Assembly: GCA_020161845.1 (NCBI GenBank)
Contig: JAIUNK010000002.1
Coordinates: forward strand, 186,001 to 250,000
Reading direction: 5' to 3'
DNA length: 64,000 nt
From: Actinomycetota bacterium
Lineage (GTDB): Bacteria; Actinomycetota; Actinomycetes; Actinomycetales; Dermatophilaceae
The notes beneath the pieces are model-generated. The model made no database searches. It was not told where the DNA came from and was given only the letters and a program-made list of their open reading frames with translations. Below, in pieces: positions 1 to 64,000 of this stretch. Position 1 is the stretch's first letter; each line of letters starts with the position of its first letter. The translations under genes were made by a program, and so were the position numbers.

Positions 1-69
1 TTCTCCACCACCCGGGCCCGCTGGGTGAAGACCCCGGCGCGCCGGGCCCGCTCGACGTGGCTGATCGCC

Positions 70-77
<8 letters not shown>
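1..77 (-). CDS. Partial CDS at window edge, possibly dihydroorotate dehydrogenase electron-transfer subunit (PyrK)
   Basis: Only the first 25 codons are inside the window. The ATG at 77 overlaps the carB stop codon by eight bases (ATGAGTGA), so this is the next cistron of the pyrimidine operon. The visible protein reads [17 protein letters not shown] followed by TQRARVVE. A short lead followed by an xRARVVEN-like stretch is how many PyrK proteins begin, and pyrK/pyrD often follow carB in Actinobacteria, but 25 residues are too few to be sure. PyrF or PyrD are the alternatives expected from context. Function is inferred from position only. Confidence 0.4.
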
Positions 78-3492
<3,415 letters not shown>

Positions 3493-4521
3493 CTACGCCG
3501 CCCTCCCCACGAGTCGGCGAATCCCCGCGATGGTCACCTGAAAGCTCCTCGACGTGTTGTTCGCAAGGTCCATGTGTGGTGCAACCGACTCTGCGAGCGC
3601 GACTTTCCTGAGCCCGCCTCGCATGTAACCCGCCTGCTGGAGCACCACCTCCAGCGATTCCCAGGTGCCACCCGCGATGGCGTCCGGGTCTCGGTAGGCG
3701 GCGCGCGACCCTAATGAGTCCGGAACGCGCGGATAGACCTGCCGCACAGCGGCAATGTCACCGAAGAACCAGGCCTCGAGGATGATGCGGAGCGCGGTTT
3801 CCATGGATCGCTCCTCGACCAGAACGTCGAGGGTCTTCGACGGAAGCGACGGATGCGACACAGTGACCGCGGGCGTTCTCGGCCGCACGCGGGCGGCCTC
3901 GGTGAACCGCCACCCCAGGATGAAGCGGCTCAGGGTCAACAGATGAGGGGACTCTGCGGGGGCCGGAGCCGCGCCGGACCGCGACACCACGATGAGCGCG
4001 GCCGTGGCCAATCCGATCGCGTTGACCGCGGACAGACTGACGCTCACGTCGTCCGTCGCCGTTCCAACGGCCCCTGCGCTGACGGCCGTTCCCGCACCCC
4101 GACGCAGCTCGAGCAGTGTCCGGGACGCGTCGTCGTGGGACGACGTCCGCAGGCGTACCGTCTCGCGCTCCACGACCGGCCCGCGATCGTCCTGGGTCAG
4201 CTCCAGGCGGTACGTGAGGAGGTGTCCGGTCCCGGAAGCCTCGGCGTCGATCTCGATGACGAGCGGGCCTTTCGAGCCCCGCGTCATCAGGCCGGCGGCT
4301 CCCCCGCGCCGATCCCATGCCGCCGTCAGGTTGGTGGCGAAGGCCTCCGCCACGAACTCCAGAACGTCCAGCGCGGTGGACTTGCCACTCCCGTTGGGAC
4401 CGAACAGCACCGTGTACGGCGTCAGGGCCTCGAAGGTCACGTCCTTGAGCACCCGGTAGTTCTCGACGTGCAGGCGGACCAGCCGCAGGCCGGGTGCGGA
4501 CGACGTACCGTCCGGGCTCAT
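3493..4521 (-). CDS. P-loop (AAA_21/SMC-like) ATPase with no visible Walker B half, embedded between carA and carB
   Basis: The 342-residue product starts like a RecF/SMC-type AAA ATPase. An N-terminal strand ([17 protein letters not shown]) leads to a Walker A motif, [10 protein letters not shown], near residues 38-47. Later come family-like segments such as LTYRLEL and LSRFILGW. No ABC signature (LSxG) and no Walker B (hydrophobics then DE) can be found after residue 50, although those normally lie in the C-terminal half of this family. The last 110 residues do not resemble the usual C-terminus. The ATG at 4521 overlaps the carA stop (ATGA), and the TAG at 3493 touches the carB ATG, so it is a fully coupled cistron of the pyrimidine operon. 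An upstream in-frame start at 4668 would lie inside carA and is rejected. Role unknown; it may be a decayed insertion kept in frame. Confidence 0.75.
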
Positions 4522-5729
4522 GGCCGGTCCACCAGCATCAGGTCCAGGAAGCGGTCGAAGAGGTACGCCGAGTCGTGCGGGCCGGCCGCGGCCTCGGGGT
4601 GGTACTGCACCGAAAACGCCGGGATGTCCAGGCAGCGCAGGCCCTCGACGACCTGGTCGTTCAGGCACACGTGGGAGACCTCGACGCGCCCATACGACGT
4701 ACCGTCGCGCGCATCACTGGGGGCGGTGACCGGGCCGTCCAGCGGCGCGTCGACCGCGAACCCGTGGTTCTGCGCCGTGATCTCCACGCGCCCGGTGGCC
4801 CGGTCGAGCACCGGCTGGTTGATACCGCGGTGCCCGAACGTCAGCTTGTAGGTGCCGAACCCGAGGGCCCGCCCGAAGAGCTGGTTGCCGAAACAGATCC
4901 CGAAGTAGGGGATCCGGTCGGCGAGCACCCGCCGCAGCAGCGCCACCTGATCGTCGGCGGTGGCCGGGTCGCCCGGCCCGTTGGAACAGAACACCCCGTC
5001 GGGTCCACCGCCGCGGGTCAGGGCCCCGGGCGTGACGCCGGGGATCGCGCGCAGCTGCTCGTACGTCGTGTCCGCCGGCAGCACGTGCACCTCGATCCCG
5101 CGCTCCGCCATCCGGTGCGGGGTCATCGACTTGATGCCGAGGTCGAGGGCGGCAACCACCGCGCGCCGCGCGCCGAGCGCGGGCACGACGTACGCCGTGT
5201 CGGTGCTGACCTCCTGCGCGAGCCGCGCACCCGACATCCGCGGGGCGGCGCGCACGGCGGCGAGCAATTCCTGATCGGGTGCCTGGACCTGCGCCCCGGA
5301 GAAGATACCGGCCCGCATCGCCCCGGCGTCCCGGATGTGCCGGGTGATCGCCCGGGTGTCGACGTCGCACAGGCCGACGATCCCGGCCTCGCGCAGGTCG
5401 TCCTCCAGCGTCCGGCGGGACCGCCAGTTGCTGGGCCGCAGCGCGGGATCGCGCACGACGTAGCCCGCCACCCAGATCCGCGAACTCTCCGGGTCTTCGT
5501 CGTTCATGCCCGTGTTGCCGACGTGCGGCGCGGTCATCACGACGATCTGACGGTGGTAGCTGGGGTCGGTGAGGGTCTCCTGGTAGCCGGTCATGCCCGT
5601 CGAGAAGACGATCTCGCCGGTGCTGGTGCCCTCCGCTCCGTAGGCGCGGCCCCGGAAGACCCGGCCGTCCTCGAGGACGAGGACGGCCGGGGCCCGGCGC
5701 AGCAGTAGGGCCGGTGCGGGCGAACTCAC
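4518..5729 (-). CDS. carA: Carbamoyl-phosphate synthase small (glutaminase) subunit
   Basis: CarA hydrolyses glutamine and channels ammonia to CarB. The 403-residue protein has the N-terminal CPSase small-chain domain ([19 protein letters not shown] near residue 35) and a C-terminal class I amidotransferase domain. The nucleophile is in GICFGNQ (Cys279) and the His/Glu pair is in QYHPEA near the C-terminus. Length is normal for the family. The start is a GTG at 5729 that overlaps the pyrC stop as GTGA. Its own stop overlaps the following ATPase ORF as ATGA. CarA and CarB are normally adjacent; here a 1-kb P-loop gene separates them. Confidence 0.97.
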
Positions 5730-7015
5730 TGGAGGCGCCCGTCCAGCATGGTGGGGACGCCGCGAAGGAGCGTCGTGACGACCCGGCCGTGCAGCTCGCG
5801 GCCGTGGTAGGGGTTGTTCCGCGACTTGCTGCGGCTGGCGTCCCGGTCCACCCGGACGGTGGCCGCCGGGTCGACCAGGGTGATATTGGCCGGCTCCCCC
5901 GCCGCGAGCGGCCGGCCGTGCTGCCCCAGCCCCGCGATCCGGGCCGGCCGCACGGACATGGCCTGCGCGACGTCCGCCCAGCTCATCAGGCCGGGCCGGA
6001 CCATCACCTCGGTGACCACCGACAGCGCCGTCTCCAGACCCAGCATGCCGAAGGCCGCCACCTGGAAGTCGTGCTGCTTGTCATCGAGGGCGTGCGGGGC
6101 GTGGTCGGTGGCGACCGCGTCGATGGTGCCGTCCGCGAGCGCTTCGCGCACCGCGGCGACGTCCTCGGCCGGCCGCAAGGGCGGGTTCACCTTATAGACC
6201 GGGTCGTAGCTCGCCAGCAGATCCGTGGTGAGCAGCAGGTGGTGCGGCGTGACCTCGGCGGTCACCGCGATGCCTTGCGCCTTGGCCCAGCGCACGATCG
6301 CCACGCTGCCCGCGGTGGACAGGTGACACACGTGCAGCCGGCTGTCGCTCTGCCGGGCCAGCATCACGTCCCGGGCGATGATCGTCTCCTCCGCGACGGC
6401 AGGCCAGCCGGGCAGGCCGAGCCGCCCCGAAACCGGACCCTCGTGGCAGCAGGCGGTGTGCGGGGCGAGCCGAGGGTCCTGGGCGTGCTGGGCGATGACG
6501 CCATCGAACCCCTTGACGTATTCCAGCGCCCGACGCATCACCTGCGGGTCGTGCACGCATTTGCCGTCGTCGGAGAACATCCGCACCGCGGCCCGGCTGC
6601 GGTGCATCAGCCCCAACTCGGCCAGTTGCTCCCCGGCCAGTCCCTTGGTGACCGCCCCGATCGGGAAGACGTCGGCGTAGGCACTGCGCCGGCCCTGCTC
6701 CCAGACCCATTCGGCGAGAATCGCCGTGTCGGTCACCGGCGCAGTGTTCGCCATCGCCATGACCGCGACATATCCACCCGTGGCCGCCGCTTGGGATCCG
6801 GTCAGGATCGTCTCGGCGTCCTCGCGGCCCGGCTCGCGCAGGTGCGTGTGGATGTCGACCAGGCCGGGCAGGGCGATCAGGCCATCGGCGTCGATCGTCT
6901 CGGCGCCCTTGGGCACGTCGAGATCGGCGCCGACCGCCTCGATGCGACCGTCGCGCACCAGGATGTCGGCGCGGCCCTCGCCGAGCAGGTCCGCCCCCTT
7001 GACCAGCATGCTCAT
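5726..7015 (-). CDS. pyrC: Dihydroorotase
   Basis: This amidohydrolase catalyses the reversible cyclisation of carbamoyl aspartate to dihydroorotate, step three of pyrimidine synthesis. The 429-residue protein shows the metal-binding [10 protein letters not shown] motif near residue 60, the TPHHLLL segment, and ATDHAPHA with the catalytic aspartate. These mark the long, PyrC/AllB-like class of dihydroorotase. I start it at ATG 7015, giving [12 protein letters not shown]. An in-frame ATG at 7120 lies inside the pyrB end and would add an unrelated basic stretch. A GAGGAG ribosome binding site lies about 15 bases upstream, inside the 28-codon ORF whose stop overlaps this start (ATGA). The stop overlaps the carA GTG. 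Confidence 0.96.
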
Positions 7016-7094
7016 TCCGTCGCCCCGCTCTCCTCGCGCTCCATCGCTTGCCGCAGCGCGCACCGCACCCGCCGTACCCGCGCTTCGTCGATGC

Positions 7095-7098
<4 letters not shown>
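7012..7098 (-). CDS. 28-residue coupled small ORF between pyrB and pyrC
   Basis: The frame reads MSIDEARVRRVRCALRQA followed by [10 protein letters not shown] and is flanked by four-base overlaps on both sides: its ATG at 7098 overlaps the pyrB TGA (ATGA), and its TGA at 7012-7014 overlaps the pyrC ATG (ATGA). It is arginine- and glutamate-rich and predicted to be a short amphipathic helix. It contains the purine-rich GAGGAG that probably serves pyrC. This exact fit suggests the frame is translated, either to couple pyrB to pyrC or as a small protein. I know no family for it. Chance is not excluded at this length. Confidence 0.55.
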
Positions 7099-8779
<1,681 letters not shown>

Positions 8780-8881
8780 TCACCCTACCCCGCGATTCGG
8801 GGTGCGCCGGACGCGTCGTACGGCGTGCCGGGTGGCCCCACCTGGGCCTCGACCGAGGCCTCCGCGCGGGCGTGACGGGCT

Positions 8882-10108
8882 TCACAGGATCGCCGCGGCC
8901 ACCGGCAACACGAGGGTGGCGACGGCCTGGTGACCGCCCTGCGGACCGGGCCGGTTCGCGAAGGTGAGCTCGGCGCCCAACGCACGACTCTGCCCCATCG
9001 CGATCGTCAACCCCAGGCCGTGGCCACGGCCCCGCTCCGGCGCATGGGTTCGAAACCGCTGGGGTCCGTGCTGCAACAGCGCCGCGGGGAAGCCGGCGCC
9101 GTGGTCGACGACGCTGATCGAGCGGCCTTGCACCCGACAGCAGACCGGTGCGGCGCCGTGCCGACCGGCGTTTTCCAGCAGGTTCACCAGCACCCGCTCG
9201 ACCCGGCGCGGATCGGTGAGCACCTCCTCGTCGGCATCCACCTCGACCAGCACATCGGCCAGCGAACACGCCGCGACGGCGCGGCGCGCCAAGGCGGCGG
9301 TGCCGATCACGGCCTCCTCCAGGAGCTGGTCCGCGGCGTCCAGGCGGGCCACCTCCAGCACGTCCTCCACCAGTCGCCGCAGGGTCGCCACCTGCCCCCG
9401 GACCAGCTCCGTCGGACGGCTCGGCGGCAGCAGGTCCGCGGCGGTCACCAGGCCGGTCAGCGGGGTCCGCAGATCGTGCGCGATGTCCGCCGTGACGCGC
9501 TTCTCGGAGGCCAACCGCTCCTGCATGCGGGCGGCGAGCAGATCGATGGTGCGGCCCAGCTGCGCGACCTCGTCCCGGCCGGTCACCGAATCCCCCACCC
9601 GGACCTCCAGATTGCCGTCGGCGATCTGCAGCGCGCTGGCTTCGGCGGCCCGCAGCCGCCGGCTCAACGTGGAGGCGACGGCGAGTGCGGCCACCGCGGC
9701 CGCGAGGGTGAGCGCGACCACGCCGATGAGCAGATCGGTGTCGAGGCTGTCCAGCAGCGCGGCCCCGGTCTCCCAGGACGTGCGCACCGACAGGGTCTTG
9801 CCGTTGACGGTGCGCTGGGCCGCCCAGACCACCGGGGGGTCCTCGGTGAGCAGGGTGACGATGCGGCCGTCCGCGGTGGCCTCGCTCAGCTGCGTCGGCA
9901 GCTGCTCGTCGTCGAAGCTGGCGTACGCCGGCAGAGCGGCGCCGCTTTCGTAGGCCCGGGCGGCCACCCGCAACTGGTTCAGCGCGTCCGCCCGGGCCGC
10001 CTCGTCGGTGACCCGGGTCATGGCCAGATGCACCCAGCCGCCGAAGACCACGCCGAGCACCACCGCGAGCAGGGCGACCGCGAGCGGGGCCTTGACCGCC
10101 AGCTTCAT
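8882..10108 (-). CDS. Sensor histidine kinase (HAMP-HisKA-HATPase)
   Basis: The 408-residue membrane kinase has a first transmembrane segment at residues 8-28, an extracytoplasmic domain of about 95 residues, and a second membrane segment near residues 127-147. HAMP follows, with the HisKA box ADIAHDLRTPLTG containing phospho-acceptor His211. The ATPase domain shows the N box NLLENAGRHG, the G1 box VDHGAGFP and GLGLTIAMG. It should phosphorylate the response regulator encoded just upstream; the ATG at 10108 overlaps that gene's stop (ATGA). The signal is unknown. The upstream lipoprotein in the same operon may be an accessory sensor. Confidence 0.93.
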   Translation of the reverse strand: MKLAVKAPLAVALLAVVLGVVFGGWVHLAMTRVTDEAARADALNQLRVAARAYESGAALPAYASFDDEQLPTQLSEATADGRIVTLLTEDPPVVWAAQRTVNGKTLSVRTSWETGAALLDSLDTDLLIGVVALTLAAAVAALAVASTLSRRLRAAEASALQIADGNLEVRVGDSVTGRDEVAQLGRTIDLLAARMQERLASEKRVTADIAHDLRTPLTGLVTAADLLPPSRPTELVRGQVATLRRLVEDVLEVARLDAADQLLEEAVIGTAALARRAVAACSLADVLVEVDADEEVLTDPRRVERVLVNLLENAGRHGAAPVCCRVQGRSISVVDHGAGFPAALLQHGPQRFRTHAPERGRGHGLGLTIAMGQSRALGAELTFANRPGPQGGHQAVATLVLPVAAAIL

Positions 10109-10803
10109 CGGCGCAGCTTGAAGCCGAACCCGCGGACCGTCTCGATCCGGGACTTGCCGATCTTGGCCCGCAGCCGTTGCACGTGCACGTCCACCAGCCG
10201 GGTATCCCCGCCGTCCGGGTAGTCCCAGACGTCCGTGAGCAGGGTGTCCCGGGAGACCACCATTCCGGCGCTCTCGACGAGGCGCAGCAGCAGGCGCAGT
10301 TCGGTGGGTGTCAGCCGCACCGCGGCCCCGTCGCAGGAGACTTCGAGGGCGTCGTGATCGACGATGAGGTCGTCCAGGGTGGTCACCTGGTGACCCTCGG
10401 CCTTGACGGGCTGCGCTCGGCGCAGCACCGCGCGGATCCGGGCGATCAGGACCATCAGGTCGAACGGCTTCGGCACGCAATCGTCGGCGCCGGCCTCCAA
10501 CCCCTGCACGATGTCGATCCCGTCCGATCGGGCGCTGAGCATCAAGATCGGGACAGCCGAGGTCTCCCGGATTCGGCGGCACAACGAAATGCCGTCCAGG
10601 AAGGGCATCATGACGTCGAGGATCAGCACGTCGGGTTGCTGCTGCCGATAGGCGGTCCACCCGGCCAGCCCGTCGGGTGCGGTCTGGACGACCAGGCCAT
10701 ACATCTCCAGGCCCAGAGTGGTCGCCTCGCGAATGACCGCATCGTCCTCGACCACCAGCACGCGGACCCCGTCCAGGCCCACCCCCGTCTGCGGCGTCGT
10801 CAT
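10105..10803 (-). CDS. OmpR/PhoB-family response regulator
   Basis: This is a 232-residue transcription regulator. The receiver domain (residues 12-125) has the acidic pair VVEDD, phospho-acceptor Asp63 in LILDVMMPF, and the K of CVPKPFD. A winged-helix DNA-binding domain follows, with LTPTELRLLLRL and the recognition region DVHVQRLRAKIG, ending RGFGFKLRR. It pairs with the downstream histidine kinase, overlapping it as ATGA, and is itself coupled to the upstream lipoprotein gene (ATGA at 10803). Targets are not visible; autoregulation of the operon is possible. Confidence 0.95.
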   Translation of the reverse strand: MTTPQTGVGLDGVRVLVVEDDAVIREATTLGLEMYGLVVQTAPDGLAGWTAYRQQQPDVLILDVMMPFLDGISLCRRIRETSAVPILMLSARSDGIDIVQGLEAGADDCVPKPFDLMVLIARIRAVLRRAQPVKAEGHQVTTLDDLIVDHDALEVSCDGAAVRLTPTELRLLLRLVESAGMVVSRDTLLTDVWDYPDGGDTRLVDVHVQRLRAKIGKSRIETVRGFGFKLRR

Positions 10804-11396
10804 GGGGTCACCACCACGGTCTCGCCCAGGCGTCCCGGGGGGCTCGGTGGGGCGGGGTCCCGGGGCACGAAGGTCCGACCCGTCCACCGGTAGCTGCGCT
10901 CGACCGGGCTCCCGGCCGGGCAGCACGGCGGGTCGCCGGCCAGGAACACGGGAGTGGCCAACAGCAGGTCTCCTTCCGCGACGTCGAGGCTGATCTGCGG
11001 GCCGTAGACCGCGATCGCCAGCGTCGGCTTGGCGTCGAGCACCGTGAAGACGACCGCGCCGATCTGTTCCTGCGCGCTGTAGACCGGGACCAGGACATCG
11101 TCGATGTCGTCGTGGGTGACGTCGATATAGATCGGATCGTCGATGCCACACCGGGCGCAGGCATCGAGCGCCTGGTGCAACGGCGCGGGAATGCGAGAAT
11201 CCGCCAGAATCGCACTGCGCAGATCGAGATTGCGGATATTGCGCAGCGCCTCCGCGGGCAACGAGGGCGAGGCCACGGTGACCGTCGGCGTCAGCACGCC
11301 GCGGCCCTCCACCCGGAGCGGATCGATCGAACACCCGGTGAGCAGGGCCGCGACGGCGAGAGTCAGCCCGGAGAGGAGCTGCGGACGACGCACCAC
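10800..11396 (-). CDS. Lipoprotein heading a two-component operon
   Basis: The 198-residue product has a lipoprotein signal peptide: a short basic start, a hydrophobic stretch and the lipobox LLTGC with lipidated Cys22. The mature part is acidic with two CxxC-like clusters (CARCG and DPPCCP). I do not recognise a family. It is the first gene of a three-gene operon with a response regulator and a kinase, so it may sense or modulate at the membrane. Start: GTG 11396 (a second GTG follows at once). A TACAGT hexamer ends six bases before it and no clear Shine-Dalgarno is present, so the mRNA is probably leaderless. Confidence 0.75.
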   Translation of the reverse strand: MVRRPQLLSGLTLAVAALLTGCSIDPLRVEGRGVLTPTVTVASPSLPAEALRNIRNLDLRSAILADSRIPAPLHQALDACARCGIDDPIYIDVTHDDIDDVLVPVYSAQEQIGAVVFTVLDAKPTLAIAVYGPQISLDVAEGDLLLATPVFLAGDPPCCPAGSPVERSYRWTGRTFVPRDPAPPSPPGRLGETVVVTP

Positions 11397-11402
11397 GGCC
11401 CC

Positions 11403-11408
11403 ACTGTA
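11403..11408 (-). promoter_or_regulatory. -10 hexamer of a leaderless promoter
   Basis: TACAGT on the minus strand lies six bases before the GTG at 11396, placing transcription start at or next to the start codon. No clear -35 is seen. This drives the lipoprotein, response regulator and kinase operon. Confidence 0.5.
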
Positions 11409-11623
11409 ACCGCGGACTTCATCGGTTTCGTTACGGCGCTCCCACGACCCGGTCACGGCGGCGGCACGGCGCCCGGATGCGGTTGATCGAGTGTTGATGA
11501 GGCACCGAGAACCGATCCACAAAGCCTCGAAACAACCCCCTCGTACCCTTCTTGTTGTCCAGCACAAACGGGAACGGAAACGCCCTCTCAGCTCCTGTCC
11601 CGACTCCCAGAAAGGTCACCGTC

Positions 11624-12210
11624 ATGCTTCGTTCGCACCGTTCCCTGCTGTGTGGCACCGGCGTCACTGCGCTCCTCGGCGGGGCCTTGCTGGCCTCGGC
11701 CGTCGCCCCGGCCCACGCCGCGACCAACGACCCCGCTCCGATCAACTTCTTCATCACCGGGGCGCTCAAGCCCGGTGCGACCATCGATCTCAACGCCGAA
11801 TGCGGCCGGGATTCCAGCGGCGCGTTCGTCGGGGGCGCCACGGTCACCGGATTCAACGGCGTGAAGGCGCGCTGACGCCCTGGGGCGCCGAGGGTCAGCT
11901 CGGCGCGAAGATGACCGTGCCCAAGACCTACACGCAAGACAGCGCCGTCCTGAAGCTGGAATGCGACAACAAGGTCACCCGGACGGCCACCGTTCGCACG
12001 GCCACCGCGGCCAAGCCGGCCCAGAAGGCGCCGACGGCCACGAACACCCCCGCGCGGGTGCTGCCCAAGGGCGGTGCACAGACCGGTGGCGGCGCTCCGA
12101 TCAGCGACCAGGGCTCCACGGTGCCGCTGGTTCTCGGTGGTGTCGGCGCCCTCGGCCTCGTGGGAGCGGGCGCGGTGGCGTTGCGCCGGCGGGCCGAGGC
12201 GCGCGGCTGA
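11624..12210 (+). pseudogene. Secreted surface protein with sortase-like tail, frameshifted
   Basis: The reading starts at ATG 11624 (AAAGG ten bases upstream) with a clear Sec signal peptide ending APAHA. It continues with NFFITGALKPGATIDL and TGFNG, then hits TGA at 11873-11875. The rest of the protein, up to a C-terminal LPKGGAQTGGG motif, hydrophobic helix and RRR, continues in another frame to 12210. Alignment with the downstream paralogue shows that one base is missing near 11857-11861 (AACGG-CGT where a full codon is needed). Either the gene is broken, the base is a sequencing error, or a slip restores the frame. The intact form would be about 194 residues and wall-anchored like its neighbour. 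Confidence 0.75.
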
Positions 12211-12259
12211 GCCGACCGGCTCTCCTCCTGACCAGTTGTTCCTTGAAAGGGGAAGTTCC

Positions 12260-12841
12260 TTGTCTAGTTTTCCTCGTACCCCGGTGGGCACCATTGCCGC
12301 CGCCGGTCTTTTCGGTGGCGCCCTGTTCGCCGTCGCCGCGCCGGCCCACGCGGCCGACTCGACCTCCGGCCCAGGCATCACGTTCTTCACGCAGGGCACG
12401 CTCAAGCCGGGCGCCACCATCGACATCTATGCCGAGTGTGGCTACAACAAGAACGGCAAGGCGGTGACCGGCGCCTCCGTCACCGGCTTCAACGGACGCA
12501 CCACCGAGCTGAGCCCGATGGCCAGCGGCGGCTATCTCGGCGGCCAGATGACCGTGCCCGCCAACTACACGCACTCCACCGCAGTCCTCAAACTGACCTG
12601 CGACAACATGGGGACCGGGACCACCACCGTCCGCGCTACCGCGGCCAAGGCCGCCCCGGCTCCCAAGCCGGCCAACGCTCCGGTCAAGACCATGCCGAAG
12701 GGCGCACCGCAGACCGGGGGCGGTCCGGCGGACAGCGCCGGGCTTTCCTCCGAGCACCTCGCCCTGGCCGGTGTGGGCGTCGTCGGGCTTGCCGGCGCCG
12801 GTGCCTTCGCGCTGCGCCGCCGGGCCGAGTCGCGTCGTTGA
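12260..12841 (+). CDS. Secreted protein with sortase-like C-terminal anchor
   Basis: The 193-residue product has a signal peptide ending APAHA, a compact domain sharing FFTQGTLKPGATIDIYAEC and the VTGFNGR segment with the frameshifted upstream copy, and a Thr/Ala/Lys/Pro-rich linker. The C-terminus is GAPQTGGG, a hydrophobic helix and RRRAESRR. That pattern (PxTG, membrane helix, basic tail) is a sortase sorting signal. A class F sortase is encoded five bases downstream, so this protein is its likely substrate. The start is TTG 12260: AAGGGGA lies about six bases upstream, no better in-frame start gives the signal peptide, and an upstream ATG at 12074 lies inside the previous gene. Function of the domain is unknown; two conserved cysteines could form a disulfide. 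Confidence 0.8.
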   Translation: MSSFPRTPVGTIAAAGLFGGALFAVAAPAHAADSTSGPGITFFTQGTLKPGATIDIYAECGYNKNGKAVTGASVTGFNGRTTELSPMASGGYLGGQMTVPANYTHSTAVLKLTCDNMGTGTTTVRATAAKAAPAPKPANAPVKTMPKGAPQTGGGPADSAGLSSEHLALAGVGVVGLAGAGAFALRRRAESRR

Positions 12842-12846
12842 CCGCG

Positions 12847-13539
12847 ATGACGCGCCGCACGACGCCCGGGCGCGCCGCGTCGCTCTGGGTGGGCGCGCTG
12901 ACCGTGCTGGCCCTCGGGGTGCTGCCCGCGTGCGGCAGCCCGACGGTCGCATCATCGGCGACGCCCGGGGTGGTGGCCGGCGCCACCGGCGCCACCCCGA
13001 CGGGGGCCTCCCCCACGGTGCTGCCCGCCGCCGCCAGCTCGGGGGAGTCGGCGGCGGGCATCACCCCGGTTCGGGTCCGGATCGGCGCGCTCGGGGTCGA
13101 CGCCCCGGTCAGCGCCCACGGGCTCAACCCCGACGGCACCGTGGAGGTGCCGCCCCTGGACCGGATCGGTGATGTCTACTGGTACGACGGGTCGGTGCGA
13201 CCCGGGCAGGCTGGGCGGTCCGTCCTGCTCGGGCACGTCGACGGTCGCGGCAAGCCGGGCGTGTTCGCGGCCCTGCACACCGCCCGCCCGGGCACCAGGG
13301 TCAGCGTCTCGGACGCCGGCGGCCGCACGGTGCACTACCGGATCACCGGGATCGCGACGCACCTCAAGAGCCAGTTCCCGACGCAGCGAGTGTATGGCGA
13401 CGCGACCGAGACCGAACTCATCCTGGTCACCTGCGGCGGCACCTTCGACCGGGCCGCCCAAAGTTATGACTCGAACATCATCGCCTTCGCCACCGTGGAA
13501 TCCCCCGCGGCGGCCGGCACCGACGCAGGAGCGCGCTGA
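12847..13539 (+). CDS. Class F sortase
   Basis: Sortases cut a C-terminal sorting signal and attach the protein to the cell wall. The 230-residue product has an N-terminal hydrophobic signal with a possible lipobox (VLPAC), a disordered Ala/Thr/Gly/Pro linker to about residue 75, and a sortase barrel. Conserved parts are LGHVDG (His130), ELILVTCGG (Cys196) and FDR (Arg202), the expected catalytic triad. The VYGDATE segment and the FD..A..YDSN ending are typical of class F. It lies five bases after its presumed substrate gene without its own Shine-Dalgarno, so translation is probably coupled. The VLPAC motif might make it a lipoprotein rather than a transmembrane enzyme; the proline at -2 makes this uncertain. 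Confidence 0.88.
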   Translation: MTRRTTPGRAASLWVGALTVLALGVLPACGSPTVASSATPGVVAGATGATPTGASPTVLPAAASSGESAAGITPVRVRIGALGVDAPVSAHGLNPDGTVEVPPLDRIGDVYWYDGSVRPGQAGRSVLLGHVDGRGKPGVFAALHTARPGTRVSVSDAGGRTVHYRITGIATHLKSQFPTQRVYGDATETELILVTCGGTFDRAAQSYDSNIIAFATVESPAAAGTDAGAR

Positions 13540-13541
13540 CC

Positions 13542-14000
13542 ATGACCGACCCCCGCACCAATGACAGCACCCACGACAGCACCCACGACAGCAGGGCCGG
13601 GCTCGCCGGCGCCCCGCCTGCCGGCGAGCCCGGCGCGCAGCCCACCGGCGCTCCCGATCCAGCAGCCCTGGCGGCGGCGTACGCCGCGTTGGCCCAGGCC
13701 CAGACCCAACTGGAGGCTCTCACCGCCGATGCGGCCCGCCTCGATGAGTTCCTGGACTGGTTGCCGCAGGCGCTCGCCCGGGCCGGCGAGTTCGAGGACT
13801 TCTACGTCGGTCCCGGGCAGGGACATATCGAGACCATCCTGACCGCCGACCCCATGGCGGACACCCCGGCGGTGGCCAACGAGGACAGCGCCTGGGAGGC
13901 CCTCGCCGACCTCGAAACCCGCATGATGCGACTGCTCCGGCTGGTGACCGCGCAGCTCACCCGACCGCTGGATCAGCCGGCCGGGGCGTGCTGCCGGTAG
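13542..14000 (+). CDS. Small hypothetical protein downstream of the sortase
   Basis: The 152-residue protein starts two bases after the sortase stop and is probably in the same operon. Its N-terminus is disordered and holds the repeat DSTH-DSTH from a 12-bp DNA repeat, followed by an Ala/Gly/Pro linker. From about residue 48 it is helical, with LDEFLDWLPQALARAGEFED and FYVGPG. A helical segment ending in 'EDFY' resembles small DUF4298-like proteins, but I am not confident. No signal peptide is seen, so it should be cytoplasmic. Its last 28 bases overlap the end of the convergent adenylation enzyme gene. Confidence 0.7.
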   Translation: MTDPRTNDSTHDSTHDSRAGLAGAPPAGEPGAQPTGAPDPAALAAAYAALAQAQTQLEALTADAARLDEFLDWLPQALARAGEFEDFYVGPGQGHIETILTADPMADTPAVANEDSAWEALADLETRMMRLLRLVTAQLTRPLDQPAGACCR

Positions 14001-16564
14001 TCACCGGCGGCGGGGAACTCCGCGGCCGTCAGGAATCGCTGCACGTGCGCGGCGACCTCGTTCACGAAGGGCTCCCGAAGCATCGTGATGTGGTCGCCGC
14101 CCACGTCGCAGCGGTCCCATTCGCCGCTCAACGACCCCGCCCAGGCGGCCCGTTGGGACCGTTGCGGGGATTCCGCGACCACCACCAGGGTCCGTCCGTC
14201 CCACTGGCCGCCCCGGTAGCGCCGGCCGAGCCAACGGGACTGCTCCCAGAATCGGTAGGCGCCGGCACCCCCCGGCGTACGGCTCCAGGCGGTGACGCAG
14301 ACGGCGACCGCCGAGCGGAGCAGCGCCAACGGCCCCTCCCCGTACGGCGGGTGGTGGCGAGGATCCGGCGGAAAAGAATCCAGGATCACCAGGGCCGCGA
14401 CGGTTTCCCCCGCGGCGCGCAGCTGCTTGGCCATCTCGAAGGCGACGATGCCCCCGAAGGAGTGTCCTGCCAGATGGTAGGGGCCGTGCGGCTGGACCGA
14501 GCGGACCAACGCCACGTGCTTCTTCGCCATCGTCCGGACTCGCCATTCCGGCCATCCCCGGCTCTCGATGACCGGGGACTGCAGGGCGTATACCGGCCGG
14601 CTCGGATCGAGCGCGCGCGCCAACGGCAGCAGCGCGATCCCCAGCCCCCCGCCGCCGGCCACGCAGAACAGTGGCGCCTTGGTGCCTGCACCGTGCAGCG
14701 TGACCAGGGCTCGGGCAGGTTGAGCGCTGCGCTGCAGGCGGCGGGCGAAATCGCGCAGCCGCGGGTATTCGGCCAGGGTGCCGGTCCGGGCGACCTCGGG
14801 GCTGACCCCCAACCGGTCGATGAGTCGGGTCAGGATCTCCTCCGCGGCGATCGAATCCCCGCCCAGGGCGAAGAAGTCGTCGTCGCTGGCCACCCCGGGC
14901 AGCCCGAGCACCTCCATCCAGGTGGTCGCGATGATCCCTTCCCATTCGCCCACGACGGCCCAGTCCACCGGGGCTCGGTTCGAGGACGGCAGCGGCAGCG
15001 CGGCGCGATCGATCTTGCCGCGGTCGTTGCGCGGCATCGCCTCGAGCACCATCACCTGCTCGGGGACCATGTGCGCGGGCAGCACGGTGCGCAGCCGCCC
15101 GCAGACATCGGCGCCGTCCAGGGGCGCCTCGGCGGCCACGACATAGCCGAGCAACCGGTTGCGGGTGCCGGCGGGGTCGGTCCCGCCGGTCACGGCCGCC
15201 TCCCGGACGCCGGGCAGGGCGTGCAGCGCGGCCTCCACCTCGCCCGGGTCGACGAGGTGGCCGCGGATCTTGATGCTGTGGTCGCTGCGCCCGACCAACT
15301 CGATGGTCCCGTCCGGCAGGACCCGCCCCACGTCACTGGTGCGATAGGTGGCCAGCTCCCCGTCCCGACCGAACGCCTCGGCAGTGCGCTCGGGCAGGCC
15401 CCAGTAGCCGGTGGCCACGACGGGAGCGGTCACCACCAATGACCCGGTCCCGTCCTGCGAGCGATCCGCCTCGGCGGCCACGCTGAGCACGGTGCGTCCC
15501 ACGCCGCGCCCGACCGGGACCCGCCCGGTCACCGGCGGATGGTCCGGCCCGATCACGTATTCGGCGATGAGGCCCGTCTCGGTGGAGCCGTAGCGGTTGC
15601 GGATCACGCAGCCACGGGGCAGCAGCGCCCGCATCGCCTCGACGTCTCGGCCGTAGGCGCTCTCCCCGGCGATCGTCACCGACGTCAGGGTCGCGAACGC
15701 GCCCGCCGCCGGGCGGCTGTCGACCAGCGCCCGCAGAATGCCCGGGCTGGTGATCATGAGGTGCGCCCCGTGCGCGGCGATGAATCCCGGCAGCGGACTC
15801 ACGCCGCGCGACCGGGTGTCGTAGAGCCGCAGGCAGGCACCGACGACCAGGCCGTGCACGGTGGTCGTCAGCCCGGCGTGGAAGGCGATCGGGAGGGTGT
15901 GCGCGACGACGGCGCCCACGTCGTAGCAGCCGGTGGCCACGGAGCTGTTCCAGGCATCGCGCATGAGCAGGCGGTGATCGTTGGCGACCGGCTTGGGGAC
16001 CCCTGTCGACCCCGAGGTGAACGCGATCGCCGCGACCCCGCGGGGGTCCGGCGGCGCGTCCCACAGCGTCTCTGCCCGGTCGTGCGACCGGTGCACGTCG
16101 GTGCGCACCGCAACGCCCACGAGTTCCCGGGCGAGCGGCTCGTTGGGCCCGTCGGTCAGGATCACCCGGGTGCCGCTGAGCTCGACGAGCTGACGCAGCC
16201 GCGCCGGCGGCGTGCGCTGGTCCAGGACCAGCACCGGATGACCCGAGGCGAGGACCGCGAGCAGCGCCGACACCGCCCCGGGGTGGTGTCCGAACAGAAT
16301 CCCGACCGGCTCCAGCGCCTCGAATTCCGCGGCGCCGCGGCGGGTCGCGGCGGGCTGCAGGGACCCCACCGTCTCGCGCAGCAGCCGCAGCTCGCGGGCC
16401 GCGCGGGCGGCCAATTCCGCATAGCTGTATTGACTGGTCTCGTCGGCCACCGCGATGGAATCCGGCTGAGCCCGGACCACGTCGGCGAACCGCGGCAGGA
16501 TGCCCGCCTCGATATCGCCTTCGCTCAGCGATTCCACCTGGTGATCGTCCACACGCAACGTCAC
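13973..16564 (-). CDS. Orphan NRPS-like enzyme: adenylation - carrier - thioesterase
   Basis: The 863-residue protein has three domains. The adenylation domain (about residues 30-530) shows FTSGSTGVPKP, RYGSTETGLI, YRTSDVGR, DHSIKIRGHLVDPGEVE and NDRGKIDR. The carrier domain has LGGDS with phosphopantetheine Ser571. The thioesterase has AGHSFGG (Ser702) and GDHITM (His825). There is no condensation domain. The A4 core, where amino-acid-activating domains carry FDxS with the conserved Asp, reads PIAFHAG, so the substrate is probably not an alpha-amino acid. A-T-TE enzymes of the atromentin/ralfuranone type dimerise aryl-pyruvates, which is one possibility. I choose GTG 16564, preceded by AGGGGGA; an ATG at 16672 would add an unrelated stretch. 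No other biosynthetic genes lie nearby. Confidence 0.88.
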   Translation of the reverse strand: MTLRVDDHQVESLSEGDIEAGILPRFADVVRAQPDSIAVADETSQYSYAELAARAARELRLLRETVGSLQPAATRRGAAEFEALEPVGILFGHHPGAVSALLAVLASGHPVLVLDQRTPPARLRQLVELSGTRVILTDGPNEPLARELVGVAVRTDVHRSHDRAETLWDAPPDPRGVAAIAFTSGSTGVPKPVANDHRLLMRDAWNSSVATGCYDVGAVVAHTLPIAFHAGLTTTVHGLVVGACLRLYDTRSRGVSPLPGFIAAHGAHLMITSPGILRALVDSRPAAGAFATLTSVTIAGESAYGRDVEAMRALLPRGCVIRNRYGSTETGLIAEYVIGPDHPPVTGRVPVGRGVGRTVLSVAAEADRSQDGTGSLVVTAPVVATGYWGLPERTAEAFGRDGELATYRTSDVGRVLPDGTIELVGRSDHSIKIRGHLVDPGEVEAALHALPGVREAAVTGGTDPAGTRNRLLGYVVAAEAPLDGADVCGRLRTVLPAHMVPEQVMVLEAMPRNDRGKIDRAALPLPSSNRAPVDWAVVGEWEGIIATTWMEVLGLPGVASDDDFFALGGDSIAAEEILTRLIDRLGVSPEVARTGTLAEYPRLRDFARRLQRSAQPARALVTLHGAGTKAPLFCVAGGGGLGIALLPLARALDPSRPVYALQSPVIESRGWPEWRVRTMAKKHVALVRSVQPHGPYHLAGHSFGGIVAFEMAKQLRAAGETVAALVILDSFPPDPRHHPPYGEGPLALLRSAVAVCVTAWSRTPGGAGAYRFWEQSRWLGRRYRGGQWDGRTLVVVAESPQRSQRAAWAGSLSGEWDRCDVGGDHITMLREPFVNEVAAHVQRFLTAAEFPAAGDYRQHAPAG

Positions 16565-16852
16565 GTTCCCCCTAGCGCACCTGAACTTTGACGACCGTCC
16601 AGTAGTTGAGCAAACAAACTCTACGCACGAGGACGGGGTTCCGGCCAGGGCTTGACGAATCCTGTGATGCACGGGGCACCCCGCACACGGGCCCGGCGGG
16701 CAGTTGCGCCGCCGGGACGCCGGGACGCTGGGACGCCGGTGGGCGATGCCCCGCCACTAGGCTGGCGCCCAGGCGGCGCGACGGGTGGGCGAGCCCCGGC
16801 GCCGCCGTACCCGACCTGTGAGACACCGAATTCACCAGAGAGGCGAGTGGCC
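16565..16852. promoter_or_regulatory. Divergent intergenic region between the A-T-TE gene and pgi
   Basis: This 288-bp region must promote both flanking genes. Its left 60 bp is notably AT-richer than the surroundings. A TAGGCT at 16758-16763 is a candidate -10 for pgi, about 90 bases before its ATG. Three 8-bp units (GGGACGCC, GGGACGCT, GGGACGCC) are in tandem at 16714-16737. I see no operator with strong symmetry. Confidence 0.4.
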
Positions 16853-18553
16853 ATGCGCGCTCCGATCGACCCGACGACGACCAAGGCCTGGGCGACGCTG
16901 ACGGCGTTGGCCGCGGACGGCATCCCGACTCTGCGCGCGGCGTTCGCCGCGGACCCTCAGCGGGCGAGCCGCTACACGGTCCAGGCCGCCGACCTCTACG
17001 TGGACCTGTCCAAGAACCTGCTCACCGATGACATCCGCGACGCCCTGCTGGAACTCGCCCGCGAGGTCGACGTCGCCGAACGCCGCGAAGCCATGTACGC
17101 CGGTGAGCGCATCAACATCACCGAGAACCGCGCCGTGCTGCACACCGCCCTGCGTCGGCCCAAGACCGGGTCCGGGGCCGGCGACCAGCTCGTCGTGGAC
17201 GGCCAGAACGTCGATGAGGACGTCCACGCGGTGCTGGACAAGGTCTATGCCTTCGCCGACCGGGTGCGCAGCGGGGACTGGAAGGGCGTCACCGGCAAGC
17301 CCATCCGCACCGTGGTCAACATCGGCATCGGCGGTTCGGACCTCGGCCCGGTGATGGCGTACGAGGCGCTGCAGCCCTACGTCCAGGCCGGTCTCGAATG
17401 CCGGTTCATCTCCAACATCGACCCCACCGATGCCGCGCAGAAGACCGCGGATCTGGACCCCGAGACGACGCTGGTGATCGTCGCCTCCAAGACGTTCACC
17501 ACGCTGGAGACCCTGACCAACGCGCGGTTGGTGCGGACCTGGCTGCTGGAGGCGCTGCGCGCCGCGGGCGCCCTGGATGACGCGGCCGGCTCCGGACGCA
17601 CCCAGGCCGATGCCATCGCCAAGCACTTCGTCGCCGTCTCGACGGCCTTGGACAAGGTCGCCGCCTTCGGCATCGACCCGCAGAACGCGTTCGGCTTCTG
17701 GGACTGGGTCGGTGGCCGCTATTCGATGGACTCCGCCGTGGGCACCGCGCTGGCCATGGCGATCGGCCCGGCGGGCTTCGCCGACCTGCTCGCCGGCTTC
17801 CACGCCATGGACGTGCATTTCGCGACCGCGGCGCCGCAGCAGAACGTGCCGCTGCTGATGGGGCTGCTCAACGTCTGGTACGTCGACTTCCTGGGTGCCC
17901 ACACGCACGCTGTCCTGCCCTACTCCCAGTTGCTGCACCGCTTCCCGGCGTACCTGCAGCAGTTGACGATGGAGTCCAACGGCAAGTCGGTGCGCTGGGA
18001 CGGCACGCCGGTCACCTGCGACACCGGCGAGGTCTTCTGGGGTGAGCCCGGAACGAACGGGCAGCACGCCTTCTACCAGCTCATCCACCAGGGCACCCGG
18101 CTGATCCCGGCGGACTTCATCGCGGTCGCCACCCCGGCGTACCCGTTGAGCGACGAGGGCGCCGACGTGCACGAACTGTTCCTGGCCAACTTCTTCGCCC
18201 AGACCGCCGCCCTGGCGTTCGGCAAGACCGCGGACGAGGTGCGCGCCGAGGGTACGGCGGAGGCCATCGTTCCGGCCCGCGTGTTCGCCGGAAACCGCCC
18301 GACGACCTCGATCATGGCTCCGGCGCTGACCCCGTCGGTGCTCGGTCAGCTGATCGCCCTCTACGAACACATCACCTTCGTCCAGGGCATCGTCTGGGGC
18401 ATCGACAGCTTCGACCAGTGGGGTGTCGAGCTCGGCAAGCAGCTCGCCACGCGGGTCACCCCGGCCGTCGGCGGCGACGAGGCCGCCCTGGCGCAGCAGG
18501 ACTCCTCGACCCAGGCCCTGATCCGGTACTACCGGGCGCACCGCACCCCCTGA
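16853..18553 (+). CDS. pgi: Glucose-6-phosphate isomerase
   Basis: Pgi interconverts glucose-6-phosphate and fructose-6-phosphate in glycolysis and gluconeogenesis. The 566-residue protein has the signatures [13 protein letters not shown] (about residue 160), [20 protein letters not shown], and the catalytic [11 protein letters not shown] region followed by IHQGT. Length matches the long bacterial and eukaryotic type. I start at ATG 16853 ([13 protein letters not shown]), with AGAGAGG nine bases upstream; a GTG two codons earlier is an alternative, and longer in-frame starts lie in the promoter region. Transcribed alone, it is followed by a strong hairpin. Its position here, among accessory genes, is not part of a known conserved cluster. 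Confidence 0.97.
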
Positions 18554-18621
18554 CGGCGCCGGGCCCGGGCGTCGGCACCTCGTCTGGCCGGCCCCGGATC
18601 CAGCTGCCCGCCAGGTCCGTC

Positions 18622-18656
18622 GTACGGCCGGTTCCCGACTCGGGAGCCGGCCGTAC
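18622..18656 (+). terminator. Strong hairpin downstream of pgi
   Basis: Seventeen-base arms (18622-18638 and 18640-18656) match as an inverted repeat with one mismatch, starting GTACGGCCGG and ending GCCGGCCGTAC. No T-run follows at once; the first T-tract is 40 bases on. It probably ends pgi transcription and insulates the sigma-factor module. Confidence 0.55.
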
Positions 18657-18668
18657 GCCGCTTGAGGT

Positions 18669-18691
18669 GAACCGCAATTCCCTTCTCCGTC
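18669..18691 (+). promoter_or_regulatory. Possible ECF-type promoter of the sigma/CHAT module
   Basis: GAAC at 18669-18672 is followed after 15 bases by CGTC at 18688-18691. Many ECF sigma factors use AAC at -35 and CGTC at -10 with 15-17 bases between, often at their own promoter. It lies about 95 bases before the first gene of the module. This is a short match and could be chance. Confidence 0.35.
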
Positions 18692-18785
18692 GGGCTTTTT
18701 CGCGTCAGCATGTATCACCGCGACGAGTCGCTGCTCTCACCGGTGTCGCACTGTCGTCCCGTCCACTGCGAGAAAGGCCCACGCC

Positions 18786-18971
18786 ATGTCCGCGACCCCC
18801 GGCAAGCGCTCCGACACCCCCGACCTGGACGAATCCGGCGAACCCGCCGCGGCGACGCCCAACCCCGCAGCAGCCACGCCGCCCTCCGGCGAGCAGCCGA
18901 CCCCGCGCCGGCCCAAGGGCCCCGGGACCGGCACCGAGTCGGTCTGGGTGCCCATGACCGAGGAGGTGTGA
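18786..18971 (+). CDS. 61-residue Pro/Ala-rich small protein heading the sigma/CHAT module
   Basis: ATG 18786 is preceded by GAGAAAGG and its TGA overlaps the sigma-factor ATG (TGATG), so it is the first cistron of the operon. The sequence is low-complexity (SGEPAAATPNPAAATPPSGE), then a basic PRRPKG stretch, then a better-defined end, GTGTESVWVPMTEEV. It has no membrane segment or signal peptide. I recognise no family. It may be a regulatory peptide, or even a protease substrate given the CHAT gene downstream; that is inference. Coding is supported by the ribosome binding site and the exact overlap. Confidence 0.6.
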   Translation: MSATPGKRSDTPDLDESGEPAAATPNPAAATPPSGEQPTPRRPKGPGTGTESVWVPMTEEV

Positions 18972-19573
18972 TGGCGGGACCGGCCACCGTACCCCTGGCC
19001 GCCCGCGCGGGCGCCGCGCTGAGCGAGGCACGCGCGGGCGACGGGGCCCGGATGGCCGAGCTGGTTCAGATGCTCACGCCCATGCTCTGGCACATCGCCA
19101 GGGCAGCCGGCATCGATCATCAGAGCGCCGAGGACGCGGTCCAGCACACCTGGCTCAAGCTGCTGGAACACCTCGACGATCTGGACCGACCCGAGGCCGT
19201 GGTCGGCTGGCTGGCGACGACGGTACGCCGGGAATCCTGGCGGGTCTCCAGCGCGGCGCGGCGTACCCTCGTCAGCGACGAAACGGCGGAGTTCGAGGAC
19301 CCGCGGGCGGCGCTGGCCCGGTGCGCGCCACCGGACCCCGGCGAGGGGTTGCTGACCTGCGAACGGGACGACGCGCTGTGGCGGCACGTCCGCGCACTCA
19401 GCCCCCGCTGTCAGGCCCTGCTCCGGGCGGTCTGCCTGGCCGAACGACCCGACTATGCCGCGATCGGGGCCGCCCTCGGCATGCCGATCGGATCCATCGG
19501 CCCGACCCGCGGCCGCTGCCTGGCCACCCTGCGAGCCGCCTTGCTCGCCGACCCCTCCTGGAGCGAGCGATGA
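18971..19573 (+). CDS. Sigma-70-family (ECF-like) RNA polymerase sigma factor
   Basis: This 200-residue protein has the two ECF core regions. Region 2 (residues about 25-95) shows MLWHIARAAGI, SAEDAVQHTWLKLLEHL and GWLATTVRRESWR. Region 4 (about 140-190) shows LSPRCQALLRAVC, DYAAIGAALGMPIGSIGPTRGRCLATLR. It would direct polymerase to specific promoters. The ATG at 18971 is preceded by AGGAGGT and overlaps the stop of the 61-residue ORF. Its TGA overlaps the next gene (ATGA), which encodes an anti-sigma-like protein. Such sigma factors next to CHAT-protein genes recur in Actinobacteria, to my knowledge. Confidence 0.9.
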   Translation: MAGPATVPLAARAGAALSEARAGDGARMAELVQMLTPMLWHIARAAGIDHQSAEDAVQHTWLKLLEHLDDLDRPEAVVGWLATTVRRESWRVSSAARRTLVSDETAEFEDPRAALARCAPPDPGEGLLTCERDDALWRHVRALSPRCQALLRAVCLAERPDYAAIGAALGMPIGSIGPTRGRCLATLRAALLADPSWSER

Positions 19574-20067
19574 GCGAGGACTTCGGCATCGTGGACGAGC
19601 TGGCCGACCTCGACGAGTTCGATGAGGAGATCCTGCGTGCCGTGCGGGACGTCGCGCAGCGCCGCGACCCGATGCCGGCCGGGATGGTCGAGCGCATCCA
19701 GTTCGAGATGACGCTGGCCGCCCTGCGCGCCGAGATCGCCGAACTGCAGGCGGGCACCCCGGCGGAGATCCGGACCGGAGCGGCCGCGCTGACCGACACG
19801 GTGACCTTCCGGGGCACCGCGGTCAGCCTGATGGTGCGCACTCGCTCCGACCAGGGGGCCGGCACCGATCCGGCCACCGTCGACCTGGAGTGCTGGGTCA
19901 GCGAGGCTCATGCGCGGATCGAGCTGTGGGGTCCCGGCGGGCCGCGCTCCGGCGTGGCCGATCAGCACGGCCGCCTGGAGTTCCTGGCGGTCCGGCGGGG
20001 GCCGGTCCGGTTCGTCGTGCATCCCGTCCAGGGCGTCCCGGTCGCGACCCCGGCGGTCGAGCTGTGA
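19570..20067 (+). CDS. Anti-sigma-like / beta-sandwich protein between the sigma factor and the CHAT protease
   Basis: The 165-residue protein is soluble, with no membrane segment. Residues 1-60 are acidic and helical (DELADLDEFDEE, then a helix with MVERIQFEMTLAALRAEIAELQ), as in cytoplasmic anti-sigma or sigma-binding segments. The remainder looks like a small beta-sandwich ending GRLEFLAVRRGPVRFVV, resembling carboxypeptidase-regulatory-like domains. Its ATG overlaps the sigma-factor stop (ATGA), as is usual for anti-sigma genes. It lacks the zinc-binding HxxxCxxC motif. I infer that it binds the sigma factor and could be cut by the CHAT protease; neither is shown by the sequence. Confidence 0.7.
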   Translation: MSEDFGIVDELADLDEFDEEILRAVRDVAQRRDPMPAGMVERIQFEMTLAALRAEIAELQAGTPAEIRTGAAALTDTVTFRGTAVSLMVRTRSDQGAGTDPATVDLECWVSEAHARIELWGPGGPRSGVADQHGRLEFLAVRRGPVRFVVHPVQGVPVATPAVEL

Positions 20068-20107
20068 ACCCGGCGGCGCCCGACCCGGGGCGACGCTGAG
20101 GTCCGCC

Positions 20108-22855
20108 GTGGCCGCAGGGACCGTGGCCGAGGTCACCGAGCTGCTGGAGAGCGCCCGCGCGGCATTCGCCCAGTACCGCATCGACGAGGGCGCGGCCCGC
20201 CTGGCCACGACGTACGACGCCCTGCGCGCCACCCCCGATCCCCCACCCGAGCTGCCGCTGCGGATCCGGCTCACGGCGAGCTGGCTCACCTTCGACCGGC
20301 AGGGTCTGGCCGCCGCCGATCGGGAGCTGCTCGCGTTGCGCACCGACGCGACCGCGGCGCACCTGCCCGGCGTGGTCGCGGCCTGTGACGTGCAACGGGC
20401 CCTGCTGCTGGCGCGGTGCGGCGACGTGACCGCGGCGTTGGTGGCGATGCGGGCGGCCGAGGAGAACCGGCACGCCCTCGGCGCCGCCGAACAGGTGCGG
20501 CTGCTGGTCAACCGAGGCACGTTGGCCTACCACGCGTTGGCGCTCGACGACGGCATCGCGGACCTACGGGCGGCGGCGGACGCCTCGGTCGGCGACGGGA
20601 TGGCCGCCCTGCGGTTCAGCGCACTGCACAACCTCGGCTGCGCCGAGTTCGTCCGGGGTGACCTGCCGGCCGCGTTGTGCCTGCTCGACGAGGCGGCCAG
20701 CCTCGATGTGGCGATGAACCGGGGGGTCAGTCACCTCGACCGGGCCCGAGTGCTGGTCGAGGCCGGCCTGGTCCGCGACGCCGCCCGGGCCCTGCGGGAC
20801 GCCTCGGCCGCCTTCGCCGAGAGCGGGCACAGCCGTGAGGTCGCCGAGATCGAGGTCGACCTCGCCCGCTGCGAACTGTTGCTCGGCGATGCGACCGGCG
20901 CGGCCGCGCGGGCGGGCCGGGTGGCGGCGACGTTCCGAGATCGTGGCGAGCCGTATTGGGCGGATCGGGCCGCGCTGATCGAACTCGCCGCCGGGCGGCT
21001 GGCCGCCCCGGCAGCCGAGGCGACCGGGGGCCGCCAGGTCTCGGAGCGGATCGGGCGGGCCGAGCGACTGCTCGCCGCCGCGACCACCCGTCGAGATCTG
21101 GCCACGGCCGGCCTGGCCCGGCTCGAATTCGCCGAGGCGCTGTGCGATCGCGGTCGTGCGCCGGACCTCGCGGCGGCCGCGCCGGTGCTGGACGCGGCGC
21201 GGGGCTTGTCCCGATCTCCGTACGTCGCCGCGCGGCTCGGCTACGCCCACGCCAGGACGCGTCTCGACCTCGCCGCGGGTCGGCCACGGTCGGCGACCGC
21301 CCGGCTGGCCCGGGCGGCCCAGGACCTCGCGGGAGCGCAACGACGCACCGCGGGGCTCGATGCCCGCAGCGCCTTGGCGGTGCACGCCCAGCGCCTGGCC
21401 GACCTCGACGTCGGGCTGGCGGTCCAGCGGCGCGACCCGGTGGCGGTGCTGTATCGCGTCGAGCGGTGGCGCCGGGCGGTCGCGCCGTTGACCCCGGTGC
21501 GGCCGTCCGCACACCCGGACGAGGCGCTGCTGCTGAGTCGGCTGCGTTATGCGCGGGAGGCCCTCGCGCAGGCGTCGCCGCCGCGGGCGGCCGACCTGCG
21601 CGCCGAGGTCCGCCGGCTGGAGCGGGCCACCTCGGCGTATCGCTGGCGCGCCCGCACGATCGCCCCCGGGCACGCCGTCGAGGAGCCCACCTATGCCCAC
21701 GTGCGGGACGCGGTGACCGTCGCCGGGCAGCGGGGCACGGCGGTGCTCGCCCTGGTCGTCATCGGCGGCCGGGTCTTCGCGGTCGTGGTCCCGCCCGCCG
21801 GGAGAGCGCAGCTGCTGGAGCTCGGCGAGGCGGCCGCGCTGCGCCTGGCGGCCCGTCGAGTGAGTCGCGACGCCGACGCGGCCGCGCGCGGCGAGACCGA
21901 CCCCCGCCTGGGGCCGTTGATCGCGGCCGCCGTGCGCGACTCCGTCGCCGTGCTGGACGAGTTGCTGCGCCCGGCACTGCGGCTGGTCGGCGCCGTCCCG
22001 GCCGTCGTCCTGGCGGGCGAGTTGTTCGGCGCCATCGCCTGGGGGCTGCTGCCCAGCCGGCGCGGCCTGCCCACCACCTTGGCCCCGTCCCTGCTCGCGT
22101 GGGCGGCGCTGGCCGGCGCCCGAGAGAGCGTGGCGCCGCGCCGACCGCCCGTCGAGGTGGTCCTGCCGGCCGGCGGGGACAGGCGGCTCGACCCGCCGGC
22201 CGACATGCTGGGGGGCGCCGCCGTGACCGTGCTGGCGCTGCAAGGTCCGGGCGTACCGCACGGCCCGGCCGAGGCGGCCGGGGTGCTGGCCGCCTGGGCC
22301 GCGGCCCGCGATCCGGCGGCCGATGACGCCACCTGCCGCGTCGCGCGGGTGGACGATCCCCCGGGGGGATCGTCTCGGGAGGCCCCCTGTGCCTCCCGAG
22401 ACGACCTGCTCTGCGCGCTGGCGAGCGCCGACGTCGTGCATGTCGCCGCCCATGGCGACCACCAGCCGGAAAGCCCCCTCTTCAGCTCCCTCCGGATGGC
22501 GGACGGCCTGGTGTTCGCCCACGAACTCGAACCGAACCCCCCGTCGGCCTCGCTCGTCGTCCTGTCGGCCTGCGAGGCCGGACGGGGCACCGCCCGGCCG
22601 GGCGAGGAGGCCCTGGGTTGGCCGTCGGCCCTGCTCGCCCTCGGCGTACGCACCGTCATCGCCCCGCTGGTGGCGGTGCGCGACGACGAGGCGTGCGCCG
22701 TCATGACTGACCTGCATCGACACCTGGCCGCAGGACTGCCCGCGGACGCGGCGCTGGCGGCGGCGGCCGGCCCGACGGGCACGCCGTTCGTGTGCTTCGG
22801 TGCGCCCTGGGCTGGTGTCGATCCACCCCTACAGAGCGCCGAGGCGCCCGCCTGA
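20108..22855 (+). CDS. TPR-CHAT domain caspase-like protease
   Basis: CHAT domains are clan CD cysteine peptidases related to caspases and separases. The 915-residue protein is mostly alpha-helical repeats (TPR-like) to about residue 480, then a linker region with YRWRART, then the CHAT domain (about 560-910). Its dyad is intact: His782 in VHVAAHGDH and Cys822 in LSACEAG, with VRTVIAPL further on. The start is GTG 20108, preceded by GAGG; upstream in-frame codons lie in the previous gene. It is the last gene of the sigma module. TPR-CHAT proteins act in other bacteria as effector proteases (for example Craspase, or with gasdermins). Here a regulatory target such as the neighbouring protein is plausible. 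A nested palindrome lies within the gene at 22352-22404. Confidence 0.88.
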   Translation: MAAGTVAEVTELLESARAAFAQYRIDEGAARLATTYDALRATPDPPPELPLRIRLTASWLTFDRQGLAAADRELLALRTDATAAHLPGVVAACDVQRALLLARCGDVTAALVAMRAAEENRHALGAAEQVRLLVNRGTLAYHALALDDGIADLRAAADASVGDGMAALRFSALHNLGCAEFVRGDLPAALCLLDEAASLDVAMNRGVSHLDRARVLVEAGLVRDAARALRDASAAFAESGHSREVAEIEVDLARCELLLGDATGAAARAGRVAATFRDRGEPYWADRAALIELAAGRLAAPAAEATGGRQVSERIGRAERLLAAATTRRDLATAGLARLEFAEALCDRGRAPDLAAAAPVLDAARGLSRSPYVAARLGYAHARTRLDLAAGRPRSATARLARAAQDLAGAQRRTAGLDARSALAVHAQRLADLDVGLAVQRRDPVAVLYRVERWRRAVAPLTPVRPSAHPDEALLLSRLRYAREALAQASPPRAADLRAEVRRLERATSAYRWRARTIAPGHAVEEPTYAHVRDAVTVAGQRGTAVLALVVIGGRVFAVVVPPAGRAQLLELGEAAALRLAARRVSRDADAAARGETDPRLGPLIAAAVRDSVAVLDELLRPALRLVGAVPAVVLAGELFGAIAWGLLPSRRGLPTTLAPSLLAWAALAGARESVAPRRPPVEVVLPAGGDRRLDPPADMLGGAAVTVLALQGPGVPHGPAEAAGVLAAWAAARDPAADDATCRVARVDDPPGGSSREAPCASRDDLLCALASADVVHVAAHGDHQPESPLFSSLRMADGLVFAHELEPNPPSASLVVLSACEAGRGTARPGEEALGWPSALLALGVRTVIAPLVAVRDDEACAVMTDLHRHLAAGLPADAALAAAAGPTGTPFVCFGAPWAGVDPPLQSAEAPA
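22352..22404. repeat. Two nested perfect palindromes inside the CHAT gene
   Basis: GACGATCCCCC is followed by GGGGGGATCGTC (22352-22374). From 22370 a second inverted repeat has 14-base arms, TCGTCTCGGGAGGC and its exact complement ending at 22404, round a 7-base loop. The two share ATCGTC. They encode a variable loop (DDPPGGSSREAPCASRDD) just before the catalytic His region. This looks like a palindromic element inserted in frame, not ordinary coding sequence. Confidence 0.75.
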
Positions 22856-22947
22856 TACCGGCGCGGGCCACTTTTTTCGGGCCGGCGTCGCGACGGCCCG
22901 GCGACGCGCCGACGCCGAGCCGTCGCCGCGCCGACGCAGCGCCCCGA

Positions 22948-22966
22948 CCATAAGTCCAAATTATGG
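22948..22966. promoter_or_regulatory. Palindromic operator candidate upstream of the thiosulfate uptake genes
   Basis: CCATAA and TTATGG form a perfect inverted repeat with a 7-base AT-rich spacer (gtccaaa) in an otherwise very GC-rich region. It sits eight bases before the predicted -35 of the promoter for the YeeE/TsuA gene. A sulfur- or thiol-responsive repressor would be expected, but none is encoded beside it. Confidence 0.55.
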
Positions 22967-22973
22967 AATCCAG

Positions 22974-23003
22974 TTGTTCACCTTTTATTTCGGGTCCTAC
23001 CGT
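22974..23003 (+). promoter_or_regulatory. Promoter of the YeeE/TsuA - TusA operon
   Basis: TTGTTC (22974-22979) and TACCGT (22998-23003) are separated by 18 bases and lie about 90 bases before the GTG start. The region is AT-rich compared with its surroundings. Confidence 0.5.
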
Positions 23004-23089
23004 GGAGAAGCCGTCCGCCCCGGGCCTCAGCCCGCGGCGGCCTCCCCCACTCGCTCCCACTCGCTCCCACTCGACCCCGGAGAACTCCT

Positions 23090-24196
23090 GTGATCCTCAC
23101 CGGACTGCTGCTCGGCGCCCTGCTCGGCTTCGTCCTGCAACGCGGCCGGTTCTGCGTGACCGGCGCCTTCCGCGACGTCTTCCTCACCCGCAACACCCTG
23201 TGGCTGACCGCCTTCCTCGTGGTGATCGCGATCCAGGCGATCGGACTGGCCGTCCTGACCGCCACCGGGGTGATCGCCCCGAAGGTGACGCCGCTGCCGC
23301 TGCTGGGCGTCGTCGTGGGCGGGCTCATCTTCGGCTACGCGATCGTGATGGCCGGTGGCTGCGCGACCGGGACGTACTACCGCAGCGGCGAGGGCCTGGT
23401 CGGCAGCTGGCTGGCGCTGATCGGCTATGCCGGGACCGCGGCGGCGATGAAGTACGGGGTGCTGAAGCCCCTCAACGACGGCCTGCGCGGCCTCACGGTC
23501 CCGGCGACCACGATCCACGGCACCCTGGGCATCGCCGCCTGGCCCCTGCTCGTCACGCTGGTGGTCGGCGTGGCCCTGGCGGTCCGCCATCACCTGCGCA
23601 AGCCGCGGACCGTGCTGGCCACCCTGCCCCCGCGCCGGACCGGCCTGGCTCACCTGCTCCTCGAACGCCGCTGGCACCCCTTCGCCACGGCCGTCGTCAT
23701 CGGCGTCATCGCGATTGCGGCATGGCCGCTGTCGACCTGGGCCGGCCGCAATGGCGGCCTCGGGATCACGACGCCGAGCGCCAACCTGGTCTCCTATCTG
23801 GGCACGGCGCAGCCGCGCTATCTCGACTGGGGCGTCATGCTCGTGCTCGGCCTCCTGGTCGGCTCGTTCGTTGCCGCCAAGTCCTCCGGCGAGTTCCGGG
23901 TGCGGGTGCCCGATGCGACGATCGCCGTGCGATCCACCATGGGTGGGGTGCTCATGGGCGTCGGCGCATCGCTGGCCGGCGGCTGCACCATCGGCAACGC
24001 GATGGTCGAGACGGCGCAGTTCACCTGGCAGGGCTGGATCAGCTTCGCGGCCTTCCTGGTCGGCACCGGTGCCGCGACCCGGGTCTACATCGCCGGGCAC
24101 CGCCGGGCGGGCACGGGCGCCGACAGCGGTATCCCGGCCCCGGTCGCCGACGCCGGGGGTACGCCGCAGCGGCGTGCCGTGCTCACCAAGATCTGA
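23090..24196 (+). CDS. YeeE/YedE (TsuA-like) thiosulfate transporter
   Basis: TsuA imports thiosulfate through a path lined with conserved cysteines. The 368-residue protein has about nine to ten membrane segments and the three hallmark motifs: GRFCVTGAFRD near residue 18, MAGGCATGTYYR near residue 90, and LAGGCTIGN near residue 300. The start is GTG 23090, with GGAG seven bases upstream. A TusA-like gene follows 44 bases later, the pairing expected for TsuA/TsuB (YeeE/YeeD). A tandem GCTCCCACTC repeat lies just before the gene. Related YeeE proteins may carry other sulfur compounds, so the exact substrate is inferred. Confidence 0.9.
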   Translation: MILTGLLLGALLGFVLQRGRFCVTGAFRDVFLTRNTLWLTAFLVVIAIQAIGLAVLTATGVIAPKVTPLPLLGVVVGGLIFGYAIVMAGGCATGTYYRSGEGLVGSWLALIGYAGTAAAMKYGVLKPLNDGLRGLTVPATTIHGTLGIAAWPLLVTLVVGVALAVRHHLRKPRTVLATLPPRRTGLAHLLLERRWHPFATAVVIGVIAIAAWPLSTWAGRNGGLGITTPSANLVSYLGTAQPRYLDWGVMLVLGLLVGSFVAAKSSGEFRVRVPDATIAVRSTMGGVLMGVGASLAGGCTIGNAMVETAQFTWQGWISFAAFLVGTGAATRVYIAGHRRAGTGADSGIPAPVADAGGTPQRRAVLTKI

Positions 24197-24240
24197 CCCA
24201 CCCATCCGAGGGACTCAACCCACCGCAAGGAGGCGCCGCC

Positions 24241-24468
24241 ATGGCGACATACACCCTGGACACCGCGGGCGAGGTCTGCCCGTTCCCGCTGGTCGAGGCC
24301 AAGCATGCGATGGCCGAGCTGAGCAGCGGCGACGAACTGGTGATCGACTTCGACTGCACGCAGGCCACCGAGGCCATCCCCGCCTGGGCGGCTACCGAGG
24401 GTTACCCCGTCAGCCACTTCGACCGGACCGGCGACGCGAGCTGGACCATCACCGTCCGCAAGCCCTGA
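24241..24468 (+). CDS. TusA-family sulfur carrier (YeeD/TsuB-like)
   Basis: TusA-type proteins hold sulfur on a single cysteine. The 75-residue protein has the hallmark CPxP motif, EVCPFPLVEAK, with active Cys13, then the beta-alpha pattern and the DCTQATEAIPAW segment. AAGGAGG lies nine bases before ATG 24241. Next to a YeeE transporter it most likely takes sulfur from imported thiosulfate (TsuB role), rather than working in tRNA thiolation as E. coli TusA does. Confidence 0.92.
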   Translation: MATYTLDTAGEVCPFPLVEAKHAMAELSSGDELVIDFDCTQATEAIPAWAATEGYPVSHFDRTGDASWTITVRKP

Positions 24469-24515
24469 CCGAACCATGCGCGGTCCGCATGCGGCAAGGG
24501 GTCCTGCGCGCGACC

Positions 24516-25099
24516 TCAGCCGCGGTCGATCGTGTCCTTGACCTCGGCGATGCGGGACAGCAGGCCGTTGACGAAGCTCGGCGATTCGTCCGTGGACAGG
24601 GCGGTGGCCAGCTCGACGGCCTGCTGCGTGGCGACCGCGTCCGGAACGTCGTCGTTGAACAGGATCTCCCAGGTCCCGACGAGCAACAGGGCGCGGTCGA
24701 CCGCGGGCATCCGCTCCACCGACCAGCCCTGGCTGTAGGTGCCCAGGGCTTCGTCGATGGTGCGCCAGTGCTGCACGACACCCCGGACGATCTGCACCGT
24801 GTAGTCCCGCAACGGCGCCTCGGTCACCGGCGCCGCCAGGCGCTCGGTGAGCAACCGGTCGGCGTTCAGGCCGCGCTGATCGGCCTCGAACAGCAGGTCG
24901 AGGGCGGCCCGGCGGGCCTTGGTGCGCGAGCCGGTCAGCGGCGCCCGCTCCCCGCCACGGCGGCCGGCCCGCTGCCGATCGGCGTCGTCCCGCCCGGGGC
25001 TACCGGACGGCGCCTCGCGAGCAGGCGCCTCGCGAGCAGGCGTTTCGCCCACCCCTGCGTCGCCCACCGGTCCATCGCCGGTGGGCGGGTTCGCAGACA

Positions 25100-25100
<1 letters not shown>
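24516..25100 (-). CDS. nusB: Transcription antitermination protein NusB
   Basis: NusB, with NusE (S10), supports rRNA antitermination at boxA. The 194-residue protein has the all-helical NusB fold from about residue 58: TKARRAALDLLFEADQRG, then VDRALLLVGTWEILF and AVELATALSTDESPSFVNGLL. The first 57 residues are disordered, Pro/Ala/Glu/Arg-rich, with a repeated AREAP unit from a short DNA repeat; typical NusB is about 140 residues. The ATG at 25100 shares one base with the efp stop (TGATG), so the two genes are coupled. It is convergent with the TusA gene. Confidence 0.95.
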
Positions 25101-25660
<560 letters not shown>

Positions 25661-25828
25661 GGGGGTTCTTTCTGCTGGAGTCGTCGGATCACCGGCGAGT
25701 CTACCGGGCGCCCTCGGGGCCTCCCGCGGCCATGACGACGCGCCGCATCGCGTAGGGTCGGGATATCCCGCCCGCTCGTCCGCCGGGCCGGCGCCTGCGT
25801 GGTGCGGCCGGGCCGTCAGGAGCCGCTC

Positions 25829-27733
25829 ATGTCCCGCCCGCGCCGCCACCGCTCGGCGCGGCCGGGGCTGACCAGGGCGAGGACCGTCACGAGGACCGTC
25901 ACGATGACCGGAACCATGACCCTCACTGTGGCTGTGACCGTCGTGGCTGCGCTGGCCGGGTGCTCACCGGCGGAATCACCTCCGCCGACGAGCCCGCCGG
26001 TGAGCACCGCGCCCGACGTACCGACCGGCCCCTCCCCCACGACCGCCGGCAAGGCACCGATCCTGGTCAACGCGGTCGAACCGGCTCGCGCGCTGCTCCC
26101 CGCGAGCATCCCCGACGAATACGGCCGCCGCATCGGCGCGCTCATCTATCGGGGGCTGCTGCGCTACGACGCCAAGGGTCGGCTGGTCTCCGAGGTCGCC
26201 GAGGACGTCACCCAGGAGAGTCCGCTGCTCTACCGGGTCAAGCTGCGCAAGGACTGGTCCTTCGGCAACGGCGAACTGGTCACCGCGGCCTCCTTCGTCG
26301 ACGCCTGGAACTATGCGGCCTCCCCCGCCTGCGGCCAGCTGTACGCCGACGCGTTCGCCCCCATCGCGGGCTACCGCAGCCTGCGTGGGCTGCCCGAGCC
26401 GACCCCGCCCCCCGAGGCCACCAGGACCACGACGAGCGCGCCCACCCCGACTCGGCCCGGCAGCGCCGCCGGCGCCCCCAGCGGCACGGCCAGCAGCACC
26501 ACGCCCCCGGCGACGAGCGCGGTCGGGACCGAACCGAGCAACGCGGCGGGCGCCGGCGCCTGCCCGGCCGCGGCCCGAGGGACCCTGACCGGGCTGCAGG
26601 TGGTCGACGACCTGGAGTTCACGATCCGGCTGGCGTTGCCGGACGCTACGTTCCGGGACCGACTCGCCTCGTTGCCCTATGTGCCGCTGCCCCGCGTCGC
26701 CCTGACCGACCCGGTCTCGTTTGCGACCGCCCCGGTCGGCAACGGCCCCTACCAGCTGGCCGGGGGATGGTTCGCCGGCAAGGAGATCCGGCTGATCCCG
26801 AATCCCTCCTACCTGGGCGGTGACCCGGCCCACAACGGCGGGGTGACCTTCCGCTTCTTCCCGGACCCCGCGATGACCTATCCGGCCCTGCGCGAGGGGC
26901 AGCTGGAGATGCTCGACGAGATGCCGATCACGGCGCTGCACCGGTTCAAGGCCGACCTGGGATTCCGGGCCCTGAACCAGCCGATCGGGGCCACCTCCTC
27001 CCTGGTCTTCCCGGTGCACCGGAGCGAGTGGACGACCCCCGAGGGACTGCTGCTCCGCCGCGCCATCTCCCGCTCGATCGACCGCAAGGCGTTGGCGGAC
27101 GGGCTCTACGCCGGCACCCGGACCCCCGCCACCGACCTCGTCACGCCGGGGGTGGCGGGCTACGCCCCCGACCTGTGCGGCGATGACTGCCGCTACGATC
27201 CCGCCGCCGCCGCGGGGCTGCTCCCCGACAAGGCGGCGGTGCCGCCGCTGCAGATCGCCTACGACCCGGAGGTGGGCGGCCTGCCCGCCGTCGAGGCGTT
27301 GTGCACCGCCGTGACGGACGCGCTGGGGATCAGCTGCGAACCGCTGGCCGTGCCCCGCGATCCGGCGACCGGCACCACGCTGGAGATGCTCGCGGCGCGC
27401 CACGAGGTCACGGTGCCGATGCTGTCCGTACGGCGGATGGCGCGGCCGGACATCAGTGGCTTCCTCGTCCCGCGATTCCTGGCGGGCAGCAACGCCAACC
27501 CGAGCGGCTACGCCGGCGCCACGGCGCAGGCCCTGTTCGTCACGGCGGCGGCTACGACGGATGCGGACACCCGCACGAATCTGTATCGGGACGCGCAGAA
27601 ACTGATCCTCGCCGACCTCCCGGAGATTCCGCTCTGGTATGTCAATGCCACCACCGGCGCCGGAGTCGGGATGCAGCAGGTGCGCATCGACGCGTTCGGG
27701 GTGCCGATCTACACCGAGCTCAACCGCAGCTGA
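25829..27733 (+). CDS. Orphan peptide-binding ABC lipoprotein (SBP_bac_5 family)
   Basis: This 634-residue protein is a DppA/OppA-type substrate-binding lipoprotein. A repetitive Thr/Arg/Met N-terminus (from a 12-bp DNA repeat) leads to a lipobox, ALAGC. The fold then follows: [31 protein letters not shown], and the C-terminal [13 protein letters not shown]. It shares FVDAWNYAA with the OppA at 41.6 kb, so the two are paralogues. Residues about 195-250 are an inserted Thr/Pro/Ala-rich stretch containing a cysteine, inside the first domain, where the family has none. CAGGAG precedes ATG 25829. No permease or ATPase of the peptide type is adjacent, so it may serve the Opp system or act alone. 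Confidence 0.85.
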
Positions 27734-27748
27734 GCGCGGCCCACCGGC

Positions 27749-28540
27749 TCACTTCACCTCGCGGCGCAGCGTCAGCACGGTGCCGGCCACCAGCGGCAGG
27801 ATCACCCAGAACGCGAACGCGGCGCTGCCGTGCTGCCACACCTCGGCCCCGGCGTCCGGGACCGTGAGCGCCTGCGAGATGGCGCTGGGATCCACCCATT
27901 GCAGCACCGGACGCGCCTTGTCCCAGGCGCTCAAGGGGGCGACGATCATCGGGATCAGGTAGTAGAGCACGATCGCGACCGCGCTGTTGCCCAGGACGAG
28001 TCCGAACGCCAGGCCCATCAGGGTGAAGACGACGAACGTGCCGAGCAGCCCGGCGAATTCCCGGCCGGACACCGACCAGGTCACCGGCCCGCCGTGTACC
28101 GCGCCGGCGATCACCAATCCGACCGCGGTGGCCGCGGCGACGACCACCAGCACGGCGGCCGTGACCAGCAGCGCGGCCAGCGACTTGGCCACCAGCACGC
28201 GCAGCCGCCGGGGTTCCAGGCTGAAGGTGACCAGGGCGGTCCGCTGGCTCCACTCGGCCGTCATGGTCAGGATGCCGACGACCGGCAGCAACATGCCGAC
28301 CGGGATCGTGGCCATGGTGAAGTACGCCGAGAACGTGCGTGGTTGGCTCTCCCCCCAGATCAAAAGCGCGGCCAGGATCAGCACGGCGAGCGCGGCGATG
28401 ACGATCAACAGCCAGCGCCCGGAGCGGGTGTCGACCATCTTGCGCACCTCGACGCCGAGCAGTCGCCCGAACGGCACGCCACGGATCGGACCGTCCGGAC
28501 CGGCCGGACCATCCGGACCCGGGGCCCCGACGCTGCTCAT
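27749..28540 (-). CDS. ABC-2 type transporter permease
   Basis: The 263-residue membrane protein has six predicted membrane segments. It begins with a Gly/Pro/Asp-rich repeat (GPDGPAGPDGP), followed by VEVRKMVDTRSGRW, the typical cytosolic entry of ABC-2 exporters, then segments such as WLLIVIAALAVLI and a late LRREVK. Its ATG at 28540 overlaps the stop of the ATPase gene (ATGA), so the two form one transporter. The substrate is unknown. A divergent DesK/NarL-type two-component pair lies upstream of the ATPase gene and may control it. Convergent with the binding-protein gene 15 bases away. Confidence 0.88.
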   Translation of the reverse strand: MSSVGAPGPDGPAGPDGPIRGVPFGRLLGVEVRKMVDTRSGRWLLIVIAALAVLILAALLIWGESQPRTFSAYFTMATIPVGMLLPVVGILTMTAEWSQRTALVTFSLEPRRLRVLVAKSLAALLVTAAVLVVVAAATAVGLVIAGAVHGGPVTWSVSGREFAGLLGTFVVFTLMGLAFGLVLGNSAVAIVLYYLIPMIVAPLSAWDKARPVLQWVDPSAISQALTVPDAGAEVWQHGSAAFAFWVILPLVAGTVLTLRREVK

Positions 28541-29445
28541 GCCGCACGTCCTTCCCGGGAGGTGTCCGCCGTGAGCTGGAGGAAGACGTCCTCCAGGGTG
28601 CCCGCCTGCGCCGACCGCAGCTCCGCCAGAGCCACCCCCGCCTGCAGGGCCAGCCGGCCGACCGTGGCCGGGTCGGCGTCCACGACCAGGGCCCCGTCGC
28701 CGCCGTCCCGCGGGGGGCTGCCGGCCGACGCGAGCGCCTGCTCCAGCCGGGGCCGGTCGGCGGGGTCGGCGACCCGCACCGCGGTCCCCCGGCCGCCGAG
28801 CAGCTCGTGCTTGGCACCCTGCGCGACGATCCGGCCGTTGCCGATGACCAGCAGGTCGTCGGCGACCTGCTCGATCTCGGAGAGCAGATGCGAGGACAGC
28901 AGGACCGCCCCGCCCTGGTCGGCGAATTGCCGCAGGAGGTCGCGCATCCACCGGATGCCCCCGGGGTCGAGCCCGTTGACCGGCTCGTCGAGAATCAGCA
29001 CCTTGGGGTCGCCGAGCAACGCGTGCGCGATCCCCAACCGCTGCCGCATGCCCAGGGAGTAGGCCCCGACCCGGCGCTTCGCCTCGGCGTCGGTGAGCCC
29101 CACCAGCCGCTGCATCTGCCGGGCTCGTGCCGCGCCCACGCCCAGCATCGCCGCGCCCAGCGCGAGCACCTCGGTGCCGGTGCGGCCGGCGTGCTGGGCG
29201 GAGGCGTCCAGCAGGACGCCGACCTGGAGTCCGGGATTGGGCAGGTCCGCGTAGCGCCGACCGAGCACGGTGGCGGTGCCCCCGGTGGCCGGCGAAAGCC
29301 CGACCAGGCACCGCATGGCGGTGGACTTGCCGGCGCCATTGGGCCCGAGGAAGCCCACCACCCGACCGGGCGGCACCGTGAACGTCACGTCGTCCACGGC
29401 GCGGACGGCGCCGTAGTGCTTGCTGAGGTGCTGGACATCGATCAT
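28537..29445 (-). CDS. ABC transporter ATP-binding protein (exporter type)
   Basis: This 302-residue ATPase powers the ABC-2 permease encoded next. It has Walker A GPNGAGKST (about residue 35), the signature SLGMRQRLGIA, Walker B VLILDEPVNGLD and the switch His in LLSSHLL. A C-terminal accessory region follows, ending TLEDVFLQLTAD, typical of DrrA/CcmA-like exporters for drugs or lantibiotics. I choose ATG 29445 (MIDVQHLSKHYG); an in-frame ATG at 29481 would give an atypical leader. The divergent kinase gene starts 197 bases away. Confidence 0.92.
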   Translation of the reverse strand: MIDVQHLSKHYGAVRAVDDVTFTVPPGRVVGFLGPNGAGKSTAMRCLVGLSPATGGTATVLGRRYADLPNPGLQVGVLLDASAQHAGRTGTEVLALGAAMLGVGAARARQMQRLVGLTDAEAKRRVGAYSLGMRQRLGIAHALLGDPKVLILDEPVNGLDPGGIRWMRDLLRQFADQGGAVLLSSHLLSEIEQVADDLLVIGNGRIVAQGAKHELLGGRGTAVRVADPADRPRLEQALASAGSPPRDGGDGALVVDADPATVGRLALQAGVALAELRSAQAGTLEDVFLQLTADTSREGRAA

Positions 29446-29641
29446 GGATCCAGCCTGTGGCATCCCAGGGCACGGGCGCATCGGGCGGCGGGCTGATTCA
29501 CCCGGCCCCCTCAGGCTGGAGTCGCGAAGGCAGCACCCCTACCAAAGTCGGGACCGGACCCGACGTACGGACCAGGCCCGGCGTGTCGAGGTCAGGCCAG
29601 CGGCGGTGTCCGGCGCGCTGGGCGCCACCTACCCTGAACGC

Positions 29642-30832
29642 ATGGCCGGGACCGCTGTCGACGCGCCGCCGCTGCGCTGGTGGTCGCAGGCTTGGCGGTA
29701 TGCAGCGGCGGTGTTCCTGTCGCTGATGGCCGTGGGGGTCGTGCTGGAAACCACCCCCAGTTATGCAGCCAACGTGCACGGCCTGGCCCCCGTCGACCTG
29801 CTCCTGGGCCTGCTTTCCCTGGTGCTGGTCGGGTTCCGGCGGCGCTGGCCGGTGGCCGTGGCGCTGTTGCTGACCCTCGCCTCGGCGGTGGCGATGAGCG
29901 TTGCCGGGCCGTGGGCCCTGGCGACCGTTTCGCTGGCCACGCACCGGCGGTGGGGGCCGATGCTCACGCTGGCGGCAGCCACGATGGTGGCCGAACAGGT
30001 GATAGCCACCCTGTATCCGGACCCGACCGGACCGCCGTGGCAGGGCATGCTCATCGGGCTGTTGGGCACGAGCGTGCTCCTGGCCGTGGGGGCCTATACC
30101 GGGGCGCGCCGGGAACTGCTGGCCAGCCTGCGGGAGCGGGCGGCGACGGCCGAGCGGGAGCAGAGCGCCCGGGTGGCCCAGGCGCGCACGGCGGAGCGGG
30201 CGGCCATCGCTCGCGAGATGCACGACGTCCTCGCCCACCGAATCTCCCTACTGGCCATGCATGCCGGGGCGCTGGCCTACCGCGAGGACCTGACCGCGGA
30301 ACAGACCCGAGCCACCGCCGAGACGATTCAGGCCACTGCGCACGCGGCCCTCTCCGATCTGCGCGGGGTCCTCGGCGTGCTCCGCTCGGGGACGGCGCTG
30401 AACCCCACTGGCCTGCCGGAACGGCCGCAACCGACGCTCGCCGACCTGGACGACCTGGTCGGCGAGCTGCGCGCGGCGGGCGCGCTGGTCGAGATCGTCG
30501 ACGCCCGACCCGTCGACGTCGATCCCCCGACGCCGGTGGCCCGGCACGCCTATCGGATCCTGCAGGAATGCTGCACCAACGCCCGCAAACACGCCCCGGG
30601 CTCACCGATCACGATCACGTTGGCTGGTCGGCCCGGTGCGGAACTGCTGCTGGAGGTTTCCAATCCCGCGCCGCCGCACGCCGCACCGATCGTCCCCGGA
30701 GCCCGGCTGGGTCTGATCGGTCTGGCTGAACGCGCCGAGCTGGTCGGGGGCCGGTTGGAGCATGACCACACCCGGGATGACCGGTTCCGGGTCCGCGCCG
30801 CCCTGCCCTGGCCGATCGAGGAGACCCCATGA
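29642..30832 (+). CDS. DesK/NarL-type sensor histidine kinase
   Basis: The 396-residue kinase has four to five N-terminal membrane segments (to about residue 150) and no large external domain, so it probably senses the membrane or a partner transporter. A coiled coil leads to the HisKA_3 box EMHDVLAHRISLL with His194. The ATPase domain has ECCTNARKHAPG and GLIGLAERAELVGG. ATG 29642 lies six bases after TACCCT and lacks a Shine-Dalgarno, so the mRNA looks leaderless. The response regulator gene overlaps its stop. The divergent ABC exporter genes suggest a LiaSR/DesKR-like control unit. Confidence 0.93.
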   Translation: MAGTAVDAPPLRWWSQAWRYAAAVFLSLMAVGVVLETTPSYAANVHGLAPVDLLLGLLSLVLVGFRRRWPVAVALLLTLASAVAMSVAGPWALATVSLATHRRWGPMLTLAAATMVAEQVIATLYPDPTGPPWQGMLIGLLGTSVLLAVGAYTGARRELLASLRERAATAEREQSARVAQARTAERAAIAREMHDVLAHRISLLAMHAGALAYREDLTAEQTRATAETIQATAHAALSDLRGVLGVLRSGTALNPTGLPERPQPTLADLDDLVGELRAAGALVEIVDARPVDVDPPTPVARHAYRILQECCTNARKHAPGSPITITLAGRPGAELLLEVSNPAPPHAAPIVPGARLGLIGLAERAELVGGRLEHDHTRDDRFRVRAALPWPIEETP

Positions 30833-31530
30833 CGATGCCCCCGCCGCAGGACCACGAGGCCGCCCCGACCCGCCTGGTCCTCGTGGACGACGACGCCCTG
30901 GTGCGGGCGGGCCTGCGGCTGATCCTGGGGGGCAGTCCCGACCTGGAGGTCGTCGGCGAGGCGGCCGACGGGGCCGCAGGCCTCGCCGAAATCGAACGGA
31001 CCCGCCCGGACATCGTGCTGATGGATGTGCGGATGCCCCGCATGGACGGGCTGACGGCCACCCGGACGCTGCTCGCCCACGCCGGCGCCCCCAAGGTGAT
31101 CGTGCTGACCACCTTCGACGCCGACGAACTGGTCCTGGGCGCGCTGGTCGCCGGCGCCAGCGGGTTCCTGCTCAAGGACACCCACCCGGCGGACATGGTG
31201 GCCGCGATCCGGGCGGTACGCCGCGGCGAGCACACCCTCTCGCCCTCGATCATGTCCCAGGTGATCGCGACCGCCACCGCCACGGCGACCGGCCACGACG
31301 CAGCGGCGACGCGCCGCGATGCGGCGCTGGCCCGGCTTGCCACGCTCACCGACCGGGAACGGGAGGTGGCCCTGGCCGTGGGCCGGGGACTGTCCAACGC
31401 CGAGATCGCCGGCACGCTGTTCATGAGCGTGGCCACCGTGAAGGGGCACGTCAGCCACGTGTTCGAGAAGCTGGACGCGCAAAACCGGGTGCAGATCGCG
31501 CTGACCGTGCACGACGCCGGCCTGGCGTGA
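30829..31530 (+). CDS. NarL/LuxR-family response regulator
   Basis: The 233-residue regulator pairs with the kinase just upstream (ATGA overlap at 30829). The receiver domain shows VLVDDDALV, phospho-acceptor Asp66 in IVLMDVRMPRMDG and KDTHPADM. A Thr/Ala-rich linker (ATATATATG) precedes the LuxR helix-turn-helix LTDREREVALAVGRGLSNAE and VKGHVSHVFEKLDAQNR. It probably regulates the divergent ABC exporter operon, inferred from position. Confidence 0.95.
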   Translation: MTMPPPQDHEAAPTRLVLVDDDALVRAGLRLILGGSPDLEVVGEAADGAAGLAEIERTRPDIVLMDVRMPRMDGLTATRTLLAHAGAPKVIVLTTFDADELVLGALVAGASGFLLKDTHPADMVAAIRAVRRGEHTLSPSIMSQVIATATATATGHDAAATRRDAALARLATLTDREREVALAVGRGLSNAEIAGTLFMSVATVKGHVSHVFEKLDAQNRVQIALTVHDAGLA

Positions 31531-31540
31531 CCCCGCCTGA

Positions 31541-33010
31541 TCAGCCGCCGGGGCAGGCCCGGCGGATGAAGTCGCGGATCCCGGCGGACTCCTGGGCCCG
31601 ACCGGCCGCGTCCAGATAGGGCATGTGCCCGGTGTCGAACCAGGCGTGCTCGATCCGAGCGTAGGCCGCGTCGTCCACCCGCAGGTGGGCGACCATGTCC
31701 TGGCCCGCGTGATACGGCGTGGCCAGGTCGTAGCGGCCGTATTCGATCCGCACCCGCAGGTGGGGGTTGGCCCGCAGCAGCCGTTCCAGCCGGTCCGTCA
31801 CCGCGATGGGCCGTCCCTCGAACTCGGCGTACGACCAGTGTTCCGCCGCCGCCGCGAACACCGCGTACGGCAGGTCCAGGTCGGAGCCGAGCTCGCCCCG
31901 CAGGTAGTGGTGGATGGCGGCGGCGTACGGTCCCTCCAGCGCATCCATGGACGGGTCGGCATCGGGAAGCTCGGCCAGCCGCGAGCGCGCCGGCCCGGTG
32001 AACCGGCCGTCGATCCGCCCGACGACCAGGCCCCGATCCCGCAGCAGTTCGGCGCAGTACCGTTCGTGCTCGATGCGCAGGTCGGCGCGATCGACGTAGT
32101 CCGGCGACAGGCCCGTCAGCCGGGCCAGCTCGGCGACGACCTCGGCGCGCCGGTCGGGCGCGAGCCGCCGCCCGGCCCGCAGCGCGGCCGCGTACGGCCC
32201 GTCCGCGAAGGACTCGGCGGCCCGCAGCACTTGCGGCAGCGTTCCCGGGGCGCCGACGCCGTGGTAGTGCGCGATCGCGGCGTACGTGGGCAGGAAGTGC
32301 ACGCACGCCTCGTCCCAGCGCGAGTAGTCGAAGTCCTGGCTGGCGAAGTCGAGCACCGTGGACACCAGGATCAGCCCGTTCAGCGCGAGTCGGTGCTCGC
32401 TGGCGAGGCGTTCGGCCACGGCGACCGCCCGGACCGTGCCGTAGGACTCCCCGAGCAGGAATTTCGGCGACATCCACCGGTCCTCGCGGGTGCACCAGAG
32501 CCGGATCAGCTCGGCCACCTGCTCGACGTCCTTGCCGAAGCCCAGGTAGTCCCCCGGCTTGCCACCCTCGACCGCTCGGGACTGCCCGGTCGCCATCGGG
32601 TCGATGAAGACCAGGTCGGCGGCGCGCAGCAGGGTGTCGGGGTTGTCCACGAGCGCGTACGGCGGCGGCAGGGTCGCGCCCGGCGCACCGACCTCGACGC
32701 AGCGAGGTCCGGCCAGGCCCAGATGCAGCCAGATCGAGGCCGATCCCGGGCCCCCGTTGAAGGCGAACAGCAGCGGGCGGGTGCGCGGATCGGCGCCGTC
32801 CAGCGTGTACGCCGTGACCGCGAGCTGGGCCCGCGCCGACCAGCCCCGGAACACCTCGGCGCGCAGTTCTTCCTCGCGCAGCACGATCCGGCCGGTGCGG
32901 GCCGTGTAGGCGAGCTCACCGTCGGGCGTGGCCAGCGTGTGCCGGGTGGTGACCAGCCGGTCCGCCGGCTCGGGTCGGTCGGTGCTGCGGGACTCGCTGG
33001 GCTCGGGCAT
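31541..33010 (-). CDS. Serine carboxypeptidase family S10
   Basis: The 489-residue protein carries the S10 hallmarks: FNGGPGSAS near residue 84, the nucleophile in GESYG (Ser189), Asp in YGRYDLATPYHAG, and His in DTGHMPY. S10 enzymes remove C-terminal residues at acidic pH. No signal peptide is seen, so this one is probably cytoplasmic. No Shine-Dalgarno precedes ATG 33010; TAACCT ends six bases before it, suggesting a leaderless mRNA with its own promoter, although it follows aroB by only 38 bases. In other Actinobacteria a dipeptidase often follows aroB; this S10 enzyme occupies that place. Confidence 0.92.
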   Translation of the reverse strand: MPEPSESRSTDRPEPADRLVTTRHTLATPDGELAYTARTGRIVLREEELRAEVFRGWSARAQLAVTAYTLDGADPRTRPLLFAFNGGPGSASIWLHLGLAGPRCVEVGAPGATLPPPYALVDNPDTLLRAADLVFIDPMATGQSRAVEGGKPGDYLGFGKDVEQVAELIRLWCTREDRWMSPKFLLGESYGTVRAVAVAERLASEHRLALNGLILVSTVLDFASQDFDYSRWDEACVHFLPTYAAIAHYHGVGAPGTLPQVLRAAESFADGPYAAALRAGRRLAPDRRAEVVAELARLTGLSPDYVDRADLRIEHERYCAELLRDRGLVVGRIDGRFTGPARSRLAELPDADPSMDALEGPYAAAIHHYLRGELGSDLDLPYAVFAAAAEHWSYAEFEGRPIAVTDRLERLLRANPHLRVRIEYGRYDLATPYHAGQDMVAHLRVDDAAYARIEHAWFDTGHMPYLDAAGRAQESAGIRDFIRRACPGG

Positions 33011-33048
33011 GCCCGCAGGTTAACGCGCCGTCGCCGCCGCGCCCCCGC

Positions 33049-34128
33049 TCAGGGGCACACGGCGTCGTACGCGGCCCGCAGCAGCTCCTCGCTCGGGGCC
33101 GCCAGCCGGCCCGGGTGGCCGATGCCGTCGAGGACGACGAACCGCAGGGTCGCCCCGCGGGTCTTCTTGTCCCGGGTCATCGCGGCGAGGAGGGCGTCGA
33201 AGCGGCCGGGTTCGTACGTCGTGGGCAGCCCGAGCGCGCCGATCACGCTGCGGTGCCGCGCCACGTCGGCGGCGTCCAGCCGACCGGCGAGGTGGGCCAG
33301 CTCGGCGGCGTAGATCATCCCTACGGCCACCGCGTCGCCGTGCCGCCAGGAGTATTGCTCCACCTGCTCGATGGCGTGGCCGAAGGTGTGCCCGTAGTTG
33401 AGGATCTCCCGCAGCGCGGACTCCTTCAGGTCGGCGGTGACCACCTCGGCCTTGACGGCGATCTTGCGGCGCACCAGCTCGGGCAGTACGGCGCCGGTGA
33501 CGTCGAGTGCCGCGACCGGGTCGGCCTGCACCAGGTCGAGGATGGCGGGGTCGGCGATGAAGCCGCCCTTGACGACCTCGGCCATCCCCGCGGCCAGGTC
33601 GGCGCGCGGCAGGCTGATGAGGTGGTCGAGGTCCACGAGCACACCGGCGGGCGGGTGGAAGGCGCCGACCAGGTTCTTGCCCTCGGCCGTGTTGATGCCG
33701 GTCTTGCCGCCGACCGCCGCGTCGACCATCCCCAGCAGCGTCGTCGGCACGTGCACCACGCGCACTCCGCGCAGCCACGTCGCCGCGACGAAGCCGCCGA
33801 GGTCGGTGACGGAGCCACCGCCCACCGCGACGACGGCGTCGGTGCGGGTGAACGCGGCGCGCCCGAGGACCCCCCACAGCTGCGCGCAGACGTCCGCGGT
33901 CTTGGCCGCCTCGGCGTCGGGCAGGTCGACCAGGTGCACCTCGTAGCCGGCCGCGGCCAGCGTCATCCGGGCCTCGTCACCCGGGTGGGTGAGGCAGGCC
34001 GGGCGCAGCACCAGCACCCGGCGGACCGTCTCCCCCAGCAGGGTCAGGAGCCGGCCCATCAGGCCTGAGCCGATGAGCACGTCGTACCCGTCGGCGCCGC
34101 CCACCCGGATCGTGTCCACGGTGGTCAT
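33049..34128 (-). CDS. aroB: 3-dehydroquinate synthase
   Basis: AroB cyclises DAHP to 3-dehydroquinate using NAD and a divalent metal, step two of the shikimate pathway. The 359-residue protein shows [49 protein letters not shown] and the metal ligands in [12 protein letters not shown]. Length is normal. ATG 34128 overlaps the aroK stop (ATGA). It is the last gene of aroE-aroC-aroK-aroB. Confidence 0.97.
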
Positions 34129-34664
34129 CCTGCGTCCCTGCGCGCCAAGCCGAGCGCGTCGGCGATCTTCTCGGCGACCTCCCGAGCGGTCAGGTCGCTG
34201 GTGTCGATCCGCACCGTGGCGAGGCGTTCGTAGATCGGGCGGCGCGCCTGCATGAGCTGCAGCCAGGCGCTGCGCGGGTTGAGCGCGAGCAGGGGTCGCG
34301 GCTGGTCCAGACCGGTGCGCCGGACCGCCTCCCGCAGACCCACGTCGAGGAAGACCACCGGGTGACCGGCGAGCGCGGCCTGGGTGTCGGCGGCCAGGAT
34401 GGCGCCACCACCGAGCGCCAACACCCCCTCGAACGAGGCCAGCGCGTCGGCGACCACCTCGCGCTCCACCGCCCGGAAGTGCTCCTCGCCCCGTTCGACG
34501 AAGAGGTCCGAGATCGCCATCGCCTCGCGGCTCTCGATCAGCGCGTCGGTGTCGGCGGCCGGGGCCTGCAGCAGCTGCGCCAGCTCGGCTGCGACGGTCG
34601 ACTTCCCCGCCCCCGGCGGGCCCATCAGCACGACGATCGGACCCCCGACGCCCCCACCGCTCAC
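34125..34664 (-). CDS. aroK: Shikimate kinase
   Basis: AroK phosphorylates shikimate with ATP. The 179-residue protein has Walker [10 protein letters not shown] (about residue 15), the shikimate-binding DTDALIE, LALGGGA and the lid RPLLAL. Two GTG codons in a row are possible starts; I choose the second (34664) because it overlaps the aroC stop as GTGA, though 34667 would add only one residue. The stop overlaps aroB. Confidence 0.96.
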
Positions 34665-35884
34665 CACGACCGCATCCCGTCCGGGATACCGGCCAGATAC
34701 GACTCATAGGCCGCCCGGGTCTGCGCCACCGAGTCCCCGCCGAACTTCTCCAGCACCGCATCGGCCAGCACCAGCGCCACCATCGCCTCGGCGATCACGC
34801 CCGCGGCGGGCACCGCGCAGGTATCGGAGCGCTGGTGAATGGCCGTGGCCGGCTCCGACCCCGTGACGTCGACGGTGGCCAAGGCGCGCGGAACGGTGCT
34901 GATCGGCTTCATCGCGGCGCGGACCCGCAGCACCTCGCCGGTGCTCATCCCGCCCTCGGTGCCGCCCGCGCGACCGCTCTGCCGGCGGATCGTGCCACGG
35001 GTGTCGCGGGCCATCTCGTCGTGCGCGGCGCTGCCGCGCCGGGCCGCGCTGCGGAATCCGTCGCCCAGCTCGACCCCCTTGATGGCCTGGATGCCCATCA
35101 GGGCGGCGGCGAGCCGGGCGTCGAGGCGCCGGTCCCAGTGCACATGGCTGCCCAGCCCGGGCGGGCACCCGTAGGCGAGCACCTCCACGACCCCGCCGAG
35201 CGTGTCGCCGTCGGCCCGGGCGGCGTCGATCTGCGCCACCATCGCGGCGGAGGCCGCCGCGTCGAAGGCCCGGACCGGGTCGGCGTCGAGGGCCGGTACG
35301 TCGTCCGGGGTGGGCAACGGGGCGTCGTCCGGCGCCCCGGCCGCGCCGATCGCGACCGTGTGGGCCAGCAGGGTGATGCCGCAGGCCTGCGCGAGGAAGG
35401 CGGCGGCGATCGCGCCGAGCGCCACCCGAGCCGCCGTCTCCCGCGCAGAGGCCCGCTCCAGGACCGGTCGGGCGTCGGTGAAACCGTATTTCTGCATGCC
35501 GACCAGGTCCGCGTGGCCGGGCCGGGGCCGCGTCAGCGGTCGGTTGCGCGCGATCTCCTGGGGGGCGTTGATGTCGTCGGCGGCGTCGAGATCGGCGGCG
35601 GCGACCGGATCGGGATTCATCACCGTGACCCACTTCGGCCACTCGCTGTTGCCGATCTCCAGGGCGATCGGCGAGCCGATCGTGCGCCCGTGCCGGATCC
35701 CGCCGAGGATCTCGAGGGCGTCCTGCTCGAACTTCTGGCGCGCGCCCCGCCCATAGCCGAGTCGGCGCCGCGCCAGCGCGGCGGCGATGTCGCCGCTGCT
35801 CACCTCGATTCCCGCGGGCAAGCCCTCGATCACGGCCACCAGCGAGGGGCCGTGCGATTCACCGGCCGTCAGCCACCGCACCAT
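34661..35884 (-). CDS. aroC: Chorismate synthase
   Basis: AroC turns EPSP into chorismate with reduced FMN. The 407-residue protein contains [12 protein letters not shown] at its start, [39 protein letters not shown], and later [20 protein letters not shown] and [13 protein letters not shown] choose ATG 35884 ([12 protein letters not shown]), the usual family start; another ATG three codons earlier is possible. It is preceded by 74 noncoding bases after aroE, and coupled to aroK. Confidence 0.97.
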
Positions 35885-35958
35885 GCCCGCCATGCTGCCA
35901 GAGGACCGCATGGCGGACGGTGTCGGGCTCACCAGGCGAACAGTCCGGAGCCAGGGCC

Positions 35959-36807
35959 TCAGCGCAGCAGGCGCAGGCCGGTGGCCGCCTCCAGGGCGGC
36001 CCGCATGGCCGCCACGGGCGGAGGGGCCTGGGTCATCAGCCAGACCTGCTCGGCGGCCTGGTGCAGCAGCATGTCGAGGCCGGAGAGCACCCGGGCCCCA
36101 CCGGCCAGGGCCCACGTCGCCAGCGGCGTAGGCCAGCCCCCGTAGGCGACGTCCAGCACCAGCGCGTCGGGGCCTGGCGGCCGGGCCCCACCCGGCGTCA
36201 GCCCCAGGTCCGTGCCGGTGGGCAGGGTGCTGATGAGCAGCGCGAAGTCGGCCGCATAGGCGCCCAACCCGGCCAGCGGCAGCTCCCGCACGGCCAAGCC
36301 GGCCCGCCGGGCCACGGCCACCGTCTCCGGCCGTGCCCCGGCCCGGACCGCCAGGCTGACCGCCGGCACGCCCAGTTCCGCCAGCGCGGCGCAGGCAGAC
36401 CGGGCGGTGGCTCCCGACCCCAGCACGAGCGCCTCGCCGGTCATCGGGGCGCCGGCCTCCCGAAGCGCCCGCATCAGCCCGTAGGCGTCGGTGCTGTCGG
36501 CGTACCAGCGCTTGCCCCGGCGCACCAGCGTGTTCGCGGCGCCGACCAGCCGGGCCCGGTCCGCGACGTCATCCGCCACCGCGAGGGCCGGCTCCTTGTT
36601 GGGCATCGTCAGGGACAGGCCCACCCACTCCGGACCGAGGTCGGCCAGGACGTCGGCGACGCTGGGTTCCCCGGGTCCGCCGGCCGCGATCCGGTCGTAC
36701 CGCCAGCCGGTCAGTCCGAGCGCGGCATAGGCCGCCTCGTGGAGCACCGGCGAAAGACTGTGCCCGACAGGTGATCCCAGCACCGCCGCCCGTCGTCCCG
36801 TGCTCAC
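35959..36807 (-). CDS. aroE: Shikimate dehydrogenase
   Basis: AroE reduces 3-dehydroshikimate with NADPH. The 282-residue protein has the substrate-site [14 protein letters not shown], the catalytic Lys in [10 protein letters not shown], and [15 protein letters not shown], where the usual NTD is STD with the Asp kept. The nucleotide-binding GSGATARSA follows. I choose GTG 36807 because TAGGGT ends seven bases before it, the leaderless arrangement seen elsewhere in this window; a GTG at 36816 lies in that hexamer. It follows mltG by 48 bases. Confidence 0.95.
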
Positions 36808-36855
36808 GGGCGCCACCCTAGTCGGCGGGCGTGGACCGCTGCCGCGCCACCGAGG

Positions 36856-38001
36856 TCAGCACTTGGCACTGTTCTGGGCGCACCAGTCCCGCAGCTTGGC
36901 GACCTGGGCCTCGTGCTCGGCGAGGGTGTTGGTGAAGACCGTCTCACCGGTCGTGGGGTTGATCGTCACGAAGTAGAGCCAGGTCCCGGTCGCCGGGTTG
37001 ACGGCCGCCTTGATCGCGGACTCCCCGGCACTGCCGATGGGCGCCGCGGGCAGGCCCGTCATGGCGTAGGTGTTGTACGGGTTCTGGGCCGCCCGCATCT
37101 CATCGGAGGTGAAGACCTTGCCGGGCCGTTGCTGCACACCGTACGCCGCGGTCGAGTCGAGCTGCAGCGGCATCGGCGGAGTCATCGCGAGCCGGTTCTC
37201 CAACACCCGCGCCACCTTCGGCCGGTCCTCCTCCCGCCGCGCCTCGGCCTCGACCAGGCTGGCCACGGTCAGCACCCGTTCGGCGTCGGCGTCGGCCACC
37301 ACGAGGCCGGCCAGCCGCGTCTTGGTGTTGGCGACCATGGCCTTCATCTGGTCGACGGGCTTGGAGCCCTTGTCGAAGGTGTACGTCGCCGGGAAGAGCC
37401 AGCCTTCCGGGTTGCCCTGGGTGGTCGGCGGCAGGCCGAGCAGCGCCGGATTGGCCCGGCTCTGCTTCTCCACCGCCTCGTAGTCGCTCTTGGCCAGGCC
37501 GGTGGCCTGCGCCAGCGCGGCGTACACCTCCGACTTCCACAGGCCCTCGCGGATCGTGACGCGCCACACGTCCCGGTTGCCGCCGCGCAGTGCCGACAGC
37601 GCCGCGCTGGCCCGCATCTCCTTCTTCAGCGGATAGGTCCCCGGCTGGATCTCGTCGCCCTTCGTGCTGGCCAAGGCGTCGGTGAAGGCCTCGGCGGTCA
37701 TCACGACGCCGGCGTCGACCAGGGTCTGGGCGATCGCCGCGCCGGTGTCGCCGGGCTTGACGACGACCGTCACCGACCCGGTCCCCTCGCCGGGGTAATC
37801 CTTCGGCGCGGCCCAGCGGTCATACAGGGGCCGGAAATTCGTGTAGGCGAACCACACGGCGACCACCAGCAACGCCACGACGAGCAGCAACGTCAGGGGC
37901 CCTCGGCGGCGCCGCCGAGGGCGGTGCGCGGGACGGCGGGGCCGGTGCTGCGCAGCCTCGGCCGGGCGGCCGAAGATGTGCTCATCGAGGGGGTCGGGCA
38001 T
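36856..38001 (-). CDS. mltG: Endolytic murein transglycosylase MltG
   Basis: MltG cuts nascent peptidoglycan strands at the membrane and sets glycan length. The 381-residue protein has a basic cytoplasmic N-terminus (RPRRPAHRPRRRRRG), one membrane segment at about residues 35-53, and the YceG fold: VKPGDTGAAIAQTL, GTYPLKKEMRA, VTIREG, NPEGWLFPATY with the catalytic Glu, ASLVEAEARREEDRP, LQLDSTAAYG and NPYNTYAMTGLPAAPI. Length is typical. It lies nine bases after ruvX in the alaS-ruvX-mltG-aroE order. Confidence 0.96.
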   Translation of the reverse strand: MPDPLDEHIFGRPAEAAQHRPRRPAHRPRRRRRGPLTLLLVVALLVVAVWFAYTNFRPLYDRWAAPKDYPGEGTGSVTVVVKPGDTGAAIAQTLVDAGVVMTAEAFTDALASTKGDEIQPGTYPLKKEMRASAALSALRGGNRDVWRVTIREGLWKSEVYAALAQATGLAKSDYEAVEKQSRANPALLGLPPTTQGNPEGWLFPATYTFDKGSKPVDQMKAMVANTKTRLAGLVVADADAERVLTVASLVEAEARREEDRPKVARVLENRLAMTPPMPLQLDSTAAYGVQQRPGKVFTSDEMRAAQNPYNTYAMTGLPAAPIGSAGESAIKAAVNPATGTWLYFVTINPTTGETVFTNTLAEHEAQVAKLRDWCAQNSAKC

Positions 38002-38010
38002 GTGGGTGTC

Positions 38011-38502
38011 CTAGCTCGTCCGCCGCGGGGCTCGCGGCTTGCGGGTATTCATCTTCTCCCCTGCCGGGGAGTTGGTCGACCGTTCAGTATCCAGCGCCGC
38101 CTGCAGGATGTGAACGGCGGCCTGTTGGTCGACGACCGCGCGGTGGCTGCGCGTGCTGCGGCCCGCCTCCCGCAGCGCGCGATGGGCGTCGATGGTGCTC
38201 AGCCGTTCGTCGACGAGTCGTACGCCGACCGGGCGAACCCGCCCGGCCAGGGCCGCGGCATAATCGCGGGCCTTGCCGGCCGCGGCATTCTCCACCCCGG
38301 ACAGGCTCAAGGGCAGCCCGACGACGATCTCGATCACGGCGTACTGCGCCGCGAGCGAGGCGATCCGGTCCAGGTCCGCGGTGCCCTCCCGATCGCGGGG
38401 CACGGACTCGACGGGGGTCGCGAGCAGGCCGTCGGGGTCGCACACCGCGACCCCGACGCGGGCCTCTCCGACATCCACACCCAGCCGTCGGCCGGGGCGC
38501 AC
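38011..38502 (-). CDS. ruvX: Holliday junction resolvase-like RuvX (YqgF)
   Basis: YqgF/RuvX has an RNase H-like fold and is linked to 16S pre-rRNA processing and junction resolution. The 163-residue protein shows LGVDVGEARVGVAVCDPDG, IVVGLPLSLSG, VDERLST and a C-terminal acidic HRAVVDQQAAVHILQ. The last 20 residues are an unusual basic tail. GTG 38502 follows the alaS stop by one base, so the two are probably co-translated. Confidence 0.95.
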   Translation of the reverse strand: MRPGRRLGVDVGEARVGVAVCDPDGLLATPVESVPRDREGTADLDRIASLAAQYAVIEIVVGLPLSLSGVENAAAGKARDYAAALAGRVRPVGVRLVDERLSTIDAHRALREAGRSTRSHRAVVDQQAAVHILQAALDTERSTNSPAGEKMNTRKPRAPRRTS

Positions 38503-38503
38503 G

Positions 38504-41206
38504 TCAGCCGGTCACCTTCTGCCCGACGGCGTGCTCGATCTGCTGCAACGCGGCGGTGACCTGGGTGGAGTCGGTGCCGCCGCCCTGGGCGACGTCGTCC
38601 TTGCCGCCCCCGCCGCCGCCCAGCGCCTGCGCCGCGACCTTGACCAGCTCCCCGGCCTTGACCCGCCACTCGCGGGCCTTGTCGTTGGTGGCCACGACGA
38701 CCATCGGCCGGTCCTTGACCACCGAGGCCGCGGCGACGACCACCGGGCGATCGGCCCCGAGGCGGCCGCGCAGATCCAGCACCAGGCCCCGCAGGTCGTC
38801 GGCGCCGACGCCCACGCCGGCGTCGTGGGTGAGCACCGTGACGCCGTACACATCCTTGGCCCGCTCGACCAGGGCTGCGGCCTGCGCCAACACCTGCTGT
38901 TGGCGCACCGTCGCGATCTCCTTCTCGGCGTCCTTGAGCGTGCCCAGGATCGCGTCGATGCGCTCCGGCAGCTCCTCCGGGCGCGCCTTGAGCGCCTCGG
39001 TGAGCTGGCCGACGATGACGCTCTCCCGCGCCAGGTAGGTGTAGGCGTCGGCCCCGACCAGCGCCTCGACCCGGCGGACCCCGGAGGCGATCGACGCCTC
39101 GGAGAGCAGCTTGACCACGCCGAGCTGGCCGGAGCGCTGGGCGTGAGTGCCGCCGCACAGCTCGCGGGCCCAGTCCCCGACGGAGACGACGCGGACCTGC
39201 GCGCCGTACTTCTCCCCGAACAGCGCCATCGCCCCGGAGTCGACAGCCTCCTGTTGCGACATCACCTCGGCATGCACCGGCAGGTCGTCGAGGAGCTTGG
39301 CGTTGACCTCGGCCTCGACATCGCGCAGCACCGTGGCCGGGATGGGCGCCCCGGCGTTGAAGTCGAACCGGAAGCTGCCCGGCCGGTTCAGTGACCCGGC
39401 CTGCGTCGCGGTCTCCCCCAGCGCCTCCCGCATCGCCTTGTGCACCATGTGCGTGGCGGTGTGCGCGCGGCTGATCCCGCGGCGACGCGGCACGTCCACC
39501 TGGCCGATCGCGGCTTCCCCGACGGTGACCTCGCCGGTCAGCACGCGGGCCCGGTGCACGATGAGGCCGGTGATCGGGGACTGCACGTCGTCAACCTCGA
39601 CGAGCGCCCCACCGGAGAGCTTGACGAGTCCGCCGTCGGCGAGCTGGCCACCACCCTCGGCGTAGAACGGGGTCCGGTCCAGGACCAGCTCGATCTCGTC
39701 ACCCTCGCGGGCCACCTGCGCGCCCTCGCCGCCGACCACGAGGCCGGCGACGCGCGCCTCGGAGACCACCTCGGCGTAGCCGGTGAACTCGACCGCCCGG
39801 CCCAGGGTGTCGGCGATCTCGCGGTAGGCGTGCTGATCGCCGTGGCCCTGGCGCTTGGCCGCGAAGTCCGCCTTGGCGCGCTCCCGCTGCTGCGTCATCA
39901 GGCGCCGGAAGCCGTCCTCGTCCACGGCCAGGCCCTGCTCGGCCGCCATCTCCAGGGTGAGGTCGATGGGGAAGCCGTAGGTGTCGTGCAGCTTGAAGGC
40001 GTCCTCGCCGGAGAGCCGCTCGCCGCCGGCGCCCTTGGTCTTGGTGACGGCGGTGTCCAGGATCGTGGTGCCAGAGGTCAGGGTGCGCCGGAACGCCTCC
40101 TCCTCGGCGTAGGCGATCTGGCTGATCCGGCCGAAGTCCCGCTTGAGCTCGGGATAGGACTTGCTCATCCGGGCCATCGACACCGGCAGCAGGTCCGGCA
40201 GCGCCGGGTCGTGGACGCCGAGCAGGCGCATGGACCGTACGGCGCGCCGCAGCAGCCGCCGCAGCACATAGCCGCGGCCCTCGTTGCCGGGGGTGACACC
40301 GTCGCCGATCAGCATCATCGAGGACCGGACGTGGTCGGCGACGACCCGGAACCGCACGTCGTCCTCGCCGTTGGCGCCGTAGCGCCGGCCCGCGATCTGC
40401 TCGGCCCGCTCGATGACCGGGTAGACCTCGTCGATCTCGTAGAGGTTGTCGACGCCCTGCAGGAGGTACGCCGTGCGCTCCAACCCCAGGCCCGTGTCGA
40501 TGTTCTTGGCCGGTAGCGGCTGGACGACCTTGAAGTCGTCCTTGGCCACCACGTCGGCGATGACCTCGGTCTGGAAGACGAGGTTCCAGATCTCCAGGAA
40601 GCGGTCCTCGTCGACGACGGGGCCACCGTCCGCGCCGTACTCCGCGCCGCGGTCGATATAGATCTCGCTGCACGGTCCGCCCGGACCGGCCACGCCCATG
40701 TGCCAGTAGTTGTCCTTGAGGCTGCGGCCCTGGATCCGTTCGGCGGGCACACCGACGCTCTTCCACAGCTCGATCGCCTCGACGTCACCGTCCGGGTAGT
40801 CGGGGTGGTGACCGGGGCCCAGCACCGTCACCCACACCTTGTCGCCGTCGAAACCGAAGCCGCCGGAGGCCTGGGAGCCGGTGACCAGATCCCAGGCGTA
40901 GCGGATCGCGCCGTCCTTGAAATAGTCGCCGAAGGAGAAGTTGCCGTTCATCTGGAAGAACGTGCCGTGCCGGGTGGTCTTGCCGACCTCTTCGATGTCG
41001 CCGGTCCGCACGCACTTCTGCACGGAGGTGGCGCGGGCGAAGGGCGGGGTCTCGTGGCCCAGGAAGTACGGCTTGAAGGGCACCATGCCGGCGTTGACGA
41101 AGAGCAGGTTGGGGTCGTCGTACAGCAGCGAGGCGCTGGGGACGACGGTGTGCCCGTTCTTCTCGAAGAAGGCGAGCCAGCGGCGCCTGATCTCGACGGT
41201 TTCCAT
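38504..41206 (-). CDS. alaS: Alanyl-tRNA synthetase
   Basis: AlaS charges tRNA-Ala and edits mischarged Ser or Gly. The 900-residue protein has the class II catalytic core ([36 protein letters not shown]), the editing domain with HTATH (His582, His586) and CGGTH (Cys684), and the C-terminal C-Ala domain with a GGGGGGKDD stretch. Length is standard. ATG 41206 has no strong Shine-Dalgarno. It leads the alaS-ruvX-mltG-aroE-aroC-aroK-aroB run. Confidence 0.98.
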
Positions 41207-41555
41207 CGGCAGATTCCTTGCGGGGAGACGACGTACGCGCCGGGGACCCGACGCGCCACCGTCCTACAGTACTGGTCGCGGAGCGGACGCCCGGAGGCCG
41301 TCGGCGCCCGCCACACCGCACCGGCGGAACCCGCCACACCGCACCGGCGGAGCCCGCACCGCCCAGGTGGCACCGGGTCACGATTCTGTCTCTTTGGCCT
41401 CCGGGCTGGGCAAAGTCGATCTATGTTGTGCACCAGCCCTCGTCATCGCTCGCGCGGTAGCCGGGGGAAAGGACGGCGCGGTCCCGACCCTGTGGGCCCG
41501 CGTGCCCCCAACAGTCCGCGTCACCCGGGCGCGGACGCGTGTAGGAGGTTCATTC
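41207..41555. other. 349-bp divergent intergenic region between alaS and oppA
   Basis: No gene is visible. It holds a near-tandem duplication of 22 bp (41307-41328 and 41330-41351, CCCGCCACACCGCACCGGCGGA). A TATGTT at 41422-41427 could be the -10 of oppA. TAGGAGG at 41542-41548 is the strong ribosome binding site for oppA. I see no riboswitch or T-box fold. Confidence 0.6.
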
Positions 41556-43190
41556 ATGCGAGGAAAGACCCGCGCGGCCATCGTGGTCGGCCTCTCCGCG
41601 ACCGCGCTCGTCGCCGCGTCCTGCGGTGGCGGCGGTGGCGGTGGTGGCGCCACAGGCACCGCGACCGGCGGCAAAGACGGCGGCTCGTTCACCGCCCGCG
41701 GCTGCAACCCTCAGAACGACCTCATCCCCGCCAACACCACAGAGACCTGTGGCGGCGACATCATCGACCTGACCACGAGCAAGCTCGTCTTCTACACCCC
41801 CGACACCGCCAAGTCGGAAAACGACATCGCGGACAAGATCGAGACGACCGACAGCAAGGTCTTCAAGATCACCCTGAAGAAGGGTTACAAGTTCTCCGAC
41901 GGCTCCGAGGTCAAGGCGAAGAACTTTGTCGACGCCTGGAACTACGCGGCCTACGGCCCCAACGCCATGAGCTCCGGTTCCTTCATGGAGCCGATCGACG
42001 GCTACGCCGAGGTGTCCCCCGAGAAGTCGACGGTCAAGACCATGAAGGGTCTGAAGACGATCGACGACTACACCTTCGAGGTCACCCTCTCGGCGCCGGC
42101 CTCAGACTTCCCCGGCCGTCTCGGCTATTCGGCCTACGCACCGATGCCGGACGCCTTCCTGTCCAACCCCAAGGGCGACTTCGGCAAGAAGCCGATCGGC
42201 GCGGGTCCCTACATGGTCAAGCAATGGGACGCCAACAGCCAGATCATTCTCGTCAAGAACCCGAACTACTCGGGCACCCACAAGGGTTCCGCCGACACGA
42301 TCACCTTCAAGATCTATCAGGACTCCGGTGCCGCCTACCGCGACGTGCAGGCCAACAACCTGGACGTGATCAACGACTTCCCAGCCGACGCCATCGCCGG
42401 CGGTCGCTACAAGACCGATCTGCCCGACCGCAACGCCCTGCGCAAGGACAGCGGCGTCGTGCAGTTCGTCGGGTTTGCCTCGCCCAAGGCCGACCCCACC
42501 GTGCAGGACCCGAAGTTCAAGCAGGCCATTTCCATGGCCATCGACCGTGAGCTGGTCATCAAGACGATCTTCAACGGTGAGCGCGACCCGCTCGACGGGT
42601 GGGTCGCGGCGAAGGCGGTCGGCGACTTCCAGGCAGGAGCCTGCGGCGACTACTGCAAGTTCGACGCCGCCAAGGCCAAGGCCAAGCTGGCCGAGGTGCC
42701 CACCGCGCCGAAGAGCATCACGATCTCCTACAACGCCGACTCCGCGCACAAGGTGTGGGTCGACGCCACCTGTCAGTCGATCACCAACACCCTGGGCGTC
42801 GCCTGCCAGGGTGCCCCGTCGGTGGACTTCAAGACGTTCCTCGACGCGCTGAAGGCGCGCCAGACCAAGGGCATGTACCGCTACGGCTGGCAGATGGACT
42901 ACCCCTCGCCGGAGAACTTCCTGGTCCCGATCTACAGCAAGGGTGCCTCCAGCAACTACAACGACTACGACAACCCGGCCTTTGACGCCAAGCTGAAGGA
43001 AGCGGCGTCGGCGAAGACGGCGGCGGAGGGCTACAAGCTCTACTACGACGCCGAGAAGATGCTCGCCGACAACATGCCGGTGGTGCCGCTGTGGGGTTCC
43101 TCGGCCCGCGCCGGCTGGTCCACCAAGGTGACCAACGTCAAGATCGACGCTTTCGGTCGCCCGGATTACCGGGCCGTCAAGTTGAAGTGA
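41556..43190 (+). CDS. oppA: Oligopeptide ABC transporter substrate-binding lipoprotein
   Basis: This 544-residue lipoprotein captures peptides for the OppBCDF transporter. The signal peptide ends with the lipobox VAASC (Cys23 region), then a run of eight glycines begins the mature protein. The SBP_bac_5 fold shows [54 protein letters not shown] and ADNMPVVPLWG. TAGGAGG lies before ATG 41556. A hairpin separates it from oppB, which should allow more OppA than permease. Its paralogue is at 25.8 kb. Peptide specificity cannot be read from sequence. Confidence 0.93.
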   Translation: MRGKTRAAIVVGLSATALVAASCGGGGGGGGATGTATGGKDGGSFTARGCNPQNDLIPANTTETCGGDIIDLTTSKLVFYTPDTAKSENDIADKIETTDSKVFKITLKKGYKFSDGSEVKAKNFVDAWNYAAYGPNAMSSGSFMEPIDGYAEVSPEKSTVKTMKGLKTIDDYTFEVTLSAPASDFPGRLGYSAYAPMPDAFLSNPKGDFGKKPIGAGPYMVKQWDANSQIILVKNPNYSGTHKGSADTITFKIYQDSGAAYRDVQANNLDVINDFPADAIAGGRYKTDLPDRNALRKDSGVVQFVGFASPKADPTVQDPKFKQAISMAIDRELVIKTIFNGERDPLDGWVAAKAVGDFQAGACGDYCKFDAAKAKAKLAEVPTAPKSITISYNADSAHKVWVDATCQSITNTLGVACQGAPSVDFKTFLDALKARQTKGMYRYGWQMDYPSPENFLVPIYSKGASSNYNDYDNPAFDAKLKEAASAKTAAEGYKLYYDAEKMLADNMPVVPLWGSSARAGWSTKVTNVKIDAFGRPDYRAVKLK

Positions 43191-43515
43191 GTCGGCCCGA
43201 GGTCCTGCTCAGCGATTGAGCACTTCGCATGAGACATCGTCGGCCCGCGCGAGCATCCTTCGCGCGGGCCGGCGGCGTCTCCAGACGCGGCACTGACCCC
43301 GCGCGGATCTGCACATTCATCGGTCGGGAGAGGTTTTTTCCGACGCCCCGCGCGATCGACTGCGCATCATCGCGGGCCGCTGTATCGTCGCAGCAGCCCT
43401 GATCGCTCGACCGGACCGTCTCCCAGCTGGGGGGCGTCCGCCGGCCCGCTGTCAGCTTTTTCCGTCCTCGGCACCGCCCATCGGGTGAGCCGTCACTGAC
43501 CACCAAGGAGGTGTC
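43191..43515. other. 325-bp region between oppA and oppB
   Basis: No gene is seen. It contains the strong hairpin at 43241-43271, a T-run (GGTTTTTTCC, about 43333-43342), a TATCGT at 43383-43388 that could be a weak -10 for a separate oppB promoter, and AAGGAGG before oppB. Confidence 0.6.
43241..43271 (+). terminator. Hairpin between oppA and oppB
   Basis: Twelve-base perfect arms (CGGCCCGCGCGA and its complement) with a 7-base loop lie about 50 bases after the oppA stop. No T-run follows directly. It probably acts as a partial terminator or an mRNA 3' stabiliser, so that oppA is expressed above oppBCDF. Confidence 0.6.
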
Positions 43516-44442
43516 GTGGGCAAGTACGTCATCCGGCGCCTGTTACAGATGATCCCGGTGATCCTCGGCGCGACGTTCCTGATCTTCGCCATGGTGTTCG
43601 CGCTGCCTGGTGACCCCACCGCCGGCAAGTGCGGGGAGCGGCCGTGCTCCGACGCCTATGTCGCCAAGTTCCGCGCGGAGCACAATCTCGATGATCCGCT
43701 GCTCGTGCAATACGGCAAATACCTCGGCAACCTCGCCCAGGGTGACTTCGGCACGAACAGCTTCGGCAACAAGGTCAGCGACGAGTTGCTGCAGCGCTAC
43801 CCGACAACGGCCAAACTCGCACTCGTCGCGATCGCTTTTGAGATCATCATCGGCATCACGGTGGGGGTGTTCGCGGGCATCCGCAAAGGTGGCCTTCTCG
43901 ACAGCACGGTGATGCTCGCGACGCTGGTATTCATCTCGATCCCCATCATCGTCATCGGCCCGGTGGCCCAGATCATCTTCGCGATCAACCTGGGCTGGTT
44001 CCGCCCCACCGTCTCCTCCGCGGCGCCGTTCTCCGAACTGCTGCTGCCCGGCATGGTGCTGGCCCTGCTCTCGGTTGCCTACGTCGCCCGACTCACCCGC
44101 ACCAACCTGGTCGAAAACCTGCGCTCCGACTACGCCCGCACCGCGATCGCCAAGGGCCTGACGCGCCAGCGCGCGATCGGTGTGCACACGCTGCGCAACT
44201 CCCTCATCCCGGTCGTGACCTTCATCGGCGCCGACTTCGGCGGCCTACTCGGCGGCGCGATCGTGACCGAACGCATCTTCAACATCCAGGGCGTGGGCAA
44301 CATGATCTTCACCGGCATCAGCAACCGAGACGGCCTGTCCGTCGTAGGGGCCGTGACCGTCCTGGTCTTCGTCTTCCTCGTCGTCAACCTGCTCGTCGAC
44401 CTGCTCTACGGCGTGCTCGACCCCAGGATCAGCCATGACTGA
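43516..44442 (+). CDS. oppB: Oligopeptide ABC transporter permease OppB
   Basis: The 308-residue protein is one of the two membrane subunits. It begins MGKYVIRRLLQMIPVILG, the typical OppB/DppB N-terminus, has six membrane segments, and the EAA-like loop LRSDYARTAIAKGLTRQRAI...HTLRNSLIPVVTFIG. The start is GTG 43516 with AAGGAGG eight bases upstream. It shares eight bases with oppC (ATGACTGA). Confidence 0.95.
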   Translation: MGKYVIRRLLQMIPVILGATFLIFAMVFALPGDPTAGKCGERPCSDAYVAKFRAEHNLDDPLLVQYGKYLGNLAQGDFGTNSFGNKVSDELLQRYPTTAKLALVAIAFEIIIGITVGVFAGIRKGGLLDSTVMLATLVFISIPIIVIGPVAQIIFAINLGWFRPTVSSAAPFSELLLPGMVLALLSVAYVARLTRTNLVENLRSDYARTAIAKGLTRQRAIGVHTLRNSLIPVVTFIGADFGGLLGGAIVTERIFNIQGVGNMIFTGISNRDGLSVVGAVTVLVFVFLVVNLLVDLLYGVLDPRISHD

Positions 44443-45379
44443 AGCAACGGCCGCCGCGGTCAGCGCGGGTCCGCAAACCCCAGCCCAGACCGACGGTGGG
44501 GACGCCGCCCCCGGCAGGTCCCTGTCGCAGGACGCCTGGCGGCAGCTGCGTCGGCGGCCGTTGTTCTGGCTGTCCGCGCTGCTGATCGGGGTCTTCACGC
44601 TGATGGCGCTCTTCCCGAGCCTGTTCACCAGTGCCGACCCCGAGTATGGCCAGTTGCTGCGCTCCAACCAGAGCCCGGGCACCGACGGCGCGATCTTCGG
44701 CTTCGACCACCTGGGCCGCGACATCTACGCCCGGTGCATCTACGCCACGCGCGCCTCGATGATGGTCGGCGTCCTCACCACGATCGCCACCACGACGCTG
44801 GGCAGCCTGCTGGGGATCCTCGCCGGCTTCTACGGCGGCTGGCTCGACGCGGTGCTCTCCCGGCTCACCGACATGATCTTCGCGATCCCGATGCTGCTCG
44901 GCGGCATCCTGTTCATGTCAACCTTCCCGAACCGGCCCAACGACCCCTACCTGCAGATCGTGCTGAAAGTCGTCCTCGTGCTGATGATCTTCGGCTGGCC
45001 GGGCATCGCGCGCCTGATGCGTAGCTCGGTGCTGCAGGTCAAGCAGAACGAATATGTGCAAGCCGCGCGTGCCCTCGGCGCCTCCCCGGTGCGGATCATC
45101 GGCCAGCACATCTTGCCCAATGCGATGGCCCCGGTGATCGTCGTTGCCACCATCAACCTGGGTGCCTACATTGCCGCGGAGGCCACGCTGTCGTTCCTGG
45201 GCATCGGCCTGCAATACCCGGCGACCTCGTGGGGCACCGCGATCAACGAGGCGACGCAGTGGTACCAGGTGTATCCGCACAACCTGCTCTTCCCCTCGGT
45301 CTTCCTGAGCCTGTGCGTGCTGGCCTTCATGACCCTCGGCGATGCCGTCCGCGACGCCTTCGACCCTAAGCAGCGATGA
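44435..45379 (+). CDS. oppC: Oligopeptide ABC transporter permease OppC
   Basis: This 314-residue membrane subunit pairs with OppB. After a 35-residue Ala/Thr/Gln-rich cytosolic lead comes the DAWRQLRRRPLFWLSALLIG entry, FGFDHLGRDIYARCIYATRAS, the EAA loop VQAARALGASPVRIIGQHILPN and FDPKQR at the end. Six membrane segments are predicted. The start overlaps oppB by eight bases and the stop is followed at once by oppD. Confidence 0.95.
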   Translation: MTEATAAAVSAGPQTPAQTDGGDAAPGRSLSQDAWRQLRRRPLFWLSALLIGVFTLMALFPSLFTSADPEYGQLLRSNQSPGTDGAIFGFDHLGRDIYARCIYATRASMMVGVLTTIATTTLGSLLGILAGFYGGWLDAVLSRLTDMIFAIPMLLGGILFMSTFPNRPNDPYLQIVLKVVLVLMIFGWPGIARLMRSSVLQVKQNEYVQAARALGASPVRIIGQHILPNAMAPVIVVATINLGAYIAAEATLSFLGIGLQYPATSWGTAINEATQWYQVYPHNLLFPSVFLSLCVLAFMTLGDAVRDAFDPKQR

Positions 45380-45393
45380 GGAGGGACGAGACG

Positions 45394-46434
45394 ATGACCA
45401 CCACGACGTCCTCCCCCACGACCACCCGCCACAGCGAGTTCGCCCCCGTCGGCGATGCGCCGCTCCTGGAGGTCCAGGACCTCTACGTCGACTTCCACAC
45501 CGACGACGGCGTCGCGCACGCCATCAACGGCGTCAGCTTCCAGCTCCAGCCCGGTGAGTCGCTGGCCATCCTCGGCGAGTCCGGCTCGGGCAAGTCGGTG
45601 ACCGCCCAGGCCATCATGGGCATCCTCGACGTGCCGCCCGCGAAGATCCCGCAGGGATCGGTGCGCTACAACGGCCACGATCTGCTGACGATGTCCGAGG
45701 ACCAGCGGCGCAGGACGCGCGGCCCGGAGATCTCGATGATCTTCCAGGACGCGCTCAGCTCGCTGAACCCGGTCTTCCCGGTGGGCTGGCAGATCGCCGA
45801 GATGTTCCGGCAGCACCGCGGGATGAACAAGTCGGACGCCTACGCCCAGGCCGTCCGGCTCATGGAGCGGGTGCAGATCCCGGCCGCGCGGCAGCGCGTC
45901 AAGGCCTACCCGCACCAGTTCTCGGGCGGCATGCGGCAACGCATCATGATCGCCATGTCGATCGCCTTGGATCCGGCCGTCCTCATTGCGGACGAGCCGA
46001 CCACCGCCCTCGACGTGACCGTGCAGGCGCAGATCATGAAGCTCCTGGAGGATCTGCAGGAGGAGCGCCAGATGGGGCTCATCCTCATCACGCACGACCT
46101 CGGGGTGGTGGCCGACGTCGCCGACCGGATCGCGGTCATGTATGCCGGACGCCTGATGGAGACGGCCGACGTCTACGAGCTGTACCGCCGCCCGGCGCAC
46201 CCCTACACCAAGGGGCTGCTCGACTCGATCCCGCGGCTGGACCAGAAGGGGCAGACCCTGGCGGCCATCGGCGGCCTGCCACCCAACCTGCTGCGCATGC
46301 CGACCGGGTGTCCATTCCACCCGCGCTGTCGCTATGCCCAGGATGTGTGCCGCCAGGACCTGCCGGAGCTCCGTGAGGTCGCCCCCGGTCGTCGTACGGC
46401 CTGCCATTTCGCCGAGGAGGTCTACGGTGCGTGA
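45394..46434 (+). CDS. oppD: Oligopeptide ABC transporter ATPase OppD
   Basis: The 346-residue ATPase has Walker [10 protein letters not shown], the Q loop [12 protein letters not shown], signature FSGGMRQR, Walker [13 protein letters not shown] and the switch ITHDLGVV. The C-terminal oligopeptide-transporter ATPase tail carries the Cys motif [15 protein letters not shown], the usual 4Fe-4S-type cysteine cluster of DppD/OppD. I choose ATG 45394 because AGGAGGG lies nine bases upstream; ATG 45376, overlapping the oppC stop, would add six residues. It overlaps oppF. Confidence 0.95.
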
Positions 46435-47536
46435 CAACCCCGAGCACGCGGGCCGCCTGGCGCAGGCGGAGCCCATTCTCGTCGCCGAGAACCTGGTCAA
46501 GCACTACCCCATCAAGGGTGGCGTGCTGCGGCGCACGGTCGGGCAGGTCAAGGCCGTCGACGGCGTCAGCTTCACCCTGCACAGGGGCGAGACGCTGGGC
46601 ATCGTCGGCGAATCCGGGTGTGGCAAGTCCACCCTCGGCCGGCTGCTGATGCGTCTGGAGGACCCGACCAGCGGCACGGTGATGTTCAACGGCGTCGACA
46701 TGTTCTCGAAGCAGGGTTCGGAGATGCGGCGCCTGCGCCGCGATATCCAGATCGTGTTCCAGGACCCGTACACGTCGCTGAACCCCCGCAAGACGGTCGG
46801 CGACATCATCGGCGAGCCGTTCAAGATTCACAAGGACGCTGTGCCCAAGGGTGGCTACGACAAGGCGGTTCGCAACCTGCTGGACGTCGTCGGCCTCAAC
46901 CCGGAGCACATCAACCGCTACCCACACCAGTTTTCCGGCGGCCAGCGGCAGCGCATCGGCATCGCCCGGGGCATCGCCCTCAACCCGAAGGTGCTGATCT
47001 GCGACGAGCCGGTCTCCGCGCTCGACGTGTCAGTGCAAGCGCAGGTCATCAACCTGATGGGCCGGCTGCAGGACGACCTCGGCCTGAGCTATGTCTTCAT
47101 CGCCCACGACCTGTCCGTGGTCCGGCACATCAGCGACCGGGTCGCGGTCATGTACCTGGGCAAGATGGCCGAGCTGGGCACCGAGGACCAGATCTACGAG
47201 TCGCCGACCCACCCCTACACCCAGGCCCTGCTGTCGGCGGTCCCGGTGCCCGACCCGACGCTGCGCGGCAAGCGGGAGCAGATCGTGCTCACCGGCGACG
47301 TTCCCTCCCCCGCCAACCCGCCCAGCGGGTGCCGCTTCCACACCCGGTGCTGGAAGGCCCAGGACAAGTGCAAGACCGAGGAGCCGCTGCTGGCGATGCG
47401 CCCCGATGGGGTCAGCGAGCACGAATCGGCCTGTCACTTCGCCGAACCGCGCACCATCGTCAAGACGGTCGACGTCAGCACCGTCGACGCCCCGACCAGC
47501 ACGATCAGCGGCCAGGACGTCGCCCCCGACGACTGA
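46427..47536 (+). CDS. oppF: Oligopeptide ABC transporter ATPase OppF
   Basis: The second ATPase of the transporter has 369 residues. Walker A is GESGCGKST, the Q loop [16 protein letters not shown], signature [13 protein letters not shown], Walker [13 protein letters not shown] and the switch FIAHDLSVV. The C-terminal Cys motif ([15 protein letters not shown]) is present. GTG 46427 has GAGGAGG seven bases upstream and overlaps the oppD end. A 40-residue Thr/Val/Asp-rich tail is unusual. Its stop is immediately followed by the convergent rarA stop, sharing the palindrome TGATCA. Confidence 0.94.
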
Positions 47537-48961
47537 TCAGCGGCCCTGGAGGCGGCCCCGGAGGCGGTCCCGCAGCCAGGCCCAGCGCTCGATCATCCGC
47601 GCCTCGAAGCCGCGCTCCTTGGGGTGGTAGTAGTCCGCCGTGGCGGCGAGATCGTCCGGCAGATACTGCTGCGCCGCCACGGAGTCCGGCTCGTCGTGGG
47701 CATAGGCGTAGCCCGCGCCGTGACCCAGCCGCTCCGCGCCGGCGTACCCACTGCCCCGCAGGTGCGCCGGCACCGCGCCGCCCTTGCCGGCCCGCACATC
47801 GGCGATCGCCGCACCGATCGCGGTGTAGACCGCATTCGACTTCGGCGCCAGGCAGTTGTGCACGACGGCCTGCGCGAGGATCAACCGCGCCTCGGGCATC
47901 CCGATCTGGGCCACGGCGTGCATCGCCGCGACGGCGGTCTGCAGCGCGGTCGGGTCGGCCATCGCGATCTCCTCGCTGGCCGAGATGACGATGCGGCGGG
48001 CGATGAACCGCGGGTCCTCCCCCGCCTCCAGCATCCGCGCGAGGTAGTGCAGTGCGGCGTCCACATCGGAGCCGCGCATCGACTTGATGAACGCGCTGGC
48101 CACGTCGTAATGCTGGTCGCCGGCCCGGTCATAGCGGACTGCCGCGTGCTCGACGGCCTGCTCGACGTGGGCGAGGGTGATCGGCGCCGGGTCGTCGCGA
48201 TCGGGCAGCCCGTGTCCGCCGGGCAGCGCGTCGAGGGCGACTCCGGCGGCGGCCTCCAGGAAGGTCAGGGAGCGCCGTGCGTCGCCGCCGCTCATCCGTA
48301 CGACGTGGGCCCGCGCCTCCGGCGCCAGCTGGTAGGCCCCGCCCAGACCCCGCTCGTCGGTCAGCGCGGCGTCGATCACCTCGCCGACCTCCTCGTCGGT
48401 CAGGGACTCGAGTCGGATCAGCATGGACCGGGACAGCAGCGGCGCAATGACTGAGAACGACGGGTTCTCCGTGGTCGCCGCCACCAGGATCACCGTCCGG
48501 TCCTCCACCCCGGGCAGCAGGGCGTCCTGCTGGGCCTTGCTGAACCGGTGGATCTCGTCGAGGAAGAGCACGGTGGCCCGGCCGTAAAGGTCCCGGGTGC
48601 GTCGCGCCCCCTCCATCACGGTCCGGACATCCTTGACACCCGCGGTGACCGCGGACAGTTGCACGAACTCCCGGCCGGCCGCCTGCGCCACCAGGTGCGC
48701 CAACGTCGTCTTGCCGGTGCCCGGCGGCCCCCACAGGATCGCGCTGAGCGGCCCCGCTGTGCCGCCGTGGCCCTCGATCAGCCGCCGCAACGGGCTCCCG
48801 GGGCGCAGCGCCGACCTCTGGCCGCGCACCTCGCTCAGCGAGCCCGGCCGCATCCGCACCGCCAGCGGCGGCAGGGTGCCGGCGCTGGCCCCGGCGGCCG
48901 GGACGGTCGCCCGAGGAGTCCGCGCCGCGGTCGCGTCGGCGAAGAGGTCCGGTTCGTCCAC
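47537..48961 (-). CDS. rarA: Replication-associated recombination protein A (RarA/MgsA)
   Basis: RarA is an AAA+ clamp-loader-like ATPase (WRNIP1 family) acting at stalled replication forks. The 474-residue protein shows [17 protein letters not shown], Walker [11 protein letters not shown], Walker [15 protein letters not shown], sensor 1 ATTENPSF and the C-terminal tetramer region with [28 protein letters not shown] and [10 protein letters not shown] use GTG 48961, giving [10 protein letters not shown], the common family start; CAGACT ends six bases before it, again leaderless-like. In many Actinobacteria rarA lies near aspS and alaS, as here. Confidence 0.96.
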
Positions 48962-49056
48962 GCGCACAGTCTGGCATCGAGCTCGGACAACCCGTCGTCG
49001 AGCTGGGCCGGCCGGGCACCACCCCCCACGCGGGGTCCAGGTGAGACGCTGGTCCG

Positions 49057-49866
49057 GTGGCCGTCGGACACCCCGCACTTCTGCCCCTGGGCAGCCGTGC
49101 CGACCTGCTGCGCGTCGTGGGCGACGACCCGTTCGTGCGCTACGACGTCAGGCCCGACCCGGACCGCATCTGGACGATGGGCGATGCGGCGGCGGTGACG
49201 CGCGTGGGCCACCGGGGTCAAGCGGGCCTGAGCGTGTGGGTTCGACCCGCGGACGACTACACCGCCGGCGCCCGGCTCGACCCGCCCCGGCAGGAACGGC
49301 TGGACGCGTTGCTCGGCGCCCTGCTCGGACCCGGTGGACCAGAGCGCGGCGCGAGCTGGGTGTCGGTCCCGCTGGGCAGCGAGGCGGTGCTGGCGCGGCA
49401 CGCCCGACTCGGCGGGGGCGGCGACTGGGAGTGGATGATCGCCACGGCGCAGCCCCCGGCGTACGGCCCGGAGGACCACCTGGTGACCCTCGACGACGCG
49501 ACCGACGCGGCCGAGATCACCGCGTTGGCCGCGCGGGAGAACCCACGCTTCGAGGGCGAACCCGGCACCGGCCGCTCCGAGCGCTGGCTCGGCGTCCGCG
49601 AGGAGGGCCGCTTGGTCGCCTGCGGCACCCGGCACCGCACCGGCGCCGGCGCGGCGCACCTGTCCGGGATCCTGGTGGCCGCCGCCGCCCGCGGGCGCGG
49701 CTACGGGCGGGCCATCACCGGGGCGCTGACCCGCGAGAGTGTGCGCTCCGAGGGGGTCTGCACGCTCGGGATGTACGCCGACAGCCACCCCGCCCGGGCG
49801 CTCTACCATTCGCTGGGCTACCGGACCGCGCACGCCTGGGCGAGCCGCCGCCTGCTCTGGGACTGA
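49057..49866 (+). CDS. GNAT-family acetyltransferase
   Basis: The 269-residue protein has a C-terminal GNAT fold. The acetyl-CoA loop is [17 protein letters not shown] near residue 210, and the last conserved part is [18 protein letters not shown]. The N-terminal half (to about 150) resembles a degenerate second GNAT domain. The substrate is unknown. GTG 49057 is divergent from rarA, with 95 bp between them, and there is no clear Shine-Dalgarno. Confidence 0.85.
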
Positions 49867-49998
49867 CCGGGGTACTGCCGGGCGCCGACAAGGTCCCGCT
49901 CGCCGGCGCGGCCACGGTCGCCGGCGCGGCCCACGGTCGCCGGCTCGGGACGATGGACGCGCGTGAGCTGGCGACGCTGCTCCGAGCACGCGTTATGG

Positions 49999-50050
49999 GC
50001 GCAAGCAGCGGAAACGGGCGCTGCAGCTGGCCGTTTGCGCTGCTTGGCGC
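49999..50050. terminator. Bidirectional hairpin between convergent genes
   Basis: Arms at 49999-50017 (GCGCAAGCAGCGGAAACGG) and 50031-50050 are complementary over about 19 bases with one mismatch and one bulge, around a 13-base loop. It lies exactly up to the stop of the minus-strand gene and about 130 bases after the plus-strand stop, so it could terminate both. The preceding bases (about 49890-49945) hold imperfect GTCGCCGGCGCGGCC repeats. Confidence 0.6.
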
Positions 50051-51250
50051 CTACGCCGGCCGGCGCGCCAGCACGTAGAGCCGGTCGGTGGGGTATTCCC
50101 CCGGCCGCGCCCCACGGACGTACCACTCCTCCACCACCAGCCCGGCCGCCTCGACCGCGGCGCGGACCTGGGCCGGATCGTGCAGCACCAGTTCCATGTC
50201 GACCTCGACCCCGGCCAGCTCGCTCTCATGGCGTACGTCGTCGCCGGCGTGCATCGCCACCAGCAGCAGCCCGCCTGGTGCCAGCACGCGGGCCAGCCCC
50301 GCGACGGCGGCGGGCAGTTCGGAGGCCGCCAGGTAGACCAGGCCGTACCAGCAGGTGATCGCGCCCCAGCCCGGCGCGGTGGGCGGCCGCAGCAGCCGGC
50401 GCAGGTCGCCGACCTCGAAGGTCGCCCCCGGCACCCGCAGCCGGGCCTGTTCGATCATCGCCGGGGCGCAGTCATAGCCCGTCACGTCGACGCCCTGTTC
50501 GGCCAGGTAGGCGGCGACGGTGCCGGGCCCGGTCCCGACGTCGGCGACGGGCCCGGTCGCCTCCATTGCGAGCCGGTCCAGCAGCCACGCGTCGAAAAGC
50601 TTCTCGCTCAGGTCGACGGCGCCGTCGGCGTAGGCGGCCGCGACGGCGTCATAGCTGCGCCGTACCTTCTCGTCGCGGGCCGGCGCACCCGCCGCCAGCA
50701 CCGCCTCGCGATCAACCACGGCGGCCGCCTCGGCCGCCACCACGGCCTCTGACTCCACGGGCCCGAGGAGGTGCACCCAGCGGTTGTCGTGCTGGCCCGG
50801 GCGGCGGGGCAGCTCGCGCACCAGCCCGGCCGCGGCCATCCGGGCCAGAACCTCCTCGACCTCGCCGCGGTCGGCGAACGGGTGCAACCGTTCCGTGCGG
50901 GTCTTCAGCTCCCCGGGCGCCTGGGCGCCGCGCAGCAGCAGCACGGTCACGAGCGCGCGTTCGTCGGCGGCGAGCTCGAGCTGCTCGTCGAGGCGCTGGT
51001 GGTATTTCAGGGTCCGCTGCCCCCGATCCGCCACGACGACGCGGATCAGCTCGCGGTGTTTGAGTTCCCGCGCGCACTGCTCGAGTTCGCGATCCTCGTA
51101 CGCCGTGATCGGGTCGCGGCTGGAGGTCTGATTGCAGGCGGTCCGCAGGGCGTTGAGGGACAGCGGGTACGACGCGGGCACCGTGACCTGCTTCTCCAGC
51201 AGCGCCCCGAGGATCCGCTGTTCCATCGGGTTCAAGACCAGCTCGACCAT
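50051..51250 (-). CDS. DUF480 (YceH-like) - SAM methyltransferase fusion
   Basis: Residues 1-190 match the DUF480/YceH winged-helix family: LNPMEQRILGALLEKQVTVPA, YPLSLNALRTACNQTSSR, then LLLRGAQAPGELKTRTERLHPF. Residues about 200-399 are a class I methyltransferase with motif I VADVGTGPGTVAAYLAEQ, YDCAPAMIEQAR and a GLARVLAPGGLLLVAMHAGDD strand. An Ala/Val/Glu-rich linker joins the two. Fusions of this kind occur in Actinobacteria. The target of methylation is unknown. ATG 51250 lies seven bases after TAGATT, suggesting a leaderless mRNA. Confidence 0.9.
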   Translation of the reverse strand: MVELVLNPMEQRILGALLEKQVTVPASYPLSLNALRTACNQTSSRDPITAYEDRELEQCARELKHRELIRVVVADRGQRTLKYHQRLDEQLELAADERALVTVLLLRGAQAPGELKTRTERLHPFADRGEVEEVLARMAAAGLVRELPRRPGQHDNRWVHLLGPVESEAVVAAEAAAVVDREAVLAAGAPARDEKVRRSYDAVAAAYADGAVDLSEKLFDAWLLDRLAMEATGPVADVGTGPGTVAAYLAEQGVDVTGYDCAPAMIEQARLRVPGATFEVGDLRRLLRPPTAPGWGAITCWYGLVYLAASELPAAVAGLARVLAPGGLLLVAMHAGDDVRHESELAGVEVDMELVLHDPAQVRAAVEAAGLVVEEWYVRGARPGEYPTDRLYVLARRPA

Positions 51251-51301
51251 GGCCCCGAATCTACGTCGCCGACCGCCCCGGCCACCAGCAACACTGGACC
51301 C

Positions 51302-52015
51302 GTGCCAGCGGACCCCAGCCCTCGACGCAACCAGTTCGGCCAGCCCATCGGCGACCCGGTCGGCGACATCGCCGCCCGCCGCCCCGAGGCGGTGGCCCTG
51401 CCGGGGCGCACCTGTCGTCTCGACCCGCTGCGCGTCGAGGACGCCGCCGACCTGCTGGCCGCGCTGCGGGCCGGCGCGGGCGACGAGCAGTGGACCTATC
51501 TGTCGTACGGACCGTGCGGCTCCCCCGCCGAGCTCGCCACGGTGATCGAGGGGCTCCGCGCCGACCCCGACGTCCTACCGTTCGCGATCCGCACGCCCGA
51601 CGGCGCGGCCGTGGGGATGGCGAGCCTGCTGCGCATCAACCCGGCGATCGGCACGATCGAGGTCGGCCACATCCTGTACGGCGCGGGCGCGCGTCGCGCG
51701 GCGCCGGCCACCGAGGCGATGTACCTGCTCGCCCGGTATGTCGTCGAGGATCTGGGTTACCGCCGGTACGAGTGGAAGTGCGACGCCCTCAACGCCCCCT
51801 CCCGCGCGGCCGCGCAGCGGCTCGGCTTCACGTTCGAGGGGGTCTGGCGCAAGGCGCTGGCCTACAAGGGACGCAACCGCGACACGGCCTGGTATGCGAT
51901 GACCGACGACGACTGGGCGCGCCTGCGCCCGGCGTACGAAGACTGGCTGGCCGGCCTCGACGCCGACGGCCACCAGGCCGCCCCGCTGCGCGTCAGAGCA
52001 GGCCGTACGCCGTGA
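51302..52015 (+). CDS. GNAT acetyltransferase of the RimJ/RimL type
   Basis: The 237-residue protein begins NQFGQPIGDPVGDI near residue 10, a hallmark of a GNAT family of unknown target, and continues with LDPLRVEDAADLL and the GNAT core GHILYGAGARRAAPATEAMYLL, CDALNAPSRAAAQRLGFTFEG and YAMTDDDW. It is similar to RimJ/RimL N-terminal acetyltransferases but the substrate is unknown. GTG 51302 is divergent from the DUF480 gene. Its last 23 bases overlap the convergent HAD gene. Confidence 0.88.
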   Translation: MPADPSPRRNQFGQPIGDPVGDIAARRPEAVALPGRTCRLDPLRVEDAADLLAALRAGAGDEQWTYLSYGPCGSPAELATVIEGLRADPDVLPFAIRTPDGAAVGMASLLRINPAIGTIEVGHILYGAGARRAAPATEAMYLLARYVVEDLGYRRYEWKCDALNAPSRAAAQRLGFTFEGVWRKALAYKGRNRDTAWYAMTDDDWARLRPAYEDWLAGLDADGHQAAPLRVRAGRTP

Positions 52016-52598
52016 AGATCCGCCGCAGCGTCGCCCCGTGGTCGTGCTGGGGCACCTCCTCGGCGGCCAGGCCCACCGACCGCGCCGCCGCGACGTTGTC
52101 GGCCCGGTCGTCCACGAACAGCAGCTGCTCCGGGGGCACGCCGAGGCGCTCGACGATGTGGGTGAAGTACGCCGGGTCGGGCTTGGCCACCCCCAGTTCG
52201 TAGCTGTAGAACGACCCGTCCAGCACATCCTCATAGGGCAGTGCCGAGCGCATGTGGGCCGCCCGCACCGACTGCTGGTTGGTCGCCAGGTAGCACGGCG
52301 TACCGGCCGCGCGAACGTCCGCGACCACCGCCATCGCCCCCTCGTCCAGCTCGATCCGCAGCCACGGTTCGAGCACGTCGTCGACGGTGCAGGGCAGGGC
52401 GTGCTCGTCGATGTGGGCCTGCATGTGGTCGCGGAAGTTGCCGTCGCCGCGCAGCGACGGCCGCTCCAGCTCGAAGCAGGCTTCGGGGAAGCCCGCGCCG
52501 CCGAGGCCGTGCAGCACGTCGTACCAGTCCTGCGGGGTGCGTTGCAGCACCCCGTCGGCGTCGATGAGCACGGCGGCGATACCTGCTTGCTCAAGCAA
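51993..52598 (-). CDS. HAD-superfamily hydrolase
   Basis: The 201-residue protein has HAD motif I IDADGVLQ, motif [10 protein letters not shown], a motif III Lys in VAKPDP and motif [12 protein letters not shown]. The first Asp of motif I is present; the family norm DxDGT/V is kept as DADGV. It resembles haloacid dehalogenase-like phosphatases. The start is TTG 52598, chosen because AGGAGG lies six bases upstream; it overlaps the aspS end by eight bases (TTGCTTGA), so it is coupled to aspS. Confidence 0.88.
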
Positions 52599-54423
52599 GC
52601 GGAGCCTCCTGCCCGGCCTCGTTGGCGGCCCCACCCTTCGGCTGAGGCTTGGCGTCCACGCCGGCCTCCTTGCGCTGCTGCGCCGTGATCGGCGCGGGCG
52701 CCTCGGTGAGCGGGTCGAAGCCGCCGCCGGACTTGGGGAAGGCGATGACGTCGCGGATCGAGTCGTAGCCGCCCAGCAGCATGACGATCCGGTCCCAGCC
52801 GAAGGCGATGCCGCCGTGCGGGGGCGCGCCATAGGCGAACGCGTCGAGCAGGAAGCCGAACTTCTCCTGGGCCTGCTCCGGGCTCAACCCCATGATCGCG
52901 AAGACGCGTTCCTGCACGTCGCGGCGGTGGATACGGATGGAGCCGCCGCCGATCTCGTTCCCATTGCAGACCATGTCGTAGGCGTAGGCCAGCGCCGGGC
53001 CGGGGTCGGTGTCGAAGCTGTCCAGGTATTCGGCCTTGGGCGAGGTGAACGCGTGGTGCACCGCCGTCCAGGCGCCACCGCCGACCGCCACGTCGCCGGC
53101 CGCCACGGCCTCCGACGCCGGCTCGAACAGCGGCGCGTCGTTGACCCACAGGAAGCTCCACGCGGACTCGTCGATGAGCCCGCACCGCTTGCCGATCTCG
53201 AGGCGGGCCGCGCCGAGCAGCGCCCGGCTCGCCTTGGTCGCGCCGGCGGCGAAGAAGATGCAGTCGCCGGGCTTGGCGCCGGTGTGCGCGGGCAGCGCGG
53301 CCAGCTCGGCCTCGGAGAGGTTCTTGGCCACCGGCCCGGCCAGCGTGCCATCATCCGCAAGCGTGATGTACGCCAGCCCCTTCGCCCCACGCTGCTTGGC
53401 CCATTCCTGCCAGGCGTCGAAGGTCCGTCGTGGCTGGCTGCCGCCCCCGGGCATGACGACGGCGCCGACATAGTCCGCCTGGAAGACCCGGAACGACGTG
53501 CCGGCGAACAGCTCGGTGCAGTCGACCAGCTCCTGGCCGAACCGCAGGTCCGGCTTGTCCGTGCCGAACCGCGCCATCGCCTCGGCGTACGGCATCCGCG
53601 GGAACGGCGTCGGCAATTCGACCCCGATCAGCTTCCAGATCTCCCGGACGACGGCCTCGCCGACCTCGACCACGTCGTCCTCGGTCACGAAGCTCATCTC
53701 GATGTCGAGCTGGGTGAACTCCGGCTGCCGGTCGGCGCGGAAGTCCTCGTCGCGATAGCAGCGGGCGATCTGGTAGTACCGCTCCATGCCCGCGACCATC
53801 AGCAGCTGCTTGAACAGCTGCGGGCTCTGCGGCAGGGCGTACCAGGACCCCGGCGACAGCCGCGCCGGGACCAGGAAGTCGCGGGCCCCCTCGGGCGTCG
53901 AGCGGGTCAGCGTGGGCGTCTCGATCTCGACGAAGTCCCGCGCGTCAAGCACCCGTCGCGCGGCCTGACTCACCTTGGAGCGCAACCGGATCGCGTGGCC
54001 GGCGTTGTGCGCCCCGGGGCGCCGCAGGTCCAGGTAGCGGTACTTCAGCCGGGCCTCTTCGCCGACGCTCGTGCGCTCGTCGATCTGGAAGGGCAGCGGC
54101 GCGGCCTCCGAGAGCACCTCGATCGCGCTGGCCACGACCTCGATCTGCCCGGTCGGCAGGTCCGGGTTGACGTTCTCGGCGCTGCGGGCGGTGACCTCGC
54201 CGGTGACCTTCACGCAGTATTCGTTGCGCAGCCCGTGCGCGGCCCCGGTCAGCACCTCGTCCCGCGCGACGACCTGGACGATCCCGCTCGCGTCGCGCAG
54301 GTCGATGAATTCGACCCCGCCGTGATCGCGCCTGCTGGCGACCCAGCCGGTGAGGGTGACGGTCGTCGGCGGCGTCGTGACGTCGCTCGCGCGCAGGGAT
54401 CCGGCGGTGTGCGTGCGCAGCAT
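52591..54423 (-). CDS. aspS: Aspartyl-tRNA synthetase
   Basis: AspS charges tRNA-Asp. The 610-residue protein shows the anticodon OB domain ([28 protein letters not shown]), class II motif 2 ([24 protein letters not shown] in two parts), the bacterial GAD insert, and motif 3 [16 protein letters not shown]. Length is normal. A C-terminal low-complexity tail ([18 protein letters not shown]) extends it. AAAGGA lies before ATG 54423. Whether it also charges tRNA-Asn cannot be decided here. Confidence 0.98.
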
Positions 54424-54570
54424 GCGCTATTCCTTTCGTGCCCCCGCATAGACGGTGCGGGTGGTCGGGTCGGTGCGTCCCCCACTGTACGGCGTACGTC
54501 GTGGCCAGCCGAAACGGGTTGAGCACCGACGCCCTGGTACGTGTTCACCCGGCAACAGGACCGTGCTCCC

Positions 54571-54984
54571 TCACCCGGTGCGGTCGCTCCACACCCGCAG
54601 GGCCACATGGTGGGCGGCGCGCCGGAAGTCGTGATCGGTGGTGAGCAGCGTCAACCCGCGGCGCACGCAAAGCGCGGCGATGAGGGCGTCGACGGTGCCG
54701 AGCTGGACGCCGGCGCGCCGACAGGTGCCGCGTAGGTCGGCCGCCGTCACGTGATCCGCCCGTTCAGGCGAGATGTCGCTCAGAGCTGCGAATCGCCCGG
54801 CGATCTGGACCCGGACCCGAGCCGGCACGGCTCCCTGAAGGACCTCCTGCAGAATCAGTCCCGTCGTCGCCACGAGTTCTGGGCCGGCCAGCGCCGCTGC
54901 CAACTCACGGACTTCCGGAACATCAGCGGGCGAATCCCGGCGCAGCGCAAGCGACCACACGCAGGTGTCCACGAGGAGCGTCAC
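54571..54984 (-). CDS. vapC: VapC toxin (PIN-domain RNase), module 1
   Basis: PIN-domain toxins cut RNA with a Mg-binding acidic site. The 137-residue protein has Asp6 in LLVDTCVW, Glu in LILQEVLQG, Asp in GTVDALIAALC and Asp in LTTDHDF. The GTG at 54984 overlaps the stop of the upstream antitoxin gene (GTGA). In the Mycobacterium nomenclature it resembles VapCs with the DTCVW start. Part of a three-module cluster. Confidence 0.92.
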   Translation of the reverse strand: MTLLVDTCVWSLALRRDSPADVPEVRELAAALAGPELVATTGLILQEVLQGAVPARVRVQIAGRFAALSDISPERADHVTAADLRGTCRRAGVQLGTVDALIAALCVRRGLTLLTTDHDFRRAAHHVALRVWSDRTG

Positions 54985-55178
54985 CGGGAGCGCTCGGCCT
55001 TGTAGTCGTAGTCCTCGTCCCACTCGACAGTGCCCAGGAGATCGAGCACTTTGACCTGCTCGCGTCGGGCGATGTACTCCTCCAGGGCGCGGGTCACCGT
55101 GGCCTTCTTGGTCGTTTCGCCCCCGATGGCGAGCGCACGGTCGAGCAGGGCGGGGTCGATGGCGAGGTTGGTGGCCAT
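54981..55178 (-). CDS. vapB: VapB antitoxin, module 1
   Basis: The 65-residue product starts MATNLAIDPALLDRALAIG, then GGETTKKATVTRALEEYI, a VapB-family pattern with an N-terminal ribbon-helix-helix DNA-binding part, followed by a C-terminal toxin-binding tail LGTVEWDEDYDYK. I take ATG 55178: TATCAT lies six bases before it and an earlier ATG at 55193 lies in the promoter. It is probably leaderless and autoregulated through the TACACAT repeat upstream. Confidence 0.88.
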   Translation of the reverse strand: MATNLAIDPALLDRALAIGGETTKKATVTRALEEYIARREQVKVLDLLGTVEWDEDYDYKAERSR

Positions 55179-55184
55179 AGGACG

Positions 55185-55218
55185 ATGATACACATCTAGT
55201 TACACAGTCCAATGTGTA
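55185..55218 (-). promoter_or_regulatory. vapBC-1 promoter and operator
   Basis: On the minus strand TTGGAC (55212-55207) and TATCAT (55190-55185) are separated by 16 bases, and the -10 ends six bases before the vapB start. Inverted copies TACACAT (55189-55195) and ATGTGTA (55212-55218) bracket the promoter, so bound VapBC would block it. Confidence 0.65.
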
Positions 55219-55270
55219 GGATCTGAGCGCTAGCGGTCTGCCTGCAACGTGGGCACGCAGCACGCCGACC

Positions 55271-55303
55271 GTCTATACGGGGCGTATAGACGGCGGATAG
55301 ACT
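55271..55303 (+). promoter_or_regulatory. vapBC-2 operator and leaderless promoter
   Basis: A perfect palindrome, GTCTATACG-ggg-CGTATAGAC (55271-55291), is followed by TAGACT (55298-55303), a -10 that ends seven bases before ATG 55311. It is a typical autoregulatory operator for a toxin-antitoxin pair. Confidence 0.65.
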
Positions 55304-55310
55304 GGACGTC

Positions 55311-55580
55311 ATGGCGCTGAGCATCCGCAACAAGAACACCGAAGCCGCCGTACGTCGTCTCGCGGCGCGCACCGGCGTCGGCCTCACCGAGGCGATCGAC
55401 GACGCCGTGAGCCGCCGCCTGGCCGAACTGCAGGCCATCGACACGGACGACTCCTCGGAGGCCCTCGCGGCCCGCCGTGAACGCATGCGGCGCAGCCTCG
55501 ACAAGCTCTTGGCCGACAAAGACCCGACGTTGATCCTCACCGATGACGATCTCTACGACGAGGTCGGCCTCCCGAAGTGA
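55311..55580 (+). CDS. vapB: VapB-like antitoxin, module 2
   Basis: The 89-residue protein begins MALSIRNKNTEAAVRRLA, the Rv0623/PSK-type transcription-factor-like antitoxin start, followed by a C-terminal acidic toxin-binding end LTDDDLYDEVGLPK. It has no relation to the neighbouring antitoxin of module 1. The stop overlaps the vapC start as GTGA. The leaderless start follows TAGACT by seven bases. Confidence 0.9.
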   Translation: MALSIRNKNTEAAVRRLAARTGVGLTEAIDDAVSRRLAELQAIDTDDSSEALAARRERMRRSLDKLLADKDPTLILTDDDLYDEVGLPK

Positions 55581-55972
55581 TCGTCGACACCTCCGCGGTC
55601 GTGGCGATCGCCAAACGCGAGGGGACGGCTGCCCAGCTGCGCGATGCGCTTCTACGGCGCGCTCCGTCGCTGATGTCCGCGGTCGCATTCGTCGAGCTGT
55701 CGATCGTCCTGCGCGCGCAGTGGACCGGTCCCGAAATCGACGGCCTCCTCGAAGCGCTCGACGTCACGCCGGTCCCTGTCACCGTCGACCAAGCCCGGCT
55801 CGCGGCGCAGGCCTACCGCGACTACGGCAAGGGCTCCGGCTCCAAGGCGCGGCTCAACCTCGGCGACACCTTCTCCTACGCCCTGGCCAAGGACACCGGC
55901 CGCCCCCTGCTTTATGTCGGGAACGACTTCGCCCACACGGACGTCACCCCGGCGCTGGCTCGAGGGGATTGA
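55577..55972 (+). CDS. vapC: VapC toxin (PIN-domain RNase), module 2
   Basis: The 131-residue PIN protein shows Asp4 in MIVDTSAVVAI, Glu in VAFVELSIVL, Asp in LNLGDTFSYALAK and the last acidic position in YVGNDFAHTD. The KARLNLGD segment is the common form in VapCs paired with PSK-type antitoxins. The start is GTG 55577, overlapping the antitoxin stop. Its last 29 bases overlap the convergent vapC of module 3. Confidence 0.92.
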   Translation: MIVDTSAVVAIAKREGTAAQLRDALLRRAPSLMSAVAFVELSIVLRAQWTGPEIDGLLEALDVTPVPVTVDQARLAAQAYRDYGKGSGSKARLNLGDTFSYALAKDTGRPLLYVGNDFAHTDVTPALARGD

Positions 55973-56366
55973 CCAGCCGTACGCCGCGCAGCGTGGCGCC
56001 GCTGTCCAGGTCCTCGCTCCACAGTTCGGCGCACCCGGCCGCAGCGGCGGCCTCCACGATCATCGCGTCCCACCCGGACAGCTGATGCGCCTGCGCCGTC
56101 GCCAACGCGGCCAGTACCAGCGCGGCGTCCGCGGCCACGACGTCGAGCTGGGCGATCTGCGCGACGAGACTCCTGGCATGATCGGCACCGAGCGGCGGGA
56201 CCAGCTTGCGGGTCGCGACGGCATACAGCTCCAGGAGCACCTGGGTGCTCACCACGAACGTGTGCTGCGGATCGTCCAGGATGGCGCTCACCCGGGCTCG
56301 CTGGTCGGGATCCCCGGGATCGATGCGATACACCAGCAGATTCGTGTCCAGGAAGACCCTAGCCAC
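55944..56366 (-). CDS. vapC: VapC toxin (PIN-domain RNase), module 3
   Basis: The 140-residue PIN protein has Asp7 in VFLDTNLLVYRID, Glu in VLLELYAV, Asp in GWDAMIVEAA and the C-terminal WSEDLDSG. It is of the LDTNLLVY type. GTG 56366 overlaps the antitoxin stop by eight bases (GTGGCTAG). It overlaps the 3' end of vapC module 2. Confidence 0.9.
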   Translation of the reverse strand: MARVFLDTNLLVYRIDPGDPDQRARVSAILDDPQHTFVVSTQVLLELYAVATRKLVPPLGADHARSLVAQIAQLDVVAADAALVLAALATAQAHQLSGWDAMIVEAAAAAGCAELWSEDLDSGATLRGVRLVNPLEPAPG

Positions 56367-56595
56367 GGTGCAGCTCGTCGCGAGTCCACGAGCGGACGGG
56401 GCGCGGCTGCGCGCCCTGTGAACCGGCCTGCGCGATCTGGGCAGCCGCCGCGAAGACCATCGAGGCATCGGGCGCGTCGGCGTACTGCCGCAAGACCTCC
56501 GCGAGATAGGCGTTGACCGATTCGTTGCGCTGCAGCGCCCGGATCCGCGCTCGCCGCAGCACGTCTGCGTCCACGCTGATCGTCAGGTTGGTCAT
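56359..56595 (-). CDS. vapB: CopG/RHH-type antitoxin, module 3
   Basis: The 78-residue protein has the ribbon-helix-helix MTNLTISVDADVLRRARIRA, then QRNESVNAYLAEVLRQYA, a DNA-binding and dimer part, and a C-terminal toxin-binding segment ending SWTRDELHRG. ATG 56595 follows TAGCCT by five bases. Its upstream palindrome (56610-56640) overlaps the end of the adjacent membrane-protein gene. Confidence 0.88.
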   Translation of the reverse strand: MTNLTISVDADVLRRARIRALQRNESVNAYLAEVLRQYADAPDASMVFAAAAQIAQAGSQGAQPRPVRSWTRDELHRG

Positions 56596-56598
56596 GCT

Positions 56599-57120
56599 TC
56601 AGGCTAGCACTCGTGGAGCACGACTTCCGTGCTCCACGAGACCCGGACGACCCTCGGCGACGGTGGCGCGGACCAGCGGAACGGCCGTCGCACTGCCCAG
56701 CAGCGCGCCGCCCGCCGCGACGGCCGCGTGCGGGGCGTAGTCGGCCAGGACCGCGCGGTTCGTCAGGGCCCAGCGCAGGAAGTCGACCCGACTCATGCGC
56801 AGCAGCTCGGGACCGAAGAGGTCGAAGGCGTGCCAGGCGTCGACCAGCACGAGCAGGCCCAGGCACGCGAGCGTTCCGGCCACGATCAGCATGATCAGCG
56901 GCGCCACGCCCCGCTGGAGGCGACCGCCCGAGGCCACGGCGTACGCCCGGGCCGCCGCCGCGGCCATCAGCACCGTCGCGCCCGAGGCCACCAGGCCGTA
57001 TCCCGACAGCGCCACCGCCAACACCAGACCGGCCGCCACGGCGACCCCGGCGGCGCACAGCCCGAGGCCGACCTGCTCCGCCGGCATCGGCCGACGCCGA
57101 CTGACTGGACGCACGCCCAT
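56599..57120 (-). CDS. Small integral membrane protein of unknown function
   Basis: The 173-residue protein has four predicted membrane segments (around residues 15-35, 40-55, 70-95 and 125-145) and a short loop, AWHAFDLFGPELLRMSRVDF, with an Arg/Asp pair. I recognise no family. It ends just before the antitoxin start, and its last codons contain the 31-bp palindrome. I take ATG 57120, after a G-rich stretch GGGGGGA; a GTG one codon earlier is possible. Confidence 0.7.
   Translation of the reverse strand: MGVRPVSRRRPMPAEQVGLGLCAAGVAVAAGLVLAVALSGYGLVASGATVLMAAAAARAYAVASGGRLQRGVAPLIMLIVAGTLACLGLLVLVDAWHAFDLFGPELLRMSRVDFLRWALTNRAVLADYAPHAAVAAGGALLGSATAVPLVRATVAEGRPGLVEHGSRAPRVLA
56610..56640. 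promoter_or_regulatory. 31-bp perfect inverted repeat: vapB-3 operator and/or terminator
   Basis: Two 13-base perfect arms (CTCGTGGAGCACG and its exact complement) flank a 5-base spacer. It starts 15 bases before the antitoxin ATG, as an operator would, and also lies within the last 14 codons of the upstream same-strand membrane-protein gene, where it could form an mRNA hairpin. Confidence 0.7.
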
Positions 57121-57264
57121 CACCCGTCCCCCCACTGCTCCCCTGGCCCGCGCGCGGGCCCTCCCCAGGACCAGCACCCCTCGGCCAGGGTACGGGCTCG
57201 CCGACCACCCCGCCGGGTGGTTTCGGATCGACGGGCCGGACCGACGGGCCGGAGCGCCGGGAGT

Positions 57265-57710
57265 TCAGCTGCTGCCGGGGTCCACGTCGCCGTCGAGGTA
57301 CATCCAGCGGCCACCCCGTCGCACGAACCGGCTCGCCTCGATCAGGACATGGCGGCTGCCGTCGATCCCGCGGGAGAGCGCCCGGTAGCGCACCATCCCC
57401 TCGGTCGCTTCGGGCCCGCCGCTCTCGACGGCGAGAATCTGCAGGCCGGTCCAGGCATGCCCGGGGGTCAGCTGCAGCGACTCGGGCCGGGTCCGCGGGT
57501 GCCAGGTGCGCAGCAGGTAGTCCTCGGCGCCGATCGCGAAGGCGGTGTACCGCGACCGCATCAGGGCTTGCGCGTTTGGTGCCGGCTCGCCACCGTGCCA
57601 CCGTCCGCAGCAGGCTTGGTACGTCGTCCCGGGGCTCGGGTATCCGCCGCAGGGGCAGACGTCGTCCGCCGCCGCGGGCAGCGCGCCGAACGCACCCCCC
57701 GAGCTCCGGC

Positions 57711-57714
<4 letters not shown>
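57265..57714 (-). CDS. YchJ-like protein with SEC-C zinc motif (UPF0225)
   Basis: The 149-residue protein has the zinc-binding SEC-C signature CPCGG..YPSPGTTYQACCGRWH, then SRYTAFAIGAEDYLLRTWHP, the YchJ middle, and FVRRGGRWMYLDGD at the end. Function is unknown; YchJ is thought to be a metal-binding NTF2-like protein. The start is GTG 57714, overlapping the Nudix stop as GTGA. Longer in-frame upstream sequence would run through the 18-bp repeats and encode a Gly-rich FGG tract; I reject it. Confidence 0.88.
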
Positions 57715-60322
<2,608 letters not shown>

Positions 60323-60336
60323 TCAGCCGGCCCGGT

Positions 60337-62073
60337 TCAGCTGCCGGCCCGGGACCTGGCCTGGGTCCGCAGTTCGCGGGCGTGCTCGATGGCCACTTCA
60401 CTGTGCGCCCCGGCCATCATCCGGGCCAGCTCGACGAGTCGCTCATGGTCGTCCAGGACCGTCACGCCGCTGGCGGTGACGTGGCCGTCGCTGCTCTTGT
60501 CGATCAGCAGGTGCCGATCGGCATAGGCGGCCACCTGCGGCACGTGGGTCACCACCAGGACCTGAGCGCGGGTGGCCAGCCGGGCCAGGCGCGCCCCGAC
60601 GTCCAGGGCGGCCCGGCCGCCGACGCCGGCGTCGACCTCATCGAAGACGAAGGTCGGAACATCGCCGGCGGCACCCCCGGTGACGACCTCGAGCGCGAGC
60701 ATCACCCGCGACAGCTCCCCGCCGCTGGCCGCCTTGGCGACGCTGCGGGCCGGGGCTCCCGGATTGGCCGCGAGCCGGATCTCCACGGCGTCGATCCCAT
60801 GCGGGCCGAACCGCACCCGCGTCCCGTCGGGCAGCGGCAGTCCGTCCGGATCCTGCTCGCGGTCGACGGCGACCTCGATCCGGGCTCGCCCCATCGCCAG
60901 GTGGGCCAGCTCCGCGGTCACGGCCTTGGCCAATCGCCCGGCCGCCTTCTCCCGCGCCCGACTCAACACCGTCGCGGCCGCCACCAGCTCGCCCTGCACG
61001 CGCACGGCCTGGGCCCGCAACGCGATGACGCGGTCGTGGGCCCCCTCCAATTCGTCCAGGCGCGCGGCGGCCCGCTGCCCCCAGTCGAGCACCGCATCGA
61101 TCGTGTCCCCGTAGCTGCGCGTCAGCCGGGTCAGTTCGGCGCGGCGTTCCTGCACCACGGCCAGCCGGGCCGGATCGCTGTCGATCCGGTCCAGATAGGC
61201 CGCCAGGTCCGCCCCGAGATCCCCCGCGAGATAGGCCAGTTCGGCGGCTCGGCGGCCGAGGTCGGCCAGCTCGGCGTCGTGGTCCGCCGATCCGCTCAGC
61301 GCCCCGCGGGCTGCGGTCAGCAACCCCGCCGCTCCCCCGACCGAACCCGGCTCGTCGGTGCCCAGCAGCGCGTCGTGCGCGGCTCCCGCCGCCGCGCGCA
61401 GCGCGTCGCTGTGCGAGAGCCGCTCGTCCTCGGCGCGCAGGTCCTCATCCTCCCCGGGGCGGGGATCGACCCGTTCGAGTTCCGTCAGTCCGCCCCGCAG
61501 CACCTCGATCTCGACGGCCCGGTCGCGGGCCAGCTCGGTGGTACGCCGCAGCTCCGCCTGCACCTGCGCCAACGCGCGATAGGCGGACTCGTACGCCGCG
61601 GCCGCCGTGGCGAGCGCCGCGCCGCCGTACCCGTCGAGCACGACCCGGTGCTGTTCCGGTTGCCGCAGCCGCCACTGGTCCGCCTGCCCGTGGACGGCGA
61701 CGAGCAGCTCGCCGAGCTCACCCAGCACCCCGATCGGAGCCTGCCGCCCGCCCACGTGGGCTCGGCTGCGCCCCTGCTCGGAGACCGTCCGGACCAGGAT
61801 CAGCTCCGGGGAGTCATCGGCGCCGGCGTCGGCGGCGCGGTCCCTGGCCGGATGATCCGGCGGCAGCTCGACGATCCCCTCGACGAGCGCCTGACGCGCC
61901 CCGTGGCGGATCATCCCTGCGTCGCCGCGGGCGCCGAACAGCAGACCCAGGCCGGAGATGATCATCGTCTTCCCCGCGCCGGTCTCGCCGGTCAGGACAT
62001 TGAGCCCCTCGGACAGCTCCAGCACGGCGTCGTCGATCACGCCCAGTCCCTGGATCCGGATCTGGCGCAGCAT
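60337..62073 (-). CDS. recN: DNA repair protein RecN
   Basis: RecN is an SMC-like ATPase acting early in double-strand break repair. The 578-residue protein has Walker A TGETGAGKT (29-36), a coiled-coil middle (about 150-360), signature ASGGELSRVMLALEV, Walker B PTFVFDEVDAGVGG and VVTHVPQVAAYADRH. I choose ATG 62073 (MLRQIRIQGLGVIDD); TACCCT ends six bases before it. Order tlyA-nadK-recN is conserved in Actinobacteria. Confidence 0.96.
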   Translation of the reverse strand: MLRQIRIQGLGVIDDAVLELSEGLNVLTGETGAGKTMIISGLGLLFGARGDAGMIRHGARQALVEGIVELPPDHPARDRAADAGADDSPELILVRTVSEQGRSRAHVGGRQAPIGVLGELGELLVAVHGQADQWRLRQPEQHRVVLDGYGGAALATAAAAYESAYRALAQVQAELRRTTELARDRAVEIEVLRGGLTELERVDPRPGEDEDLRAEDERLSHSDALRAAAGAAHDALLGTDEPGSVGGAAGLLTAARGALSGSADHDAELADLGRRAAELAYLAGDLGADLAAYLDRIDSDPARLAVVQERRAELTRLTRSYGDTIDAVLDWGQRAAARLDELEGAHDRVIALRAQAVRVQGELVAAATVLSRAREKAAGRLAKAVTAELAHLAMGRARIEVAVDREQDPDGLPLPDGTRVRFGPHGIDAVEIRLAANPGAPARSVAKAASGGELSRVMLALEVVTGGAAGDVPTFVFDEVDAGVGGRAALDVGARLARLATRAQVLVVTHVPQVAAYADRHLLIDKSSDGHVTASGVTVLDDHERLVELARMMAGAHSEVAIEHARELRTQARSRAGS

Positions 62074-62166
62074 GACCTCAGGGTAGGCGGCGATCCCGAC
62101 AACGCTGGTGCCCCCGGGTCGGGACACCCCGCGCCGTGCCGTGCTCGCCCGATTCCCGGCAGAGAG

Positions 62167-63168
62167 CTACCAGAGCTGACCGACCCGGCCGTCGAGGTCA
62201 GGTGTGCCGGTCGGGCGGACCGGCTCGAGACCGTCCTGCGCCGACCTGTCCCCGACCGTGGTCGCCTCCGCGACAGGGCTGCCGCGCCAGCCGTGCACGG
62301 GCAGGGCGAACTTGTTCACCAGGCGATCGGTGAACGCCTCGGAGGCGAGTTGCGCCAGCAGCACGGGGGTCGCGCTGCGCGTCACCTCGATCCGCGCCGA
62401 ACCCGGCAGGTCCAGCGGGCGTTGCCCATCGCACCACATCACGCCGCGGCCCTCGGTACCGGCCACCAACTCCACCGCGATCCGCGAGTCCGGGCTGACC
62501 ACCACCGGCCGGGCGAACAGCGCGTGCGCCGAGATGGGGACCAGCAGGAGGGCCTCGACGTCGGGCCAGACGACGGGCCCACCGGCGGAGAACGCGTACG
62601 CCGTGCTGCCGGTCGGGGTCGCCACGATGACCCCGTCACCGGCCCAACTCGACAGCGGACGCCCGTCGATCTCGAGAATCAGCTCCAGCATGCGCTCCCG
62701 CGAGGCCTTCTCGACCGTCACCTCGTTGAGCGCCCAGCGGCGGGCGATCTCCACCCCACCATCGCGGGCCACCACGTCGAGGGCGACCCGCTCCTGCACG
62801 GCGTAGTCGGCGTCGAGGATCTGCTGTGCGGTGTCCCCCAGCTCGTCCTGCTCCGCCTGGGCGAGGAAGCCGACGTGGCCGAAGTTCACCCCCAGGACCG
62901 GCACCCCCGAGCCGCGCACCATGTCGGCGGCCCGCAGGATCGTCCCGTCGCCACCCAGCACGCAGACGACCTCGGCGCCGTCCGCGGGACGATCCGGATC
63001 GGCGGCGACGACGCCGCGCACGTCGCCGGCCTCCAGGGCCTCGATGTCCTCCGGCAGCATCGCCACGTGCAGGCCGGCCCGTCCGAAGAGCACCGCCAGA
63101 TCCCGGGTGTGCCGTCGCAGCGCGGCCCGAGTGGCGTTCGTGACGAGCAGGATCCTGCGGGTCATCAT
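62167..63168 (-). CDS. nadK: NAD kinase
   Basis: NadK phosphorylates NAD to NADP. The 333-residue protein has the catalytic LGGDGTILRAAD (GGDG motif), GVNFGHVGFLAQ, the conserved NEVTVEK and TPTGSTAYAFSAGGP. The last 40 residues are a low-conservation tail. ATG 63168 overlaps the tlyA stop (ATGATGA). NadK, RecN and TlyA are an old actinobacterial cluster. Confidence 0.96.
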   Translation of the reverse strand: MMTRRILLVTNATRAALRRHTRDLAVLFGRAGLHVAMLPEDIEALEAGDVRGVVAADPDRPADGAEVVCVLGGDGTILRAADMVRGSGVPVLGVNFGHVGFLAQAEQDELGDTAQQILDADYAVQERVALDVVARDGGVEIARRWALNEVTVEKASRERMLELILEIDGRPLSSWAGDGVIVATPTGSTAYAFSAGGPVVWPDVEALLLVPISAHALFARPVVVSPDSRIAVELVAGTEGRGVMWCDGQRPLDLPGSARIEVTRSATPVLLAQLASEAFTDRLVNKFALPVHGWRGSPVAEATTVGDRSAQDGLEPVRPTGTPDLDGRVGQLW

Positions 63169-63983
63169 CGTCCTTCAAAGGTTCGTACGGCGTCCGCGGC
63201 GGCCGCCTCGTCGTCGGTCAGGGCGAGATCCGCTCGCCTCGTGACCCACCCTAGGTACTCGTGGTTGCCCGTGCTGCCGGGCACGCCCGTCGGGACAACC
63301 GCGCGGGGAGCCAGGCCGGCCGCGCGGCAGGCCGCCAGTACGCCGGCGACGGCCGACACCCGATCGGCCGGATTCTTGACGACCCCATTCTTGCCCAGCC
63401 GTCCGCGGCCCACCTCGAATTGCGGTTTCACGAGCAGCACGGCCTGGCCGTCTGGGCCGATCTGCGCGGCGATCTCCGGCACGACCAGCCGCAACGAGAT
63501 GAAGCTGAGGTCGGCGACGACGGCGTCGAAGGGGCCGCCCAGCGCGGTCGCCTCGACGCCCCTGATCGAGACCCCGCTGACCTCCTCCACCCGCGGATCG
63601 GCGCGCAGCGTCGGCGCCAGCTGATCGTGACCCACATCGAGTGCGACCACCCGGGCCGCGCCCCGCTCCAGCATCACCTGGGTGAATCCGCCCGTGCAGG
63701 CCCCGACGTCGAGACAGTGCCGGCCCGCGACCGTCCACGGGGCCGGGTCCACCGCGCCGAAGACCTCGAAGGCCACCAGCAGCTTGTGGGCGGCGCGGCC
63801 CACCCAGCCGGCCGGCCTGTGGGTGAGTTCGAGGCGGGTATCAGCGTCGACCAGCTGCGCCGGCCGGTGGGCCAGCAGGCCGTCCACGAGCACCGCCCCG
63901 GCCCGGATCAGCTCGGTCGCGGCCCCGCGCGATCGCGCCAGCCCTCGAGCCACCAGCGCGGCATCGAGCCGCTGCCGCGTCAT
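63165..63983 (-). CDS. tlyA: TlyA-family rRNA 2'-O-methyltransferase / hemolysin-like protein
   Basis: TlyA methylates 16S and 23S rRNA in mycobacteria and affects capreomycin sensitivity. The 272-residue protein has an N-terminal S4 RNA-binding domain (RLDAALVARGLARSRGAATELI), a linker and an FtsJ-like methyltransferase with LDVGACTGGFTQVMLERGA, ADLSFIS and KPQFEVGRG. ATG 63983 has GGGGAGG upstream. Only 17 bases of window remain beyond it. Confidence 0.95.
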   Translation of the reverse strand: MTRQRLDAALVARGLARSRGAATELIRAGAVLVDGLLAHRPAQLVDADTRLELTHRPAGWVGRAAHKLLVAFEVFGAVDPAPWTVAGRHCLDVGACTGGFTQVMLERGAARVVALDVGHDQLAPTLRADPRVEEVSGVSIRGVEATALGGPFDAVVADLSFISLRLVVPEIAAQIGPDGQAVLLVKPQFEVGRGRLGKNGVVKNPADRVSAVAGVLAACRAAGLAPRAVVPTGVPGSTGNHEYLGWVTRRADLALTDDEAAAADAVRTFEGR

Positions 63984-64000
63984 GCCTCCCCGGACAGGCG

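What the first reader, a model, noticed from the sequence alone, without database searches (positions are those of the whole stretch)
18669..22855. Sigma-factor module with a CHAT protease: candidate proteolysis-controlled transcription switch
A 61-residue protein, an ECF-like sigma factor, an acidic anti-sigma-like beta-sandwich protein and a TPR-CHAT caspase-like protease with His782/Cys822 form one operon, with two exact overlaps and a GAAC-N15-CGTC box in front. Sigma factors with CHAT genes recur in Actinobacteria to my knowledge, but I know of no worked-out mechanism. A simple model is that a signal activates the protease, which cuts the anti-sigma-like protein and frees the sigma factor. 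It could be stress sensing or defence.
Basis: partly seen in the sequence, partly recalled or inferred. Interest (0 to 1): 0.72.

Follow-up and report, generated by a model that had tools for sequence, protein, structure and literature searches.

The report
CHAT protease beside a sigma factor
This is a bacterial gene switch in which a caspase-like protease is encoded next to a transcription (sigma) factor and its probable inhibitor; the same set recurs in related bacteria, and the genes suggest that the protease cuts the inhibitor to turn on a few other genes, some of them for further protein- or fat-cutting enzymes.

Summary
The four genes, the two overlaps and the His782/Cys822 pair are real. 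The GAAC-N15-CGTC box is not conserved. Another element, GTATCA-N16-CTCT at 18712-18737, is: GTATC-N17-CTC(C/T) lies upstream of 71 of 96 operons against 0.14 in shuffles. Its strict form is enriched only in genomes with the CHAT gene (60 sites, control 11; other genomes 11, control 20). Sigma, the 165-aa protein and CHAT keep this order in 73 of 80 named loci; 5 more are cut by contig ends. The set resembles group ECF54, for which proteolytic control without an anti-sigma factor was proposed (PMC8999054). Most likely the 165-aa protein is the overlooked anti-sigma factor: Arg68, invariant in 102 of 102, sits in a linker predicted disordered, a candidate cleavage site. The CHAT protein resembles Craspase TPR-CHAT and separase. 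Of 80 named relatives 57 carry a subtilase, usually with hypervariable tandem repeats (70 of 81 proteins); no such subtilase was found in the window's genome. It works like CASP-sigma without Cas7-11. Binding and cleavage are inferred, not shown.

The parts
18669..18691 (+).
18712..18737 (+). Conserved promoter-like element, here GTATCA-N16-CTCT, probably read by the sigma factor itself
18786..18971 (+). 61-aa acidic small protein, stop overlapping the sigma start; stands where most relatives have a subtilase; a 53-aa ORF stands there in another Austwickia
18971..19573 (+). ECF-type sigma factor (sigma2 and sigma4), 200 aa
19570..20067 (+). 165-aa protein (P165): N-terminal helices, disordered linker, Ig-like beta-sandwich; proposed anti-sigma factor
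19771..19773 (+). Codon of invariant Arg68 in the P165 linker; proposed place at which CHAT cuts
20108..22855 (+). TPR-CHAT caspase/separase-like protease, 915 aa
22451..22453 (+). Catalytic His782 codon
   Evidence: kept in 41 of 41 sequences, window included
22571..22573 (+). Catalytic Cys822 codon
   Evidence: kept in 41 of 41 sequences, window included

Best explanation
The operon is an ECF54-like, self-activating sigma switch. Inferred: newly made sigma factor is held by the translationally coupled 165-aa protein, whose N-terminal helices clamp sigma while the C-terminal beta-sandwich is the part presented to the protease. Inferred: an unknown signal sensed by the TPR domain re-arranges the His782/Cys822 site, as in Csx29. 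Inferred: CHAT then cuts the 165-aa protein in its disordered linker next to invariant Arg68, and sigma is released. Supported by comparative data: sigma reads its own operon and, in relatives, a small set of other genes from GTATCA-N16-CTCC-type promoters. Most relatives have a second, repeat-bearing protease gene (a subtilase in the operon, or in Cellulomonas a divergent trypsin-like protease); it was not found here, so in this genome CHAT would have to do the switching alone.
Against: No experiment and no complex model: single chains only. P165 has no known anti-sigma domain by Pfam or PDB sequence search; Foldseek gives no match at E 0.001, and the structural second look covered only its beta-sandwich. 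The separase Asp that binds a P1 Arg, already Lys670 in Craspase TPR-CHAT (PMC9729208), falls at window Cys863, Ala in the family consensus (my placing, just past the end of the local alignment), so Arg at P1 is not supported by that residue and Arg68 may instead contact sigma. Csx30 cleavage needs no single residue and lies in another loop than first expected. In four genomes (G008, G020, G036, G064) sigma-P165 and CHAT were found on different contigs. 18 of 36 CHAT-bearing genomes, the window's and G002's among them, have no strict promoter match; in the window's genome the relaxed form gives 6 hits against 16 control hits.
Confidence: 0.5

Rival explanations
1. The sigma factor has no anti-sigma factor; CHAT (with the subtilase elsewhere) degrades or processes sigma itself or acts on it directly, as proposed in print for ECF54. 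P165 is an accessory adaptor that presents substrates.
For: Stated for ECF54 in PMC8999054 (passage).
Against: P165 is as constant as sigma and coupled to it, the usual layout of a sigma/anti-sigma pair. The 'carboxypeptidase' in that description may be P165 itself: CarboxypepD_reg, a non-catalytic domain (recalled), matches 42 of 62 P165 members at E up to 0.1.
Confidence: 0.17
2. CHAT is an effector below sigma rather than the switch: sigma is released by a signal bound by the P165 beta-sandwich, and the operon then makes proteases (CHAT, subtilase, trypsin-like, M6) that kill or defend.
For: In relatives the motif also precedes an M6 protease, a patatin and a Zn-phospholipase C gene; subtilases carry repeats as if to be processed. 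A TPR-CHAT protease is said to activate a bacterial gasdermin in defence (PMC9729208, passage).
Against: CHAT stays although the other proteases come and go, though the loci were found through CHAT; Arg68 in the linker has no role in this reading.
Confidence: 0.22
3. Decayed remnant: with the subtilase lost, the window's operon is no longer functional.
For: No subtilase of this type found in the genome; only 2 of 4 genomes of the genus have CHAT; no strict promoter site.
Against: The ORFs are open and the catalytic residues, Arg68 and overlaps are kept; the operon lies behind pgi in both Austwickia genomes that have it; a form without subtilase recurs in Cellulomonas and Tessaracoccus.
Confidence: 0.08

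Closest known systems
Type III-E CASP: Csx29 (TPR-CHAT), Csx30 and CASP-sigma (PMC10028731, PMC9729208; passages read)
   [quoted passage not shown] separase-like fold; His-Cys dyad. The CHAT profile finds the Craspase TPR-CHAT 7x8a_D at 8.3e-8, but the Csx29 entries 7y9x/8eey only at 0.52.
   Different: No RAMP-family protein found in the genome, so no Cas7-11 sensor; the P165 profile finds no Csx30 entry; other promoter and neighbours.
ECF sigma group ECF54 (as described in PMC8999054 after Casas-Pastor 2021 and Huang 2015, neither held)
   Same: ECF factor with CHAT and, in relatives, subtilase and a CarboxypepD_reg-like protein beside it.
   Different: This locus lacks the subtilase. P165 as an anti-sigma factor, the promoter motif and Arg68 were in none of the passages read. 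Membership is not claimed.
Separase
   Different: The Arg-binding Asp appears not to be conserved.
DdvA, transmembrane anti-sigma factor (8rot_A)
   Different: There the fold is part of the anti-sigma factor itself and membrane-bound (entry title only).
[quoted passage not shown]
   Same: Caspase-type protease, ECF sigma factor and TPR protein in one neighbourhood; a transcriptional response is proposed.
   Different: Different caspase family and partner domains; EACC2 was not sought here.

Membership tests
ECF sigma factor | sigma2 and sigma4 regions, small size | tested here: met
   PF04542 1.2e-10; TIGR02937 residues 28-191, 49.3 bits against cut-off 42.9
ECF54 group | score against the group's own model | not testable with these tools
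   ECF Hub models and the founding papers are not held
ECF54 group | CHAT gene in the neighbourhood | tested here: met
   window 20108-22855; 73 of 80 named loci in the same order
ECF54 group | subtilase in the neighbourhood | tested here: not met
   not found in the window or, by this family's profile, in its genome; present in 57 of 80 named relatives. A neighbour gene, not part of the sigma protein
ECF54 group | carboxypeptidase-type domain in the neighbourhood | tested here: inconclusive
   P165 of the window has no Pfam hit; 42 of 62 alignment members hit CarboxypepD_reg, best 2.1e-7, E limit 0.1
CHAT protease (PF12770) | family match and His-Cys dyad | tested here: met
   80.8 bits against cut-off 24; H782, C822
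Type III-E CASP / Craspase | Cas7-11 (RAMP-fold) effector | tested here: not met
   PF03787 finds nothing in the genome; it rings in 4 of 14 control genomes. A Cas7-11 protein itself was not used as a query
Type III-E CASP / Craspase | Csx30-type sigma inhibitor | tested here: inconclusive
   profile of P165 lists 3 PDB sequences at E up to 5, no Csx30 among them
Soluble anti-sigma factor | binds and inhibits the cognate sigma factor | not testable with these tools
   no complex prediction or bench work possible
Soluble anti-sigma factor | translational coupling with the sigma gene | tested here: met
   4-nt overlap in the window and in 59 of 74 loci
Anti-phage defence system | match to a known system protein | tested here: not met
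   PADLOC: 0 hits for the four window proteins; P165: none in plasmids, one unannotated phage record

The most novel reading that the evidence does not exclude
A widespread actinobacterial counterpart of CASP that needs no CRISPR effector (absence of RAMP proteins tested in the window's genome only): a separase-like TPR-CHAT protease frees an ECF sigma factor by cutting a hitherto unrecognised anti-sigma family at an invariant linker arginine. The released sigma drives GTATCA-N16-CTCC promoters of a small arsenal (subtilase, trypsin-like and M6 proteases, phospholipases, HopA1/LanC/kinase enzymes). The hypervariable tandem repeats shared by unrelated proteases of this arsenal are bait or processing sites, and the small protein in subtilase-less operons is what is left of that bait.
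Probability: 0.25. Interest if true: 0.82.

Novelty: new variant of a known kind. Interest (0 to 1): 0.56.

Why it matters
If true, CASP, the one case met in these searches of a TPR-CHAT protease relieving inhibition of a sigma factor, would be a CRISPR-wired instance of a broader circuit: the CHAT gene is in 36 of the 78 genomes of the order sampled. It would give ECF54-like factors an anti-sigma factor, a cut site, a promoter and a regulon, testable in one reporter experiment, and it would tie hypervariable tandem-repeat proteases to a caspase-like trigger.

Tried and rejected
GAAC-N15-CGTC as the promoter: rejected, 9 of 96 against 11 of 96 on the reverse strand. Arg68 as a separase-type P1 Arg read by the separase S1 Asp: the Asp is not at the matching place, so only the invariance of Arg68 is claimed. 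Regulon in the window's own genome: 6 relaxed sites, 16 control sites; besides the operon's own promoter one overlaps the CHAT stop on the other strand, one lies inside a long gene, and three lie in or near the start of predicted genes and are unconvincing. Viral contigs: 11 stretches matched a peptide pattern, none encodes a relative of the CHAT protein. Foldseek search with the P165 model: no match at E 0.001. A relation between Ser/Thr in the repeats and a HopA1 or kinase gene in the locus is weak (7 of 8 against 25 of 58, p 0.025, no correction for phylogeny). Trypsin-like repeat protease: not found in the window's genome; two weak matches in G002. Likeness of the 61-aa protein to the 53-aa ORF of Austwickia TVS 96-490-7B or to the repeats rests on position and on VWV/YYVPM seen by eye; an iterated profile search of the 40 loci and the window found only itself. 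Rows dropped before counts: L072, L117, L133, L112, L136 (same genomes as other loci) from the promoter and Arg68 counts, L053 and L141 and loci without sigma or P165 or with under 200 nt upstream from the promoter count, L141, L071 and proteins of 130 aa or less from the Arg68 count. The repeat count of 70 of 81 subtilases still holds four duplicate genomes; without them it is 67 of 77.
Full report
What is there. Four ORFs run on the + strand: a 61-aa protein 18786-18971, an ECF sigma factor 18971-19573, a 165-aa protein (P165) 19570-20067 and a 915-aa TPR-CHAT protein from GTG 20108 to 22855. The first two overlaps are 1 and 4 nt; CHAT starts 40 nt after P165. Pfam sees Sigma70_r2 in the second and CHAT in the fourth and nothing in the other two; NCBIfam places the second in sigma70-ECF. 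The genome is 4.39 Mb in 82 contigs and has one match to Pfam's CHAT model. In both genomes the operon lies behind pgi.

Association. The CHAT protein has relatives in 36 of 78 genomes (own included), P165 in 39 of 78; 34 have both. Within the genus 2 of 4 genomes have CHAT. In 73 of these 80, sigma, P165 and CHAT follow in this order on one strand, in 9 of them with a subtilase between P165 and CHAT; 5 are cut by a contig end, L140 lacks sigma and P165, and L141 is rearranged. Of the 40 unnamed loci that hold CHAT, 6 show neither sigma nor P165 beside it (L053, L054, L058, L059, L061, L065; in L053 only a distant weak sigma match) and 2 show P165 only (L069, L071). Four of these genomes have sigma-P165 on another contig (G020, G036, G064, and in pieces G008). 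In six distant loci CHAT lies on the opposite strand from sigma and P165 (L062, L063, L066, L067, L068, L070). The catalytic His and Cys are kept in 41 of 41 sequences.

The usual partner that is missing here. In relatives a gene for a subtilisin-like S8 protease lies directly upstream of sigma or between P165 and CHAT; 57 of 80 named loci have it, and Asp, His and Ser of the triad are invariant in 22 of 22 aligned. It was not found in the window, and the family profile finds nothing in the whole genome, although Pfam's S8 model finds two other subtilases there. Of the 73 loci, 19 lack it: the Austwickia locus, Cellulomonas, Tessaracoccus MC1679, two MAGs (L124, L125) and L074, where sigma is too near the contig end to tell.

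Promoter. Counting two-block patterns in 96 upstream regions revealed GTATC-N17-CTC(C/T): 71 of 96, Markov mean 0.14, maximum 2 in 100 rounds; GTATC alone in 90 of 96 against a Markov mean of 16.8. It precedes whichever gene of the operon is first. On the reverse strand 48 of 96 regions carry it too (51 with a spacer of 16-18); in the 46 with both, the copies start 49-170 nt apart and face outwards, i.e. a divergent promoter. The strict form GTATCA-N16-CTCCT was then counted in 78 whole genomes. Summed by me from the table, the 36 genomes with a CHAT match hold 60 sites (in 18 of them) against 11 for the reversed control pattern; the other 42 hold 11 (in 9) against 20. The motif therefore goes with the module, as a promoter read by this sigma factor should. 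In the window it reads GTATCA-N16-CTCT at 18712-18737, 48 nt before the 61-aa start codon; the strict form has no match in the window's genome or in G002. Of 40 stretches fetched around further sites, 16 of 41 sites fall inside another ORF by a crude gene finder and some are surely chance. By Pfam the genes behind them include an M6 protease (L223; L239 looks alike), a patatin (L225) and a zinc phospholipase C (L210).

How it most likely works. As in CASP: Csx29 cuts Csx30, the inhibitor of CASP-sigma, when Cas7-11 binds target RNA (PMC10028731, passages). Here no RAMP protein was found, so the trigger must act on the TPR part by other means. Shown by comparison: the gene set, the intact active site, the invariant Arg68, the motif that goes with the module. 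Inferred: binding of P165 to sigma, cleavage, the signal, and the purpose.

Novelty. Of the papers listed by my searches (open-licence library only) I looked into those on Craspase/CASP, ECF54, caspase neighbourhoods with ECF factors (PMC8195603) and separase; none of the passages describes P165, the promoter motif or the repeat-bearing proteases. The two founding ECF papers are not held, so some of this may be described there. The mechanism is of a known kind; the form without Cas7-11, the proposed inhibitor family and cut site, and the repeat-bearing partner proteases make it a new variant.

Noticed in passing
S8 proteins of relatives, e.g. L036:3492-5168, L101, L116 region; not found in the window: 70 of 81 subtilases (67 of 77 without duplicate genomes) carry short, nearly exact tandem amino-acid repeats before the catalytic domain, mostly six residues, with a unit that differs between species (GYWGGI, GYASGV, PYYAGV, PYTQPH, NPVENS).
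   Followed up: partly
L094, L099, L102, L104, L106, L109, L113-L116, L127, L139: In 12 subtilase-less Cellulomonas loci the divergent gene encodes a protein with long (PFTE)n repeats; where Pfam was run (L116) it is a trypsin-like, Nal1-type protease. The promoter motif faces it in all of these but L114.
   Followed up: partly
L111, L124, L125 just upstream of sigma: Subtilase-less Tessaracoccus MC1679 and two relatives have a small ORF overlapping the sigma start with YYVPM/YYVPL units (one copy in L124), like the subtilase repeat PYYVSM of T. bendigoensis (L087); the window's 61-aa protein ends in ESVWVPMTEEV.
   Followed up: partly
L037, L052, L095, L097, L137 (HopA1); L095:3495-4721 (LanC); L085, L091-L093 (APH kinase): The divergent gene behind the motif is in some relatives a HopA1-domain protein or an APH-type kinase; in L095 the next gene is LanC-like. 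Recalled: these resemble class V lanthipeptide enzymes.
   Followed up: partly
L200, L229: Two small proteins behind GTATCA-N16-CTCCT sites in different genomes share the string LNPQPLPP.
   Followed up: no
L226: A gene downstream of a strict promoter site is a DUF6119 protein (8e-155).
   Followed up: no
MT838002.1:1750-2172: An unannotated 7.5-kb 'Bacteriophage sp.' record from human faeces encodes a P165 relative at 37% identity over 86% of it; it may be a mislabelled bacterial piece.
   Followed up: no
window 22833-22858, - strand: A second GTATCA-N16-CTCT match lies on the other strand across the CHAT stop codon.
   Followed up: no
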